A stretch of 64,000 nt of DNA from Pirellula staleyi DSM 6068 (GTDB taxonomy: Bacteria > Planctomycetota > Planctomycetia > Pirellulales > Pirellulaceae), in assembly GCA_945875845.1 (NCBI GenBank), contig CAMCMB010000001.1, positions 186,001 to 250,000 of the forward strand, in the 5' to 3' direction. The number at the start of each line of letters is the position of its first letter. The stretch's first letter is position 1. Position numbers and translations under genes: made by a program. Shown piece by piece: positions 1 to 64,000 of the stretch. The notes under the pieces were generated by a model. The model did no database searches. It was not told where the DNA came from and worked only from the letters and a program-made list of their open reading frames with translations.

Positions 1-861
1 GGCTACGCCGTCGTATTGGAATTGATAGGGTTTGCCATCTCCATAGCGAGCAACCACAGCCGGATCTTCTTTGGATAAGTCGAGTGCATCCACTAATTTG
101 CTGCTCGTCAAAACATCCAAAGCGCGTTGACTGAAGGCATCCATCCCTTCGATCACCCCAGAATTATCGATGTCGCGCCGCATACCGTCGAGACTCGTCA
201 ACAATTGCTTTCGATCTTGGAGTCGGTCAAGCGAAACTCCGTTGAGTTTCATGTTCTCAATCCCGGGCCCATCTGGTTTGAAAGCGGAATGCGACGCGCC
301 TAAGAAACCAGGCCCCCCGCAATCCGACCATTGAACGTGCTGGGATTTTTCTGCCAGTCCGACAAAGGACGGTATGGCTGGGTCGGCGGGACCATAGATC
401 TTGGAGATGGCTGCACCCATCGACGGGCGGCCGCCCAAGGAACGTAGGTCTTCTGTTTGCCAACCGCTCATGCACTGAAACGACTCATGACGGTCTTTGC
501 ATCCGACGATCGATCGAATCACGACCGCTTTGTCCATGACCTGCGCCAACTTTGGAAAGACCTCGCAGATTTCAATGCCCGGTACCTTTGTCGGTATAGG
601 CCGAAACTCTCCACGAATTTCGGAAGGAGCATCGGTTTTGATTTCCCACATGTCTTGATGAGGTGGTCCACCACCCAGGAAAATCTGAATAATGGCTTTG
701 TGCTTGTTGCTTTTCCCTTGGGCTGCTTCCGCCCGCAGGATGTCGCTCAACCCGAAAGCGGTGGCGCCAAAGCTCATGCCGCCAATCTTCAGAAACGAGC
801 GACGCGACTCGCGATCACAATAACTGTTCGGAGCTCCATGCTGACCTAGGATCGACAACAT
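1..861 (-). CDS. DUF1501 family protein, N-terminal part (runs off window)
   Basis: This minus-strand reading frame stays open from the ATG at 861 to the window edge, giving 287 residues of a protein whose C-terminus lies outside. Near the start it has a twin-arginine type stretch (SRRSFLKIGG, about residues 19-28) followed by small hydrophobic residues, and then the conserved IQIFLGGGPPHQDMWEIK segment typical of DUF1501 proteins, which have an alkaline-phosphatase/sulfatase-like fold. In planctomycetes these are usually encoded next to DUF1549/DUF1553 cytochrome proteins; that partner would lie outside the window. Export by the Tat system is inferred from the motif. The catalytic activity is not established for the family. 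Confidence 0.85.
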   Translation of the reverse strand, partial: MLSILGQHGAPNSYCDRESRRSFLKIGGMSFGATAFGLSDILRAEAAQGKSNKHKAIIQIFLGGGPPHQDMWEIKTDAPSEIRGEFRPIPTKVPGIEICEVFPKLAQVMDKAVVIRSIVGCKDRHESFQCMSGWQTEDLRSLGGRPSMGAAISKIYGPADPAIPSFVGLAEKSQHVQWSDCGGPGFLGASHSAFKPDGPGIENMKLNGVSLDRLQDRKQLLTSLDGMRRDIDNSGVIEGMDAFSQRALDVLTSSKLVDALDLSKEDPAVVARYGDGKPYQFQYDGVA

Positions 862-1174
862 AGTGATGGCCGTTTTGGGGGTAAGAGGTGGTGGGCTGGA
901 CTTAGCAAAGCTTGGGAGCCTGCTAGCATTTGTGGGAGGGGGTTTTTAACTCGAAGTCATTTCCCGTAAACATTGAGTCAGTTGGGGGACTTAGAATACT
1001 CCATTACTGTAGCATAAAAGTCAATCCGCGTGTGGTATTTGTGCGCGACGCTTGCCTTTTGTGGCCGGCTTGCGGACAACCTAGGGGTTTGCCCTGGGTA
1101 TTGCCCAAGAAACAGTTAAAATGGGGGGACAGGCTACTTGGCAGCCAGCGAGACTACAACGCACGGAAATAACG
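862..1174. other. Intergenic region between divergent genes
   Basis: About 310 bases separate the divergently transcribed DUF1501 gene and J-domain gene, so it must hold both promoters. I see no convincing small gene, RNA or repeat here. Confidence 0.4.
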
Positions 1175-2128
1175 ATGGCAAGTGATTATTACAAGGTGTT
1201 AGGGATCGACCGGACAGCATCTGCCGAGGAAATTTCCAAGGCATATCGCAAACATGCGCGGAAGCATCATCCCGATTTGAACCCAGATGATAAAAACGCC
1301 AAAAAGCGGTTTCAGGAGGTTCAGCAAGCTTACGATTGTCTAAACGACCTTGAGAAGCGGAAGTTGTATGATCAATTTGGATCCGACTATGAGCAATTGG
1401 GAGGCAAAAATCCGTTCGCAGGTGGACACCCGCGTGGAACGCCGGGTGGTGGTCCAGGCGGTCAGGGGTTCGATTTCGGAGACATTTTCGGCCAAGGTGC
1501 TGCGGGTAGTGTCGACTTAGGCGATCTATTTCGACAGTTCGGAGGTGGTGGTAGCGGACCCCATCGAACACGTCGGGCCGCACCGGCCAAAGGCCAAGAC
1601 ATTTCAGCCGAAATTGCGGTACCATTGAAAACCATCATTCAAGGGGGTGAAACTCAAATCCAACTTGAGCATGACGGTAGGATGGAATCGATCGCGGTCA
1701 AAATTCCAGCCGGTATCGAACCCGGTAAAAAAATAAGGTTGAGGGGCCAGGGACAACCTGTCGCAGGTGGCAAGTCCGGTGATCTACTTCTCAAGATCAA
1801 CGTCGAATCCCATCCATTCTTCAAGATTGCCGGGAAAAATCTGGAATTGAGACTTCCCATCTCGATCCCGGAAGCCATTGAAGGGGCTCGAATCGACGTT
1901 CCGACCCCCTCGGGAACCGTGACACTCAAGATCCCACCGATGAGCAACAGCGGGAAAAAGCTTCGGATCAAAGGCCAAGGGCTAAAAAGTGCCGACGGCA
2001 GCTCAGGCGACATGACTGTCGAACTTATGATCAAACTTCCCGAGGTGGCCCCCCCCAAGTTTGACGAGACCTCGCAGAATTGGGCCGATGCCTATTCAAA
2101 ACCTATTCGAGATGGCGTTCAACTTTAA
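1175..2128 (+). CDS. cbpA: CbpA-type J-domain co-chaperone
   Basis: The 317-residue product begins MASDYYKVLG and has an N-terminal J domain with the HPD tripeptide at residues 32-34, which stimulates DnaK ATPase. A Gly/Phe-rich linker follows (about 75-130), then the two-part C-terminal substrate-binding domain of DnaJ. The four CxxCxGxG zinc-finger repeats of true DnaJ are absent, so this is a CbpA/DjlA-like class II J protein rather than the housekeeping DnaJ. An in-frame ATG 54 bases upstream exists, but the homologous protein starts at 1175. It probably works with a DnaK encoded elsewhere. Only 27 bases separate it from larA, so co-transcription is possible though functionally unexplained. 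Confidence 0.88.
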   Translation: MASDYYKVLGIDRTASAEEISKAYRKHARKHHPDLNPDDKNAKKRFQEVQQAYDCLNDLEKRKLYDQFGSDYEQLGGKNPFAGGHPRGTPGGGPGGQGFDFGDIFGQGAAGSVDLGDLFRQFGGGGSGPHRTRRAAPAKGQDISAEIAVPLKTIIQGGETQIQLEHDGRMESIAVKIPAGIEPGKKIRLRGQGQPVAGGKSGDLLLKINVESHPFFKIAGKNLELRLPISIPEAIEGARIDVPTPSGTVTLKIPPMSNSGKKLRIKGQGLKSADGSSGDMTVELMIKLPEVAPPKFDETSQNWADAYSKPIRDGVQL

Positions 2129-2155
2129 AACAACGTACGAAACGATCGAAAGAAT

Positions 2156-3451
2156 ATGAGCGAGTCCATTGCTATCCGCTACGGGAAAGGGGAACTTCAC
2201 ATCCGTTTGCCCTTGGGATGCGAACCCACTGTCATTCGCAAACCAGACATGCCCGTGCTCCACGATACGAATGAAGCCGTTCGCAACGCGCTTCAGAATC
2301 CTGTGAATGCACCCTCCGTTCAGGAGCTTGCGAAAGGTGCACGGCGAGTCTGTATTGTCATCTGCGACGTCACACGCCCCGTTCCGAATGGCCCCATTCT
2401 CCAGGGGCTTGTCGAGCAACTGCGCGAACACGGCGTCGCTCTGGACCGTATTACGATCCTGATTGCGACTGGCCTACATCGACCGAACCTGGGTCGGGAG
2501 ATGCGGGAAGTGATTGGAAACGACTGGGTTTTCGATAATGTCCGGATCGAAAATCACTTTGCTCGCGATACAGCTTGGATGGTCAATCTGGGGAACACTC
2601 CAACGGACGGCATTCCCGTCCTTCTCAATCGCCATCTCGTCGATGCTGACTTGCGAATCGTCGTGGGCCTCGTTGAGCCACACTTCATGGCCGGTTATTC
2701 GGGCGGTCGCAAAGTGATCGCTCCTGGAGTTGCCGGCGAAACAACGATTCGGACGTTTCATAACCATCGGTTTATGGCGGACCCATTGGCTTGCAACGGA
2801 AACCTTGTTAACAACCCTTTGCACCGGGGGCAGCTTGAGATTTTGAAAATGCTGGGCACGGCATACGCCCTCAATACCGTAATTGATGAAGCCAGGCGTA
2901 TGAGTTTCCTCAATTTTGGGGACTGCGAGCGGAGCCACCTCGAAAGCGTCGCATTTGTGAAGCAGTTCGCAGAAGTCCCCATGGGCAAACAATTCAATAC
3001 GGTGGTAACCAGCGCTGCGGGTTACCCGCTCGACAAGACGTACTACCAAACCGTCAAAGGGATGGTCGCACCGATTCAAATTTTGGCAGATGGCGGACGC
3101 ATGATCATCGCAAGCGCCTGCGAAGAAGGGCTTGGATCTCACGAATATCGCGAGTCACAAACGCGATTGGCGGCACTGGGCCGTCAAGGATTCTTGGATC
3201 GCATCCGTGCGATGCCGCTCGCCGATATCGACGGTTGGCAGACTCATATGCTGTTAAGAACGTTGGCGGTAGGGAACGTATCGCTCTTTAGCGACGGACT
3301 TAAGGGGAATGAAAGAACGTTGACCGGAGTGCAGATGGTCGAGTCGATCGAAGATGCCATCGCGACGAGTATGGCTCACACGGGTGACAAACGAATCGCG
3401 ATTATTCCTGAGGGCCCGTACGTGATACCCACATTTTCCAAATCCGCTTAG
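2156..3451 (+). CDS. larA: Nickel-dependent lactate racemase (LarA family)
   Basis: The 431-residue protein matches the LarA/DUF2088 family, which interconverts D- and L-2-hydroxy acids such as lactate using a nickel-pincer nucleotide covalently bound to lysine. Visible landmarks are ATGLHRP with His108, VEPHFMAGYSGGRK with His176 and Lys186, and FHNHRF with His202/His204. These correspond closely to the catalytic and Ni-ligand residues of the Lactobacillus plantarum enzyme (H108, H174, K184, H200). The cofactor-synthesis genes larB, larC and larE are not in the window, so they must lie elsewhere if the enzyme is active. The large D-lactate-type dehydrogenase 1.8 kb downstream suggests lactate use, although some LarA homologues act on other 2-hydroxy acids. 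Confidence 0.87.
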   Translation: MSESIAIRYGKGELHIRLPLGCEPTVIRKPDMPVLHDTNEAVRNALQNPVNAPSVQELAKGARRVCIVICDVTRPVPNGPILQGLVEQLREHGVALDRITILIATGLHRPNLGREMREVIGNDWVFDNVRIENHFARDTAWMVNLGNTPTDGIPVLLNRHLVDADLRIVVGLVEPHFMAGYSGGRKVIAPGVAGETTIRTFHNHRFMADPLACNGNLVNNPLHRGQLEILKMLGTAYALNTVIDEARRMSFLNFGDCERSHLESVAFVKQFAEVPMGKQFNTVVTSAAGYPLDKTYYQTVKGMVAPIQILADGGRMIIASACEEGLGSHEYRESQTRLAALGRQGFLDRIRAMPLADIDGWQTHMLLRTLAVGNVSLFSDGLKGNERTLTGVQMVESIEDAIATSMAHTGDKRIAIIPEGPYVIPTFSKSA

Positions 3452-3595
3452 GGGCTGAACCTTGGCACCCGTTCGTGGTAATTGCCGAGAATCGTCCATT
3501 TTCTGGTACAATTCCGCAAGTCGGCCCGTTGGGTGCACTAGGTTGTAACCGGGTGGCCGTAGAGTATTCTGACACTTCACCTCGCGAGGAATAGT

Positions 3596-5269
3596 TTGAG
3601 CGCGTTTGCCGCCGGACACGAAGATCTCACGCTGGACGCAGATAGTCCGCTTGCCATACCGTCTCGTCCTGAGTTACAAGAAGAGAGCAGTATTCGAGTC
3701 GGTATGGAGCTGTTTGAAGGAGATAGCGGCACAAGCAAGCAAACCAATTCGCTCATTCAGACACGACTTCAAGGGGCGTCACTTGCTTTGGGGTTTGGTT
3801 TTGCGATCTTTGCAAGTTGGACAGGGTTTCGAGAATTTTTTAGTCGCGACTTCCATTTGGGATACGGTTTTTTAGCGTTAGAGATTTTTGCAACCGTGGT
3901 TCTGATCGGGGTTGGTGTGTGGCTTTCGAAGGTGCCGAACGCGTCTGCGTCCTGTTTGCTTTGGTGCGAACTGGTGATCTTTGGCGTTCCTACCTTTGCC
4001 TTCACGGTATTGCACTACCTTGAAATTGTTTTCATGGCGCCCATTTTCGATTTGATTCCGCAAATGCCGATGTCGGGATGGATCATTCTTATTTTCGCGT
4101 ACGCCATCTTTGTCCCACGTTCATGGTATCGCATTCTGGGTGTGGTTGTGACGATCAGCCTCTTTCCAATCTTAGCGACTGTTTTCGCGATGATCTTTCA
4201 CCAAAACGTTCGCGACTTGATCCTGCACGACGGTTCGAGTTGTGTCGAAATGTTCATTTCGTTAGCGGCCACAATCTTTGCTGCCGTATCTAGTGTTCGA
4301 ATGATTTCCAATCTGCGTACCCAAGCGGACGAGGCAAAAGAGTTTTCGCGATATCGACTCAAACAGAAAATCGGTTCCGGTGGGATGGGTGATGTCTATT
4401 TGGCTGAACACAGGTTGCTGAGAAGACCCTGTGCGATCAAAGTCATTCGTCCCGAAAAGGCAGGGGACCCAAAAGCCATCGCTCGATTCGAACGCGAAGT
4501 TCGCGCAACGGCTCGCCTCAATCATTGGAATAGCATCTCCATTTATGATTACGGCCGCACCGCCGACGGTACTTTTTTCTATGTGATGGAATACTTGTCG
4601 GGTATGAGTGCACACGACTTGGTCAAACGCAAAGGACCGCTCTCGCCCTCGCGGGTTGTTTATTTGCTCAAGCAAGTCTGCAGTGCGCTCAGCGAAGCCC
4701 ATGCGGTTCAATTGGTACACCGCGATATCAAGCCGGCGAATATGATTGTGGCGGAAATGGGTGGCTCATTCGATGTGATTAAGTTGCTGGACTTTGGTCT
4801 AGCCAAGCCGATGTCGAGCGCTCTGCAAAATACCGAAGAAGCCGAATTGACGGTGGTCGGCTCGTTGACAGGCTCACCGCACTACATGTCACCGGAGCAA
4901 GCTATGGGCGAAGTTCAAACGGACCAACGCTCCGACATCTACGGCATTGGTGGGGTCGCATTTTATATGTTGACTGGGCGGCCACCTTTCGATAGCGGTG
5001 CGACACTTAAAATATTGATGTCGCATTTGAATGAACCCGCGGTGCCACCTTCTTCGGTTCGCAAGCATGGGCACGGACAACCCATCTCGCCGGAATTGGA
5101 TGCCATTGTATTGAAGTGCCTTGCAAAATCGGCCGACGATCGATTTCAATCCGCACGTGAACTCTACGACGCACTCAATTCCCTCCCGGAATCATCGCAA
5201 TGGAATGAACGATTGGCGGAACAATGGTGGACTAGCAACAGCAGCACATACCAAACCGAGAACGGATAA
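3596..5269 (+). CDS. Membrane Ser/Thr protein kinase, C-terminal kinase domain
   Basis: The 557-residue protein has about 250 N-terminal residues with several hydrophobic spans (roughly 60-75, 90-110, 120-145, 160-175, 180-202, 218-235), followed by a Hanks-type kinase domain. The kinase shows the glycine loop IGSGGMGDVY (259-268), Lys282, HRD at 375-377 with DIKPAN, DFG at 399-401 and SPHYMSPEQ. All catalytic residues are present. The start is TTG, preceded by a CGAGGA ribosome site; the next plausible ATG lies 36 codons in. Many bacterial kinases have an N-terminal kinase and a C-terminal membrane anchor; here the order is reversed. Its stop lies 4 bases before the dehydrogenase gene, so the two are probably co-transcribed and presumably co-regulated. 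Confidence 0.88.
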   Translation: MSAFAAGHEDLTLDADSPLAIPSRPELQEESSIRVGMELFEGDSGTSKQTNSLIQTRLQGASLALGFGFAIFASWTGFREFFSRDFHLGYGFLALEIFATVVLIGVGVWLSKVPNASASCLLWCELVIFGVPTFAFTVLHYLEIVFMAPIFDLIPQMPMSGWIILIFAYAIFVPRSWYRILGVVVTISLFPILATVFAMIFHQNVRDLILHDGSSCVEMFISLAATIFAAVSSVRMISNLRTQADEAKEFSRYRLKQKIGSGGMGDVYLAEHRLLRRPCAIKVIRPEKAGDPKAIARFEREVRATARLNHWNSISIYDYGRTADGTFFYVMEYLSGMSAHDLVKRKGPLSPSRVVYLLKQVCSALSEAHAVQLVHRDIKPANMIVAEMGGSFDVIKLLDFGLAKPMSSALQNTEEAELTVVGSLTGSPHYMSPEQAMGEVQTDQRSDIYGIGGVAFYMLTGRPPFDSGATLKILMSHLNEPAVPPSSVRKHGHGQPISPELDAIVLKCLAKSADDRFQSARELYDALNSLPESSQWNERLAEQWWTSNSSTYQTENG

Positions 5270-5273
5270 CGGA

Positions 5274-8200
5274 ATGGATGCGGACCAGTCGCGGATCGAA
5301 GCGGACTTGCGAGGCGTGTTGGACGGCGAAGTATTCTGCCATTCCTTACGCACTCAGTTGTACGCGAGCGATGCTAGTATCTATGAGATCGCACCTTTGG
5401 CTGTTGTACGACCGCGACACGCCGATGATGTTGCTCAATGCGTCAAGTATGCCTCGGAAAACTCACTGCCGCTGTTCCCACGCGGTGGAGGTACTGGGCT
5501 GGCTGGTCAATCGCTTGGACCGGGAATCGTACTTGATTTTTCTCGATTCATGAGACGTATCATCCACGTCGATCGCGAGAATCTTGTCGTTCGCGTCCAG
5601 CCCGGTATGGCGCTGGCGGACATGAATCGAGCGTTGGCAAAGGATCGGCTTGTTTTTGGTCCCGATCCGCCGACACGCGCGGTAACAACCATCGGAAGCG
5701 TTCTGGCAATCGACACGCTAGGTAGTCATTTTTTGAGGTACGGCACCGCCGGAGCAACACTGGTTTCGGCTCGATGCGTTCTTGCGGATGGCCAGCAAGT
5801 GATGTTGGAAAAGTCCCCTTGGCGAGCGCCCAACTCGGACAATCCCAAGCTCAATCACTTGGTATCCGAAGTGGGGCAATTGTTATGGGCCAACCGCGCA
5901 ATCACGAAATCGCCACCGTGGCGGGGCGTAGCGCGAGGATGCGGTTATCGGCTGGAAGCATCCTTTGACCATGACGTTGTCGACATGGCAAGACTTCAGT
6001 CGGGCGCCGAGGGTACTCTCTCCATACTGACCGAAGCGACGATCAAAGTGGAGCAGTGGCCGGGTGCTCGCGGGGTCGTGCTGATGTTTTTTGAAAAGCT
6101 CGAACTGGCGGCCAGGGCGGCCATCGACGCCCGTCGGGATAATGTCGCTGCCTGCGACTTGATGGACCGACGCTTGATCGAAATTGCTCGCGAACTGGAT
6201 CCACGCTATGAATCGATGTTGCCCCGGGGAGCCGAAGCCCTGTTGTTGATTGAACAACAAGGTGAAGACGTGCCAGAAGTACGCAACAAGCTTGGCGCCC
6301 TCATTCAACGTCTCGTTCGCCGAGCCCCCTCGACACAGCATACGAGAATCATCGTCGATGACGCTGAACGCGATTTCATTTGGAAACTTAGTCGGCGAGT
6401 TATTCCGCGATTGTATCGGCTCAAGGGATCCTCTCGGCCTCTTCCCTTTGTCGAAGACATCTCCATTCCGCCAGATCGCTTGCCCGAGTTCTTGGTCGAA
6501 ATGCAGAACATTCTCAAAGCGGACCGCGTGACGGGGACGCTCTTTGCTCATGCGGCCCACGGTCATTTGCACCTACGGCCATTTTTAGATCCGCATTCGC
6601 CAGACGATATCGCCAAGATGCAGCGAATCGCGGATCGCATTTTCGAAAAAGTCATCGAATACCGAGGTGTGATTTCCGGTGAACACGCTGTGGGACTTAG
6701 TCGAAGCTCCTATCTGAGGCAACAACTCGGCGAACTCTATCCGATCTGTCGCCGAATCAAAGAACTGTTTGATCCGAAGGGGATATTGAATCCAGGAAAA
6801 CTGGTTACCGATGCAGCCCAGAAAACGACCGATAATTTGCGACCTCCGTCGATCGTTACCAATCCCAACCGTAAAGAGTTTAGCCCAGTCCAGTTGATGC
6901 CCCCGGCAGATAGTGTTGTCTTTGCAACCCAAGCGGAAACGCAAGTCAACTTGCTTTCATCCGAAAGGGTTACATTCCGCACGGACGAGCTGACCAATGT
7001 CGTGGAACTAGCACAGAAGTCGTTTCTGCCTATCTTGAAATGGTCGGAATCGGAATCGATGGAGTATACCGCCAACTCTTGCAATGGATGTGGGCGGTGC
7101 CGTTCGAACGCTCCTGCCGAACGAATGTGTCCTATGTTCCGTTCGACGCGAGGCGAGGAAGCCTCGCCCAGAGCCAAGGCGAATTTGGTCCGTGGCCTAA
7201 TGTCGGGCAAGCTACCGATCTCGATGGCCGAAAGCGACGAAATGAAGGAGATTGCTGACCTTTGCTTTCACTGTCATCAGTGCAGGATCGATTGTCCTGC
7301 TTCCGTCGACATCCCTAAACTGATGTTGGAAATCAAGGCACAATACACCGCCACCAATGGATTGCGGGTCAGCGATCGATTGCTTTCGCGACTGGACGCA
7401 TTGACTGCGATGGCTAGCCGAATGCCAACTGTGGCCAATTGGGCATTGGAAAATCGGTATGCGCGATGGTTGTTGGAGAAGACAACCGGAATCGCGCAGG
7501 GGCGCCGCTTGCCGAGACTTGCAAAGCAGTCGTTCATGCGTTGGGCAGCCAAGAATCGGCTGACTCGCCCGAATCGTGGTGCAGGTCGCAAGGTTCTCTA
7601 CTTAGTTGATCACTATGCGAATTGGAACAACCCGCTGGTTGGAATTTCCCTTGTCGAAGTGCTCCAGCACCAAAACGTGGAAGTCTATGTTCCGGCTTGG
7701 CAGTCCGTCACGTTCATGACCAAGATTGTGATGGGGGATATTGAAAAGGTCCGCGAAATGATTGGGCCCCAAATTCGTCAACTTGCAGAAGCTGTCCGTC
7801 AAGGCTATCAAATCGTTACGACGGAGCCGACGGCCGCGATGTGTTTAAAGGTCGAATACGTTCATATCCTCGACAACGAGGATGCGAGATTGGTCGCAGC
7901 CAACACTTGGGATGCAGGCCAATACGTGTGGCAAATGCACGCGAACAACGAACTTGAATTGGACTTCAAGCCATTGACGACGACCGTCATGTATCACACG
8001 CCTTGTCATTTGCGGGCGATCGACCAATCGCATACTGGAATGAAATTGCTTAGTCTCATTCCGGGCTTATCGGTTCAGCATGCCGACGCGGGTTGCAGCG
8101 GCATGGCAGGTACGTATGGGATTCGTCGTCAAACCTATCGGACAAGTTTGCGTGTTGGCTGGGGGTTGATTAGCAAGATGCAGGAAACGACAGCTCAAAT

Positions 8201-8357
8201 CGGAAGTACCGAGTGCTCGACCTGCAAGCTGCAAATGGAGCAGGGCATCGATAAGCCAACCGTCCATCCGCTTGCTCTGATGGCATTTGCCTACGGAAAA
8301 TTGCCTGAAGTCAAGACTTGGATTCAAAGCCGAAACGAGGGTCTGACGGTCCAGTAG
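5274..8357 (+). CDS. FAD/Fe-S D-lactate-type dehydrogenase (YdiJ-like)
   Basis: This 1027-residue protein fuses a FAD-binding oxidase and an iron-sulfur electron-transfer module. The N-terminal half has the VAO-type FAD motif (RGGGTGLAGQ, about residue 73) and the FAD-linked oxidase C domain with GEHAVGLSR. After about residue 600 come two ferredoxin clusters (CNGCGRC... and CFHCHQCRIDC) and a Cys-rich CCG-type domain (HTPCHLRAID, GCSGMAGTYG, ECSTCK). The architecture and length match E. coli YdiJ and related D-lactate/D-2-hydroxyacid dehydrogenases feeding electrons to the respiratory chain. I chose the ATG at 5274, just after the kinase stop; the frame is open further upstream but only inside the kinase gene. 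Exact substrate is inferred from the LarA neighbour. Confidence 0.85.
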   Translation: MDADQSRIEADLRGVLDGEVFCHSLRTQLYASDASIYEIAPLAVVRPRHADDVAQCVKYASENSLPLFPRGGGTGLAGQSLGPGIVLDFSRFMRRIIHVDRENLVVRVQPGMALADMNRALAKDRLVFGPDPPTRAVTTIGSVLAIDTLGSHFLRYGTAGATLVSARCVLADGQQVMLEKSPWRAPNSDNPKLNHLVSEVGQLLWANRAITKSPPWRGVARGCGYRLEASFDHDVVDMARLQSGAEGTLSILTEATIKVEQWPGARGVVLMFFEKLELAARAAIDARRDNVAACDLMDRRLIEIARELDPRYESMLPRGAEALLLIEQQGEDVPEVRNKLGALIQRLVRRAPSTQHTRIIVDDAERDFIWKLSRRVIPRLYRLKGSSRPLPFVEDISIPPDRLPEFLVEMQNILKADRVTGTLFAHAAHGHLHLRPFLDPHSPDDIAKMQRIADRIFEKVIEYRGVISGEHAVGLSRSSYLRQQLGELYPICRRIKELFDPKGILNPGKLVTDAAQKTTDNLRPPSIVTNPNRKEFSPVQLMPPADSVVFATQAETQVNLLSSERVTFRTDELTNVVELAQKSFLPILKWSESESMEYTANSCNGCGRCRSNAPAERMCPMFRSTRGEEASPRAKANLVRGLMSGKLPISMAESDEMKEIADLCFHCHQCRIDCPASVDIPKLMLEIKAQYTATNGLRVSDRLLSRLDALTAMASRMPTVANWALENRYARWLLEKTTGIAQGRRLPRLAKQSFMRWAAKNRLTRPNRGAGRKVLYLVDHYANWNNPLVGISLVEVLQHQNVEVYVPAWQSVTFMTKIVMGDIEKVREMIGPQIRQLAEAVRQGYQIVTTEPTAAMCLKVEYVHILDNEDARLVAANTWDAGQYVWQMHANNELELDFKPLTTTVMYHTPCHLRAIDQSHTGMKLLSLIPGLSVQHADAGCSGMAGTYGIRRQTYRTSLRVGWGLISKMQETTAQIGSTECSTCKLQMEQGIDKPTVHPLALMAFAYGKLPEVKTWIQSRNEGLTVQ

Positions 8358-8515
8358 AGTTTGGCTCGTGCTGAAATTTTCGAATCAAAGGGGTCAGTCG
8401 TTCATCCCCTGGTCCAGCAGCACCCGCTGAAGATCTTGGTGAATAATTCGGGATCAGGAAGTTTACCGACGGACACTAACAAGATTGAAATCCGGCATAA
8501 TGGAGAAGATGTCAT

Positions 8516-9202
8516 TTGACTGCTCAAAGTGCATTGAAACCGATCCCGTCTCCACCGCGAATTGTTGCGATTAGCGGGATCGTTTTCGCGGCGCTCTTTA
8601 TCGCGAGTTTCGTGCTGATCCGTTTGGCGGCTCCTGCAGATCCGAAAGATCCAGGCGTGTGGCTTTCGGACCCGGCTTCAAGAAACTGGGTCTTGATGTC
8701 GCTGAATCTCGTTCCATTTACGGGGATTGCATTCCTGTGGTTTATGGCTGTCCTCCGCAACCACATTGGTCTGCTGGAAGATCGTTTTTTCGCCACCGTT
8801 TTTCTTGGTAGTGGCTTGCTCTTCGTCGCCATGCTTTTTGCAGCAGTCGCCGTCACCCGAGGCCTGATGGATGCTTTCGACAGTACCGATAGTCTTCTCG
8901 TCCATCAGGACACGTACCAACTTGGTCGTAGTATGGCATTTGCTCTAATGAACACATTTTGCATGAAGATGGCGGCGGTGTTCATGTTCGTGACTAGCAC
9001 GATCGGACTTCGTACAGCGGTACTCTCGCATTGGTTGTCGTTTATTGGCTTTTCGTTTGGATTGGTACTACTGCTGGTCATCACCGACTTTGCCTGGATC
9101 GCGCTCCTGTTCCCGTTGTGGGTGCTGATGGTGAGTGCGTTCATTCTCTGCTCAGGATTCAATCGATTTCCTACAAATCCAGTTTCCAACAGAGAAGTTT
9201 AG
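8516..9202 (+). CDS. Hypothetical polytopic membrane protein
   Basis: The predicted 228-residue product starts with TTG, preceded by a TGGAGAAG ribosome site, and contains about six hydrophobic spans (first at residues 17-38). I do not recognise a family with confidence. There are no catalytic motifs, and the short C-terminal tail is polar. It stands alone, about 160 bases after the dehydrogenase gene and 140 before the DUF2252 gene, with no obvious functional link to either. Confidence 0.7.
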   Translation: MTAQSALKPIPSPPRIVAISGIVFAALFIASFVLIRLAAPADPKDPGVWLSDPASRNWVLMSLNLVPFTGIAFLWFMAVLRNHIGLLEDRFFATVFLGSGLLFVAMLFAAVAVTRGLMDAFDSTDSLLVHQDTYQLGRSMAFALMNTFCMKMAAVFMFVTSTIGLRTAVLSHWLSFIGFSFGLVLLLVITDFAWIALLFPLWVLMVSAFILCSGFNRFPTNPVSNREV

Positions 9203-9341
9203 ACGCAAGCGGAAAGACGTCACGACCCTTGCCTCGAACGGTAGACAATCCGCTGAATAACATAATTCTTAGTAGCGGGAGCCAGTTATCGAGTTATTCT
9301 TAGGGGAGAATCACTCCTCTCGTCATCCATAGGGTGTCACC

Positions 9342-10772
9342 ATGGGAAAAGGCAAAAAGTCATTTGCCAAATCGGAAGAATCGCAACCCCTCGAGACCAG
9401 TCCTTCGCTCATGTCGCACCCGACATTGTCGGAGCTATATGCAATTGGTAAGAGCTTCCGCGATAAATGCCCTCGCGAATCGCATGCGATCTGGAAACCC
9501 GCCGCTGACCGGGCGAGTCCTCTAGCCTTGATGGAGGAATCGAACAAGGGCCGCATGCCACAGCTTGTTCCGATTCGCCACGGCCGCATGATGAAGTCGC
9601 CGTTCACTTTTTTTCGAGGAGCAGCACTTAATATGGCAGCCGATTTGGCCAGCCTGCCTGGGTGCGGGATCCGAGTGCAGGCATGTGGCGATTGCCATTT
9701 GATGAATTTTGGCTCCTACGCGACCCCCGAGCGACGAGTGATCTTTGACATCAACGACCTCGACGAGACTCTCCTTGCGCCTTGGGAGTGGGACGTGAAA
9801 CGCTTGGCAGCCAGCTTCGTGCTTGCCTGCCGCGACAACGGCTTTAGCGAAGAAGATGCCCGCGATGCGGTTCTGGCTTGTGTGCGGTCGTATCGCGAAC
9901 GCATGGCCCAGTACAGCGACATGAACGTGATGGACGTGTGGTACGCGAGCATGGACGTCGAGGAAGTGATCTCGGCGATCGAGGATGAAGACACCAAAAA
10001 GCGTGCCAAGAAACGCCTAGAAAAGGCCCGCCACCACAGCGTGCTCGAACATGACTTCCCTGAACTCGCCGTCAGTACCGGACTCGCTCCCGCAATCAAA
10101 GAAAATCCACCTTTGATTTTTCATTTGCGTGACCAGGAACACGAAGTGCAAATGACAAGGATCAAGCAAGCGTTTTCTCGCTATCGGGAAACCATGCAAG
10201 AAGACCGTAGATTACTTCTTGACCGTTTTAAGCTAATGGACATAGCGATTAAGGTCGTCGGCGTCGGGAGCGTAGGAACCTACTGTGGCATCTTGCTCTT
10301 GATGGCAAGCGAGCACGATCCTCTTTTCCTCCAGTTCAAACATGCACGTCCCTCCGTACTCGAAGCCTACGCGGGTAAGAGCCTTCACTCCCACCACGGT
10401 CAGCGTATCGTTCACGGTTGCCGAATGATGCAATCAGCCAGCGACCTATTTCTTGGCTGGACCGAGGGAGCCGAAGGGCGACAATTCTACGTTCGTCAGC
10501 TCAAAGATATGAAAGTTAAGCCGATGGTCGAGATCTTCACGCCAAGCGTCATGCTCGAATACGCAAAGTTGTGTGGTTGGACGTTAGCCCACGCCCACGC
10601 CCGCTCCGGCGAACCCGCCAAGATTAGCGGTTACCTGGGTCAAAGCGACAAGTTTGATCGAGCCATCGCAGACTTCTCTGTCGCCTATGCGAACCAAACC
10701 GAACGCGACCATCAGGAGCTGATGAAGGCTGTGCGTGCGGGAAAACTCGAAGTCTTTATCGAGGAGCAATGA
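9342..10772 (+). CDS. DUF2252 family protein
   Basis: The 476-residue protein shows the hallmarks of DUF2252: FFRGAALNMAADLA, the GDCHLMNFGSYATPE block and FDINDLDETLLAPWEWDVKR, then HARSGEPAKISGYLG near the end. The family is distantly related to protein-kinase-like phosphotransferases, and GDxHxxNF / FDxNDxDE resemble a catalytic and metal-binding loop, but no substrate is known. The ATG at 9342 follows GGGTGTCACC, a weak ribosome site. Length agrees with the family norm (about 430-480 residues), so it looks intact. Confidence 0.85.
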   Translation: MGKGKKSFAKSEESQPLETSPSLMSHPTLSELYAIGKSFRDKCPRESHAIWKPAADRASPLALMEESNKGRMPQLVPIRHGRMMKSPFTFFRGAALNMAADLASLPGCGIRVQACGDCHLMNFGSYATPERRVIFDINDLDETLLAPWEWDVKRLAASFVLACRDNGFSEEDARDAVLACVRSYRERMAQYSDMNVMDVWYASMDVEEVISAIEDEDTKKRAKKRLEKARHHSVLEHDFPELAVSTGLAPAIKENPPLIFHLRDQEHEVQMTRIKQAFSRYRETMQEDRRLLLDRFKLMDIAIKVVGVGSVGTYCGILLLMASEHDPLFLQFKHARPSVLEAYAGKSLHSHHGQRIVHGCRMMQSASDLFLGWTEGAEGRQFYVRQLKDMKVKPMVEIFTPSVMLEYAKLCGWTLAHAHARSGEPAKISGYLGQSDKFDRAIADFSVAYANQTERDHQELMKAVRAGKLEVFIEEQ

Positions 10773-11109
10773 GAGATAGCGAAACGCGAATATGCAACGT
10801 CACTCGAGGATACGACCGGAGAGCCACTTGACGAGATGGTCTTCCATCAGGTGGTAAAAAGGAGTGTTTCGACAGCGATAGAACAGCGAACTCGAGATCA
10901 ATAGCGAACTGGGCTCGGCCCTCATGCTGAGGGTTCCCAGTGGTAGACGGCGTGTAGCCGTCGCTTCCTTGGTCCCGTAAATCAAATCCTCCGGCGGAAT
11001 GGGCACTGCTAGCCTTCGGCATGTAGTCTTTGTTCCAAGGCCCGGAGTGAGTACGGCGAATCGCTTAATCCGTGTAAGAGCAAGAAGCCGCCGATAGGCT
11101 TGTCTGCCT
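10773..11109. other. Intergenic region, possibly degenerate coding remnant
   Basis: No intact gene is convincing here. On the minus strand two overlapping frames carry protein-like stretches, but I cannot assign them to a family and they are interrupted. The region may hold the remains of a lost gene. Confidence 0.25.
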
Positions 11110-11304
11110 TTAGGATGTACGTTCATTTCCAATTGCGGTCAACACCAGTCGAGCAATCTGCAAATTCCACCCTTGGTCGGGCATCGATTGGGTGAACGGA
11201 TACCACTCCATAACCAGGCTAATCGCTGCCCATGCGGCACAGACAACCATTAACCACAGCCCCAATTGGATCCGTTTTGCGCCTCGCGATACTAGATTCG
11301 TCAT
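11110..11304 (-). CDS. Small putative membrane protein
   Basis: A 64-residue frame begins with ATG at 11304 and encodes one clear hydrophobic span (about residues 14-31) between a basic N-terminus and a polar tail. It stands divergently to the patatin-type gene downstream. Without a recognised family the call rests on the transmembrane profile alone and could be spurious. Confidence 0.35.
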   Translation of the reverse strand: MTNLVSRGAKRIQLGLWLMVVCAAWAAISLVMEWYPFTQSMPDQGWNLQIARLVLTAIGNERTS

Positions 11305-11445
11305 CTTGAACGACGTCCTTTCGAAAATGTTAGCAACGGTTGGTTGGAGTCTGTACGCGATTGAGCTGACTTCGCCATATGTACTTGACTACAATACAGT
11401 GCTAGGACAGTTTGACTCAAAAGATGGATAACAAAAGGCTCAATC

Positions 11446-13287
11446 ATGGTGACGGTCGACAAATTTCTTTTGCTGAAGTTGCATCCATGTGCGGAAGGAT
11501 TAAGTGACGAGCTCGTACACGATATAGGTAATCAATGCGAATTATTGCGATGTGAATCGGGCGAGATTCTACACAAAGCAAATGATCCGATGGCGTTTGT
11601 TTATCTCGTCATCCACGGTCGCGTTAAGGTCACACTCGTCGACATTCAAGGGAATGTATTGCTAGCGCGATATCAAATGGCTGGAACACAAGTCGGGGCA
11701 TTGGCAGCCGCTTCGGGCGAACCGTCTCCCATGCAGGTCGAAGTAGTCGAACCCTCCACATTGCTTCGTCTGAGCTATCAAAGGTTATTCGCATTGACCA
11801 AGCAACATGACGTATTTCGTCAGAATATGTCTCGCATCATCGCGGAAGCGGTCAATAGCACGCTGACGGGGGAGCGACGAAAGAAGTTGCCGCGGTTGAT
11901 TTCCTTTTTTCACCAATCGCCAGCAACCAGGGAACTCGCGCGACGACTTGTCATTCGTCTACAGGATTTGGGACAGAATGCGTACGTCGTACATGACCAG
12001 CCGGATTGGAATCCAATCGACGGAGTTCCTCACTATTGCATGTTAAAAAACGGCCTTTATGTGTCCAATTCGGAAGTTCGTCACGAAATCGACAAGATGC
12101 CGGATCGAAAACCCTTTGTCCTCGATCTGGATGCAGCAATGGAAATCAAGAGGATATCGGACGTCATCGAGATAAGTGAGAAGATTTTCTGGTGCGTCAC
12201 CCCTGATACTTGGCGAAAGGCCGCCGCTCAACTTGCCCAGATCGAACAGCAATCTCCCAATTGGCGGGACAAAATTAATATAGTGTGGTTGCTACCCGGT
12301 AGCCTGCCCTGGGCACCTCTTGCCCCAGAGTTGAATTCGCTTGCGATTCGAAATTTCAAGGTGTCTCTCGACGAGCCACCGGAACATCGAAGCCGAGTCA
12401 TGCTGAACGGTTTCGAACGTATCATTCATGAGATGCGAGGAGTCCGAATTGGCTTAGCGTTAGGCGGTGGTGCGGCCAGAGGCATGGCCCATTTGGGCGT
12501 CCTCCAAGTGCTCGAAGAAAACGGCATTTGTGTCGATATGATTGCCGGAACCAGCGCGGGGGCAATGACGGGAATCTTGTACGCTTCGGGAATGAACCCA
12601 GCGTACAGTACCGAGTGTTTCGTAAAGGAATTAACCCCTCCCTGGTTGTTTCGAAAAATACCCAACGGTGGTCACTGGTATTTGTTGTACATGTATCGGA
12701 GATGCCAATTTGATCCGCTACTGAGAAAGTACCTTAAGGATAGTCGACTAGAACAACTGCCGATTCCCGTTCATTCGGTTACGGTAGATCTGATTAGCGG
12801 GCAACCGATCGTGCGCGAGGTGGGAGACTCCGTACACGCCATCCTTGAGAGTATCAATGTACCCGTTTTATCGAAGCCGATTAACCGAGATGGCAGAGCG
12901 TTGGTTGATGGCGGCATCATTAACAATGTACCAGCCAACACGCTTGTGGCGAAAGGATGCAATTTTGTGATCGCGGTTAGCGTTACGGCAAAGATAAAAC
13001 AGGAATTTGCGAAGAATGGACCGGATACACTTACAGCCAAAATGAAGTCAGCGTCCGTGCTCGAAACGATCATGCGGACTTATGTTGTACAAAACGTGAA
13101 TATGAACTCGGTGGGAGTGCAACCGGCTGACTTTGTGATTCAGCCGGACGTAAGAGAATTTGATATCACCGAGTTTTCGCGAGCCGACGAAATGTCTGCG
13201 ATAGGTGCACAGACGGCCCAAGAGTCGCTGCCGCAACTAAAGCAATTGTTGTCTCGAGTGGACAGCAAACTGTTTGCAGTCAATTAG
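11446..13287 (+). CDS. Cyclic-nucleotide-domain patatin-like phospholipase
   Basis: The 613-residue protein combines an N-terminal cyclic-nucleotide-binding-like domain (about 10-140) with a C-terminal patatin lipase domain (about 333-560). The patatin part has the oxyanion loop LALGGGAARGMAHLG, the nucleophile motif GTSAG with Ser370, and the DGG motif with Asp488, so the Ser-Asp dyad is complete. Between the two lies about 190 residues without a recognised domain. This arrangement resembles the neuropathy-target-esterase group, but no transmembrane anchor is apparent. It probably hydrolyses phospholipids or lysophospholipids under control of the sensory domain. Whether a cyclic nucleotide is bound is uncertain, because the canonical phosphate-binding cassette arginine is not clear. 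Confidence 0.87.
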   Translation: MVTVDKFLLLKLHPCAEGLSDELVHDIGNQCELLRCESGEILHKANDPMAFVYLVIHGRVKVTLVDIQGNVLLARYQMAGTQVGALAAASGEPSPMQVEVVEPSTLLRLSYQRLFALTKQHDVFRQNMSRIIAEAVNSTLTGERRKKLPRLISFFHQSPATRELARRLVIRLQDLGQNAYVVHDQPDWNPIDGVPHYCMLKNGLYVSNSEVRHEIDKMPDRKPFVLDLDAAMEIKRISDVIEISEKIFWCVTPDTWRKAAAQLAQIEQQSPNWRDKINIVWLLPGSLPWAPLAPELNSLAIRNFKVSLDEPPEHRSRVMLNGFERIIHEMRGVRIGLALGGGAARGMAHLGVLQVLEENGICVDMIAGTSAGAMTGILYASGMNPAYSTECFVKELTPPWLFRKIPNGGHWYLLYMYRRCQFDPLLRKYLKDSRLEQLPIPVHSVTVDLISGQPIVREVGDSVHAILESINVPVLSKPINRDGRALVDGGIINNVPANTLVAKGCNFVIAVSVTAKIKQEFAKNGPDTLTAKMKSASVLETIMRTYVVQNVNMNSVGVQPADFVIQPDVREFDITEFSRADEMSAIGAQTAQESLPQLKQLLSRVDSKLFAVN

Positions 13288-13853
13288 TCTTGCTGCTTCG
13301 CCTAGATTGAGAAAGATGGAAAAGGGGACTGTTTGTGAAAGTGCTCATCGAGCCAATCTAACTTAGAACGGCGCAGAAGAAGTCCTCATCTGTCAGGGGG
13401 CCGATGGGCCGATAGAAAATGCCAATTCGCTTGCGGCTTTACGAGCGAACGAATCAGTAACGAAACAAATTCCTAAAGAGCTACTTCCTGCCCTGTGCGA
13501 AAAGTGCGCTCCGACGATATCTAACTTTGACGCGGCTATGGGCCACTGTACTGAACGTACGGCAGTCCGGATTTATGTACAGTACACGGATTGTCTTCGG
13601 CGATGATGAGTCCACCTTCGCCTTTGGTCTCCATGAGAGTCTTCTTTTCTCGGCGCTGTGGATCGCAAGCGATCTTGATGTTTCCACCAATCTCGTTGCA
13701 GCGAAACAACACATGCCATTGCCTGCAAGCTTTTGAGAGCATTCAGGCAAGCAGACTTGCTTTGCTCGGCTCTTCTCACCGCCCTCCTTCTTACGCCGCT
13801 GGCCGCGCTGCACGCTACCGATTTTGATTTTGACTAAGGACGACAAGCGACTT
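13288..13853. other. Long intergenic region with gene remnant
   Basis: Apart from the primase-polymerase-like remnant listed separately (13,536-13,742, minus strand), no intact gene is seen between the phospholipase gene and the TetR operator. Confidence 0.4.
13536..13742 (-). pseudogene. Remnant of a bifunctional primase-polymerase-like gene
   Basis: The minus-strand translation contains WHVLFRCNEIGGNIKIACD followed by KTLMETKGEGGLIIA. This spacing (H-hydrophobic-F-R-C, GN-K-A, then ETKGEGG) is characteristic of the N-terminal primase-polymerase domain of phage and plasmid replication proteins. The frame is bounded by stops, and flanking protein-like sequence is in another frame, so it is only a fragment. 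It suggests a former phage or integrated plasmid at this site. Family assignment is from motif memory. Confidence 0.4.
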
Positions 13854-13887
13854 GACTAGAATGGCATTCTAGAATGTTTTTCTAGTC
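13854..13887. promoter_or_regulatory. Nested palindromic operator of the TetR gene
   Basis: Immediately upstream of the TetR-family ATG lies CTAGAATGgCATTCTAG (13,856-13,872), a perfect 8+1+8 inverted repeat. It overlaps a second perfect palindrome CATTCTAGAATG (13,865-13,876), and both are enclosed by GACTAGA (13,854-13,860) and its complement TCTAGTC (13,881-13,887). The position and symmetry fit autoregulation by dimers of the downstream regulator. Confidence 0.7.
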
Positions 13888-13889
13888 GT

Positions 13890-14576
13890 ATGAAAACCCC
13901 AGCCATTCGCCACAAGCAAACTTCTCGTCGGCGTCGGGACATCCTTGACGCATCGCTCCGTTGTTTTGTTCGCCATGGCATCGAAGCAACGACCATTGAA
14001 CATATTCGCGAAGCATCCGGGGCTAGCTCGGGCAGTATCTATCATCACTTTGGAAGCAAACAAACCCTCGCGGTAGAACTCTACGTCGAAGGGCTCGAAG
14101 AACTCCGGTCGCTCTATCTTCAGGCGATGGCGAAGCGCACATCATTGCGAACGGGTGTCCGCGCAATCCTTCGCTCCTACTTCGATTGGATCGACAAAAA
14201 TCGCGATTGGGCACTGTATCTTCTTCGCGTAGCCGCGGCGGATCTTTCTGCGGATCAGGCCGTCGTCATCGACGAAATCAACCGACGTACACGCGAGGAC
14301 TTGGCTGGTTGGATGCGGCCGTTTCGCGAGCGTGGCGAGATTGCGGCGATGCCCGATGAGCTTTATGCATCGATCGTATTCGGTATGAGCTCGCATTTCG
14401 TTCGGCATTGGTTGGTTGGACGACTAAAGCTAGACTTTGCAACGGCATTTAAGCACCTATCGGACGTCGTATTTGCGGGGCTAACGGGAGTTGGAAGCGT
14501 TCGGCAAAACGCCGCCCGCAAAAGCGTGACACGAACTCGTAGGATCGATCCACAACGACGGGCGAAAAAAGTATGA
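13890..14576 (+). CDS. TetR family transcriptional regulator
   Basis: The 228-residue protein has a classic TetR N-terminal helix-turn-helix: RRDILDASLRCFVRHG, then TTIEHIREASGASSGSIYHHFGSK (residues about 35-58), with the GSIYHHF recognition region intact. The rest is an all-helical ligand/dimerisation domain without further signature. It begins 3 bases after a strongly palindromic operator and so probably represses itself. No transporter or enzyme is co-transcribed, so the target is unknown. The highly basic C-terminal tail (RKSVTRTRRIDPQRRAKK) is an unusual addition for the family. Confidence 0.9.
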   Translation: MKTPAIRHKQTSRRRRDILDASLRCFVRHGIEATTIEHIREASGASSGSIYHHFGSKQTLAVELYVEGLEELRSLYLQAMAKRTSLRTGVRAILRSYFDWIDKNRDWALYLLRVAAADLSADQAVVIDEINRRTREDLAGWMRPFRERGEIAAMPDELYASIVFGMSSHFVRHWLVGRLKLDFATAFKHLSDVVFAGLTGVGSVRQNAARKSVTRTRRIDPQRRAKKV

Positions 14577-14904
14577 CGAGTCGGCACACCCAAGCAGTGG
14601 AAACTCGCCACGCTTTCATCAAGACCTCGACTTCCGAAGCACTCCCCGCGTTCATCTTGGGATTCATGTCGCTGACAATGCCGAGACACCTGTGTCCTCG
14701 TGCTTCGGTTAGCCAAGGTTAAGCAAAGCAATATCGATATGGATTTATCAAATCGACTCACTCGGCGCTTTCGCAAGTTAGGCCGCTACTGGAATTTCGT
14801 TGTCGCTGCCGATGATTCTTTCGCCGACTTCTCGAAAGATATTGGCCGCGCCGGCGGGGCTTGTTTCGGATCGTTGCATCATGGAATCTGGATTCACCTC
14901 AAAC
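14577..14904. other. Intergenic region before sulfatase island
   Basis: No gene, RNA or repeat is recognised. Base composition becomes richer in G+C near the right end, where the sulfatase island begins. Confidence 0.3.
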
Positions 14905-16068
14905 ATGAAAAACACCATTACCCTCTTCACCATCCTACTGCTCGCGCCGCTATACGCGATGAATGCTGCCGAGACGCCGAAGCCAAAACCCAACATCATC
15001 CTCATCCTCGCCGATGACCTGGGCTACGGCGGCCTCGGCTGCTACGGCCAGACCCACTACCAGACACCGCACCTCGACCGTATGGCGGCGGAAGGAGCGC
15101 GGTTGACGCAGTTTAATTGCCCCGCCCCCTTCTGCGCGCCGACCCGGGCCTCGCTACTCACCGGGCGCTATCCATTCCGCTGCGGGATGACGGCCAATCC
15201 AGCGCCCGATGGCGGTGAGATCGCTCACCAGTTGCACCTGCCCGCATCGGAAGTGCTGCTACCGGAACTTTTGAAGGAGGCTGGTTACCGCACGGGCATG
15301 TTCGGTAAGTGGCATTTGGGTCATGCGGAGCCGGGCTGGCTGCCGACCCATCGCGGCTTCGAGGAGTATTTCGGCATCCCCTACTCGAACGACATGCGTC
15401 CGGTGGCGTTGTTCGAGGGCGATCAGCAGGTGGAGTATCCGGTGATCCAGGCTAACCTCACGAAGCGGTACACCGCACGCGCGCTGGCATTCCTCGAGGA
15501 GCACCAAAGCCAGCCATTCTTTCTCTTCCTCGCGCACGCGATGCCGCACAAACCGCTCGCGGTATCAGAGGAGTTTTACCATAAATCCGGCGGTGGACTT
15601 TACGGTGATGCGGTCAGCGAACTGGATTGGAGCATCGGTCAGGTGCTGGCCAGACTGAAGGAACTCAATCTCGACGAAAACACGCTCGTAATGTTCACCA
15701 GCGACAATGGCGCGACTTTCGGCGGTAGTTGCGGCGGGTTGCGTGGGATGAAGGGTAGCAGTGGGGTGGGCAAGGACCTGAAGCCTGGCGAACGTTACAA
15801 CGACCCTCGTGGCCCCGACGGGGTTACGATCTTCGCGCCTTTCGAGCAATCGCAGCCTAGCGAGCATCCAGGCTTGCGCACTGGCGAGGCGGGGAAGCCG
15901 ATGCAGCTTTTCGATCTCGAGACCGATCCCGGCGAACAACGCGATGTGGCTGCGCTACACAGCGACGTCGTGCAGCGGCTCAGAAACACCTTCGACCTCA
16001 TGACCTCACAACTCCACGAGCAACCGTCCCCGCCTTCGGCCGATCCTAAAAGGCAACCAGGGAAGTAA
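14905..16068 (+). CDS. Sulfatase with internal deletion
   Basis: The 387-residue frame has a signal peptide (MKNTITLFTILLLAPLYAMN), then the sulfatase core: ILADDLGYGG with metal-binding Asp pair, and FCAPTRASLLTGR in which Cys77 would become formylglycine. KWHLG and SDNGATFGG follow. After LRGMKGS the family normally continues with an EGG-R-P-W-PG region and a 'DLLPT' block of about 80-100 residues. Here the sequence jumps directly to GVGKDLKPGERYNDPRGP, a piece from close to the C-terminus. The reading frame is kept across the join, so a shortened protein may be made, but loss of this core part probably inactivates it. It belongs to a GC-rich block with two further damaged sulfatases. Confidence 0.75.
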   Translation: MKNTITLFTILLLAPLYAMNAAETPKPKPNIILILADDLGYGGLGCYGQTHYQTPHLDRMAAEGARLTQFNCPAPFCAPTRASLLTGRYPFRCGMTANPAPDGGEIAHQLHLPASEVLLPELLKEAGYRTGMFGKWHLGHAEPGWLPTHRGFEEYFGIPYSNDMRPVALFEGDQQVEYPVIQANLTKRYTARALAFLEEHQSQPFFLFLAHAMPHKPLAVSEEFYHKSGGGLYGDAVSELDWSIGQVLARLKELNLDENTLVMFTSDNGATFGGSCGGLRGMKGSSGVGKDLKPGERYNDPRGPDGVTIFAPFEQSQPSEHPGLRTGEAGKPMQLFDLETDPGEQRDVAALHSDVVQRLRNTFDLMTSQLHEQPSPPSADPKRQPGK

Positions 16069-16107
16069 ACTCAATCCAGCCCCATCTATCAACTTCCCCA
16101 CCAAGCC

Positions 16108-16335
16108 ATGCTTCCATCAGCCCTCCTGATCGCTCTGCTCTCTGCCTTCCTCTGCCGCTTAAGCTTCGCTGCGGAGCGTCCAAGCATCGTTTTCATCCTT
16201 GCCGATGACCTAGGCTACATGGATATTGCCGCGAATAATCCGCGGACTTTTTATGAGACGCCGAATCTCGATTACCAACCGGGCCAAGCGTCTGCCAAGG
16301 CAACGAAACGTCCCGCCAGAAAAAAGACACGATGA
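16108..16335 (+). pseudogene. Sulfatase stub: N-terminus joined to C-terminal tail
   Basis: This 75-residue frame starts with a signal peptide and the sulfatase opening FILADDLGYMDIAANNPRTF, reaches ETPNLD, and then passes directly to YQPGQASAKATKRPARKKTR, a basic tail typical of the C-terminus of such enzymes. The active-site Cys motif and the whole catalytic core are missing. An in-frame deletion of well over 300 codons is the simplest explanation. The stop codon overlaps the next gene's ATG (ATGA), so the original genes formed an operon. Confidence 0.7.
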
Positions 16336-17745
16336 AACGCATCCTCCTCCTCTACGCGCTGCTCTGTTGCTTCGGCGCTCCAGCCAGAGCCGCCGAACGG
16401 CCCAACATCATCCTCATCCTCGCCGACGACATGGGCTGGCATGACCCGGCTTGTTTTGGCGGAAAAGCCGTGCCCACACCGCACATGGATGCGATTGCGG
16501 CCTCCGGGATCAAGATGACTCGCTTTTATTCGGCCAGCGCCGTCTGTTCGCCCACGCGCGCCGCCATCCTGAGCGGGCGTTATCCCTTGCGCTTTGATAT
16601 TCGCGATCATTTCCCGGATGACGAAACCCATCTGCCGCGCGGCATCCTCACGCTACCCTCGCTCTTGAGGCGGAACGGTTACCAAACTGCGCATGTAGGA
16701 AAATGGCATCTCGGGGGACTACACCTTGCTCATGCCAAAAACCGTGCCGCGAGCATCCCTGGGCCTCGCGAGCATGGTTTTGATCACTACCTTTGCCAAA
16801 ACGAGGAACCGCCGCTGCGTCCGCTTTTAGGAAAAGAACGTCGCCTTTACCGGGATGGCGGTACCTGCCTGCTGCGCGACGACCGGCCGGTGCCGAAGAG
16901 TGATCCCTATTTCAAAATGCACCTCACCGACATCATCGGCGCGGAGAGCACGCGGCTGGTCGAGCAGTTTCATGCAGCGAAGAAGCCCTTCTTCCTCAAC
17001 ATCTGGCATCTCGTGCCGCATCTGCCGTACGAGCCGGGTAGCGAGCCGCATTGGTCAGCCACCGCCGCGCCGGGCATCAGCGATGACCAGCACCGCTTCC
17101 GCTCCATGCTCGCCCATATGGACGCCACCATCGGCGACCTTCTGCGGAAGCTCGATCAGCTCGGTATCCGCGAGCAAACGCTCATCGTGCTTACCAGCGA
17201 CAACGGCGGCGTCTACGAAGGTGATATCGGTCCGCTCAAAGGCGGCAAGACCGATCTGCACGAGGGCGGTATCCGCGTGAGTTTCATCGCCTCGTGGCCC
17301 GGCCAGATCCCGGCAGGCAGCAGCAACGCCAGCGGCCATAGCATCGATCTGTTGCCTACGCTTACCGCCGCCGCTGGCATCCCCGTGCCGGTGGAAGCGA
17401 AGCTCGATGGGGGTCAATCTGTTACCCCATTGGCAAAGCGGGGCTGATATTGATCGCAGTGGCCCGCTCCTCTGGCAGCTCGATCTTTACCCAAGGTTAC
17501 AGCGTCACTATCCCAAGCCCATCCCCTACGCGACCGAAGTAGCGATGGAGGGTAAATGGAAGCTCCTTAGCCGCGATGCCGTGCCGCTGGAACTTTTCGA
17601 CCTGGAAGCCGATATCGTTGAGGGCGTAAATCAACTCGACAACCAACCGGAGGTCGCAGCGAGGCTTGCTCGCAGCGTCCGTTCCTTCCTCGATGAACCG
17701 CGAGATTCCAGCGGCAGCGTTCGCAAGCGTCCGGCCAGGAAATAG
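16332..17745 (+). pseudogene. Sulfatase broken by a one-base frameshift
   Basis: The first frame (16,332-17,447) encodes a signal peptide, ILADDMGWHDPACFG, the VCSPTRAAILSGR motif with Cys72 as the formylglycine residue, KWHLGG, SDNGG and HEGGIRV. It then runs out shortly after a GGGGG tract at 17,410-17,414. The rest of the family (ADIDRSGPLLWQLDLYP to LFDLEADIVE) continues in the next frame up to 17,745. Four Gs instead of five would give one uninterrupted reading frame of about 470 codons. The break may be a real mutation, a slippage-prone switch or a sequencing error. The gene overlaps the preceding stub by ATGA. Confidence 0.8.
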
Positions 17746-18063
17746 CGGGTCAACCCAACTCATGACCGAATCGAGGAAGAGCGCAAGGCATCCGTACTTA
17801 TCTAGCTGGCCTTGCTAAAACTAGGGTTCCTCGCGCTCTGATGAACGAAGTGGCCAGCATCCATACGGGTCGAACTAGAATCAGAAACAGCATCCTGCAT
17901 ACTGCCTTCAGCAAGGCGATACCAATAAGCATGGCAAACTGGAGCAAGGCGAATGCCCGCTGCGGTGTCCAATCGATACATCCATACCTCAAAATTATGG
18001 CTGCATTTTGAAAAAACAGGAATTCCTGGCTAACAATTCGATTGCTCATACGGCATATCAATC
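17746..18063. other. Intergenic region with hydrophobic minus-strand frame
   Basis: The minus strand holds a hydrophobic open frame (17,798-18,061) with two possible membrane spans, but no ribosome site or family supports it. Otherwise nothing is recognised. Confidence 0.2.
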
Positions 18064-18660
18064 ATGAGCAATAATCGCGAACCCGAAAGTGAATCAGAAA
18101 TCCGTGAACGGATGACTCGGCATTGGCTGGAGGCAGAACAAGCTGTCCGTGCCTACATTGCGGGGGCCGTCCGATCTTTTGTGGATCGCGAAGATCTACT
18201 GCAACAGGTTGCCTTAACCATCGCCCGGCGTTTTGACGAGTTTGACGAACAACGTCCCTTTCTAGCGTGGGCCCTCTGGCTAGCCAAATCGCGAGTTATC
18301 GATTTTTACCGTAGCCAAAATAGACAACAACAGTTTCGGAGCGATTTTCTCTTGGATAAGTATGCCGACACGTTGGTGCAGCGTCAGGAAGTTATTTCTC
18401 GCCGCCGTGAGGCGTTAGAACATTGTTTGGAAAAGCTGCCTGATCGATCTCGGGCTTTGATCCGCTTCAAGTATCAAGATGGGCTAAGGATCGAGCAAAT
18501 CGCCGAGACAATCCGATCTACGTCGGCCTCCGTTCGAGTCGCATTGTATTGGAGAAGGACGGTGGCAGGCACCCGGTGCTCCTCAATCGTGGAGCGGTGT
18601 GCGCCAGGCAACTCAGTTTGGCTCGACCGCATTGCAAGGAGAGACATTCACGCCGCGTAG
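18064..18660 (+). CDS. ECF sigma factor, C-terminus replaced
   Basis: The 198-residue frame begins like the planctomycete/verrucomicrobial ECF family: a region-2 block (REDLLQQVALTIARRFDEF, FLAWALWLAKSRVIDFYR) and region 4 (CLEKLPDRSRALIRFKYQDG, then RIEQIAETIRSTSASVRVAL). After VALYW at about residue 162 similarity to sigma factors ends and the frame reads into out-of-frame carboxylesterase sequence (RRTVAGTRCSS...), adding about 36 foreign residues. The recognition helix is mostly retained, so it might still work, but the natural end is lost. The anti-sigma/FecR-type partner that commonly follows such genes is missing. Confidence 0.7.
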   Translation: MSNNREPESESEIRERMTRHWLEAEQAVRAYIAGAVRSFVDREDLLQQVALTIARRFDEFDEQRPFLAWALWLAKSRVIDFYRSQNRQQQFRSDFLLDKYADTLVQRQEVISRRREALEHCLEKLPDRSRALIRFKYQDGLRIEQIAETIRSTSASVRVALYWRRTVAGTRCSSIVERCAPGNSVWLDRIARRDIHAA

Positions 18661-19861
18661 CTCGCAAAGCGAAGATTGCCTCTTCCTCAACATTTGGACT
18701 CCATCGGGTGCAACGGCCGAATCGAAGCTGCCGGTGTTGTTCTGGATTCATGGTGGTGCATTCATACAAGGTTCAGGGGGCCAACCGCGATACGACGGTA
18801 CCGAACTAGCCAAACGTGGCGTAGTCGTGATCACCATTAATTACCGACTTGGGTCGCTCGGTTTATTTGCACATCCTGCGTTGACCGCCGAGAGCAAGCC
18901 TGACGAGCCGCTGGGCAACTACTGTTTGCTCGACATGATCGCCGCACTCCGCTGGACTCGCGACAACGTGGCGGCTTTCGGCGGTGACCCGAGCAATGTG
19001 ACGATTTCCGGTTCCTCTGCGGGTGGCACCAGTTGTTTGTTCTTAATGGGAATTCCGCAGGCCGAGGGGCTGTTCCACAAAGCCATCATCCACAGCAGTG
19101 GCGGCATACAAAACATGCAAACCCTCTCCGAAGCGGAAGCAGCAGGTCTACGTTTGACTGAGAGACTGAAGCTAGGAGCTCAAGCAATCAGCACCGAATT
19201 GCGTCGGGTTCTTGTTGATGATATCGCGGTCGGAGTAGGAGCGATCCGCGAATTGAGTCTTCCAGTCAAACCGATCATCGATGGTCGCTTGGTAACGGCT
19301 GCTCCCGCAGATACTTTTTCGCAGGGCAGGCAAGTGAAGATTCCCGTGTTGATTGGAGCTGCCAACGGCGAGTCGGGAGCGAGACAGTTGGGTGACGAAG
19401 TGGCTACGGGAGGCGCGTTCGGATTTCAACGAAAGCTCGCCGACGACATGGTGCGAGCCGGTCAATCGGTATGGATGTTTCAATTGACCTATGTGCCACC
19501 TCAGGCTCGTGCAAGTCGCTTTGCTGCCCAGCATGGCGAGAGCGTCGCCTACGCCTTCGGAACCATTGGGCAGTCCATAGCGGCGCAATATGGATTTCGA
19601 AATGAGCAGGTTGCCAATAACGCGGCGCGTTCGCGTCGTGGCGGAGGTAACCGCCCGACAGGAGGTGGACGCGAAGACGATTCACAACCCGTCGAGGAAT
19701 CTGAACAGGGGCGAGAAATCAGTGCAGCCATGATGGAGTATTGGGTAGCCTTCATGCGTGATGGAAAACCGAGCGGTGAAAAGTTGTCCGTATGGCCGCC
19801 ATACAAGTCCACGGCACCTGAGACGATGGTTTTTGGTAACCAATGCATTTCAGCGAAGTAG
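18560..19861 (+). pseudogene. Carboxylesterase type B lacking its N-terminus
   Basis: Homology starts abruptly at RWQAPGAPQSWSGVR (18,560), without the signal peptide and first 60 or so residues expected in the family. It then covers SEDCLFLNIW, the oxyanion motif WIHGGAF, the nucleophile region ISGSSAGGTS, and a probable catalytic His in QHGESVAYAFG. The stop at 19,861 looks natural. The only nearby starts are internal (GTG at 18,599), so expression of a folded, exported enzyme is unlikely. The join to the sigma factor gene lies at about 18,550-18,560 and looks like a deletion scar. A Gly/Arg/Asp-rich insertion near residue 345 is low-complexity. Confidence 0.75.
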
Positions 19862-20005
19862 ACCGACTGGTATTTGATCTGTATAAACAGCTACCAAGGC
19901 CCAAACCGAGTACCGGGATGACAAATTGGATTCCAAGACTCGCGATACTTCTGTCCCTGCAGATTTTTGGAAGTTCCTCACAGAACAATATTGAAGAGAC
20001 GTACC

Positions 20006-21793
20006 ATGACTAGGCCCTTCATTCTCACGTTGTGTTCGATCCTCGCTATGGAATTGTTGGGGATGGCGTTTGCACAGGATTACAGGCAAGAAGGTCGATC
20101 ACAGCAGAAACCAGCATGGCTTACTCCGCAGGTCGAGAGTCCTCGCGTTGCCTATCATACGTTCGATAGCACAGCGGCTAAGTCCAGGGTGAGTTTCCAT
20201 CTCTACACTCCCGCAGCCTATGAGCGGGACACCGAAAAGCGGTTTCCGGTTGTTTATTGGCTTCATGGTTCGGGAGGCGGACTCGCAGGCATCCCCAAGG
20301 TCGCCGCTCACTTCGATGCTGCTATCGAAGCTGGAAAGACACCGCCATGTTTTATCGTTTTCGTCAATGGACTTGTCGAAGGCATGTACGTTGATTGGAA
20401 AGATGGCTCAACGCCTCTGGAAACGGTTATCGTCAAAGAACTCGTGCCGCATATCGACGCGACGTATCGAACGATCGCAACACGGGAAGGCAGATTGCTC
20501 GATGGCTATAGCATGGGTGGCTACGGTGCTGCGAGGCTTGGTTTTAAATATCACGATCTCTTTCGATTCGTTTCCATGTTGGGGGGCGGACCACTGCAAG
20601 CTGAACTGATTCAGACACCGCGCGCAGGGAGGCAACGCGCAGCTGAAATTTTAAAACAAGTCTACGGAGGCGATCAAGAGTATTTCAAAAGCGTCAGTCC
20701 ACGGCAACTTGCAGAGAGGAACGCGGAGGCGATTATCCAGAGTTCGCACATTCGCATGGTATGTGGCGATCAGGATGAAACGTTTGCCAATAACCTCGCT
20801 TTTCACGAGTACCTCGAAAGACTCGCGATCCCGCATAGTTGGACCGTGCTAAAAGGAATTGACCACAACCCAATGAGGACGCTCGAAGCGCTGGGCGATT
20901 CCAACTGGGAGTTTTATCGCCTGGCATTCGAGCTAGCGAAGAGGACCAACACGCCACCTCGCAAATCGGAGATAGAGATTCAGTTCAAGGTCAAGGGGGT
21001 GGAGCGTCGCGCTATGATTGTGAACGCCTCGACTGATGGTACGAGCAGGCCGGTGGTCATCGCGCTTCACGGTGGCCAAGGCAGCGCTGAGATCATGCGT
21101 AGCAACTCGGGTTTCGACCCTGTGGCCAAGGCGAATGGTTTCATGGTCGTCTATGGTGAAGGTACCGATTTCGGCGGCAAACGTCATGCTTGGAACACCG
21201 GCTTTCTTTTGCGGAGACAAGTACGCGATTCAGACGATATCGCCTACTTGGATACACTGATTGATAAACTCATCAGTGAACATAACGGTGATCCAGCGCG
21301 AATCTACATGACCGGTGGTTCTAACGGCGGCATGATGACGTTTGTATATGCCGTGGCTCGGTCGGATCGCCTCGCCGCTGTCGCACCCGTGGTTGCGTCG
21401 ATGTTCACGTTCGACAGAAAGCCATCGAATCCTTTGCCAATCCTGATCATCAATGGAGCAAAAGATGAAGAAGTTCCGTTGGAAGGAGGCATGAGCCGGA
21501 ACCCGCTTGTCCGTCGAGCGCAGGATGCTCCCTATATGCCTCTGAAAGACGTTGTACAATTCTGGGTTGTGGCGAACAAGTCGCAAAGTCCCCCACATGT
21601 CAGCACGAAAGGTACGGTGACAACCTCGGTCTACTCGGCGACTACCGATGGTGCTGTTACAGAGTTCGTCGTCGACTCTGCCGGCGGGCATGGCTGGCCA
21701 GGCGCACGTTCCCGACGAGACGGAAATCCCCCCATCCAATCTTTCTCCGGTGCAGAGATAGTTTGGGAGTTCTTCAAAGACAAAAATCGCTAA
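20006..21793 (+). CDS. Exported tandem esterase with two alpha/beta-hydrolase domains
   Basis: The 595-residue protein has a signal peptide (residues 1-23) and two complete esterase domains. The first (about 45-310) resembles esterase-D/CE1 enzymes: YWLHGSGGG, nucleophile Ser169 in DGYSMGGYG, and a late His in GIDHNP. The second (about 325-595) resembles secreted polyhydroxybutyrate depolymerase/feruloyl esterases of the LpqC type: ALHGGQGSAE, Ser439 in TGGSNGGMM, and GGHGWPG with the catalytic His. Both triads look intact. The start at 20,006 was preferred over one 39 bases upstream because the signal peptide begins there. A role in de-esterifying polysaccharides or polyesters outside the cytoplasm is inferred. 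Confidence 0.85.
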   Translation: MTRPFILTLCSILAMELLGMAFAQDYRQEGRSQQKPAWLTPQVESPRVAYHTFDSTAAKSRVSFHLYTPAAYERDTEKRFPVVYWLHGSGGGLAGIPKVAAHFDAAIEAGKTPPCFIVFVNGLVEGMYVDWKDGSTPLETVIVKELVPHIDATYRTIATREGRLLDGYSMGGYGAARLGFKYHDLFRFVSMLGGGPLQAELIQTPRAGRQRAAEILKQVYGGDQEYFKSVSPRQLAERNAEAIIQSSHIRMVCGDQDETFANNLAFHEYLERLAIPHSWTVLKGIDHNPMRTLEALGDSNWEFYRLAFELAKRTNTPPRKSEIEIQFKVKGVERRAMIVNASTDGTSRPVVIALHGGQGSAEIMRSNSGFDPVAKANGFMVVYGEGTDFGGKRHAWNTGFLLRRQVRDSDDIAYLDTLIDKLISEHNGDPARIYMTGGSNGGMMTFVYAVARSDRLAAVAPVVASMFTFDRKPSNPLPILIINGAKDEEVPLEGGMSRNPLVRRAQDAPYMPLKDVVQFWVVANKSQSPPHVSTKGTVTTSVYSATTDGAVTEFVVDSAGGHGWPGARSRRDGNPPIQSFSGAEIVWEFFKDKNR

Positions 21794-21960
21794 CCAAAGT
21801 GCAGCCCTATGTGCATTGCGAAATCATGGCCTGAATTTGCGCTGTCAACAGAATGATGCCCTCAAGAACTTGCCCCGATTGCTTCCCGTCTGGGATATCC
21901 TGTTCGTCACCTTCTATATGCCTCAAGAGCGCTGGTATGCATGTTGATTACCCGATAGGT

Positions 21961-24048
21961 TTACTTCTCTTTTGAAAGCAACTGCAGGGCGTCAACAATG
22001 ACAAAGCCTACGGTTTGATGGTTGCTTATGGTGATGGTCGTCTCAACTCCGCTTTCTAGTTGCACGTTGCCAACAGATTTGAAATATTGGCCCGAGGGCA
22101 GTGGCTGAGTTTGATCCACGGAAAAATGTTTTATTTGAGAACCGCTTGTGACGATTACGGGAACATTTGTCGCGCGGGTCTCGTGTGCCGAGTAGCTCAT
22201 CAACAAATGATAGGCACCTGATTTCGGTACCGTGATTTGAAATATCGCGGTCGCTCTACCATCGCCTTCTGTTTTTTTGCTTGGCGAGCCGCTGAAGACA
22301 TAGCCGCTTCCGATGTGCGGTTTGAAATTCGCCGAGTGGGACCACTGGCCCGTCAACTTCGCACTTGCATCATCGAGCACGATTCCCGGCAGCGTTTTTG
22401 CGTCAACGAAACCGCTTGCTGATGGCGATTTTGAGAAATCTGGCAAGTCCAGAACCTGCTTCTGCGCCAGTAATCGCTCACGAAGTTTTGGATACGGCAG
22501 CCCCTGGACAGGCGCATCGCTACGGGATGCCAATGCTGCAGCGATCCCCGCGCTTTGCCCGACGATCATCCAGGTTCCTTCGATCCGCAGCGACGAAATG
22601 CCGACGTGCGTGCACGACAGAGCCACCGGCACAACCAAGTTGTCGCACTGCTCAAGCTTGGGCACGATGGAGCGATACGGGACGTGGTAAGCGTAGCCCT
22701 GCTTAGGATTGGCTCGCCTTACTGGGAAGATCGTCCCCTCATTGATAACGCCGCCGCCTTTCAAAGCGATGCGCTGGCAGTCATGGGAGTCGATCGGGAA
22801 CGATGAGATTGCGATCGGGTCATCTTTTTCCGGCGTGTCGAGAATATCCTTCTGGCTGATGACATACATCCCTTTCATTCTTCGCGACTCGCGGATGTAG
22901 AGCGATGGCGAGAAGTGGCCATAACTCGCGAACTCGTCTTTGCACAACCCAAGCTTGGAATACTTGTCGCGAATGCTTGCGGGGACGGACGGATCCGTCT
23001 TCAGGAAATGGATCAATTCGAGTGTGTATTGTTTATGTTTTTCCCAGATCTTCTTTCTCCCCTTTTCGTCGGCCGAATGCCATTCGTTTCCTCCGCCGAT
23101 CAAGCCCATTGAGAATTGCCCGCCAATCGAATTGTTGCCGTCAAGCTTGTTGCCGGGCAAAGGGTAAAGGTCAAAGCCGACACGTTTTTCTCCTGCCGTC
23201 AAAGCGCGGCGGAGGATCTCGAACACGGCCGGATCATAGTTGACCGGCTCGGGCATTGGCACGCGGTTGTCTGGAGCCTCGGTCAAACACAGCCGGAAGC
23301 TGTAAGTCATAACGTTCTTGTCACCGGCTTCCTCTGGCCCAGCATCATCGGTTGTGAGCAGGGGCAACAGTTCGCCCTCGTCGTCGAAGCCGTTAATATC
23401 CATCCTTTTTTTGGGGTACTGCTTTCCGGCCAGCGACTCGCCGTATTCCTCACGGCCTTCACGCCCGATCGTCCAGTCTACACCTGCGGCCGCCATGAGG
23501 TCACCTTCATACGTTCCGTCAATAAAGACTCTAGCAGCAAAAGCTCGGTTCTTGGTTAGCAGCGACATGATCCGTGGGCCGTCTTTCGTAACCGCTTGTA
23601 GATAGCAATTGGTTAGTACCTTCACACCAGCTTCGTCGAGCATCTGCATCGTCACCCGCATGGCGACATGCGGTTCGAAGGTCCACAGAGCCTGGTCCTT
23701 CACCGATGGATCGTAGGGAGCATTAAGTCCACGACTTGTGTAATCTTTGACCACGCGAGTGTGCCATTCATCGAACAGACCCATCACCGTACTGCGGACC
23801 ATCTGGTTCGAATCGCAGTGGCTCAACCCGCCAGTGCTCATCGCTCCGACGTGATCGCTCGGTTCAAGCAAAATCACCGAAGCCCCTTCGCGAGCAGCGG
23901 CAATGGCAGCACAGAATCCGCCGGGCGTTGCCCCATAGACAATGACGTCGGCATCGTTTTCGGCCATTACTTTCTGACCGATGCTCGCGATCAAAGCCAT
24001 CGTAAACAGGAAGCGTCGAATCCAGGTTGTCATATGTATTTGCATCAT
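21961..24048 (-). CDS. Exported FAD-dependent oxidoreductase with C-terminal golvesin-like domain
   Basis: The 695-residue protein has a signal peptide followed by a Rossmann FAD-binding motif (VIVYGATPGGFCAAIAAARE), STGGLSHCD and the SLRIEGTWMIVGQSAG segment of the FAD-dependent oxidoreductase family (PF12831) abundant in planctomycetes. The last 130 residues form a beta-rich module (SGYVFSGSPSKK, YHLLMSYSAHETRATNVPV, VDALQL) like the golvesin/xanthan-lyase CBM-like domain. It likely acts on a carbohydrate-derived substrate outside the cytoplasm, but the reaction is unknown. A second ATG five codons in is an equally possible start. Confidence 0.82.
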   Translation of the reverse strand: MMQIHMTTWIRRFLFTMALIASIGQKVMAENDADVIVYGATPGGFCAAIAAAREGASVILLEPSDHVGAMSTGGLSHCDSNQMVRSTVMGLFDEWHTRVVKDYTSRGLNAPYDPSVKDQALWTFEPHVAMRVTMQMLDEAGVKVLTNCYLQAVTKDGPRIMSLLTKNRAFAARVFIDGTYEGDLMAAAGVDWTIGREGREEYGESLAGKQYPKKRMDINGFDDEGELLPLLTTDDAGPEEAGDKNVMTYSFRLCLTEAPDNRVPMPEPVNYDPAVFEILRRALTAGEKRVGFDLYPLPGNKLDGNNSIGGQFSMGLIGGGNEWHSADEKGRKKIWEKHKQYTLELIHFLKTDPSVPASIRDKYSKLGLCKDEFASYGHFSPSLYIRESRRMKGMYVISQKDILDTPEKDDPIAISSFPIDSHDCQRIALKGGGVINEGTIFPVRRANPKQGYAYHVPYRSIVPKLEQCDNLVVPVALSCTHVGISSLRIEGTWMIVGQSAGIAAALASRSDAPVQGLPYPKLRERLLAQKQVLDLPDFSKSPSASGFVDAKTLPGIVLDDASAKLTGQWSHSANFKPHIGSGYVFSGSPSKKTEGDGRATAIFQITVPKSGAYHLLMSYSAHETRATNVPVIVTSGSQIKHFSVDQTQPLPSGQYFKSVGNVQLESGVETTITISNHQTVGFVIVDALQLLSKEK

Positions 24049-24505
24049 CCATCAACAGCGCATTGCTTGCACCAAGACGCTTCCGTCTCTGGGCTTGCGA
24101 GCGGCTAGAGTAGGTTCTTTTTGGCCACGGCAGATCAAGCATGAATTGTAGCCTATGTCAGGACCATTTGCTCCCTCTTCAACGAGCGGCTACCTCATAC
24201 AAAAGCGGGGACAGTTGCTCTGCTACGGACGGATCACCAGATTCGATTTGCGACAGGATTTGCGTGACGTCGGACATAGGTGCATGCGAGAATCACTTCT
24301 ACAGGGTATCCTATGGGTACGCCCATCTGCGAATTGTTTGGTGGGCGTTCGCACGCGTATCACCCAGGACTCCTGCCCGAAGGGAGCTGCGTGGTGAAGA
24401 GCCGTTTCAGTAAGCCTTCGTCCCTTGGCGATTGAGGAACAAGAGGCCGGTTTCAAAGCTCTCGCGAACCAATCCAGAACCAACCCCAGCTCGAAAGATA
24501 ATAGG
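24049..24505. other. Intergenic region between divergent genes
   Basis: About 450 bases separate the FAD oxidoreductase and the broken sialate-O-acetylesterase gene. Several short frames occur but none has a recognisable product; no repeat was noticed. Confidence 0.3.
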
Positions 24506-26223
24506 ATGATGATCAACCCTTTGGTGCGAATCGTGACGCTTCTCGTGATAGCGGCGTTTTCGCATTTCACGAAGGCCACCGGGCACGACCCGGTCATCGT
24601 TCCTGACTTCACCAAGGGTGCGAAAATCCCGATGGAACGTCTCGCATATGTGACAGGGTCTGGATGTCCTATTTGACTGGGCCGTACGATGGCAGTGCCA
24701 ATGGCGAAGGCTTGGGGAGATTGACTACAGGCTTTGGCGCACGCGGAGACCGACCCACTAAAAATGGTGGAAAGATCGGGCCTGAGTTCACCTTCGGTAT
24801 CACGATGGAGAAAGAGCTAAAGGAACCCATCCTGATCATCAAGACCGCTTGGGGCGGCAGATCACTCAACACCGAATTTCGCCCACCCAGTGCTGGGCCA
24901 TATAAACTGCCTAAGCAGGTTTAAGACGAGTGGGACAAACATCCGCAGGGTGCTCACGGCATTCCCAAGCTTGAGGATCGGAACAAATGGCAGGAAGACA
25001 AGACTGCCGCTTCAGGTGTATTTTACCGCATGATGGTTGAGCACGTGAAAAAGGTGCTCGCAGATCCCTCTCGGGTCTGCCCCGCTTTTGATCCCAATTC
25101 GGGCTATGAACTCGCAGGTTTTGTATGGCTTCAAGGTTTCAACGATCTTGTCGACGGCCAGACCTATCCGAATGGCAATTATGACGAGTACTCGCGACTC
25201 TTGGCACACTTCATCCGCGACGTGCGCCATGACCTTTCCGCCCCGAAGATGCCATTCGTCATCGGTGTACTCGGTGTCGATGGCGAGAAGAACGTAAACT
25301 TCCGAAAAGCCATGGCTGCTCCGGCTGCCATGCCCGAGTTCCAGGGAAATGTGGTTGCTGTCGATACCGCTCCTTTTTGGGATCGTGACATCGAAGCTGC
25401 AGAACCCAAGCAGCGTGAGTATAACGATATCGTCGGTACGGCTCACACATTGAAGGCCGATGGTACGCTCGATACTCAGCGGAAATGGGATAAGTTCTGG
25501 AAGCCGATTGGTAAGCCTTTACCAGAGGAGCGAAACTGGCACTTCGTCACGGTCGATGCCACCGAATCGAAAGACAAATTGAAAGAGTTCACCGATAGGC
25601 GATTCCGCGATATTTCACTGCCCGCCGGACTGGCGAATTGGGTTATGCCTGACTTCGACGACAGTCAATGGACTGTAGGTAAGGCACCCATCGGCAAGGG
25701 CGTCTGGAAACACAGCGGAATCACTTTGAACAACTATTCCTCAAATTGGGGAGAGGAAGAGTTCCTGCTAATACGTTCCACTTTTGAAGTAGATAACCTG
25801 GACTACGATTCCTACCGCCTCGCGATCTTGGCGAGACAGGGGTTCCATGTTTATTTGAACGGCCAAAAGATTCACACCTACATCTGGTGGCAGGATAAGC
25901 CACACTACAGATCGATCGTCCTCGACAAGGAAAAGACTCGGTATTTGAAGATAGGGAAGAACGTCTTGGCGGTTTATGCCAACGACCAATACTCTCCGAA
26001 ATCCGCAGATCATTTTGCCGCTCTCGATGCCTGGGTTGAAGGAATCACTAAAGTGGATCAGGAGAAGCTAGACCTCGCTTTGGAGGAGGTCCTTTCACCC
26101 AAAGACCGAGAAGCACTGAAGGGTGCATCCAATGGAGGCTACCATTACTTCGGCAGTGCAAAAATCTTTGCTCAGATGGGCAAAGCCTTTGCCGAAGCAA
26201 ACCTTAGGCTCATCAAGAAGTGA
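24506..26223 (+). pseudogene. Broken sialate O-acetylesterase (SASA family)
   Basis: A signal peptide (MMINPLVRIVTLLVIAAFSH) leads into a short segment that ends at about 24,675. The family then continues in another frame with YLTGPYDGS, KIGPEFTFG and ILIIKTAWGGRSL, hits an in-frame TAA at 24,922-24,924, and resumes in the same frame (DEWDKHPQG) to the natural end at 26,223. The nucleophile block GQSNM expected near the N-terminus is absent, indicating an internal deletion as well. The downstream part still shows FVWLQGFND and a beta-rich C-terminal domain. With a deletion, a frameshift and a nonsense codon the gene is almost certainly dead. Confidence 0.8.
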
Positions 26224-26568
26224 GAACTCAGGACACTTCTCGTTGTTCGCCACCGCATGCAGTCTTACCCTACCAGCGAAGCGGCCGTGAGGCTGGGCAA
26301 TCGAGCCGTCAGCGAGATTGCCGGAGAGGGCTGCTCCTCCCCAAACGCAGCTTGGGGCGGTTGAAGTTGATGGCGATCAGCGAGAAGTCGCGAAATCAGT
26401 CTTAGAGATTTCCAATGCGCCGCAAGCTCCGTTGTGAACTGCTGAGATCGACGGTCAACCGAGCAGCGCCGAAAGATAGTTGGCATTGTCCGGACCTGCC
26501 TCATCAGGAAACATTGTCCGAAGGACTTGCGTTAAGGTTGCGATTTGGCCCAGCAATAAAACAGGCGG
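26224..26568. other. Intergenic region before sensor kinase
   Basis: No gene is convincing. The sensor kinase downstream seems to begin abruptly, so part of this stretch may be a deleted or degenerate N-terminal region. Confidence 0.25.
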
Positions 26569-27888
26569 GTGGCATACGGCAGAAGGCCGCGGCAGCTAGA
26601 ATTGAGCACCGGAAAAGACCCTTTGAGTTCAGTTGTGTTCTCAAGAATGCAGGATATCGGTTGTCCGCTTGTCGCGGACAGTAAGCAGCGTTTTCAGTTC
26701 GAAAAATTATTGAGCGAACTTTCCGCAAAATTCATCAATGTTTCCGCCGAGCGGGTCGATTCGCAGATTAAATGGGGCTTGCAGCAGATTGTAGAACTGC
26801 TTGGGATCGACCGAAGTGGCCTGGGGCAAGTGTCAGCAGATAGGAAGCAAATCGTGGTGACGCATTCCTATGAACTTCCAGGCATTCCACCATCGGCAGG
26901 ATTTCTGTTGGATTCGCGGTTCCCCTACTTTGCTAAAATGGTCTATCAAGGGGTGGTCATTCGATTGCCCGATGAATTGCCGCTTGAGGCATCCCGCGAG
27001 CGAGAGTATTGCGCTCAAACTGGTCTGAGATCTAACGTGACAATTCCGTTGGTGGTAATGGGCTCGGTTGTTGGCGAGATCGGTTTCACTTCATTTCGTT
27101 CGGATCGAAAGTTACCCGACGACCTGATTCCGCGACCTCGAATGATCGGTGATATCTTCACCAACGCATTAGCACGCAAGCGAGCCGACGAAGAATTGCG
27201 TGTCAATGAACAATCGCTCAAACAAGCCAGAGTAGACCTTCGGCAGCTAACATCCAAGCTTATTTATTCTCAAGAGGAAGAACGAGCTCGAATCGCTCGT
27301 GAGATGCACGATGATTGGACGCAGCGATTGGCTTTGCTGGGAATCGACGCAGCAAAATTGTTGAGTCAACTTGAATCGAATGATGTTGCGTTACCGCTTG
27401 TTGTTGCGATGCAAGATAAGGTGAAGGTTTTAGCCGAGGACGTACATGCCCTCTCCCGACAGCTTCATCCATCGATTATCAACGACTTGGGCTTAACCGA
27501 AGCATTGCGATCGGAGTGTGCCAGTTTTGCGAATCGAGAGGGGATTGATATTGATTATTCGCCTGCAAATGTACCGATGAAATTGCTCAAGGATGTCGCT
27601 CTGTGCATCTACCGAGTCGCTCAAGAAAGTTTGCGAAATGTTGCCAAGCATTCGGCGGTGAACTCGGCATCGGTAATGCTGGTTGCCGACGAGAGTGAGT
27701 TGCGGTTGCGCATCGAAGATTGTGGTATCGGATTCGATCCGAAAGATATACGTTCTCAACCAGGTCTCGGACTATCCAGCATGAAGGAATGAGTCAGTCT
27801 GATTCAGGGAATCCTTACGATTGACTCCGCACGAGGGAAAGGTACGACCGTCGAGGTACGAGTGCCTTTGGAGGGTGGTAACCGATGA
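26569..27888 (+). pseudogene. NarL-type GAF sensor histidine kinase with premature stop
   Basis: The frame encodes a GAF-like domain (about residues 45-200), a HisKA_3 dimerisation helix with His247 in ARIAREMHDDWTQRL, and an ATPase domain with VAQESLRNVAKHS (N box) and DCGIGFDP (G1). It meets TGA at 27,790-27,792 just after GLGLSSMKE. Read through that stop, it continues in frame with VSLIQGILTIDS and GKGTTVEVRVPL, the expected G2 end, to 27,888. A CGA-to-TGA change is the simplest cause. The restored stop overlaps the regulator ATG (ATGA), showing an original operon. The GTG start at 26,569 is uncertain; ATG at 26,647 is an alternative. The truncated kinase lacks the last 32 residues or so. 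Confidence 0.8.
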
Positions 27889-28529
27889 GTCTCTCACGTA
27901 TTTTGATCGCCGATGACCATAAAATTCTCGCTGAGGGAGTACGAAGCTTGCTCGAACCTGAGTTTGAAGTGGTCGCAGTAGTGTCTGATGGCCGCGAACT
28001 TATAGACGCAGCGAAAACCCATTTGCCCGACATTATTGTCTCGGATATTACGATGCCATGTTTGAGCGGCATCGAGGCGGCGGTGCAGCTGCGAGACGCC
28101 GGAGTTGCAGCCAAGTTTATATTCCTGACCATGCACAGCGACGTGGCATACGCTCGTCGCGCCCTCGAAGCAGGGGCGGCTGGTTATGTGCTGAAGCATT
28201 CGGTTTCGTCGGAATTAGTCACCGCCATCCGCGAAGCGATTCAAGGGCGAACCTATCTCACTCCTCTGATCGCTGGAGGGCTTCTGCAATCCTACCGTGA
28301 CGGTGATTCGGCATCGCACGAAGCACCGCAGCGGCTTACTGCGCGGCAACGTGAAGTACTACAGCTAGTTGCCGAAGGCCGATCGGCCAAAGAAGTCGCG
28401 GCTAAGTTAGGAGTTTCCGTACGGACAGCTGAAGCCCACAAGGCCAACGTCATGACGGCTCTGGAGCTCCGGAGTACCGCTGAGTTGGTTCAATACGCCA
28501 TCCGCAACGGCCTCATTTCGGTCGATTGA
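27885..28529 (+). CDS. NarL/FixJ family response regulator
   Basis: The 214-residue protein has a receiver domain with the acidic pair Asp10-Asp11, phospho-acceptor Asp54 in IIVSDITMP, and the conserved Thr/Lys (FLTMHS, VLKHS). A LuxR-type helix-turn-helix follows (about 150-205: LTARQREVLQLVAEG, KEVAAKLGVSVRTAEAHK). It is the cognate regulator of the histidine kinase that overlaps it by four bases. Because the kinase gene carries a premature stop, the regulator may now be unphosphorylated or cross-talk with other kinases. No target operator could be identified. Confidence 0.9.
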   Translation: MSLSRILIADDHKILAEGVRSLLEPEFEVVAVVSDGRELIDAAKTHLPDIIVSDITMPCLSGIEAAVQLRDAGVAAKFIFLTMHSDVAYARRALEAGAAGYVLKHSVSSELVTAIREAIQGRTYLTPLIAGGLLQSYRDGDSASHEAPQRLTARQREVLQLVAEGRSAKEVAAKLGVSVRTAEAHKANVMTALELRSTAELVQYAIRNGLISVD

Positions 28530-28756
28530 ATCGAGCCGTGGCATAGGCATTCAGCCTGTGGTGTTTGATTGACAGCCCTGGATGCTTATGGCTCTTGTTT
28601 CCCGCAAGATCCTGGCGAAACGTGTCGCTGCTGCCGTTGGCACTGCGCTTTGCGCAATGTAGTTGTCGTATTTTTGCGAATGGTATCCACTGCCCGCAGA
28701 CCATACATTTTATCTCGAAATGATGACCCGCAGCACAGACCAGTGGAATCCTGATT

Positions 28757-29099
28757 ATGACGAATGAATTAACCAAGAGCGGCGATGCGACAGCTTGTTC
28801 GCCTGGGGATCTATTCAAGGCCATCAAAAGCACGACGTTTGAACTGGATGTCGAAGATACATACGAAGGTATCAAGCATATCGACATGGTGCCCAACCTA
28901 TCGCCCCAGAACTTAGCCTCGGATGAGATCGGCAAGGAACTTCATGCGGAGCCACGGCTACAGCAAGAACGACTTGGATGTTCATCAGTGGGCCGCACCC
29001 GAGTTCGTGGAACAATCGGCGAAAGAACTGATCAATGAGCGTTGGGAAAAGATTACCGGGGACAAGCTGCCGGCGGCTTCTACGGCACGGCTCGGGTAG
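28757..29099 (+). pseudogene. Unrecognised broken small gene
   Basis: Two protein-like frames adjoin here. The first (ATG at 28,757) gives FELDVEDTYEGIKHIDMVPN and LSPQNLASDEIGKEL. The sequence then reads naturally into another frame (28,944-29,099: MRSHGYSKNDL, WAAPEFVEQSAKELINERW, KITGDKLP). The second part is charged and helix-like. I do not recognise the family. A frameshift near 28,940 is inferred from the way the two parts fit, so the gene may be inactive. Confidence 0.3.
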
Positions 29100-29269
29100 A
29101 AACGGTCAGCGATAGTTCTTCGTGCGATGGTAGCTCGGATTTTTTGAAATGAAACGTTAACAGCCCATGATGCAATTAGTCAACTCTATGCCGCATAGGT
29201 GGTTTCCATTTCGCTAACTTTTTAACCATTTAAAAGCAAACTACACTGAAAACCGCTGAAGGAAAGATC

Positions 29270-29443
29270 ATGAAAGTTGTCATCGTTGGTGGTGTCGCGG
29301 GCGGGGCATCGTGCGCGGCGAGACTGCGTCGGCTGGATGAGAAGGCCGAGATACTCATGGTCGAGCGGGGGCCTTATGTTTCTTATGCAAACTGTGGCTT
29401 ATCCTATCACGTTAGTGGCGTGATTGAAAAAGAGTCGAGCTGA
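29270..29443 (+). pseudogene. Truncated CoA-disulfide reductase/NADH oxidase-like gene
   Basis: A well-placed ribosome site (GGAAAGA) precedes an ATG and 57 residues that match the start of the pyridine nucleotide-disulfide oxidoreductases of the CoA-disulfide reductase/NADH oxidase group: KVVIVGGVAGGASCAARLRR and YVSYANCGLSYHVSGVIE, including the redox-active Cys in SYANCGL. It stops at 29,443 and the rest of the 450-550-residue enzyme is absent downstream. This is a 3' truncation, probably by deletion. Confidence 0.7.
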
Positions 29444-29831
29444 CCTACATCGGAATCCGCACACAAGTTCCCCTCGGTGCGGACTCCGATAGCTTGGCTG
29501 CAGGGCCCTCCCTGCTCTGGTGATCCTCGGTATCGAGAATTGTTAAATGCAGATGCTGGCAGCATCCGCAGCGATCTAGCCAATCCGATCTTCGGAAAGT
29601 CGTTCCGTTTCGGACTCGCGAGCGCGACAAAACGGCACGCTTTGGGCGTGCAGGGTCTGACCACGCAGAACCCGTTGTCGATTTGTGCTGATTATTCCTC
29701 TTGGTTTCCTTTGAATCGGATACTCCATCCCTATTCGAAGGTGAAATCGTGCATCGGCGCATTAGACTGAAATAGGGTCCGATTCCAGGACATTGCTGAT
29801 CCGTCCACGGCATGCCTTTTGCACTAAAGTG
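29444..29831. other. Intergenic region after truncated oxidoreductase
   Basis: No family is recognised in any frame. The sequence abuts the truncated oxidoreductase and may include the deletion junction. Confidence 0.25.
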
Positions 29832-32615
29832 ATGATCACCATGACCATAGAAAAACTCCGACTTGCCGAAGCACGAGACAAAAAAGCACCTTGGACGAAA
29901 TGGGGCCCTTACCTCAGCGAACGCCAGTGGGGCACCGTACGCGAGGACTATAGCGAGAACGGTGACGCGTGGAATTTCTTTACCCACGATCAAGCCCGCT
30001 CGCGTGCCTACCGCTGGGGCGAGGATGGCATCGCGGGTATTTCCGATGATCAGCAGGGCCTCTGCTTCAGCTTGGCTCTTTGGAACGGTAAGGATCCCAT
30101 TCTCAAGGAGCGACTGTTCGGATTAACGAACAGCGAAGGGAACCATGGCGAAGACGTCAAGGAGTATTACTTCTACCTCGATAGCACGCCAACGCATTCC
30201 TACATGAAGTACTTGTACAAGTATCCGCAGGCGGCCTACCCCTACGCTGACTTACTGGAGACGAACCGCAAGCGCAACCGACACGACATGGAGTATGAGC
30301 TCCTCGACACGGGCGTTTTCAAGGAGGACCGTTACTTCGATGTCTTCGTGGAATATGCCAAGGGTGGTGCTGAGGACATCTTGGTCAAGATCACTGCGAC
30401 GAACCGAGGACCAGAGGCGGCTGAGTTGCATCTTCTGCCAACCATGTGGTTCCGTAACGACTGGTCGCGATGGATCGCCGAATCGAATCGAGCCGCACAC
30501 AAACCAATCCTAAAACAAATGACATCCGCTTCGGGTACGCGCGCTGTCGCGGCCACGCATTCGTTGCTGGGTGAATTTACACTTTTCTGCGATAGCGAAG
30601 TACCGTTGCTATTCACCGAGAACGAAACCAATCATGAGCGGCTTTTCCCCGGACAAAATCAAAAGAACGAAAGTCTTCATGTCAAGGATGGAATCAACGA
30701 CTGCGTGGTTCACGGCGATCAAGGTGCGGTGAACCCCGAAAAGCAGGGGACTAAGGTTGCAGCGTATTACAAGTTCAACGTCGGCGCCGGTCAAACCGAA
30801 GTCATTCGGCTGCGGCTATCTAAAACCTCTGCAGACCAAAAGGGCAAACCCTTCGGTAAAAAATTTGATGAAGTCTTCGCCAACAGACTTCGAGAAGCTG
30901 ATGAGTTTTATAAATCAGTCACGCCACCATCGGTGAGTGCGGATGCGGCCAACGTCATGCGTCAGGCCCTGTCTGGCATGCTTTGGAGTAAACAGTTTTT
31001 CTTCTTCGATGGTGATAATTGGCTGGACGAACACAATTCAAACCCCCTCCATTCCGGTTATCACAACTCCCGGAACTCGGAATGGTTCCATATGTTGAAT
31101 AAGGACATCATCTCGATACCCGACAAGTGGGAATACCCTTGGTACGCGGCATGGGATCTTGCCTTCCACACGATCGCTCTCTCGATCGTTGATCCTGATT
31201 TCGCGAAAGATCAGTTAAAGCTCATGCTCAACAACGTCTACCTTCACCCAAGCGGCCAGATGCCTGCTTATGAATGGAACTTCAGCGACGTGAACCCTCC
31301 GGTACATGCCTTTGCGACGTTGTTCCTGCACCGCACCGAGCAGGCACAAGGCGGCGAGACGGATCTCGATTTCCTCCGGCAGACGTTCAACAAACTACTC
31401 TTAAATTTTACTTGGTGGGTGAACCGCAAGGACCGCTTCGGCAAGAACGTGTTCGAAGGGGGCTTTCTTGGTCTCGACAACATCAGTGTTTTCGACCGCA
31501 GCGCCCCGCTGCCTACTGGAGGGAACCTCGAACAGGCGGATGGCACAGCTTGGATGGCGTTATTTAGCCAAAACATGCTGGAACTCGCCATCGAACTTGC
31601 CGCCCAAGACTCCAACTATCAGGAAATGGTGGTGAAGTTTATTGAGCATTTCTATTACATCGCGGCGGCCATGAACCGTAACGGGCAAGAGGGCATGTGG
31701 GACGAGGAGGACGGCTTCTACTATGACCTGCTGCGACTGCCCGACGGTAGCGCCCAGAGGCTCAAGGTGCGTTCCATGGTGGGACTGCTGCCGCTGTGCG
31801 CTACCACCGTCATCGAGAGGTGGCAGAGGGAGAATATGCCGCATGCGATGAATTCAATGCTAAATCGCCTGACCCGTATACCGGAACTAAAGGATACGAT
31901 GCATCCTACGGGCCCAGGCCACTATGGTGTGGACGATCGCGGCATCTTGGCCATGGTTAACCAAGAAAGGTTGCGACGCATTCTGACAAAGATGCTCGAC
32001 GAAAACGAGTTTCTTAGCCCTTACGGTATTCGATCACTATCGAAATTCCACGAGCAACATCCATTCGTCTTCCACGTGCAAGGCCAGGAGTATCGGGTTG
32101 ACTACCTTCCGGCCGAGTCGGACAGCGGCATGTTCGGTGGCAACTCCAACTGGCGTGGCCCGATCTGGATGCCAGTAAATACCATGATCATCCGAGCCCT
32201 CTTGAATTTCCATATGTACTACGGTGACAACTTCAAGATCGAATGCCCAACTGGTTCGGGAAAGATGATGAACTTATTCGAGGTCTCTCAAGAGATCGCG
32301 GATCGACTTAGCCAAATTTTTTTGCTGGACGGACACGGCAAACGACCAGTCTACGGTGGAGCCGACAAGTTTCAAAACGATCCAAACTGGCATGACCACA
32401 TCCTGTTTTACGAATACTTCCACGGCGACAACGGCGCAGGTCTGGGGGCAAGTCATCAGACCGGTTGGACGGGATTAGTAGCCAAGTTCATCCAGCTCTA
32501 TGGCACCCTGGATGCGAAGCAAGCTCTGGAAGGTGGCAAGATGGCGGGTTTTAAAACGCATTACGAGCCCAAAGAGGTAAATTCTACACACTTCGAATCC
32601 GCACTTATAGAATAG
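29832..32615 (+). CDS. GH63-like glucosidase
   Basis: The protein of about 927 residues matches the bacterial/fungal 'glucosidase' group related to glycoside hydrolase family 63 (mannosyl-oligosaccharide glucosidase-like, (alpha/alpha)6 barrel). Recognisable blocks are WTKWGPYLSERQWGTVREDY near the start, KYPQAAYPY, EWFHMLNKDIISIPDKWEYP and WYAAWDLAFH in the middle, EEDGFYYD, and NWRGPIWMPVN with ASHQTGWTG near the C-terminus. No signal peptide is seen, so it is probably cytosolic. The substrate is unknown and may be an alpha-glucoside or glucosylglycerate-type compound. Start is ATG 29,832 or 29,841. It is followed after 16 bases by a membrane protein gene. Confidence 0.83.
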   Translation: MITMTIEKLRLAEARDKKAPWTKWGPYLSERQWGTVREDYSENGDAWNFFTHDQARSRAYRWGEDGIAGISDDQQGLCFSLALWNGKDPILKERLFGLTNSEGNHGEDVKEYYFYLDSTPTHSYMKYLYKYPQAAYPYADLLETNRKRNRHDMEYELLDTGVFKEDRYFDVFVEYAKGGAEDILVKITATNRGPEAAELHLLPTMWFRNDWSRWIAESNRAAHKPILKQMTSASGTRAVAATHSLLGEFTLFCDSEVPLLFTENETNHERLFPGQNQKNESLHVKDGINDCVVHGDQGAVNPEKQGTKVAAYYKFNVGAGQTEVIRLRLSKTSADQKGKPFGKKFDEVFANRLREADEFYKSVTPPSVSADAANVMRQALSGMLWSKQFFFFDGDNWLDEHNSNPLHSGYHNSRNSEWFHMLNKDIISIPDKWEYPWYAAWDLAFHTIALSIVDPDFAKDQLKLMLNNVYLHPSGQMPAYEWNFSDVNPPVHAFATLFLHRTEQAQGGETDLDFLRQTFNKLLLNFTWWVNRKDRFGKNVFEGGFLGLDNISVFDRSAPLPTGGNLEQADGTAWMALFSQNMLELAIELAAQDSNYQEMVVKFIEHFYYIAAAMNRNGQEGMWDEEDGFYYDLLRLPDGSAQRLKVRSMVGLLPLCATTVIERWQRENMPHAMNSMLNRLTRIPELKDTMHPTGPGHYGVDDRGILAMVNQERLRRILTKMLDENEFLSPYGIRSLSKFHEQHPFVFHVQGQEYRVDYLPAESDSGMFGGNSNWRGPIWMPVNTMIIRALLNFHMYYGDNFKIECPTGSGKMMNLFEVSQEIADRLSQIFLLDGHGKRPVYGGADKFQNDPNWHDHILFYEYFHGDNGAGLGASHQTGWTGLVAKFIQLYGTLDAKQALEGGKMAGFKTHYEPKEVNSTHFESALIE

Positions 32616-32631
32616 CGCAAATGGAGTCTCT

Positions 32632-33417
32632 ATGGATATCGAGCCGCTCGATCACATACCACTTTGGTGCTTCTTTGTCGTCGTAATCGTTCTTTCGATC
32701 TTGACAGTGGAGTTTGGGTATCGCTTTGGAAGATGGCGACTTGCTCACAAATCCAAAGAACAGGAAACACCCGTGGCGGCGATGGTCGCGTCTATCCTAG
32801 GCTTGCTGGCGTTCATACTCGCGTTCACCTTCAGCATGGCGGCAAGCAGATTTGATGCACGCCGCCAAGTCGTACTTGAAGAAGCCAACTCGATCGGAAC
32901 AACTTATCTACGGAGTCAACTATTGCCTGAACCCCAGCGTTCGGAGATCGCTAAACGGCTTCGCGAGTACACAGCGAATCGTGTGCAACCTCTCAACATA
33001 GGCATGATGAAGAAGTTGATGGAGCAGTCGGATGAATTGCTAAAGCAAATCTGGTCGCAAGCCGTGATGGCTGCCGACAAGGATCCAAGGTCCATTACGA
33101 CAGGTCTGTTTTTGCAGTCGCTGAATGAAACGATCGATATTCATTCCAAGCGTGTGTTCATCGGGCTTCGTAATCGAATCCCATTGAGCATCTGGATAGC
33201 ACTCTTCAGCCTCACGCTACTGGGCATGATGTCGATTGGATATCAAGCCGGGCTTTCCGGAACACAACGCTCGCCCGAGATCCTCATTATGACGCTCGCC
33301 TTTACTCTAGTGCTCTACTTGATTGTCGACCTCGATCGTGGGCAAGAAGGCTTTCTAAAAGTAAGCCAACAGGCAATGATCGATGTGTTGAAAACCATGG
33401 AAAACAGCAAGCCTTAA
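32632..33417 (+). CDS. DUF4239 membrane protein (bestrophin-like)
   Basis: The 261-residue protein has four hydrophobic spans: residues about 9-30, 47-68, 183-203 and 218-235. The segment AAMVASILGLLAFILAFTFSMAASRFDARR followed by EEANSIGTTYLRSQLLP is the signature of DUF4239, a family distantly related to bestrophin channels. Between the second and third spans is a long helical soluble region. Only 16 bases separate it from the glucosidase, so they probably form an operon, though a functional link is not obvious. Confidence 0.78.
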   Translation: MDIEPLDHIPLWCFFVVVIVLSILTVEFGYRFGRWRLAHKSKEQETPVAAMVASILGLLAFILAFTFSMAASRFDARRQVVLEEANSIGTTYLRSQLLPEPQRSEIAKRLREYTANRVQPLNIGMMKKLMEQSDELLKQIWSQAVMAADKDPRSITTGLFLQSLNETIDIHSKRVFIGLRNRIPLSIWIALFSLTLLGMMSIGYQAGLSGTQRSPEILIMTLAFTLVLYLIVDLDRGQEGFLKVSQQAMIDVLKTMENSKP

Positions 33418-33745
33418 AGAAACACAACGTAGATCTCATCACTTGTTGATCCTATTCCTCACAAGAACTCATCGCTGGAAAACATCACCGATTGGCAATC
33501 TGCCAAGTCGCTCAACGGTACGACCTACCGGTGCGGTCCGCGATCGGTCGTCATGCTCTTTGTCGAGAACCACTAGCCACTCGACGCAAGTACACATCGC
33601 CGGTCTGGTAAAGACTGTGACGTTAGGAAACAGAAACAAGAGGCGGCAGAGGCATCCGAGATGTTTTTCTCTGTGTCCTCAGTTTTTTACTGTATATTCT
33701 CGGTCCGTTTTTGACAGCAAGTAACCACATGAAAGGCAAAAAAAG
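33418..33745. other. Intergenic region with possible gene remnant
   Basis: Around 33,479-33,577 a plus-strand frame reads NITDWQSAKSLNGTTYRCGP and ends MLFVENH at a stop. It resembles the C-terminal end of an enzyme, possibly a glycoside hydrolase, but has no start and nothing matching before it. The rest is featureless up to the arylsulfatase ATG. Confidence 0.25.
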
Positions 33746-36187
33746 ATGAAGACAAAAGCCATACTGGCCGCTCTCAGCCTTGCGCTGGGCGCAGCTTTCA
33801 CCCCACAAGGCATAACGCAGACTCGTGAGGTCGACCTCAACCGCGCGCATCTGCCGATGCCCAACACGACTCGTCCAAGGTCGATCGTCTATGACGCGAA
33901 GAATCCGGATTCCAAGAATCCGCCCATCAACCAACTGCGTCCGCCGAAGGGCGCGCCCAACGTGCTGGTCATCCTCGTGGATGATGCGGGGTTCGGGTCC
34001 ACCAGCACTTATGGAGGCCCCTGCCAGACGCCAACCCTCGAGAAACTGGCGGCTGGCGGTCTGAAGTACAATCGTTTCCACACGACCGCCATCTGCTCGC
34101 CGACCCGTCAGGCGTTGCTTACCGGGCGCAACCACCATTCCGTCGGCATGGCCGGCATCACCGAGATTGCGACCGGGGCGCCGGGGTACAGCTCGGTTCG
34201 GCCCAACTCCATGGCGCCCCTGGCCATGACGCTCAAACTCAATGGCTACGCTACCGCACAGTTTGGAAAGAACCACGAGGTCCCCGTCTGGGAGACCAGC
34301 CCCATCGGCCCCTTTGACGCGTGGCCGACCGGCGGCGGCGGCTTCGAGTATTTCTACGGCTTCCTCGGCGGAGAGGCGAACCAGTGGTATCCGACGCTCT
34401 ACGAGGGCACCACGCCGGTAGAAAACAAGAAGACTCCCGAGCAGGGCTACCACCTCATGACGGACATGACCGACAAGACCATCAAGTGGATTGCACAACA
34501 GAAGCTGCTGGCGCCAGACAAACCGTTCTTCATCTACTACGCGCCCGGCGCCACTCATGCACCCCACCATGTCGCGAAAGAATGGGCCGACAAATACAAG
34601 GGCAAGTTCGATCAGGGCTGGGACAAAGTGCGCGAGGAGACCTTTTCCCGGCAAAAAAAACTTGGGGTCGTTCCGGCAGACTGCCAGCTCACCGCGCGCC
34701 CAAAGGAAGTGCCGGCATGGGACACGATGCCTGAAGCATTCAAGCCTGCGCTGCGTCGCGAGATGGAGGTGTATGCGGGCTACATGGAATTCACAGACCA
34801 CAACGTGGGCCGCGTCGTGGACACGCTGGAGAAACTGAACATCCTCGACGACACGCTCATTTACTACATCGTCGGCGACAACGGTGCCTCGGCTGAGGGT
34901 GGCATCAACGGGAGCTTCAACGAGATGAGCTACTTCAATGGCTTGCAAGGCCTGGAGACGGCCGAATACCTTACGGCGCGGATCGACAAGCTCGGCGGGC
35001 CGGAATCCTACAACCACTACGCCGTCGCTTGGGCGCACGCCATGAACACGCCTTTCCAGTGGACCAAGCAGGTCGCCTCCCATTGGGGCGGCACGCGCAA
35101 TGCCACCGTCGTCCACTGGCCCAACGGCATCAAGGCCAAGGGCGAACTTCGCACGCAATTCACCCATGTGATTGACGTGGCCCCGACCATCCTCGAGGCA
35201 GCCCATCTCCCGCAGCCTCAGTCGGTGAATGGCATTCAGCAGGATCGCATCGAGGGCACCAGCATGCTCTACACGTTCGATAACGCCAAAGCTGCCGAGC
35301 AGCACGACGTGCAATACTTCGAGATCATGGGCAACCGCGGCATCTACTACAAAGGCTGGTCCGCGGTCACGAAGCACTACACGCCCTGGCTCAACGCGCC
35401 GAGGCCGGCATTCGACGATGATGTTTGGGAGCTCTACGACGGCAGTAAGGATTGGAGCCAGGCAAACGACCTCGCCAAGCAGATGCCGGAGAAGCTCCAC
35501 GAGCTGCAGCGCCAATGGCTGATCGAGGCCGCGCAGTACAAGGTGCTGCCGCTGGACGACCGGCTCTTCGAGAAGCTCAACCCGGATCTCGCCGGCCGGC
35601 CAGTTCTAATCCAGGGCAAGACTCAGCTCCTCGTCGGAGGCATGGGACGCCTCTCGGAAAACTGCGTCCTCAACATTAAGAACAAATCCCACTCCATCAC
35701 CGCGGAAATCGTCGTGCCAGAGAACGGCGCAGAAGGAGTCATCATCTGTCAGGGTGCCAACATAGGCGGGTGGACCCTGTATGCCCACAGGGGCAAGCTC
35801 AAGTATTGCTACAACTGGGGCGGTTTCAAAAACTTCATGGTCGAGGCCAAGGATCCTCTCCCGGCAGGCCAGCACCAAGTCCGCATGGAGTTCGCCTATG
35901 CTGGCGGCGGTCTCGGCAAGGGTGGCAAGGTGACGCTTTACACCGACGGCAAGAAGGTCGGCGAGGGGAACGTCGAGGCGACACTGGCGACGATCTTCTC
36001 CGCCGATGACGGCACGGATGTCGGTGAGGATTCCGGCGCGGCGATTTCGCCGGACTACGGCACGGTCGGCAACCACTTCAACGGCGAGGTCAAGGGCGTG
36101 CAGCTCTCGATCACGGATGACCCAAACAACTCGGATCACCTGGTCAAGCCCGAGGACGCCATCCGTGCTGCGATGGGCCGGCAGTAA
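33746..36187 (+). CDS. Arylsulfatase (AtsA-type) with C-terminal beta domain
   Basis: The 813-residue protein carries a signal peptide, then the sulfatase core: VLVILVDDAGFG with metal Asp pair, ICSPTRQALLTGR with Cys117 as formylglycine precursor, FGKNHEVP, and VGDNGASAEGG. The length and the long insertion (GYHLMTDMTDKTIKW to TMPEAF) match the large AtsA-type arylsulfatases. A C-terminal beta-sandwich of about 170 residues (GGWTLYAHRGKLKYCYNW, HQVRMEFAYAGGGLGKGG) follows. The coding sequence is clearly richer in G+C at third positions than the flanking genes, which suggests recent acquisition. A formylglycine-generating enzyme must be encoded elsewhere. It appears intact and periplasmic or outer-membrane associated. 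Confidence 0.9.
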   Translation: MKTKAILAALSLALGAAFTPQGITQTREVDLNRAHLPMPNTTRPRSIVYDAKNPDSKNPPINQLRPPKGAPNVLVILVDDAGFGSTSTYGGPCQTPTLEKLAAGGLKYNRFHTTAICSPTRQALLTGRNHHSVGMAGITEIATGAPGYSSVRPNSMAPLAMTLKLNGYATAQFGKNHEVPVWETSPIGPFDAWPTGGGGFEYFYGFLGGEANQWYPTLYEGTTPVENKKTPEQGYHLMTDMTDKTIKWIAQQKLLAPDKPFFIYYAPGATHAPHHVAKEWADKYKGKFDQGWDKVREETFSRQKKLGVVPADCQLTARPKEVPAWDTMPEAFKPALRREMEVYAGYMEFTDHNVGRVVDTLEKLNILDDTLIYYIVGDNGASAEGGINGSFNEMSYFNGLQGLETAEYLTARIDKLGGPESYNHYAVAWAHAMNTPFQWTKQVASHWGGTRNATVVHWPNGIKAKGELRTQFTHVIDVAPTILEAAHLPQPQSVNGIQQDRIEGTSMLYTFDNAKAAEQHDVQYFEIMGNRGIYYKGWSAVTKHYTPWLNAPRPAFDDDVWELYDGSKDWSQANDLAKQMPEKLHELQRQWLIEAAQYKVLPLDDRLFEKLNPDLAGRPVLIQGKTQLLVGGMGRLSENCVLNIKNKSHSITAEIVVPENGAEGVIICQGANIGGWTLYAHRGKLKYCYNWGGFKNFMVEAKDPLPAGQHQVRMEFAYAGGGLGKGGKVTLYTDGKKVGEGNVEATLATIFSADDGTDVGEDSGAAISPDYGTVGNHFNGEVKGVQLSITDDPNNSDHLVKPEDAIRAAMGRQ

Positions 36188-36193
36188 ATGCCA

Positions 36194-36433
36194 AAGACTC
36201 CGTTCGGTAGCGGACGTCAGGCGTCATCAACCGGTACAAACGCCATGAAGGTCCACTGGTAGAAAGTCAGAAAGTGCATGTTGAAGCGGTTGCGAAGCAG
36301 CCCTTGCCATTGCTAGACTTGAGTCTCGTAGTCACGAGCCGATCAAATCCGCATTGCTCAGACACGGCAAATCGGCACAGTTCAACGGGTAAATCGATTG
36401 TTCCACTACAGGTGGGATAGATTACTATTCGTT
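36194..36433 (+). repeat. Dispersed 240-bp repeat, copy A
   Basis: This stretch, beginning AGACTCCGTTCGG and ending GGGATAGATTACTATTCGTT, recurs imperfectly at 42,196-42,433. Shared blocks include GGTAGAAAGTCAG, AAGTGCATGTTGA, GGTTGCGAAGCAGCCCTTGCC and CAGACACGGCAAATCGGCA. It ends 23 bases before a small gene. No ORF is shared, so it is non-coding; it may carry a promoter. Confidence 0.8.
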
Positions 36434-36456
36434 ATGCACTACACACGAAAGGGATC

Positions 36457-36648
36457 ATGATTTGGATATTTCACGCAACGTCAATTTTTATTTTCTTCTT
36501 GGCATTAAGCATGCTCGAACCCAACAAGGTTGGTTGGGCCGATGACCAGAAGCCAGATGCCAAGCCATACCAGCGTACATGGCGTATGGTCGCCGTGACT
36601 GTAGACGGCAAAGACCATCTGGATTCGCGTAAAGTAGCTAGCAAGTGA
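36457..36648 (+). pseudogene. Truncated exported TIGR03067-like protein
   Basis: The 63-residue frame begins with a strongly hydrophobic signal peptide and, after DDQKPDAKPY, reads QRTWRMVAVTVDGKD. That matches the opening strand of TIGR03067 domains, small lipocalin-like domains common in planctomycetes (typically 'LQGTW-VVSVEVDGKK'). It ends after a further dozen residues where the domain should continue for about 90. It is probably a 3'-deleted remnant lying just behind repeat copy A. Confidence 0.45.
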
Positions 36649-36711
36649 ACGGCGATAATTACGCTGCGTCATTGCGTTCTTCCTCGATTAAATTTTTATC
36701 CGGAGTTCAAT

Positions 36712-37188
36712 ATGCAAGCTTCCATATGGCTGATGCTCTTATTCGTTGCCATCTCTGGCGCCGTTGGCGGTGCCGTAAATGCGTTGATGACAGACAACGG
36801 CTTCCTGTTGCCAAAGGCAGACCAAGCAACTAGCGGTAGTACTATTTTGAGACCAGGCTACCTTGGCAACGTCTTGATAGGGTCAGTGGCGTCTGTGATC
36901 TCCTGGGGTCTGTACGGTCCTTTGAGTTCCTTTTTTGTTGCCGGAACTGCCGAAGCTCTCAAGGCTAATGCGTCGCCGGAGAACGTAGGTCTATCCCTGG
37001 CTTCGCTTGTTGGTGGTTTACTGATTGGGATAGGCGGAGCCCGATGGCTATCAAGTGAAGTCGACAAAAACCTACTCCGGGCAGCCGCCGCAGAAGCCGC
37101 CGGGAAGAACTCTTCGCCAAACGCGTCTCAGCAGATTTCCATGGCTTCGCCCGCCCAGGCGTTGAACGTGGCAAGGAGTATGAAGTAG
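36712..37188 (+). CDS. Conserved hypothetical small membrane protein
   Basis: The 158-residue protein starts with a hydrophobic segment (WLMLLFVAISGAVGGAVNAL) followed by a loop, a second span (YLGNVLIGSVASVISWGLYG) and a third (LSLASLVGGLLIGIGGARWL). The tail is Ala/Ser/Asn-rich and probably cytoplasmic. The glycine-rich membrane segments and the motif LRPGYLGNVLIG suggest a conserved family, but I cannot name one or give a function. It lies in the rearranged accessory region between repeat copy A and a group II intron remnant. Confidence 0.65.
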   Translation: MQASIWLMLLFVAISGAVGGAVNALMTDNGFLLPKADQATSGSTILRPGYLGNVLIGSVASVISWGLYGPLSSFFVAGTAEALKANASPENVGLSLASLVGGLLIGIGGARWLSSEVDKNLLRAAAAEAAGKNSSPNASQQISMASPAQALNVARSMK

Positions 37189-37204
37189 CGATAAAGAGGC
37201 CTAA

Positions 37205-37620
37205 CCCCTCGCGCAAGCTGAGCTCCGTTCCTCACCCATACCGAGTGCCGACACTGTCTGTGTTGCGGGAAGGCAAAATGTCCCATTGCGCTATTGGCAA
37301 GCGATGGAATGGCTCGGCGGAGTCGAGGAACCTGAGCATGCGTAGAAACTTCAATCGCGAGAACCGGGAGACCCTTCCAGCTTCCAACGATGGCCAGCAA
37401 CCATCGTCGGAACGATCAGTGAACGCTCAAGGTGGTAATGCTGATATGCACGCTGAACATGGTCACGCATGCGGAGGCTCATTCGCAAGTACCTTCCCCG
37501 TCCGAAGATTATCCACCCTTATCCGGAAATCCGTTTTCACGATCGAGTTGCGGCAAGAGCCGTATGAGGTAATTCTTCACGCACGGATCTGTGCGGGGGA
37601 TGGCCAGCAATGGCCATTCC
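37205..37620 (+). mobile_element. Group II intron remnant, 3' part (no maturase)
   Basis: The end of this stretch contains a domain-V-like hairpin (37,557-37,589) beginning GAGCCGTATGAGG with the AGC triad, an internal CGC-type bulge and closing CACGGATC. It is followed by a domain-VI-like stem (GGGATGGCC/GGCCATTCC, 37,596-37,620). The upstream part translates in one frame to NFNRENRETLP and MHAEHGHACGG, a pattern familiar from leader regions of bacterial group II introns. No reverse transcriptase gene is present, so the intron is deleted internally. Its 5' end seems lost. Confidence 0.6.
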
Positions 37621-37621
37621 G

Positions 37622-37735
37622 TGGGGGCAGTAACTGGAATACCTCCGACAATTGCCGTTCGGCGAACCGTAACAACAATTCGCCTGACAACCACAACGAC
37701 AACATAGGCTTTCGCCCCGCCCTCCAGCTCAGTCG
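37622..37735 (+). repeat. Adenine-rich FGE-tail sequence, DGR template-like
   Basis: Directly after the group II intron 3' end, the sequence reads in frame as GGSNWNTSDNCRSANR, then NNNSPDNHNDNIGFR. This is the C-terminal motif of formylglycine-generating-enzyme-fold proteins. The positions that vary in such proteins are almost all AAC or AAT here, and a GC-rich segment (CGCCCCGCCCTCCAGCTC) follows. That pattern is characteristic of the template repeat of diversity-generating retroelements. No reverse transcriptase or matching variable gene is in the window, so it is an orphan. Confidence 0.5.
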
Positions 37736-37970
37736 AGTCAAATTATTTGAAATTGACTGAACCGGTTGTATTCCTGCCGCACAATTGTTGTGCGCAAATG
37801 AAGTCATCCATTTCACGTGCTAGTAGTCCAATAAGGATCGAAAGCTCGCGAACTTTTGTATCCATTGGGGAAAGACCAATAGGGACACTGGCCGCGACCG
37901 AAGAACCAAATGAATGTGATTCGCCAAAAGACAAAAGAGCATAGTAAGGAAGATCGATCCCAAAGTTCTT

Positions 37971-38172
37971 GGCAAGATGCTGCGGCTCAAATAGGCAGGA
38001 CCGAGTGCTCAACATGCAAACTGCAAATGGAGTAGGGGATCGATAAGCCAACCGTCCATCCGCTTGCTCTGATGGCCTTTGCCTACGGAAAACTGCCTAA
38101 AGTCAAGACTTGGATTCAAAGCCGAAACGAAGGTCTGATTGTGCAGTAGAGGTTGGCTCGTGCTGAAATTTT
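37971..38172 (+). pseudogene. Duplicated 3' end of the lactate dehydrogenase gene
   Basis: This segment is a close copy of the final codons and post-stop sequence of the FAD/Fe-S dehydrogenase gene (about 8,171-8,378), including ACCGAGTGCTC, the run GATCGATAAGCCAACCGTCC and CTTGGATTCAAAGCCGAAAC. It contains TAG at an interior Gln/Glu position and several substitutions. The similarity extends about 23 bases past the stop codon (GTTGGCTCGTGCTGAAATTT). Only the last 60 or so codons remain. Confidence 0.85.
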
Positions 38173-38189
38173 TGACCTGTCCAGCGATC

Positions 38190-38875
38190 GGTCCCAACCC
38201 CAACGACCGCAGCGCAGCAAGCGGTCCCTGCCCCAACGACCTTGTGTCGTTGGTCAGCAAGTTTGCTAGGCTAACAACAGCCAAACCGCGAAGCGGTCCC
38301 GGCCCCCATGTGCTCGCCACATGGGTGAGGAAAGTTCCCACGGCCCCGCGACGTGCGAAACTTGAGCGACCCACGACACAAGGTCGTGGGGGGGCTTAAA
38401 ACCGCCTGAGGTCGATTGATTGTTAGCCGACCAGACTTTGCTTCTCATGACACAAGGTCATGAGGGGCGAAACCAGCCTGCTTTGCAGCTGGCTGAGTGG
38501 TGCTGTTGACATTCAACGCAAGCGCAGCAAGCGGTCCCAACCCGAACGACCGCAGCGCAGCAAGCGGTCCCTGCCCCAACGACCGCAGCGCAACAAGCGG
38601 TCCCTGCCCCAACGACCTTGCGTCGTTGGACAGCAAGTTTGGTCGGCTAACAACAGCCAAACCGCGAAGCGGTCCCGGCCCCCATGTGCTTGCCACATGG
38701 GTGAGGAAAGTTCCCACGGCCCCGCGACGTGCGAAACTTGAGCGACCCACGACACAAGGTCGTGGGGGGGCTTAAAACCGCCTGACGGCGATTGTTTGTT
38801 AGCCGAACAGACTTTGCTTCTCATGACACAAGGTCATGAGGGGCAAAACCAGCCTGCTTCGCGGCAGGCTATTGT
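38190..38875 (+). repeat. 376-bp tandem repeat rich in hairpins, about two units
   Basis: Two near-identical units are offset by about 376 bases (for example CCAAACCGCGAAGCGGTCCC at 38,281 and 38,657). Each contains CCCACGAC-acaag-GTCGTGGG, CTCATGAC-acaag-GTCATGAG, AACGAC-cttg(t/c)-GTCGTT and CCCATGTG-CCACATGGG stems. Within the unit a 30-base word (CGCAGCGCAGCAAGCGGTCC) is itself repeated. No gene spans it in a believable way. Confidence 0.85.
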
Positions 38876-38879
38876 GATC

Positions 38880-39278
38880 CTGTTCTCAATCGGCATAAGA
38901 AGATGGACGGGCACAGTATACAGGCCTTACGGACGATGATGCGATCATTCTAATCATCGTGGCATCTGCCATTTCTATCTTGACGTGAGTTCCCTCACGA
39001 GTTGACTTCGAGTGCCCCAGATGCTATACTGCTGTCGTGAGAAACCCGATGTTTCACAATCGAATGGCAGGGCATTTGCTTTTTAGACGATCTTTCGGGG
39101 CAAGCTTGACCAACAGGAATGAACAAACCCTTGGTCTCAAGCATGCGATTGACCCCAACGAACTGCCCTGGAAAAATGAACTGCTTCAATCGGGAATTGA
39201 GCGCGTCAAAGTTGTCCGCCGCCGATTGCAGTCCCTACCGGCCCAGTAATTTAGGGCCATCTTGAGAGAATTTTTTTC
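38880..39278. other. Leader region upstream of RNA helicase
   Basis: A 70-codon frame with a GTG start at 39,037 ends just before the helicase and cannot be assigned to a family. The stretch otherwise holds nothing recognisable but could include a long untranslated leader of the helicase. Confidence 0.25.
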
Positions 39279-40598
39279 TTGAATAATTTTGAAGATTTTG
39301 GGCTGATGCCCTCTTTGATGCGTGCCCTCGTTTCGACAGGTTACGAAACCGCAACCCCGATCCAACAGCTCGCAATCCCTCCGGTTCTTGACGGCTACGA
39401 CTTAATGGGATGTGCTCAAACGGGCACAGGAAAAACAGCAGCATTCGCACTTCCAACGCTTCAGCGTTTAGCGAACACCGCAGCTGAACCTGCACCAACC
39501 ACCAACCGAACTCCTAAATCCAGTTCGGAACGAAGCGCACCGAAACCAATTCGTGCACTCGTGCTTGCACCGACACGTGAACTCGCTGCACAGATTGAGC
39601 AAAGTTTCGTCACCTACGGCAAGTATTTGAAACTCAGCGTCGCCGTCGTGCACGGCGGTGTTAGCCAAATGCCGCAAGTCCGGGCTCTGCAACGAGGTGT
39701 CGATATCTTGGTGGCAACGCCAGGCCGACTGTTGGATCTGATGAATCAACAGGTTGCAGATATCTCGCGCGTTGAAATGCTGGTCATCGACGAAGCGGAC
39801 CAGATGTTCGATATGGGCTTCTTCCGAGATCTCAAACGCATCGTTTCGCGTGTCCCCTTGGAACGACAAACGTTGATGTTTTCGGCCACAATGCCAGAAC
39901 CGATTCGCGAAGTTGCCAAACAGTGGTTGTACGAGCCAAAGTACATTAAAGTCGACAAGGTCTCGAGCGCATCCACGCAAGTGGCACACTCCGTATTCCA
40001 TGTTTCGGTCCAGAACAAAGCCAAGCTTCTGACCAACTACATACGATCGTCCGGAGTCACTCGGTCCATTGTGTTCACACGGACGAAGCATGGTGCCGAC
40101 GATCTGGTAAAGGTCCTAATGAAAAATGGCATTGAAGCGGTCGCGATCCACGGGAACAAAAGCCAAAACGCGAGAACGCGACACTTGGAGCAGTTCAAAT
40201 CGAATCGACCACCCATTCTGGTTGCGACGGACATCGCCGCTAGAGGAATCGACGTTCAAGGTATTTCTCACGTGATCAATTACCAATTGCCGGAAGTTCC
40301 TGAGATCTATGTGCATCGCATTGGTCGAACGGGCCGCGCCGAAGCGACCGGTACGGCCGTTTCGTTCTGTAGTCCAGAAGAGCGAAGCAGCTTGTACGAT
40401 ATCGAGCGACTTTTAAACTCTCCTATCGAAGTCAATAACGCGTTCCCGGAGTTTACGAGTAACGTTTCGTCAAGCCAAGGGATGGCTCGCGGCAAACGTC
40501 CAAGTTCACCTAATAGCCAGCGACTCTCCGGCAGAACCAGCCGCCCGCGAAGTACCACAAAGTCTTCTTCGACGCGTCGCGGACATGCCTATTCGTAG
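39279..40598 (+). CDS. rhlE: DEAD-box RNA helicase RhlE
   Basis: The 439-residue protein contains the full DEAD-box set: Q motif (ATPIQQLAIPP), motif I AQTGTGKT, PTRELAAQ, TPGRLLDL, motif II DEAD (IDEADQMFDMGF), motif III SAT, ATDIAARGIDV and motif VI HRIGRTGR. A basic, Ser/Arg-rich C-terminal tail follows, as usual for RhlE. It unwinds RNA in ribosome assembly or decay and is often cold-induced. The start is TTG at 39,279 behind GAGAG; FEDFGLMPSLM is the expected N-terminus. A stem-loop terminator lies just after the gene. Confidence 0.92.
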   Translation: MNNFEDFGLMPSLMRALVSTGYETATPIQQLAIPPVLDGYDLMGCAQTGTGKTAAFALPTLQRLANTAAEPAPTTNRTPKSSSERSAPKPIRALVLAPTRELAAQIEQSFVTYGKYLKLSVAVVHGGVSQMPQVRALQRGVDILVATPGRLLDLMNQQVADISRVEMLVIDEADQMFDMGFFRDLKRIVSRVPLERQTLMFSATMPEPIREVAKQWLYEPKYIKVDKVSSASTQVAHSVFHVSVQNKAKLLTNYIRSSGVTRSIVFTRTKHGADDLVKVLMKNGIEAVAIHGNKSQNARTRHLEQFKSNRPPILVATDIAARGIDVQGISHVINYQLPEVPEIYVHRIGRTGRAEATGTAVSFCSPEERSSLYDIERLLNSPIEVNNAFPEFTSNVSSSQGMARGKRPSSPNSQRLSGRTSRPRSTTKSSSTRRGHAYS

Positions 40599-40612
40599 GC
40601 GTACTGAATGAG

Positions 40613-40640
40613 CCGCCAACCAGCCCGTTCTGGTTGGCGG
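40613..40640 (+). terminator. Stem-loop after rhlE
   Basis: CCGCCAACCAG (40,613-40,623) pairs perfectly with CTGGTTGGCGG (40,630-40,640) across a six-base loop, 15 bases after the helicase stop. There is no strong T-run, so termination strength is uncertain. Confidence 0.6.
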
Positions 40641-41023
40641 AGCCAGCGTATCCCACCCGAAAACATGCTGTTTCCCTCTGCGTCTTTCCAACGGATACGT
40701 CCCTAACGCAAGAAGCCTACAGAAGAACATCTCAAGTCTGGCCGTCCAATAGGTCACGAGCTCGCCTCCAAACCGACGCCAGACAAGATCGATCGTGTCA
40801 TTGAAGTTCCTGCAATTCCTTGTCCGGACTGCAAATGCGAACTTACCAAAGGGGTCATACATAGCCAGTTTCAGTCTGACTTTCCTCCTATCGTACCGAT
40901 TGTCACCGAGCTTCGAGTACCCGTAGGCGTTTGTCCATGTTGGAAGGCCCAGATACGTTCCCGTCAAGGAAGCTAGGAACGGATGAGCGAATATGAGCCT
41001 GCAGAACTTCGCCGCCTAACGTA
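40641..41023. other. Intergenic region between rhlE and PIN gene
   Basis: A minus-strand frame overlaps this stretch and the end of rhlE but lacks family resemblance and has skewed composition. I see no supported gene. Confidence 0.3.
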
Positions 41024-41476
41024 CTATTCCTGATCTTGATTGCGAAGGATTGCGATGAGCGTCATATCCGTGACAACCTCCACCCCGACTGCTTTGCATT
41101 GGTCGACGACATCCTTTGCTCCGATATCTTTGTCGATGCTGCAAAGGTAATCTGCTTTGGTGCGAAGCGCGGTCTCAATAACCGGATCGTCGTCCTTATC
41201 TCGCGTAATCCGAAACGATTTTGCGACGTCAACTTCCACGACTATAGCGACCTGCTGAATAGATCGGACGAAGTCTTCGATATCGGGGTCAGAAAGACCA
41301 TGAACCTTCCGCACTCGCGGGTACCGTAGTACTTGGTCCAATTCCGCTAACATGAAGTTGGACGTGCATAGCAAATTTCCGTCTGAGATCGTCCGGCGCA
41401 ACAACTCAGAAGCTAGTCCAGATGGTGAAGCGACAGCACGAACGATGATATTTGTGTCGAGTACGATCTTTGCCAT
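41024..41476 (-). CDS. PIN-domain toxin (putative ribonuclease)
   Basis: The 150-residue protein opens with IVLDTNIIVRAVASPSG, the first acidic motif of PIN ribonucleases (Asp7). It later shows LAELDQVLRYPRVR, ITRDKDDDPVIETA with the central acidic cluster, and DYLCSIDKDI. Those are the four acidic positions expected for a metal-dependent RNA-cleaving toxin of the COG1569/VapC-like type. The start codon overlaps the stop of the upstream gene (TAATG), a typical antitoxin-toxin arrangement, so it probably forms a two-gene toxin-antitoxin module on the minus strand. Confidence 0.83.
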   Translation of the reverse strand: MAKIVLDTNIIVRAVASPSGLASELLRRTISDGNLLCTSNFMLAELDQVLRYPRVRKVHGLSDPDIEDFVRSIQQVAIVVEVDVAKSFRITRDKDDDPVIETALRTKADYLCSIDKDIGAKDVVDQCKAVGVEVVTDMTLIAILRNQDQE

Positions 41477-41763
41477 TACTCGTCAGTGCTCTGAATAGCT
41501 TCGGCGATAGCTGCTTCAATCTCCGTGGGTGCCAAATTTTGCTGATGGGCGTTCTTGTGGGCTTTGGTGAGCAGCTCTTCGATCCGACTTCGAGCAACCG
41601 ATTTAACAGCTTCGCTGGGTTCTATTCCCGGGCGATAGGCAAGTACGAAGATCCGTTGGTCAGGAGCCAGATCTCCCCCGACAAGCTCCTCAATAGCTAG
41701 ACGTTGATTGGGAGTAATATCGCTAACGGTTCGGTCAACGGATGTTTGAATGGATTGGGTCAT
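41476..41763 (-). CDS. Putative antitoxin of the PIN toxin
   Basis: The 95-residue product starts at ATG 41,763 behind a GGAG ribosome site (an ATG 39 bases upstream is also in frame). It is helical and rich in Glu/Ala/Ile, with DITPNQRLAIEELVGGDL and PSEAVKSVARSRIEELL, and has an acidic C-terminal tail. No named antitoxin fold was recognised, but its translational coupling to the PIN gene (overlap at 41,476) makes it the expected neutralising partner and probable autorepressor. Confidence 0.65.
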   Translation of the reverse strand: MTQSIQTSVDRTVSDITPNQRLAIEELVGGDLAPDQRIFVLAYRPGIEPSEAVKSVARSRIEELLTKAHKNAHQQNLAPTEIEAAIAEAIQSTDE

Positions 41764-41939
41764 GAGTTTCGCTCCTATCCCCATCATAGCATTTATTGGC
41801 ATGAAAGGTCACATACAAAGATTAGAGGAAATCCAAAGAAGCTTTAGCCTGCCTGACACAAATTCTGAGGCGATTGGTACAGGTGCTGTAACAATCGGGG
41901 GAACGATCGCATCGCGAAGCTGGGGCCCCACGCTTCGCA

Positions 41940-42195
41940 AAGGTTTGGTGCACTAGAAACACCAACCCGTAGGGACACGCAAAGGGACGCAGGAAATCGC
42001 CGGGATAAACCGGATTGGAGTTGGGAATGAAAGAGTCCACCAAAGAAGATTTAGGCAATCACTTTGGCCTCGAGTTGTACGCCGATGGCGGGAACGTCAT
42101 GGGTGTAGCAACGGCAGTGGGTTACGCAGGCAAGCTATTGAGCTCCGAAATCAGAAGACCCGATTCATTCGGGCCGAATGAGACGGCCCCGTTGG
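41940..42195 (+). mobile_element. Group II intron remnant, 5' part
   Basis: After a stretch with GTGCACTAGAAACACCAACCC come GGAGTTGGGAATGAAAGAG and a frame reading NHFGLELYADGGNVMGVATA, then YAGKLLSSEI. Such pseudo-peptides are recurrent in the 5' structural part of bacterial group II introns. The sequence breaks off where repeat copy B begins. The words GCAAGCT and GAGCTCCG near 42,130-42,158 recur at 37,209-37,224 in the other remnant, where that one begins. No maturase gene or 3' domains are present here. Confidence 0.5.
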
Positions 42196-42433
42196 AGACT
42201 CCGTTCGGCAGCGGCTGGCAGGCGTTATCAACTGGCGCAAGCGGCATGAGGGTCCACCGGTAGAAAGTCAGGAAGTGCATGTTGATGTGGTTGCGAAGCA
42301 GCCCTTGCCTTTGCTAGACTTTAATCTTGCAGCGGTGTGACGATGGAATCCGCATTACTCAGACACGGCAAATCGGCATAGTTCAACGGGTAGTCTATCC
42401 CTCGGCTGCGGTTGGGATAGATTACTATTCGTT
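42196..42433 (+). repeat. Dispersed 240-bp repeat, copy B
   Basis: This is the second copy of the repeat at 36,194-36,433, colinear over its whole length with scattered substitutions. It ends in TTGGGATAGATTACTATTCGTTCG, 11 bases before the next gene. It directly follows the group II intron 5' remnant. Confidence 0.8.
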
Positions 42434-42444
42434 CGGGCTCATCT

Positions 42445-43173
42445 ATGCCCCAATCTCGAAAGCCCACAATGCAAAACCAGTCGCCCCCAAAGGATCAATA
42501 CCAATTCTTCGATCAAAATCGGGGGGATGCACCATGGCTTGATAGCCACCTCCTTCCGGAAAACCCGTACCAAGAACAATGGGGGAATCTGGTGGATGGC
42601 AAAGTCGAACCCCATGATCTTTCTACCTTATTGGCTCAACTTAAGGCAGGGCCGGGAGCGTTGCAATGGAATGGAAAGCCCGAAAATCCCCCGATTGCCT
42701 TCGTCGCTGCCCCTGGTGAAAAACGAATGGTTCCTGTTGCCGAACGTCAGGAATTCAAAGACTTGATTCTCGATTCACATGAAAAATTCTATGGTTCCAA
42801 AAAGAAAAAAAACGGGCTGATATTTCTGTTCCTCTTTTGTATTTGCCTTGCAATGGCATATGGAGGCCTTGGCGGAGACGCCTTTTTACCTGCAATATTC
42901 GCGGTAATCTCGGGAGGAGCTTACCTTGAATCATGGATAGCTCTTCAAAATCTTCGAAAGAGCCCAGACGAATACCTTGCTTGGGCAGTTATTGATAATG
43001 CTGCCCATTTTGGTGGGCTTACATTTGGGGCCCTTTTTGGAGCTTGCGTATTCCGCTCTCCGTTCGGAACGCTTCCAATTAAGAATGGAACTTGGCTAAG
43101 CATTTTTGGGTTACTTGCTGAATTCGTTTTCGTTTTGGTGGCGATTGCCACGGCAGTAATCTTGCTTCGCTAA
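42445..43173 (+). CDS. Membrane protein, possibly degenerate rhomboid-like
   Basis: The 242-residue protein has about 120 soluble N-terminal residues and then four hydrophobic spans (about 126-146, 149-172, 195-212, 220-242). The segment VISGGAYLESWIAL followed later by IDNAAHFGGLTFGALFGA resembles the Ser (GxSG) and His (AAH-GG--GA) membrane segments of rhomboid proteases, but the Ser motif is not canonical and only four spans are visible. It could be an inactive relative. The ATG at 42,445 was used; an alternative start lies eight codons in. It sits directly behind repeat copy B. Confidence 0.6.
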   Translation: MPQSRKPTMQNQSPPKDQYQFFDQNRGDAPWLDSHLLPENPYQEQWGNLVDGKVEPHDLSTLLAQLKAGPGALQWNGKPENPPIAFVAAPGEKRMVPVAERQEFKDLILDSHEKFYGSKKKKNGLIFLFLFCICLAMAYGGLGGDAFLPAIFAVISGGAYLESWIALQNLRKSPDEYLAWAVIDNAAHFGGLTFGALFGACVFRSPFGTLPIKNGTWLSIFGLLAEFVFVLVAIATAVILLR

Positions 43174-43280
43174 TCCCTCCCGCCCTAAACTGTCGTTCAA
43201 CCGGATGCTGCCTCAACGAGCTAACATCTCCATCATGCAGTCATCCTTCTGATCTCCTCTCGGCGTTCCGCTTCGCTCCA

Positions 43281-43305
43281 GTTGGGATAGATTGTTGTTC
43301 GTTCG
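43281..43305 (+). repeat. 3' end of the dispersed repeat (fragment C)
   Basis: GTTGGGATAGATT followed by a TTCGTTCG end matches the last 25 bases of repeat copies A and B with three changes. It again lies just upstream (18 bases) of a small gene, the PIN-domain gene at 43,324. Confidence 0.65.
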
Positions 43306-43323
43306 TTGCGATAGAATGCGGAC

Positions 43324-43809
43324 ATGGATACCGTTTACATCGAAACGTCAATCATCAGTCACGCGACCGCATGGCCGAGCAAAATCCCGGCTATTGCGGT
43401 CTTGCAGGACCAAGCGAGACGTTGGCTCGAATCGGAAGCTCAGAAGTACCAATTGGTGACGTCACAATTTGTCATTGATGAAGCATCTCGAGGTGATCCA
43501 GATGCGGCCAAACGAAGGCTAAACGCATTGCAAAATGTTGGTCTTTTGTTGCCCGATCCTGAAATTGAGGCTATTGCTGACAAGATTGTTTCTGGATGCA
43601 TGATGCCGCCGAAAGCCAAATTAGACGCTTTGCATGTAGCCTCTGCTGTACTTTCGGGTGTAGAATATCTTTTGACGCAGAACTGCCGCCATATTGCGAA
43701 CGCAACCGAACTTCCAAGACTCTATCGACTCTTGGAAGATCTGCAGCTGCCTCGAATTTTGATTTGCACTCCTGCTCAGTTTCTCGGAGACCCAGACGAT
43801 GACATCTAA
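43324..43809 (+). CDS. PIN-domain toxin, VapC-like
   Basis: The 161-residue protein starts DTVYIETSIISHATAW, a variant PIN first motif in which an ETS replaces DTN. VTSQFVIDEASRGDP (second acidic site), PPKAKLDALHVASAVLSG with the central Asp, and LLTQNCRHIAN (in place of the usual LVTND-HF) follow. This matches a subgroup of VapC-type PIN proteins in planctomycetes and cyanobacteria. It overlaps the next small gene by 11 bases. Ribonuclease activity is inferred from the fold. Confidence 0.8.
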   Translation: MDTVYIETSIISHATAWPSKIPAIAVLQDQARRWLESEAQKYQLVTSQFVIDEASRGDPDAAKRRLNALQNVGLLLPDPEIEAIADKIVSGCMMPPKAKLDALHVASAVLSGVEYLLTQNCRHIANATELPRLYRLLEDLQLPRILICTPAQFLGDPDDDI

Positions 43810-44014
43810 CCCGATTTTGGACGAGATTCATGCTACGCGCCAAGAGCTCTTGGCGGAACACAATGGTGATCTACATGCCTATGTAGAAGCCGCTCGTAAA
43901 CGTGCGATTACGTCGGGACGTCCGATCGTTCAACCGAAGCAACGAACAAATCATTGCATCGAAGTCGCCGATCAGCCGCAATCGGATGGTAACCCTGTCC
44001 CGTCTACTCGATGA
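43799..44014 (+). CDS. Small partner of the PIN protein (putative antitoxin)
   Basis: The 71-residue product begins MTSNPILDEIHATRQELLAE, continues HNGDLHAYVEAARKRAITSG and ends in a polar tail. Short proteins with this 'NPIL-E---R--L---GDL-AY' pattern regularly accompany PIN genes of this subgroup. The 11-base overlap shows translational coupling. In this module the toxin precedes the antitoxin, the reverse of the usual VapBC order. DNA binding is not evident from the sequence. Confidence 0.65.
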   Translation: MTSNPILDEIHATRQELLAEHNGDLHAYVEAARKRAITSGRPIVQPKQRTNHCIEVADQPQSDGNPVPSTR

Positions 44015-44288
44015 ATCTAAACGTTAGCTGGTATTTGCCGAGACGTAAATATTGGCGCCGAAAACATGGTCCATTATCGGAAGTGGTGAACTGGCTACCG
44101 CGCGATTCCAAAGCCTGCTGTTTGCGACCCTGCTCAATATCGCCGGCTGCTCCTTATCGAGTGTTCCGGGCTCGCCGGGCGTTCCAGAACCGTTTTGCGT
44201 GCTCGAAAATCGAAAGACAGTGGACCTCCTTGAAGCTCGTTTTTCAGGCGGTGCACGACAGGTTAATCATCCTCCCCATTGAGAAATC

Positions 44289-46214
44289 ATGATCCATAAA
44301 CTAGGAATGTCGGTTGTTCTTGGACTGAGTTTGATTCTGTGCGCAACGTCCGTTGCTGCCGACAAACCCAATATTCTTTGGCTGACGAGCGAAGACCACG
44401 GACCGGAAATGGGGTGCTATGGAGACGCCAATGCTCGCACCCCAAATATTGATGCGTTGGCAGCTAAAGGCATGCTTTTCAAACGTGCTTGGTCTGTCGC
44501 TCCGGTATGCGCTCCCGCGCGGTCGGTGATCATTTCTGGACTTTACACGTCCAGCAGCGGTGGTCAGCACATGCGATCCCTGGTTCCGTTGCCTGACTCG
44601 GTGAGACTCTACCCACAGTATCTTCGCGATGCGGGTTACTATTGCACCAATAATAACAAAGAGGACTTCAATGTCCAAAAACCCAAGCAATTGTGGAACG
44701 CCTCTTCGGGCGCTGCGCATTGGCGCAATCGAGCCGACGGACAGCCCTTCTTCGCAATCTTCAATAGCACCAAGAGCCACGAAAGCCAAATTCGAACGCG
44801 GCCTCACAAACAGATCGCGGATCCCGCCAAGATGCGCGTGCCTGCCTACCATCCCGATACGCCGGAGGTACGCCAAGACTGGGCTCAGTACTATGACAAA
44901 GTAAGCGAAGCCGACGAAGATGCAGGAAAACACCTTAAGGAAATCGAAGCGGCTGGCCTGGCCGCAGACACGATCGTTTTCTACTACGGTGATCATGGTA
45001 GCGGGATGCCGCGCAGCAAACGCTGGCCTTGCAACTCGGGACTTCATGTACCGATGGTGGTCTTCTTTCCAGAAAAGTGGAAACACCTCGCGCCGAAAGA
45101 GTATCAACCTGGTGGCAAGTCGGATCGGATGGTCAGCTTTGTCGATCTCGCACCGACGCTGCTGAGCATTGTCGGGATTGAACCTCCAGCCTGGATGCAA
45201 GGCCACGCTTTTGCAGGTTCGTTTCAGACTGAGCCACCGCTTTTTCTTTTCGGCGAACGGGGGCGAATGGACGAGCGGATGGATCTTGTGCGAAGCGTTA
45301 CCGACGGGCGTTACGTCTATCTTCGAAACTATTTTCCACAGGTATCTCAAGGCCAACGTGTCGCATACCAATTTGAAACTCCCACGACGCGAGTTTGGCG
45401 TTCCTTATTCGACGAAGGCAAGACAAATGAGGCGCAGTCGATTTTCTGGCGTGTCCCGAAGGCGTTCGAAGAGCTTTACGATCTGCAAAACGACCGAGAC
45501 GAAGTTCGCAACCTCGCCAGTCTGTCGGAGCACAAAGAAACTCTGGAGAGACTTCGTTCGGCTCAACGCAAGCATCTCGTATCGATTCGCGATGTGTGTT
45601 TTCTACCGGAGGCAGAACTGCATTCAAGAACCGTCGGCAGTACTCCCTACGAACTAGCCCGCAACGACACAAAGTATCCGATGGATCGAATCGTGGCAGC
45701 CGCGGAACTTGCTTCGAATCTCGATCCAGCCGCATTGCCCGAGTTGAAAAAGCTTTTAAACGATTCCGATAGTGCCGTGAGGTGGTGGGCATCCCTCGGC
45801 CATCTCATTCGAGGTCAAGCGGCGGTCGCTGCGAATCAAGAAGCCCTCCAAAAGGCACTTCAAGACGAAGCAGCACCGGTGCGAATCGTCGTTGCCCAGG
45901 TTTTTGGAATGTTCGGCGACGAGGCAGCCAAGGCCAGGGCCTTGAACGTGTTGGAAGAGCTATCGCCACCTCAAAAGAACGGTGTACTGGTTTCGATGTC
46001 CGCTCTTGCGGCCATTGAGGCACTTGGCGATCAGGCAAATTCATTGCTACCTTCCGTCGTCAAGCTTGATCCCAAAGGGGACTCGCCCGACGAACGCTAC
46101 AATAGCTACGTCCCTCGCTTGATTCAAAACATCACGGCAGGAAGCGAATTCAAGGATTTGGTGCCTGTTCAAGGAAAAGCGAGCGCCAGAAAAGCGAATC
46201 GCAAAGAAAAATAA
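44289..46214 (+). CDS. Sulfatase with C-terminal HEAT-like repeats
   Basis: The 641-residue protein has a signal peptide (1-24), ILWLTSEDHGPEMGCYG with metal ligands, and VCAPARSVIISG, in which Cys74 in C-x-P-x-R would be converted to formylglycine. FYYGDHGSGMPRSKRW follows. This is the heparan-N-sulfatase-like group (Asp-His-Gly in place of Asp-Asn-Gly). The C-terminal 150 residues are helical repeats (AAELASNLDPAALPELKKLL, VRWWASLGH, ALQDEAAPVRIVVAQVFG), which are HEAT-like. It appears intact and exported. An ankyrin protein gene follows after about 90 bases. Confidence 0.88.
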   Translation: MIHKLGMSVVLGLSLILCATSVAADKPNILWLTSEDHGPEMGCYGDANARTPNIDALAAKGMLFKRAWSVAPVCAPARSVIISGLYTSSSGGQHMRSLVPLPDSVRLYPQYLRDAGYYCTNNNKEDFNVQKPKQLWNASSGAAHWRNRADGQPFFAIFNSTKSHESQIRTRPHKQIADPAKMRVPAYHPDTPEVRQDWAQYYDKVSEADEDAGKHLKEIEAAGLAADTIVFYYGDHGSGMPRSKRWPCNSGLHVPMVVFFPEKWKHLAPKEYQPGGKSDRMVSFVDLAPTLLSIVGIEPPAWMQGHAFAGSFQTEPPLFLFGERGRMDERMDLVRSVTDGRYVYLRNYFPQVSQGQRVAYQFETPTTRVWRSLFDEGKTNEAQSIFWRVPKAFEELYDLQNDRDEVRNLASLSEHKETLERLRSAQRKHLVSIRDVCFLPEAELHSRTVGSTPYELARNDTKYPMDRIVAAAELASNLDPAALPELKKLLNDSDSAVRWWASLGHLIRGQAAVAANQEALQKALQDEAAPVRIVVAQVFGMFGDEAAKARALNVLEELSPPQKNGVLVSMSALAAIEALGDQANSLLPSVVKLDPKGDSPDERYNSYVPRLIQNITAGSEFKDLVPVQGKASARKANRKEK

Positions 46215-46305
46215 TCACGGTTCGTGAACCAATTTGCGCAAAGGGTTCACGGAAGTTCTGCGTCGCGTACACCTATTCATAACTCTGGAAATTCTGGGAA
46301 TCATC

Positions 46306-46923
46306 ATGGTCGGGTCCATCAGTCGTCGCGATTTTGGTTTAACGTTTGGAGCAACTGCGGTTGCTGCGGGTTCCGTCCTGGCTCAAGGGGACGACAAAGC
46401 CACTGTACCTGGCGGTCCCGTCGAAGCACCTTTCGAACGCGACTACGATGCTCCATCGTTCAAACCATCCTGGAAGAAGCCGCAAATCAACCGCGCACTG
46501 GCTCAAGATTTCGTTATTTACGCTCACTCGGATTTGGAAATGGTGCGCAAGCTCCTCGATCGTGAAGCGGGACTGCTCAATGCCGCAATCGATTGGGGTG
46601 GAGGAGACTGGGAAACGGCATTGGGAGGTGCATCCCACATGGGTCGCACGGACATTGTCGAATTATTGCTTTCTCGTGGAGCAAGGATCGATCTCTTTTG
46701 CGCTACGATGCTCGGGCAATTGGACGCGGTTAAGGCGTTCTTGACTTTGCAACCGACACTCATCGACGCAAAAGGACCGCATGGTTTCAGTTTGCATTTC
46801 CATGCGCAGGTTGGCGGCGACAAGTCTAAAACGACTTTGGAGTACTTGCAATCGATTAAGCCGATTGAGCTCAAGCCGGTCCCGTTCCTGCAAAAGAAAG
46901 ACAAGCCAACGGAAGCAAAGTAA
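46306..46923 (+). CDS. Tat-exported ankyrin-repeat protein
   Basis: The 205-residue product begins with a twin-arginine signal, SISRRDFGLTFGATAVAAGS, pointing to Tat export. The mature part contains about three ankyrin-like repeats: DLEMVRKLLDREAGLLNAAID, ASHMGRTDIVELLLSRGARID, and GQLDAVKAFLTLQPTLIDAKG. No enzymatic motif is seen, so it is likely a binding or scaffold protein. The start at 46,306 fits the Tat signal better than the upstream GTG/ATG-type frame extension. It follows the HEAT-sulfatase and may be co-transcribed. Confidence 0.75.
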   Translation: MVGSISRRDFGLTFGATAVAAGSVLAQGDDKATVPGGPVEAPFERDYDAPSFKPSWKKPQINRALAQDFVIYAHSDLEMVRKLLDREAGLLNAAIDWGGGDWETALGGASHMGRTDIVELLLSRGARIDLFCATMLGQLDAVKAFLTLQPTLIDAKGPHGFSLHFHAQVGGDKSKTTLEYLQSIKPIELKPVPFLQKKDKPTEAK

Positions 46924-46934
46924 GGCCGCTGGCA

Positions 46935-47024
46935 AAAGTAGGAGGCACGCTCCGCCGTGCCGTCCGCAGTCAAGCTATTGCAAGGATTCCAGGTGGACGG
47001 CACATGGAATGTGCCTACTACTTT
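46935..47024. repeat. Intergenic inverted-repeat element
   Basis: AAAGTAGGAGGCAC (46,935-46,948) is the inverse of GTGCCTACTACTTT (47,011-47,024) with one mismatch in 14. Inside lie GGCACG-ctccgc-CGTGCC and GACGGCAC segments. It sits between convergent genes and could act as a bidirectional terminator or be a small mobile repeat. Confidence 0.65.
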
Positions 47025-47032
47025 GAGAACCT

Positions 47033-47881
47033 TTAGCCCTTTCGCATTTCGACTTGATCTTTCATGAACCGGAGGCCTTGCTCGGCTAACTGTAGTTCGG
47101 TTGTGAACATCCGACGCCAGATTCGCGTCGCAGCAGCCAATTCTGGCAAGGCCAATCCAAAGGCTTCGATGACCAGCCAACCGTCGTAGCCAATCGATTG
47201 CAACGCGTCGAAATTTTCTTTCCAGCGAACGTTTCCATGTCCCGGAGTGCTGCGGTCATTTTCGCTGATGTGCACATGGCAAAGCATATCCTTGATGTCA
47301 TGGATGGCTTTGGTGACGCTCTTTTCCTCGATATTGCTGTGGAATGTGTCGTACATCATTCTGCACATGGGATGATTCACTTGACGGCAGAATTCAGCCG
47401 CGTCCGCTTGTGCGTTCAAGAAATAAACTTCAAAGCGATTCAAGGGCTCGACGCCTAGCATCACCCCTACTTTTCCTGCGTGTTCGGCCGTAGCTCGCAT
47501 GCTGTCGATGCCCCAATTCCATTCGTCTTGGGTGCGGCCAGCGCCGCTGAAGTGGCCGAGAGCGGAATGGTACGGGCCAACAATCGTTTGGACCCCAGCA
47601 GCGGCACAACAGTCGAGTGCTTTCTTGTTGCCATCGACACCTTTTTTGCGAATAGCGGGATCGGAACTGATCGGATTATCGTCAGGAGTACGAACCGTTA
47701 CGCCGGTTCGGGCCAATCCTAGATTGTCGAATCGCTTGCCCCACGCCGCGTAGTCCAGGTCGAGGTTGAATACCGGGATCTCGACTCCGTCGTAACCCAT
47801 GGCTTTGAGCTTTTCCAGAGTCGGCAACAAGCTTTCGTTGAGTTCGCCGGTCCAAAGCAAAAGATTCATGCCGTACTTCAT
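47033..47881 (-). CDS. Sugar epimerase/isomerase, tagatose-3-epimerase-like
   Basis: The 282-residue protein is a TIM-barrel sugar phosphate isomerase/epimerase (AP-endonuclease-2 family). It starts MKYGMNLLLWTGEL; metal-site segments are GVEPLNRFEVYFLN (Glu), MMYDTFHSNIEE (Asp-x-x-His), CHVHISENDR and WLVIEAFG (Glu). These four blocks match D-tagatose/D-psicose 3-epimerase-type enzymes, which use Mn or Co to epimerise keto sugars at C3. No signal peptide is seen, so it is cytosolic. It likely works in uncommon sugar catabolism; the exact sugar is unknown. Confidence 0.83.
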   Translation of the reverse strand: MKYGMNLLLWTGELNESLLPTLEKLKAMGYDGVEIPVFNLDLDYAAWGKRFDNLGLARTGVTVRTPDDNPISSDPAIRKKGVDGNKKALDCCAAAGVQTIVGPYHSALGHFSGAGRTQDEWNWGIDSMRATAEHAGKVGVMLGVEPLNRFEVYFLNAQADAAEFCRQVNHPMCRMMYDTFHSNIEEKSVTKAIHDIKDMLCHVHISENDRSTPGHGNVRWKENFDALQSIGYDGWLVIEAFGLALPELAAATRIWRRMFTTELQLAEQGLRFMKDQVEMRKG

Positions 47882-47940
47882 AATGTCTCCGTGGATTCGA
47901 GAGGGTGAGGATAATGGAGGAACTTGGGTGGGGAATCGCG

Positions 47941-48513
47941 TTACGATCGGGTAAGCGCGGCTTCAATTCGATTCAAAGCCTTATGTTCACCCGCCGAGAT
48001 GGCGGCCCAGCCAAGCAAACCGCCGCTCGACGATGCAACCGTGTGGATTTCTTTTACTAGGGTGTTCTTGAGTTCGTCGGCATCCTGTGCTGGGAGTGCC
48101 GCCACCAAGGCTTTGGCGTACGTTTCCCATGCCTCGAACATTTCGGAAGTGGGTTTTTTTTCCAGCCATTTTGCGAGCAATTGCCCGGCGGGGCCTTGTT
48201 TCGAGATCGACTGGGATGCCGCGAGGGTATTGATCGTGCTTTTCTCAGCTTCCTCAAGCACTCCATCGGCCCAGGCAACGGCAACCAAAGGAAACACACG
48301 CAAAGCGGTAAATGATTGAGGCGTCACGCCTATTTTGTAAATCGCTTCGAGGATTTTCACGTCCTTTAGTCCCGAAATGCGAGAAAACTCACCAATAAAA
48401 TTATCGTGATCTTCTTTGATCTTCAATTCTTCTAATAGTTTGTTGTCAAGTTTGGCAAAGAAATGATTCTCGAGAGCGGAGCCGCGTTCATGCAAAGGAT
48501 CGGTATTGGACAT
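47941..48513 (-). CDS. TerB-like helical protein
   Basis: The 190-residue product, starting MSNTDPLHERGSALENHFFA, is entirely helical. Its middle has FPLVAVAWADGVLEEAEKSTI, resembling the 'WADG-ID--E---I' helix of TerB/tellurite-resistance-type domains, and a second half with similar helices (SEMFEAWETYAKALVAAL). A conserved domain is likely but the function is unclear. An in-frame start 40 codons upstream exists without support. It stands between the epimerase and, divergently, leuC. Confidence 0.65.
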   Translation of the reverse strand: MSNTDPLHERGSALENHFFAKLDNKLLEELKIKEDHDNFIGEFSRISGLKDVKILEAIYKIGVTPQSFTALRVFPLVAVAWADGVLEEAEKSTINTLAASQSISKQGPAGQLLAKWLEKKPTSEMFEAWETYAKALVAALPAQDADELKNTLVKEIHTVASSSGGLLGWAAISAGEHKALNRIEAALTRS

Positions 48514-48678
48514 CGTTTCGACTATCCTGAAATGGGCAATTAGGGAAAATGGATGCTCGGAAACACCAGGATAGCCGGAGGGAAGTAACCTTAACACCCC
48601 CGAGCCAAATGTTCTGACCGCCTGTCCATCCATTCGAGTCGCATTCGTCCCTCAACATCCCCTAAAAAAACGCTTTCT

Positions 48679-50100
<1,422 letters not shown>

Positions 50101-50148
50101 CGTCGACCGCTGTATATACCATCACACATAACTCACCACCTAAATAGC

Positions 50149-50745
50149 ATGCAACCTTTCACCAAAGTAACCGGCGTCGTCGCCGCCATGGATCGAGCCA
50201 ATGTCGATACCGATCAAATCATTCCAAAGCAATTTCTCAAGCGAATCGAGCGCAGCGGCTTTGGTCAGTATCTTTTTTTTGATTGGCGCTTCAATGAAGA
50301 TGGCACGCCAAATCCCGCTTTCGAGTTGAACCTGGCTCGAAACAAGAACGCCTCGATTCTGCTCGCCCGTCGCAACTTTGGCAGCGGCTCGTCGCGCGAG
50401 CATGCCGTCTGGGCAATCGACGACTACGGAATTCGGTCCGTGATTGCGCCTTCGTTTGCAGACATTTTCTACAACAATTGTTTCAAAAACGGGACACTGC
50501 CGATCCAACTCACCGAGGAGCAAGTGGAAGAATTGTTTCGTCGGGCTGCGGCTCACGAGCAGTACATTCTCACCGTTGATTTGGAGAAGTGCACGGTCAC
50601 CGATTCGCAAGGGTTTTTGGCATCGTTCGTGGTTGAGCCGTTCCGACGTCATTGCTTGTTGAACGGACTGGATGATATCAGTTTGACGCTCGAACACGAA
50701 AAGAAAATCACGGAGTTCGAATTGGCCCATCCTGCACTGACATAG
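50149..50745 (+). CDS. leuD: 3-isopropylmalate dehydratase small subunit
   Basis: The 198-residue protein matches LeuD throughout: [14 protein letters not shown] near the start, [20 protein letters not shown] (the swivel-domain substrate loop), [19 protein letters not shown] and a C-terminal helix. It forms the heterodimer with LeuC. Length is normal for the ~200-residue family. A GC-rich stem-loop follows right after the stop and probably ends the leuCD transcript. Confidence 0.96.
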
Positions 50746-50750
50746 TACCC

Positions 50751-50772
50751 ATCACGCTCCGCGTGATTGTTT
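50751..50772 (+). terminator. Stem-loop terminator after leuD
   Basis: ATCACG-ctc-CGTGAT with a following TTGTTTG stretch lies 6 bases after the leuD stop. The stem core CGCTCCGCG is the same as in the hairpin after the GAF/AAA+/Fis gene (55,684). Confidence 0.5.
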
Positions 50773-50813
50773 GAATTTCAGGGACGCTCGTACTCGTGCT
50801 CACTCCGTAGGAC

Positions 50814-50943
50814 GCTAGCGGCTGGTTGATTTAATGGTACGACGGACTTCCAAGTCCGTCGAATTCCCCATTGACGGACTTGGAAGTCCGTCATACCGCC
50901 CTTAACCAATAAGGACTTCACTAAATCAACAAGCCCCTAGCGC
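50814..50943. mobile_element. MITE-like element, copy 1
   Basis: The body (50,822-50,935) matches the element at 59,770-59,883: CTGGTTGATTTAATGGTACG at the left, GACGGACTTCCAAGTCCGTC and TGACGGACTTGGAAGTCCGTC inside, and CACTAAATCAACAAGCC at the right, so its ends are inverted repeats. The flanks GCTAGCGG and CCTAGCGC agree at the six central positions, consistent with an 8-bp target duplication that has drifted. Confidence 0.7.
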
Positions 50944-50953
50944 GTACGGCTGA

Positions 50954-51961
50954 TTAGGGAAGTGGACGATGCCATGGCCAAGTTTTGAGCTCGGCGATGC
51001 GTTCGTGGCGATTTTCGATGGGTTTGTAGCCAAGCCGCTCCTTAGCGGCCGAGATATCGAAGTAGTGATCGACTCCCAATTGAGCCGCCACAAAGCGGGT
51101 CATCGGAGGCTCGCTTCGAATGCCAGCCAAGCGATAAATCGCTTCGAACACGCTCCCCAATCGATATGCGGCCTTGAGCGAGATGCTTTTCGTTGGCGGG
51201 GTCAAATTGGCTGATCGGAGAATCGTCGTCAGCCATTCCCAGCATTCTACGGGCGCTCCATCGGTGATGAAGTAGGGACGGCCCGTTGCATTGCCGTCTT
51301 TGTCAAGCATGCGTTCCAATGCAAAACGATGCGCAATCGCCGCATGATCGACATGAACAGTGTCTATCAGGTTCTTCCCATCGCCGACTCGCCGCAATCG
51401 ACCCGAACGGCAGCGAGAGATGACTCGCGGTATCAAATGGGGATCGCCGACACCCCAAATGAGATGTGGTCGTAATGAGCAAGTTGCCAATCGCGAGTTG
51501 TTGGCCTCTAAGACATGTTGTTCTGCAATCGCCTTGGTCCGCGGATAGTGGCACAACCACGTCTTTGGGTAGGGCGTCCGCTCATCGCTATTGCGTTGGG
51601 CTGCTCCATCAAACGTAACCGATGGAGAACTGGTGAAAACGAAGGCACCGATGCCCTTGCATTTACAAACACTTAGCAGATTGTCCGTAGCGACAATGTT
51701 GGCTTGTTCGTAATGCGAAGCAGGTCCCCACACGCCGGCTAATGCTGCCGTGTGAATGACTGCGTCAACACCCGAGCATGCAAGTTCACATGCGGAATAA
51801 TTGGTGGCCGAGGCTTGAACGCACTCGACTCCCAAGTTCTCAAGTTCGGTATAGCGATTGCGAGCCAAGCCACGAACGCGATAACCGTTCTGAAGCAGCT
51901 CGCGGCAAATCGCTCGCCCGAGAAAGCCGCCGTGACCGGTCACCAAAACTGTCGCCGTCAT
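50954..51961 (-). CDS. NAD(P)-dependent epimerase/dehydrogenase, OleD-like
   Basis: The 335-residue protein is an extended short-chain dehydrogenase: VLVTGHGGFLGRAICREL is the nucleotide-binding glycine motif. AALAGVWGPASHYEQANIVAT and FTSSPSVTFDG (active-site Ser) follow, then YPRTKAIAE, the catalytic Tyr-x-x-x-Lys, and RPHLIWGVGDPHLIPR. The pattern fits the 3beta-HSD-like group including OleD (2-alkyl-3-oxoalkanoate reductase of olefin synthesis). The other ole genes are not in view, so the substrate is uncertain. It starts 16 bases after the MFS gene, so the two form an operon. Confidence 0.8.
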   Translation of the reverse strand: MTATVLVTGHGGFLGRAICRELLQNGYRVRGLARNRYTELENLGVECVQASATNYSACELACSGVDAVIHTAALAGVWGPASHYEQANIVATDNLLSVCKCKGIGAFVFTSSPSVTFDGAAQRNSDERTPYPKTWLCHYPRTKAIAEQHVLEANNSRLATCSLRPHLIWGVGDPHLIPRVISRCRSGRLRRVGDGKNLIDTVHVDHAAIAHRFALERMLDKDGNATGRPYFITDGAPVECWEWLTTILRSANLTPPTKSISLKAAYRLGSVFEAIYRLAGIRSEPPMTRFVAAQLGVDHYFDISAAKERLGYKPIENRHERIAELKTWPWHRPLP

Positions 51962-51976
51962 TGCAGTGCCGAGGTC

Positions 51977-53470
51977 TTAATCTTCGACCAGCGTTTTTGG
52001 TTCGGGTAGAAACATTCCAACGACCAAGGCCAATACGGCCAGTGAGGTCGCTACGTAACCAGCGGCTTGAGCAATGAAAATGGGCGTTACTTTATCCACT
52101 CCTCCGGCAAGCATGGGTGCCACGAAATTCGTGGTGACGACTGCCATGCTCGTCCCAATCATGCGTCCCCCTACATTCGTAGCGAAACTACCACCCGTAC
52201 CACGCAAATGCATGGGGAACACCTTCGGCAAATACTCGCCAAAGTAGCTAAATTGCGCCACCGTCAGCAAGCCGCAAACTCCATAGAGCAACATAAAATT
52301 CGTCCCTCCTGACTTGAATAGCACGAAATAAGTCAGGGGTATGATAATGAGGGCTGGAACCTGAAAGAGCTTCAAGGTCAAGACTCGGCTGAGACCGATA
52401 ATAATGAAGATCGCCAGCAGGATACGGCCAATCAAGCCCCCCATTTCTTGATACAACTGCACGGTGTCGCCAACTTCCGCGACTTGTTTCGTCAATGGAT
52501 CTTGAAGCTTCTTGTTGGCGATCAATTTGCCGCGAACTTCCTTGCGCTCGGGTGAACCTGGGGCCGTCAAATCGAGTTCTTTGTTGAGGGCTGCCGCTTG
52601 CTTGCGCAACGGAGCTAGTTCCTTTGCTTGAGCGGAAAGCTCTGGCAAACCTGGGGCGATACTCTTGGGCGTTAATTGCAACGCTCCAAACGCAATTCCA
52701 TAGGCACAAGCGGAAAGGAGTGCAGTCACGATGGTGATTCGCCGGAATTCTGGCGCAAAGAGAGCTGAGATATTTGGCCGTTTTAACTTGCCTGCGGCTT
52801 TCTTCTCTTTCCAAATTCGCGACTCTGGAACGAACGGCAAAAGAATTGCAATAGGGATGGCTGGGAAAAAGCCTGTCATTAACAAGTAACGCCAAGCAGA
52901 TGGATCGGTACCATTGGGCGGCAATGGTAATCCAAGATGGTAGAAACTCTTGCTGTTCGCGAGCACGTACACACTCACGAGTGTCACGAGCACACCGCCG
53001 AGCGATGCGAACGCTTGTGTGATTCCGAGCCAACGCTCACGTTGTTTCTTGTCTTCGAATACTTCTGCCAACCATGTGATGGCAGCCACAAATTCAACGC
53101 AGACACCGATAAAGGTTGTGCTGCGGAAAAAGATGAACATCGGTAAGGAAGTACTGTAGGCAGCAAAGAACGGAGAGAGAGAGTAAACAAAAATGGCGGC
53201 AGCCATGACGAATTTGCGTCCAAGTCGATCGGTCATCGCACCCCCGATCAGTCCGAATACACCGCCACAAAGGGCCGCGATCCAAAGCAGACGACCGAAC
53301 CACAACGCGACCGAGGGATGGTTGAGGGGTACATCCAGCAGTTCCGCAATTGCCGGGGGCGCGGTCAGCGGCGTCATTAGCAGTTCGTAAGTATCGAAAA
53401 GAAAGCCGATGCTGGCGATGATGACAATCAACCAAGTGGTGAGCGAGAATTTTGACGTGTCTTGTGTCAT
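51977..53470 (-). CDS. Major facilitator superfamily transporter with helical insert
   Basis: The 497-residue protein has the MFS fold: the first span (WLIVIIASIGFLFDTYELL), the loop GGAMTDRLGRK between spans 2 and 3 (the MFS signature), about 12 spans in all, and the second-half signature SYFGEYLPKVFPMHLRGTGGSF. It resembles sugar/metabolite:H+ symporters. Unusually, about 60 residues of charged helix (ELSAQAKELAPLRKQAAALN ... GKLIANKKLQDPL, residues 278-338) are inserted after the seventh span. It is upstream of the OleD-like gene in the same orientation; the substrate is unknown. Confidence 0.85.
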   Translation of the reverse strand: MTQDTSKFSLTTWLIVIIASIGFLFDTYELLMTPLTAPPAIAELLDVPLNHPSVALWFGRLLWIAALCGGVFGLIGGAMTDRLGRKFVMAAAIFVYSLSPFFAAYSTSLPMFIFFRSTTFIGVCVEFVAAITWLAEVFEDKKQRERWLGITQAFASLGGVLVTLVSVYVLANSKSFYHLGLPLPPNGTDPSAWRYLLMTGFFPAIPIAILLPFVPESRIWKEKKAAGKLKRPNISALFAPEFRRITIVTALLSACAYGIAFGALQLTPKSIAPGLPELSAQAKELAPLRKQAAALNKELDLTAPGSPERKEVRGKLIANKKLQDPLTKQVAEVGDTVQLYQEMGGLIGRILLAIFIIIGLSRVLTLKLFQVPALIIIPLTYFVLFKSGGTNFMLLYGVCGLLTVAQFSYFGEYLPKVFPMHLRGTGGSFATNVGGRMIGTSMAVVTTNFVAPMLAGGVDKVTPIFIAQAAGYVATSLAVLALVVGMFLPEPKTLVED

Positions 53471-53772
53471 AGTTTCCGTAGGACCCTAGGTGGGGAAATA
53501 GCAGGTGAGGCGGCTTAATATCTCATGTTCGGGCGGTTTTGGTTAGCCGTTTCGCTCTATTCTGAGCTTTTTTGGGGAGACATTTTGCCGGCGACTGCTC
53601 TTTTCGTTTTCATGGGTTCCTAGCGGGATTCCGTTTTTCGCCCAACAACATTTCGTTTGCTTTCCCGGTACACTTACACCACGAGCGACAGACGGAAACG
53701 TACCGGGCCCGCAGGCGGCACGCTCGGAAGCTGTGATTTTTTGGAAGAGCCCAAGCAACAATTTGATAGTGA

Positions 53773-55677
53773 ATGAGCTCGATCGTTACCCCCTTTGTCA
53801 ACCAACTATTCACCGCGATCGAGCGTTCTCGATCGCTGGAACAATTGTTGCAAGAGCCTCTTACCTGGGCGATCAACGCGTGGAACGTCTCTGGTATTGT
53901 GCTCATGGTCGCTTCGAAAGGGGCTTGGAAAAGGTCATTGCAGTTGGGCAAGGTTTCCGCCGAACCGCCTGACTGGAACATCGCGAGTGAATGCCTGGAC
54001 AATCGAACGGTACTGCGATCCACATTATGGACCTACCTGCCGATCCATGCGACAACCAACAAGACCCTCGTGTTGTGTTGTCAACCGGTGCTGAGCGAAA
54101 CCGCTGCGGAACGCGTTGTTGAGCATCTATCCCTGTTGGCGATGTCCATCGACACGTGGCACCGCCAACAGCAGAAAGCACGCGACGTCGTTCGACTAAA
54201 TCAGATATTGAATGTTGCCGCCGATTGGCATTCGCACCACGACCTCGATCGCCTGTTGCAAGATATTGCGCAAGCGGCCACACGTTTATTGCACAGTGAT
54301 CGCGCCAGTATCTTTTTGTGGGATAAATCGGCTCGCGAACTGGTCGGTCACCCCGCTCTCGGCATCGAGGGCAAACCGCTGCGCATCGCCGATGACAAAG
54401 GCTTGGCAGGCGCGGTTCTCAAAAGTTTGCAACCACGACGTTGGGATCGGTCCGATCCGCATGATGAAGTCGATCGAAGAGTCGATTCTAGCAGTGGCTA
54501 TCGAACGGATTCCTTGCTGGCGGTTCCATTGATCGATGCTCGCAACAAGCCGATGGGTGTCTTCGAAGTGATCAACCATGCCGACGGGCGATTCGACACT
54601 CAAGATGAAACGGACCTGATTGAACTTGCTCGTCATGCGTCGGCGGCGCTTGCCAACACACAGCAAATGCAACGCTTGGTGCAGACCCGCGATCGATTAA
54701 CACACGATGCGCAACAGCAAGTTCAGCTGATTGGTAACTCGCCTGAGATGCAAACATTAAAGTCGACCATCACTCGCGTTGGCGACACCGATTTGGCAGT
54801 CCTTTTGTTAGGCGAAAACGGAACCGGCAAGGAAGTTGTCTCTCGCCAGATCCATTACCAAAGCAAACGACGCTTTGAACCGTTTATCGCCGTCAACTGC
54901 GCTGCAATCACCGAGACCCTGCTGGAGAGCGAACTATTCGGACATGAAAAGGGAGCGTTTACGGACGCACATGAGACCCGCAACGGGAAATTCGAATTGG
55001 CATCAGGTGGAACGCTTTTCCTGGATGAAATCGGCGACATGAGTATGGGCGGGCAAGCCAAACTGCTTCGCGTTTTGGAAGAAAAAGTGGTTGTGCGGGT
55101 TGGCGGCTCCTCCCCTATTCCTGTCAACGTTCGAGTCATTGCGGCCACCAATCAAAATTTAGTCGAGTTGGTTCAAAAGAAGAAATTTCGTGAGGACTTG
55201 TATTTCCGATTAACGGTCGTGACCATGATGCTGCCTCCCCTGCGAAACCGGGGCGAGGACGTCTTGGATCTGGCCGACTTTTTCTTGACGATGTTTTGCA
55301 CCAAGATCGGTCGTTCTAAACCGACATGGACCCCTGGAGCAAAACGCCGGCTAGCAACGCACGATTGGCCTGGAAACGTCCGGGAGCTTCGCAATATCGT
55401 GGAGCGGATTGCGTATCTCACGACAGGCGATACGCTAGATGAATCGCAAGTCGACTTCGTCCGTTCACCGCGTATGACGGGTGAAGGTATGGCGACTTCG
55501 ACTTTTGATTTGAACAAGACGCTCGGTGACGCGACCGCAGATTTTCAAACTCGGTTTATCGAAGAACAAATCAAAGCTTGCAGTCGCAACGTAACCCAAG
55601 CCGCCGAAAAGATGGGCTTACAACGCTCAAACCTTTATCGCAAAATGAAACAGTTAGGTATGAACCAACCAGAGTAA
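53773..55677 (+). CDS. GAF-AAA+-Fis transcriptional activator (enhancer-binding type)
   Basis: The 634-residue protein has two sensory regions: an N-terminal GAF-like region (about 10-130) and a second GAF domain (about 145-300). An AAA+ domain follows, with Walker A GENGTGKE (347-354), a Walker B-type LFLDEIGD, and VRVIAATNQ. A Fis-type helix-turn-helix closes the protein (NVTQAAEKMGLQRSNLYRKM). It looks like a sigma-54 activator, but the sigma-contact loop is GAFTDA (394-399), not the canonical GAFTGA. The start (GTG/ATG at 53,773) is approximate. A stem-loop follows the stop. Confidence 0.87.
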   Translation: MSSIVTPFVNQLFTAIERSRSLEQLLQEPLTWAINAWNVSGIVLMVASKGAWKRSLQLGKVSAEPPDWNIASECLDNRTVLRSTLWTYLPIHATTNKTLVLCCQPVLSETAAERVVEHLSLLAMSIDTWHRQQQKARDVVRLNQILNVAADWHSHHDLDRLLQDIAQAATRLLHSDRASIFLWDKSARELVGHPALGIEGKPLRIADDKGLAGAVLKSLQPRRWDRSDPHDEVDRRVDSSSGYRTDSLLAVPLIDARNKPMGVFEVINHADGRFDTQDETDLIELARHASAALANTQQMQRLVQTRDRLTHDAQQQVQLIGNSPEMQTLKSTITRVGDTDLAVLLLGENGTGKEVVSRQIHYQSKRRFEPFIAVNCAAITETLLESELFGHEKGAFTDAHETRNGKFELASGGTLFLDEIGDMSMGGQAKLLRVLEEKVVVRVGGSSPIPVNVRVIAATNQNLVELVQKKKFREDLYFRLTVVTMMLPPLRNRGEDVLDLADFFLTMFCTKIGRSKPTWTPGAKRRLATHDWPGNVRELRNIVERIAYLTTGDTLDESQVDFVRSPRMTGEGMATSTFDLNKTLGDATADFQTRFIEEQIKACSRNVTQAAEKMGLQRSNLYRKMKQLGMNQPE

Positions 55678-55683
55678 TCGTTG

Positions 55684-55712
55684 CACGACGCTCCGCGTCG
55701 TGACTGTTATTT
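55684..55712 (+). terminator. Stem-loop terminator after activator gene
   Basis: CACGACG-ctccg-CGTCGTG, followed by a T-rich stretch (TGTTATTTTAG), lies 6 bases after the activator stop. Confidence 0.6.
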
Positions 55713-55735
55713 TAGTATTGTAGTCTTTTGCTCCT

Positions 55736-55850
55736 GGGCTGTGAAAAAATGCTTGGGTCGTCACCGGAGGGCTCGCGCCCCTTCCGCTATCATTTGTTAG
55801 CGGAACGGCGCAAGCCGTCCGGTGAGTAAAGCGGAATAAATTCACAGCCC
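55736..55850. mobile_element. Small terminal-inverted-repeat element
   Basis: GGGCTGTGAA (55,736-55,745) is the perfect inverse of TTCACAGCCC (55,841-55,850). Inside, TCCGCTA pairs with TAGCGGA and CCGGAGGGC with GCCGTCCGG-type arms. No gene is encoded. Isolated ends of the same element occur at 59,512-59,525 and 59,710-59,723. Confidence 0.65.
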
Positions 55851-55881
55851 CGTCCTGAAAAATACCTCACCGAGTAAAAAC

Positions 55882-58008
55882 ATGATTCGACTTTTGACTT
55901 GTATTTCATTTATTACGCTTTTCGCCAGCTCGCTCCAAGCCGATGAAGGCATGTTTCCGATCAGCGAACTGGCCCGGCTCAATCTGCAAAACAAAGGCAT
56001 GCAACTAACTCTAGGTGAGCTGTTCAACTCGGAACAAGTGAGTCTGGTGGATGGAATCTGCCGCGTGAACGGGTGCACCGGGTCGTTTGTTTCCAGCGAT
56101 GGGCTCATCATCACGAACCACCATTGCGCTTTCGACGCCATTCAAAAAGCCAGTACTTCGGCAAACGACCTTTTGCAAAATGGATTCATCGCCAAGAATC
56201 GTTCCGAGGAAGTGCCTGCGTCGGGTTACAACGTTCGCATTACCGAGGGTTACTCGGATGTCTCCGCGAAAGTCTTGTCGGCAGTCACGGACAACATGAC
56301 GTTTCTCGAACGCACCAAGGCCATCGAGAAACGCCGCAAACAAATCGAACAGACTGCGGAACAGGAGAACAAAGGCCTGCGAGCGGAAGTGGCAGAAATG
56401 TTTGCGGGGAAAACGTATGTCTTGTTTCTGTACACGTATCTCAAAGATGTGCGGTTGGTGTTCGCGCCACCGATCTCGATCGGTGCATTCGGCGGTGAAG
56501 CCGACAACTGGGAATGGCCTCGTCATACCGGCGACTTCTCATTCATGCGAGCTTACACGGCGCCAGACGGTTCGTCCGCCGATTACTCCCCAAACAATAT
56601 TCCCTTTCACCCAAAGCGACCCATCAAGGTTGCACCCCAGGGTGTCAACGAAGAAGACTTCGTTTTCTTATTGGGGTATCCAGGTCGCACCGTCCGGCAA
56701 AAGACGGCAAGCTTCTTTCGATTCGAGCAAGAGGTGCGTCTCCCTGCCATCGTTGAGCTCTACGGTTGGCAAATCGGGGAAATGGACCGCTCAGGCGCAT
56801 CGGACCGCTCGATAGCCATCAAGCATGCGTCCAGATCCAAGTCGTTAGCCAATGTGGAAAAGCGCTCGCGCGGGCAACTGCTCGGCATGGCCCGAACGAG
56901 TATCGTCGCAACACGCGAGCAGCAAGAATCGGAGTTGCAAGCGTTCATCCAGGCCGATCCTCAGCGAATGGCCAAATATGGATCGCTGCTCAAAGACATC
57001 AGCCTAGTTTATAACGAAATGACCTCGAAAGGCCCGCTGGAAATCCACTTGAAGGAACTCAAGTCCGCCTGTCGAGCCATGTCCTTTGCATTCACGCTTT
57101 ACGATGCAGCGGTCGAGCGAACCAAAGAAGATATCGATCGCGAAGCGCCTTACATGAATCGCAACTACGACCTGACGATTCAGCAACTCAAGCTCGATAT
57201 TGCGGACTGGGACACGGCGACGGATGCACAGATGTTGCAAGGCATTTTGACTCGGCTAAGCAAGATACCAGCCTCGAACGAAGTCGAAGCATTGAAAAAA
57301 CCGCTCGCAAACCTAGACGATGCAGTATCGCTTCTGAAATCCACGCGTCTCGGACAGGTCGCGTTTGTAGACGAGTGCTTAAAGAAGTCACCGGATGAAC
57401 TCGCTGCGAGCGGCGACAGGCTCCTCTCGTGGATGATTCGGCTCTATCCGACGTACAAACAACTTCGAGACTTGGACAAGGAGCGAGACGGTCGACTTGG
57501 TCAACTCTACGGTTCGTTGATGGAAGCCAAGCAAGCGTTTCAACCCTCGGTATTTGTACCGGACGCGAATGCGACACTTCGTATTACTTACGGTCGAGTT
57601 CGAGGCTATTCGCCAGCGGATGCCATCCAAAAGACCCCCATTTCGACGCTGCAAGGTGTGATCGAAAAGACCACGGGCGTTGAACCCTACATCACTCCCA
57701 AAGAAGTGATCGATCGCTATCAAGCCAAAGACTTTGGGCCATTTGTGCACCCGAAACTTGGGCAAGTTCCGGTCGCAATCCTTTACAACACCGACACAAC
57801 CGGCGGAAACTCGGGGAGTCCGGTGTTGAACGCAAAAGGCGAACTCGTGGGAGTCAATTTCGACCGCACTTTTGAAGCGACCATCAACGACTTCGCGTGG
57901 AATGAAAGCTACAGTCGCTCGATCGGAGTCGACATTCGCTACGTGCTTTGGGTGACAGGTTGGGTCTACAACGCCAAGCATTTGTTAGACGAAATGGGGA
58001 TTCGGTAA
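55882..58008 (+). CDS. S46 family dipeptidyl-peptidase
   Basis: The 708-residue protein has a signal peptide (1-20), then GMFPISELARLNLQNKGMQL and CTGSFVSSDGLIITNHHCAF, whose His81 is the catalytic histidine. EWPRHTGDFSFMRAY contains the catalytic Asp region, and TGGNSGSPVLN near residue 640 contains the catalytic Ser. These define the S46 peptidases (DPP7/DPP11), trypsin-like dipeptidyl-peptidases with a helical insert. The length of about 710 is typical. It likely sits in the periplasm and trims imported oligopeptides to dipeptides. Confidence 0.92.
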   Translation: MIRLLTCISFITLFASSLQADEGMFPISELARLNLQNKGMQLTLGELFNSEQVSLVDGICRVNGCTGSFVSSDGLIITNHHCAFDAIQKASTSANDLLQNGFIAKNRSEEVPASGYNVRITEGYSDVSAKVLSAVTDNMTFLERTKAIEKRRKQIEQTAEQENKGLRAEVAEMFAGKTYVLFLYTYLKDVRLVFAPPISIGAFGGEADNWEWPRHTGDFSFMRAYTAPDGSSADYSPNNIPFHPKRPIKVAPQGVNEEDFVFLLGYPGRTVRQKTASFFRFEQEVRLPAIVELYGWQIGEMDRSGASDRSIAIKHASRSKSLANVEKRSRGQLLGMARTSIVATREQQESELQAFIQADPQRMAKYGSLLKDISLVYNEMTSKGPLEIHLKELKSACRAMSFAFTLYDAAVERTKEDIDREAPYMNRNYDLTIQQLKLDIADWDTATDAQMLQGILTRLSKIPASNEVEALKKPLANLDDAVSLLKSTRLGQVAFVDECLKKSPDELAASGDRLLSWMIRLYPTYKQLRDLDKERDGRLGQLYGSLMEAKQAFQPSVFVPDANATLRITYGRVRGYSPADAIQKTPISTLQGVIEKTTGVEPYITPKEVIDRYQAKDFGPFVHPKLGQVPVAILYNTDTTGGNSGSPVLNAKGELVGVNFDRTFEATINDFAWNESYSRSIGVDIRYVLWVTGWVYNAKHLLDEMGIR

Positions 58009-58034
58009 GAATCGCAGGGCTATGCCGCAGCCAG

Positions 58035-58145
58035 CACGTACCAAAATTTCAAATTTCAAATTTTAAATTTCAAACTTCATATCTGAATCCGATATCCGAG
58101 ACCCGAGACTTCTTTCAAATCCGAAATCCGAAATCCGAAATTCGC
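58035..58145. repeat. AT-rich degenerate short tandem repeats
   Basis: The stretch is made of TTTCAAA/TTTAAATTTC words followed by three near-tandem copies of AATCCGAA. It is unlike its surroundings and encodes nothing. Confidence 0.7.
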
Positions 58146-58163
58146 CACCTCGAACCGAAAAGG

Positions 58164-58382
58164 TTAACCGTTTTCGTCGGGTAGATCCACTGAGTTCTTC
58201 GCAGCGGGGCCTGGTTCGTTTTGCAGTGGCATCCTGCCAGCTTCCTTCAGTGCGCGCTGAAGGACCATTTCGATTTGGCTGTTCATGCTTCGAAACTCGT
58301 CATCCGCCCAGCGACGAACGGCTTCCAGCGTCGCTGGACTAAGTCGCAACAGAAAGGAGTCTCGCTTTGCCATTTCAACCAT
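58164..58382 (-). CDS. Arc-type ribbon-helix-helix DNA-binding protein
   Basis: The 72-residue protein (69 if it starts at the second ATG) contains DSFLLRLSPATLEAVRRWAD and EFRSMNSQIEMVLQRALKEAG. This is the strand-helix-helix layout of Arc/MetJ-type repressors: a Leu-Arg-Leu strand, then the N-S-Q-I-E turn before the second helix. The tail is polar. It lies 18 bases after the SPFH gene in the same orientation and probably shares its transcript. Repression of that operon is inferred. Confidence 0.72.
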   Translation of the reverse strand: MVEMAKRDSFLLRLSPATLEAVRRWADDEFRSMNSQIEMVLQRALKEAGRMPLQNEPGPAAKNSVDLPDENG

Positions 58383-58400
58383 TCCCCATAGCGAATCAGG

Positions 58401-59363
58401 TTAGGAATAGAGCGAACCCACGTTGAGAACCGGATGGGGATTGCGGTCGCTGCACAACACGACCATCAAGTTGGAAACCATCGCAGCCCGACGCTCATCG
58501 TCCAATTCAACAATCTTGTCGCGACTCAACTGATTCAAGGCTAACTGGACCATCCCAACGGCTCCCTCGACAATCTTCGCTCGGGCCGCAACGACGGCGT
58601 GCGCCTGTTGACGCTGCAACATGGCCGATGCAATTTCCGGCGCGTAGGCGAGATGGCTGATTCGAGCTTCGATGACCTGCATACCTGCATTATCCAAGCG
58701 TTCTTGGATATCGTGGCGAAGTTGGTCGCTCACTTCCTGTGTCGAGCCACGCAACGACATTTGATGGTCTTCGCTGTCGTATGGATGACGCGTTGCCAGG
58801 TTTCTTAACGCCGCTTCACTCTGTACGGCAACGTAGTCTTCATAGTCATCCACCTGGAACAATGCTTCTGCCGTATTGACCACTTTCCAGACCACCACCG
58901 CAGAAATTTCAATTGGATTGCCATCGCGATCATTCACCTTGGACGGTCGGCCGTGGGTGCGAGATTTGGCTTGAATGACTTGCCCCGCCTCGTTCTTCTT
59001 TTCGCTCACGTTGGTTGCGCCGGTTTCAAAATTGCGAATCCTGAGCGAGATCTTTTTCTTTGAGAAGAACGGATTCACCCAGTAGAAGCCCGATTTGGTA
59101 ACAGTACCGCGATAGTCACCAAACAAAAGAAGTACCCGCGCGTCGTTCGGCTGAATCGCCATCAGACCGAACAAACCAATGAAAATCGCCACCGCTATCA
59201 CCGCAAGGCAAACCCCTACCACGACTCCCAGTGCGTTCGAGAAAAACCCATTCGCCCCCAATCCAATAACAACCGGAATGGTTGCTAGGCCGCACAGCAG
59301 CACAAACAGCATCCCCCAACCAGAACTCGGCACCAGTGTCTTCTCATTGCATACTTCGGCCAT
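58401..59363 (-). CDS. SPFH/band-7 domain membrane protein
   Basis: The 320-residue protein has two hydrophobic spans (about 15-38 and 44-70), followed by IQPNDARVLLLFGDYRGTVT and GFYWVNPFFSKKKISLRI. It then has a band-7 core with IEISAVVVWKVVNTAEALFQ and the helical region EVSDQLRHDIQERLDNAGMQ, ISHLAYAPEIASAMLQRQQA. It is a stomatin/flotillin-like scaffold, usually oligomeric at membrane microdomains. A small ribbon-helix-helix gene follows 18 bases downstream, a recurrent pairing. Confidence 0.86.
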   Translation of the reverse strand: MAEVCNEKTLVPSSGWGMLFVLLCGLATIPVVIGLGANGFFSNALGVVVGVCLAVIAVAIFIGLFGLMAIQPNDARVLLLFGDYRGTVTKSGFYWVNPFFSKKKISLRIRNFETGATNVSEKKNEAGQVIQAKSRTHGRPSKVNDRDGNPIEISAVVVWKVVNTAEALFQVDDYEDYVAVQSEAALRNLATRHPYDSEDHQMSLRGSTQEVSDQLRHDIQERLDNAGMQVIEARISHLAYAPEIASAMLQRQQAHAVVAARAKIVEGAVGMVQLALNQLSRDKIVELDDERRAAMVSNLMVVLCSDRNPHPVLNVGSLYS

Positions 59364-59744
59364 TTCGAATTCCCCTATTTCAAAAGCAAACCGTCGATAC
59401 GATATCTAAGTGATATCACTATGATATGAAAATTGTCGGGGTTGGCAAGGTAGGGTGCAAGCAAAAAAGTAGATTTTCGAAGATTGGCTTCCGCTCGCCC
59501 CGACGACCCAACATTTTTTCACAGCTAAGCTGGGAAGGTGTCACGGGGAGGCAGAAAGACACAGTCGGAATGCGGACGATCCCGATCGGGCAAAAAGTGC
59601 TTATCTCTGTGTCTCTGTGGCAAAAAATAATGCACAGTCAGTGGAAGGCCAAAACATCGTCGCCTTTTGCTCTGCAAAAGGTGCGTGAATGACCCATCTT
59701 TCGCTGGTAGGCTGTGAATTTATGGATAGACCACTTTTGGCGGC

Positions 59745-59935
59745 ATTTTGGTAACCCGACGCGTGAGCGCTTGTTGCTTTAATGGTACGACGGACTTCCA
59801 AGTCCGTCGAATTTCCCATTGACGGACTAGGAAGTCCGTCGTACCGCCCTTACCCAATTACGACTTCACTAAATCAACAAGCCCGTGAGCGAGGGATTGC
59901 GTTGCCAGTCCTCGCTTACGCGTCGGGTTACCAAA
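59745..59935. repeat. Long hairpin repeat interrupted by an insertion
   Basis: TTTGGTAACCCGACGCGTGA(GCGAGG) on the left and CCTCGCTTACGCGTCGGGTTACCAAA on the right are inverse copies with one mismatch in 26, but the left arm is split by the element at 59,770-59,883. The right arm lies at about 59,907-59,936. Confidence 0.8.
59762..59891. mobile_element. MITE-like element, copy 2, with 8-bp target duplication
   Basis: The 114-bp body (59,770-59,883) starts CTTGTTGCTTTAATGG and ends CACTAAATCAACAAGCC (inverse ends). It is almost wholly palindromic (GGTACGACGGACTTCC ... GGAAGTCCGTCGTACC). It is flanked by perfect direct repeats CGTGAGCG at 59,762-59,769 and 59,884-59,891. It carries no gene, so transposition would need an enzyme in trans. 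Confidence 0.8.
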
Positions 59936-60150
59936 GCGTGGCACGAGCGCGCTCGCTCGTGAATCCATGGGCGAGACGCCCATGCCACTTTCGAATACCC
60001 CGTGTCACAGCCCATTAAAGCAACAAGCCGTTACGCCTCGGGTTTCCATAACCTATCAGCTTGGCAAATGGATCTGGCGAATCACACGCCCTTCGTACCT
60101 CAGGGCGTGCCACCCGTATCGAAATCTGTACCCTGCTGTTCACAGCTGGG

Positions 60151-63100
60151 TTACTGAGCGTTGCTGCCGCCGTTGAGAACATAAGCCAACAGGTCGAGCA
60201 CTTCGTCCTTGCTCATCATGTCGATTAGGTTGAGCGGCATCGGCGAAACTTTCGACGGCGCGATACTCACCACTTTCTTGCGATCGAGCGTGACTTTTTC
60301 GTTGGGGTTCGTCGGGTCCGTGTTGATCGAAATCGTGTCTCCATTGAGATTGACGACCACTCCGCGGAATCGCTCGTCGTCCTCGGTGACCACATCGATG
60401 GGAACGAATTGCTCATTGATCTCTTTGCTCGGAACCATGATCTGTTCGACCAAATCGCGTACCGAATAACGGCGACCAGCGCTTGTTAAGTCAGGACCGT
60501 TCATGCCCCCTTGATTGTCAAATCGGTGGCAGGTGAAGCACGCGGCCGCTCCAAACATCTTTCGACCATTCTCAAGATCCCGAGCTTGGATTCCATCGGT
60601 CAGCGATCCGTTTTTTTCCAGTTCCTGGCTTGCCAGTTTTGAGATTTGATCGAATGTATATCCATTCTCTTTGCGTCCTGCGAACAGAGCACCCACGTTT
60701 TCCAGTGTCGTTTTGGGAACGGGTTTTCTCTCCAGAACGTCTTTAAGCGATTCTTTCTCTGCGTCGCTGAGCGTGAGCAATGCATCGTTGCGAATGAATT
60801 CGATGAATTTTTCAAAGCTCGCTCCGCCGCGATAGTTGGAAGCCTTCAAAAGCCATTCCAAGTAAGCGGTACGAGATTGTTTCGTCCAGCCCGTCTTCAG
60901 CATCCTGAGCGATCTTGCATACTCAATTTGAGCTTCCTGGCTCGGCGCGTTTTCGATCAACGCCATTCCCTTTTCTGCGACGGTTGGGGATTCTAAAAAA
61001 ACCAATGTTTCGCAGAGCAACCAGTTGAGTTGAAATGACTTCGCTGGGAACCCACTATCCAGTTTCGCAACCCAACGTTTGGCGACCGATGGCTCGGGAA
61101 GTCCAAATCGATTGAAAGCGATCTCGGCAGTTCGGACGAAATTGCGCTGAAGTTCAGGGGACAATCCAAGCCACTCAATACTCTCAAGTGCGTTGAGGAT
61201 TTTCGCACCGTTGGATGGGTCCGTGGCGGGTGTCTTGTCGGTTCGGAGCATAGGACACACTCCGCCAAGACGCGTTGCTGCGAGCAATGCTTCAATACGC
61301 GTTGCTGCATCTTTTTCACCCAACGCACGAGGCAACCAACTGGCAAGCGGTTGATGTTCGAGCACTGTGCGCGCAGCCCATCGAATGAATCGGTCCTCAT
61401 GCTTGAGGTAGGGCCAAGCGACATCGACGGCGTTCGGATCTTGTTTGCCATGGAACGCTTCGAGTTTGTGCCTCAAGGCTCGCTCTGCGGATCCCTTTGC
61501 CGATTCCGGTTGGACTTTCGCAGTGGGTTCCGAGCCTGTGTAGGTGACGCGGTACAAACCTGACTGGACACGTCGACCACCGATCGTGAAATACATGGCG
61601 CCATCCGCCGGATTGATAATGGCATCGGTTAGCGGCAGCGGCAATCCCGAGATGAAATCCTCTTTGGTCGCAGAGTAACTAGAGCCGTTCGGCTCCAAAT
61701 GGACCGCGTAGAGCTTGCCCCAACTCCAGTCGAGAATAAACAGAGCCTTCTGATACTTGGCCGGAAACTTGGCTCCATATCCGAACGTCGTTCCGGTGGG
61801 TGAGCCGGGACCAATATTGATCGTTGCAGGCAAGTTGTCGGCATAGAACTCGGGTCGTTTGCCGGCTCCGTTTCGCCAGCCGTATTCCGATCCACTAACG
61901 ACGTGATTTACACGGGTCGGGCGATACCATGAGGTGTTAAAGTCGTATTCCATGTCCGCATCGTACGTGAACAACTCGCCTGCATCATTGAGCGATGCAT
62001 CAAAAATGTTTCGATAGCCACTTGAAAAGACCTCAAAGTTCTTTCCATCGGGTGTGACTCGGTAGATGATCCCGCCGGGTCCAACAACATCTCGCATGAA
62101 GCCACGGCCGTCCGGCATTCGGGGTAACAAGTGGTCTTCACCCCAAATGGCAGGCACGGGCGAGGTAGGACTGGATTGGGTAAGTTTTGCGCCATTGCCA
62201 CACACCAAGAAAAGTCCCTTGCCATCAGGCGTGGGAACGACGGCATGCACACCATGGTCGCCGTTAGCGATGATCTCGCGGAGCATTTCCACTTTGTCTA
62301 ATTCATCATCGCCATCGCTGTCTGAGATGCGATAGAGACCCGAAGGTATCTTTTTCTCGTAGTCGTTGACTCCAATGTACAACGCACCAAAAGCCCAAGC
62401 CATTCCGTTGACCGCACGAATATCGAGTGGCATTCTTTGAACGGTGGTCGGATCCAATGGTTTACCAAGCGCCGGTGCTGCGAATCGAAACAAACCACCG
62501 TACTGATCGCTTGCAATAATCCGGCCTTTGTTGTCCAAGCAAAGATTCACCCATGAGCCTTGTTCTCCACCGGGCACCGAATAGAGGAGCTCAACTTGAA
62601 AGTCCTTGGCAACTTTGACCCGATCGATGGGTGTCGCTTTGTTTTCATTCACGACGGGTCCAACTTCGGCGGATTTCGCTTGTTTGGGCTTGGCCTTGTC
62701 GTTTGCCCTTTTCTCCTGGTTCTCTTTCTTGGCTGCGTTGACCATCGGCTCTTTAGCCGCAGGCGGGCCATTCGGGGTTGGAGAAATAGCCGTCGTGTTT
62801 TTGGGTGCGTTCTTCTTGGCTTGAGGGCCCGCCTTCTTGGTTGCATCTTTCGGAATCGGGTGTTGTTCCAGGGTTATCAAATCTCCGTCGGGCAGTTCCT
62901 TCAGGAAAATGTCCTTGATCTCGACTTTCATGGCTGGACCCGAGTGCACTTGAAACGCGACCAGACCTTCCAATTCGCGTTCCGATTCTTGATGGTCCAC
63001 TATATCGACAGTGGTTTTGCCGTTGACTTGGTGAACCAGATGATTTCCCCGTGCTATGATCTTGTATTCGTTCCAGTCGGCAACATTCACTTCGGTCGGA

Positions 63101-63567
63101 GCCTCTTTTTTGACAACCCATTTGTCTCCGGCAGCATCCACGATGATCTGTTCGCCATTGGAGGCAACGATGCCGCGGCCACGTTCGTCGTAGAGCATCG
63201 CATTGTTGGCAGCCACGGGATGAATATCGCACTGATAACCACCTATAGACCATTTGCCAACTTCAGGAAGTTCTTTGCTTCGATATTGAACTCCCGAGTT
63301 GTTGCCCGATTGACGCACCTTCATTCGCAACTCAAAGTTCTTGACAAGGCCGCCTCGCCAAATCAGAAACTGATTGTAAGGTAACCGAGCATCTGCTTTG
63401 GTTATGCCCGTTATGACACCTTCTTGAACACTCCATAATTCCGGATTACCGTCCCAACCGCTCAAGTCCTTTCCGTTGAAGAGCGGTTTTTCTTGCCCAA
63501 CCAATGCGGGAGAGAAAAGAAGCAACCAACCAAGTGTGATCAGACCGGAGAGTTTGACGTGGAGCAT
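60151..63567 (-). CDS. DUF1080 / PQQ-type / HEAT / CxxCH heme protein (PVC-type)
   Basis: The protein of about 1138 residues has a signal peptide and then: a DUF1080 (3-keto-disaccharide hydrolase-like) lectin-fold domain (LFNGKDLSGWDG ... GGYQCDIHP), a Lys/Ala/Pro-rich linker (about 245-310), a beta-propeller with EVFSSGYRNIFD and YADNLPATINIG, and HEAT-like helices (GEKDAATRIEALLAATRLGG). The C-terminal TIGR02603-type heme-binding domain has CFTCHRFDNQGGMNGPDLT. These multidomain proteins are characteristic of planctomycetes and thought to act in sugar or sulfated glycan oxidation at the cell surface, passing electrons via the CxxCH heme. The start was placed at the ATG before the signal peptide; one eight codons earlier is possible. 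Confidence 0.87.
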   Translation of the reverse strand: MLHVKLSGLITLGWLLLFSPALVGQEKPLFNGKDLSGWDGNPELWSVQEGVITGITKADARLPYNQFLIWRGGLVKNFELRMKVRQSGNNSGVQYRSKELPEVGKWSIGGYQCDIHPVAANNAMLYDERGRGIVASNGEQIIVDAAGDKWVVKKEAPTEVNVADWNEYKIIARGNHLVHQVNGKTTVDIVDHQESERELEGLVAFQVHSGPAMKVEIKDIFLKELPDGDLITLEQHPIPKDATKKAGPQAKKNAPKNTTAISPTPNGPPAAKEPMVNAAKKENQEKRANDKAKPKQAKSAEVGPVVNENKATPIDRVKVAKDFQVELLYSVPGGEQGSWVNLCLDNKGRIIASDQYGGLFRFAAPALGKPLDPTTVQRMPLDIRAVNGMAWAFGALYIGVNDYEKKIPSGLYRISDSDGDDELDKVEMLREIIANGDHGVHAVVPTPDGKGLFLVCGNGAKLTQSSPTSPVPAIWGEDHLLPRMPDGRGFMRDVVGPGGIIYRVTPDGKNFEVFSSGYRNIFDASLNDAGELFTYDADMEYDFNTSWYRPTRVNHVVSGSEYGWRNGAGKRPEFYADNLPATINIGPGSPTGTTFGYGAKFPAKYQKALFILDWSWGKLYAVHLEPNGSSYSATKEDFISGLPLPLTDAIINPADGAMYFTIGGRRVQSGLYRVTYTGSEPTAKVQPESAKGSAERALRHKLEAFHGKQDPNAVDVAWPYLKHEDRFIRWAARTVLEHQPLASWLPRALGEKDAATRIEALLAATRLGGVCPMLRTDKTPATDPSNGAKILNALESIEWLGLSPELQRNFVRTAEIAFNRFGLPEPSVAKRWVAKLDSGFPAKSFQLNWLLCETLVFLESPTVAEKGMALIENAPSQEAQIEYARSLRMLKTGWTKQSRTAYLEWLLKASNYRGGASFEKFIEFIRNDALLTLSDAEKESLKDVLERKPVPKTTLENVGALFAGRKENGYTFDQISKLASQELEKNGSLTDGIQARDLENGRKMFGAAACFTCHRFDNQGGMNGPDLTSAGRRYSVRDLVEQIMVPSKEINEQFVPIDVVTEDDERFRGVVVNLNGDTISINTDPTNPNEKVTLDRKKVVSIAPSKVSPMPLNLIDMMSKDEVLDLLAYVLNGGSNAQ

Positions 63568-63591
63568 GATGATGGTGGGGTTAGAGACCAA

Positions 63592-63917
63592 GGGAGGTAG
63601 GAAAGATGGAATCTACAGACCCACACTATGGCTTATCCAGCGAAAATTGCAACTTGGGGAAGCCGATTGACACATCGCATGCCCTTTGTTCCTCAGAGCG
63701 TGCCCAATCCATTCATTGCCCGGGAGGGTGAGGCAACCCCTCTAAACATGTTTTCCTTGACTTTGCCCAATCCATTCCTTGCTTGGGAGGGTGAGGCTCC
63801 TGCCGAACCGTGGCGTATTAAGCTCGGCAGGAGCCTCGCTCTCCCATTTTTAAAAAGACTTGCTGGGTCCAAAACGGCCCCACCGACCTTGCGTCGGTGG
63901 GCGGAGTGACTTGTCCG
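63592..63917. other. Intergenic region with two hairpin repeats
   Basis: GGGAGGGTGAGGCTCCTGCC (63,785) is the inverse of GGCAGGAGCCTCGCTCTCCC (63,826-63,845) with few mismatches. CCCACCGAC-cttgc-GTCGGTGGG (63,879-63,901) has the same loop-core as the hairpins at 38.2-38.9 kb. The word CCCAATCCATTC occurs twice (63,699 and 63,766). No gene is seen. Confidence 0.65.
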
Positions 63918-64000
63918 CTATGTTTCCGGAAGATCGTTGGGCGGAAGCTCGCTGCACTCCAAGCCTGCAATCGACAGGAAATTCGCCAGGATGGTATAGC
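63918..64000 (-). CDS. C-terminal end of a gene entering from the right edge
   Basis: On the minus strand a frame open from the window edge reads YTILANFLSIAGLECSELPP and ends NDLPET with a TAG at 63,918-63,920. The composition and clean ending look like a real C-terminus, but 26 residues are too few to name the product. Confidence 0.35.
   Translation of the reverse strand, partial: YTILANFLSIAGLECSELPPNDLPET

What the first reader, a model, noticed from the sequence alone, without database searches (positions are those of the whole stretch)
37554..37740. Orphan diversity-generating-retroelement template at the 3' end of a group II intron remnant
Seen: right after a domain V/VI-like structure (37,557-37,620), the next 110 bases encode the FGE/C-lectin tail motif with asparagine (AAC/AAT) at nearly every position that is variable in such proteins: W-N-T-S-D-N-C-R-S-A-N-R-N-N-N. 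A GC-rich stretch follows. Established: this AAC pattern is how DGR template repeats look, because adenines are the mutagenised positions. Inference: a DGR template, or an intron that landed in one, has been left without its reverse transcriptase. An intron end directly abutting a DGR-like template would be unusual.
Basis: partly seen in the sequence, partly recalled or inferred. Interest (0 to 1): 0.75.

Follow-up and report, generated by a model that had tools for sequence, protein, structure and literature searches.

The report
Stray copy of a mutation template
This is a shortened, stray duplicate of the template that a gene-diversifying retroelement elsewhere in the same planctomycete-like genome uses to scramble two receptor-like genes, fused by chance to a scrap of an unrelated mobile intron.

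Summary
Window 37620-37734 is a diversity-generating retroelement (DGR) template repeat: its 115 bases equal part of the template of a complete DGR on contig C129 of the same genome. Over 37620-37716, the C129 variable repeat differs at 13 bases and a remote one on contig C6 at 18, all at template adenines. So the enzyme is not lost from the genome, only absent here.

The intron did not land cleanly in the template. The group II remnant lacks its last 9 nt, the template its first 20 or so and everything upstream; the joint looks like a recombination scar in a patch of dispersed repeats. The copy keeps, intact, a 3' RNA element that covaries across related DGRs.

Best reading: a 5'-truncated duplicate, probably a relic, possibly still a template in trans. 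RT-less, degenerate DGR loci are already described (PMC10907252), so this is a new member of a known kind. The by-product, a covarying template-RNA 3' element without an Rfam match here, is the more interesting part.

The parts
37213..37374 (+). Group II intron remnant, part of domains I-III (5' end of the intron missing)
   Evidence: RF02005 hit 37092-37332; 93% to the C66 copy over 37213-37374; 5 places in the genome match from exactly 37213, and those copies share further sequence upstream that the window lacks
37451..37556 (+). Intron remnant, read as the 3' end of the intron-encoded-protein region of domain IV; the protein gene is otherwise missing
   Evidence: 89% to C17:52158-52327 over 37451-37620; a group II RT fragment precedes the C55 copy (TIGR04416, below its cut-off of 300 bits at 205). 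The reading as domain IV is inference
37557..37620 (+). Domain V and the 5' part of domain VI; the last 9 nt (TACCGCGAY in 4 of the 6 other 3' ends compared, TACCGCTAT in a fifth) are missing
   Evidence: 100% to C66 over 64 nt; 3' ends compared; base 37620 (C) fits either side of the joint
37620..37734 (+). 5'-truncated DGR template repeat (TR), identical over 115 nt to C129:7187-7301; about the first 20 nt of the C129 TR (7167-7186) absent
   Evidence: the TR limits come from a scoring script
37707..37727 (+). GC-rich 3' end of the TR, in the position of IMH* of the Bordetella phage DGR (role inferred)
   Evidence: identical in the C129 TR and VR; in the C6 VR only 37707-37716 is kept
37722..37802 (+). 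Conserved template-RNA 3' element: two hairpins with AGCTCA ... GAAC(A/C)G ... GCAAA motifs
   Evidence: found by a model built without any sequence of this genome, 27.7 bits, E 1.7e-5 in 137 kb; covariation; 37725-37815 folds with z -3.8
37803..37886 (+). Rest of the duplicated flank; most differences to C129 are here
   Evidence: 11 of the 13 differences lie in 37800-37886
37985..38175 (+). Repeat, 91% to window 8193-8383
38182..38870 (+). Two copies (38182-38494, 38558-38870; 94%) of a repeat dispersed through the genome
   Evidence: 49 of the 52 places matched by the 761-bp query fall in this repeat (a lower bound, 40 of 90 candidates scored)

Best explanation
A stretch of at least 267 bp from inside the template repeat of a complete DGR (contig C129), running through its 3' spacer element into the downstream flank, was duplicated at DNA level into an intergenic patch of dispersed repeats. 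There it was joined to the 3'-truncated end of a dead group II intron copy. The parent DGR works, as DGRs do, by copying its template RNA with an adenine-error-prone reverse transcriptase and writing the mutated cDNA into FGE-type variable repeats, two of which (C129, C6) fit its template. The window copy has the mutable part of the template and an intact 3' RNA element, but lacks the 5' end of the template, a recognisable promoter, a nearby target and a nearby enzyme, so it is most likely a non-functional relic. Shown: template identity, parent DGR, adenine-type variable repeats, truncation on both sides of the joint, intact 3' element. Inferred: DNA-level duplication, the order of events, activity of the parent, and lack of function here.
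For: Exact match to the C129 TR over 115 nt and 95% over 267 bp. C129 carries RT (best solved relatives 8ub7 and related entries, E 2.8e-42, next best 5.5e-13), HRDC and kinase-FGE genes. VR mismatches at adenines: 16 of 17 and 22 of 22. Both VRs follow the roughly 20 nt of template that the window copy lacks, with changes there at adenines (4 of 4 in C6, 3 of 4 in C129; searches compared), so the full C129 template fits as donor. No adenine changed in the window copy, hence probably not written by the DGR enzyme. Intron end incomplete. Repeat-rich surroundings. No sigma-70-like promoter in 37100-38000. R1 gives three templates at E <= 0.01 in the genome: C129, C38 and this one (150 of about 1,000 first-look candidates scored).
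Against: The TR plus 3' element has 2 differences from C129 in 180 bp against 11 in the 87-bp flank (Fisher P 1.2e-4; P 9e-4 for so few on a neutral orphan branch), which hints at selection or gene conversion and not at decay. If clustered differences are counted as single events these weaken to P 0.09 and 0.22. The exact repeat is 146 bp, near short-read length, so an assembler could have swapped the two flanks; an orphan template would remain either way.
Confidence: 0.78

Rival explanations
1. It is still a working second template: RNA from this locus is recognised through its 3' element by the C129 (or C38) reverse transcriptase and supplies mutated cDNA in trans.
For: 3' element intact; zero differences in the TR and excess conservation over the flank; trans diversification is reported for other bacteria (PMC10907252, section 8 read).
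Against: About 20 nt of the template's 5' end missing and replaced by intron; no sigma-70-like promoter (other promoter types not covered); both VRs extend into the missing part, so neither needs this copy; the excess conservation is only suggestive.
Confidence: 0.1
2. A whole DGR cassette once sat here, was invaded by the intron and lost its RT and target, leaving only the template end.
For: RT-less template loci recur: G183:C379 has a template and four kinase/FGE stretches but no RT match at E <= 1e-20 in the held genome (genome 83% complete).
Against: No trace of RT, HRDC or sigma-like genes around 37620: the only hit of the four C129 proteins there is the TR itself (tblastn E <= 10).
Confidence: 0.08
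3. The intron inserted cleanly into the template and the TR is its 3' exon.
For: Direct abutment.
Against: The intron lacks its last 9 nt, and no part of the C129 sequence upstream of 7187 is found on the 5' side of the intron.
Confidence: 0.02
4. Assembly or binning artefact: C1 and C129 were wrongly joined across the shared 146 bp, or one contig is foreign.
For: 146-bp exact repeat; assembly in 149 contigs, contamination estimate 3.55%.
Against: Right-hand flanks differ at 11 of 87 positions and left-hand flanks are unrelated, so two separate copies exist; the C6 VR on a 146-kb contig fits the same template.
Confidence: 0.05

Closest known systems
Degenerate DGR loci in Thiohalocapsa PB-PSB1 (PMC10907252; sections 7 and 8 read, other passages seen)
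   Same: Several DGRs in one genome, loci without RT or TR, mobile-element and repeat arrays at DGR loci, targets fitted by a template elsewhere in the genome
   Different: The RT-less loci described there keep targets; here only a truncated template is left and the neighbour is a group II intron remnant
Bordetella phage BPP-1 DGR (PMC12875486, passages seen)
   Same: RT related to 8ub7 at E 2.8e-42 (that 8ub7 is the BPP-1 enzyme is recalled); a structured spacer 3' of the TR, reported to recruit the RT complex
   Different: BPP-1 has Avd and the TR before the RT; here an HRDC gene precedes the RT and the TR follows it
DGRs with more than one TR (PMC6642488: a Stenotrophomonas DGR with two TRs; PMC4891356: Treponema denticola metagenomes with multiple TRs; passages seen)
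   Same: More than one template for a DGR system
   Different: From the passages seen these are not described as truncated copies away from the RT

Membership tests
DGR template repeat | Homologous variable repeat differing almost only at template adenines | tested here: met
   13 of 13 (C129) and 18 of 18 (C6) mismatches at A within 37620-37716; outside that span the C129 repeat has one G and one C change as well
DGR template repeat | DGR-type RT ((I/V/L)GxxxSQ motif) in the genome | tested here: met
   C129 RT reads IGSLTSQ; motif definition from PMC3521204 passages
DGR template repeat | Complete template with both ends and RT in cis | tested here: not met
   about 20 nt of the 5' end missing, no RT near it in the window
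DGR template repeat | 3' template-RNA element of this DGR clade (defined here) | tested here: met
   27.7 bits with held-out model R2
DGR template repeat | Transcribed and reverse transcribed | not testable with these tools
   needs RNA and cDNA data
Intact group II intron | Complete 5' and 3' ends, domains I-VI, encoded protein | tested here: not met
   5' end and the last 9 nt missing, no RT frame between 37213 and 37620
Group II intron remnant | Homology to group II RNA domains | tested here: met
   RF02005 57.9 bits; homologous copy on C55 43 bits to RF00029; the window's own domain V scores only 22.6 bits, under the cut-off

The most novel reading that the evidence does not exclude
The truncated copy is a live solo template: an RNA that starts in group II intron sequence and ends in the conserved DGR 3' element is used in trans by a DGR RT. 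Templates of this clade would then be movable as RNA-element modules, independent of enzyme and target.
Probability: 0.08. Interest if true: 0.75.

Novelty: new member of a known kind. Interest (0 to 1): 0.42.

Why it matters
It shows that part of a DGR template can be copied away from its enzyme and stay identical. It also led to a covarying RNA element just 3' of the template, found in DGR loci of MAGs and genomes labelled Planctomycetes, Bacteroidetes, Fibrobacteria, Verrucomicrobia and others. That gives a handle for finding templates without an RT nearby and for testing how these RTs choose their RNA.

Tried and rejected
Clean intron insertion into a template: rejected because the intron lacks its last 9 nt and the template about its first 20.

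Copying by the DGR enzyme: thought unlikely because no adenine changed and the copied stretch runs beyond the 3' element.

An FGE-type gene with fixed Asn codons: rejected because upstream the frame runs into intron sequence and the parent is a template outside a target gene.

Empty-site comparison in relatives: led nowhere, since the upstream ORF has no match at E <= 1e-5 in the 26 other genomes of the genus.

The C129 TR region has no close copy in 59 relatives, only two 71-72% matches in G016 and G022.

Weak model hits not followed: window 24484-24534 (17.6 bits, E 0.01), C33 and C7 (E 0.8 and 5).

Model recall is imperfect. R1 missed the loci of G022 and G016 at E <= 0.01, although the family's RT and TR-like DNA are there. 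The strict family run with R2 missed C129 itself. R1 at E <= 0.001 hit 15 of 37 named loci not used to build it; 22 were not hit. In the genus and family searches only 150 or 32 first-look candidates per genome were scored.

Papers not held: PMC5758913, PMC5436926, PMC11995886, so what they say about templates and spacer RNA was not checked.

Full report
The feature. Window 37620-37734 is a DGR template repeat, truncated at its 5' end. A DNA search of the window's own genome (7.0 Mb, 149 contigs; window = C1:186001-250000) with 37618-37760 found an exact 141-bp match on contig C129, an 87% match 1.8 kb upstream on the same contig, an 81% match on C6 and an 80% match on C38; six further matches are short and weak (E 1.6-5.7). 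The homology to C129 runs over 267 bp at 95%, with no difference in 37620-37765 and 13 differences in 37766-37886.

The parent DGR. C129 (7,935 bp, L019) encodes, in order after a 304-aa ORF, a 254-aa protein with a modest DUF1492 hit, a 1,144-aa protein kinase with a C-terminal FGE domain, a 171-aa HRDC protein and a 333-aa reverse transcriptase. The RT reads IGSLTSQ, fitting the (I/V/L)GxxxSQ motif that PMC3521204 (passages seen) gives for DGR RTs. Its best solved relatives are 8ub7 and related entries at E 2.8e-42; the next is at 5.5e-13. That 8ub7 is the Bordetella phage BPP-1 enzyme is recalled. By a scoring script the template lies at 7167-7301 and the variable repeat at 5377-5511.

Adenine variation. 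Over a 116-nt span the C129 variable repeat differs from the template at 17 positions, 16 of them template adenines (one is a G); the C6 repeat differs at 22, all adenines (P 1e-9 and 7e-16). Within 37620-37716 the counts are 13 of 13 and 18 of 18. Further 3' the C129 repeat has a C change at 37728 and the C6 repeat leaves the template after 37716. The C6 repeat lies in a 1,217-aa protein with two FGE stretches, next to an AAA ATPase gene, so it is a remote target. Both repeats also follow the roughly 20 nt of template that the window copy lacks, so the full C129 template fits as the donor.

The intron side. RF02005 is hit at 37092-37332. Five places elsewhere in the genome match from exactly 37213 and share further upstream sequence, so the window copy is 5'-truncated. 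No RT frame is left between 37213 and 37620. Domain V (37557ff) matches a C66 copy at 100% over 64 nt. After ...CCATTCC (CCATCCC or CCGTCCC in two copies), 5 of the 6 other 3' ends compared continue with TACCGCGAY or TACCGCTAT; the sixth (C41) diverges. That this is a group II intron 3' end is recalled from the family consensus (compare RF00029). The window goes straight into the template instead. The joint therefore links a broken intron to a broken template, with one base (37620) shared by both.

The surroundings. From 37985 on the sequence is made of repeats. The 761-bp query 37740-38500 met 52 places in the genome, 49 of them in the repeat that starts at 38182, one for 37985-38175, one on C129 and the query itself. 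The left neighbours are a sulfatase gene and a 158-aa ORF without an NCBIfam hit; to the right lies a DEAD-box helicase gene. No C129 protein other than the template region of the target matches near 37620.

The 3' RNA element. The C129 RT search of named genomes kept the best 80 of 255 relatives. A script found an adenine-type repeat pair in 63 of the 80; in 53 of them the best template starts within 150 nt after the RT match end (or up to 60 nt before it), in 10 elsewhere. Many template 3' flanks share a plan: AGCTCA, hairpin 1, GAAC(A/C)G, a linker, hairpin 2, GCAAA. A model from 42 flanks picked for that plan (R1; window, C129, C38 and 39 named loci) was run on 76 of the 80 named loci (the 4 left out are near-duplicates). 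It hit 53 at E <= 0.001: 38 of the 39 used to build it and 15 of the 37 not used. In all 15 of the latter the element starts 135-189 nt after the RT match, about one template length. On the 56-sequence alignment 90.6% of cells pair and the covariation score is 0.690, against at most 0.172 for slid structures and a mean of 0.248 for shuffles; the number of pairs with a change on both sides (8) is not above the shuffles (145 of 500 reach it), and the alignment was fitted to the model, which favours the structure. A second model built without any sequence of this genome (R2) still finds the window element (27.7 bits, E 1.7e-5), C129 (28.2) and C38 (37.6). The loci behind R2 were themselves collected with R1, which had seen this genome, so R2 is not wholly independent. 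Rfam gave no match overlapping 37722-37802 in the window, even at E up to 1, nor on the C129 and C38 loci at gathering cut-offs. That BPP-1 has a structured spacer recruiting its RT is stated in PMC12875486 (passages seen), so the principle is known. Whether this clade's element is in print I could not settle: searches showed nothing on it in their listings, and the papers I most wanted are not held.

How common are orphan templates? R1 gave three templates in this genome at E <= 0.01 (C129, C38, window) and none in 26 others of the genus. R2 over 149 family genomes hit 9 at E <= 0.001, own included. Of the 8 others, three appear from their contig lengths to be loci already used (L045, L046, L052). 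An RT of this family lies beside the hit in 5 of 8. In G166 it is in pieces, and another RT lies on another contig. In G183 there is a template (16 of 19 mismatches at adenines) after four kinase/FGE stretches, three of them in one open frame each, but no RT on the contig (tblastn E <= 1e-3) or in the held genome (E <= 1e-20; 83% complete). In G136 the hit is weak and no RT or FGE stretch is beside it. RT-less templates therefore recur, at low frequency and with incomplete genomes as a caveat.

Is the copy alive? The TR and 3' element carry 2 differences in 180 bp against 11 in 87 bp of flank (Fisher P 1.2e-4), which a neutral relic would not predict. Clustered differences counted once give P 0.09. 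Gene conversion by the C129 copy or simple clustering could explain it. Missing 5' end, no sigma-70-like promoter and no target of its own speak for a relic.

Known or new. PMC10907252 (sections 7 and 8 read) describes degenerate DGR loci without RT, repeat arrays replacing RT or TR, and targets diversified in trans. PMC4891356 (passages) describes target remnants and metagenomes with multiple TRs, PMC6642488 (one passage) a DGR with two TRs. This case belongs with them; the intron junction is most simply an accident of a repeat-rich patch. The genus is probably that of Pirellula sp. CoA8_C32: same-genus genome G022 has a 3,093-bp contig that appears to be L050, an inference from contig length and RT identity.

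Noticed in passing
L025 (G000:C17) 3032-3277 and 4868-5113, minus strand: A third DGR-like locus whose template seems overwritten by its own target gene: the copy after the RT is 92% identical over 246 bp to the end of the FGE gene and beyond, with 12 of 19 mismatches at its adenines, and R1 finds no 3' RNA element there.
   Followed up: partly
L023 (G000:C38) 4892-5020; 2217-2345; 5399-5527: A second DGR with two variable repeats; 19 of 19 and 20 of 20 mismatches to its template are at adenines. Many repeats of about 48-61 bp lie around it.
   Followed up: partly
G183:C379 (L170) 8266-8359 and 228-7971: Template with intact 3' element after four kinase/FGE stretches but no RT found in the held genome; 16 of 19 template-to-repeat mismatches are at adenines.
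   Followed up: partly
template 3' flanks of DGR loci among L045-L124: Covarying two-hairpin RNA element 3' of the template across several phyla, without an Rfam match in the sequences tested.
   Followed up: yes
window 42032-42201 and 36195-36433 / 42196-42433: A second RF02005 fragment (65.2 bits), followed by a stretch that recurs after the sulfatase gene at 36195 (83%).
   Followed up: no
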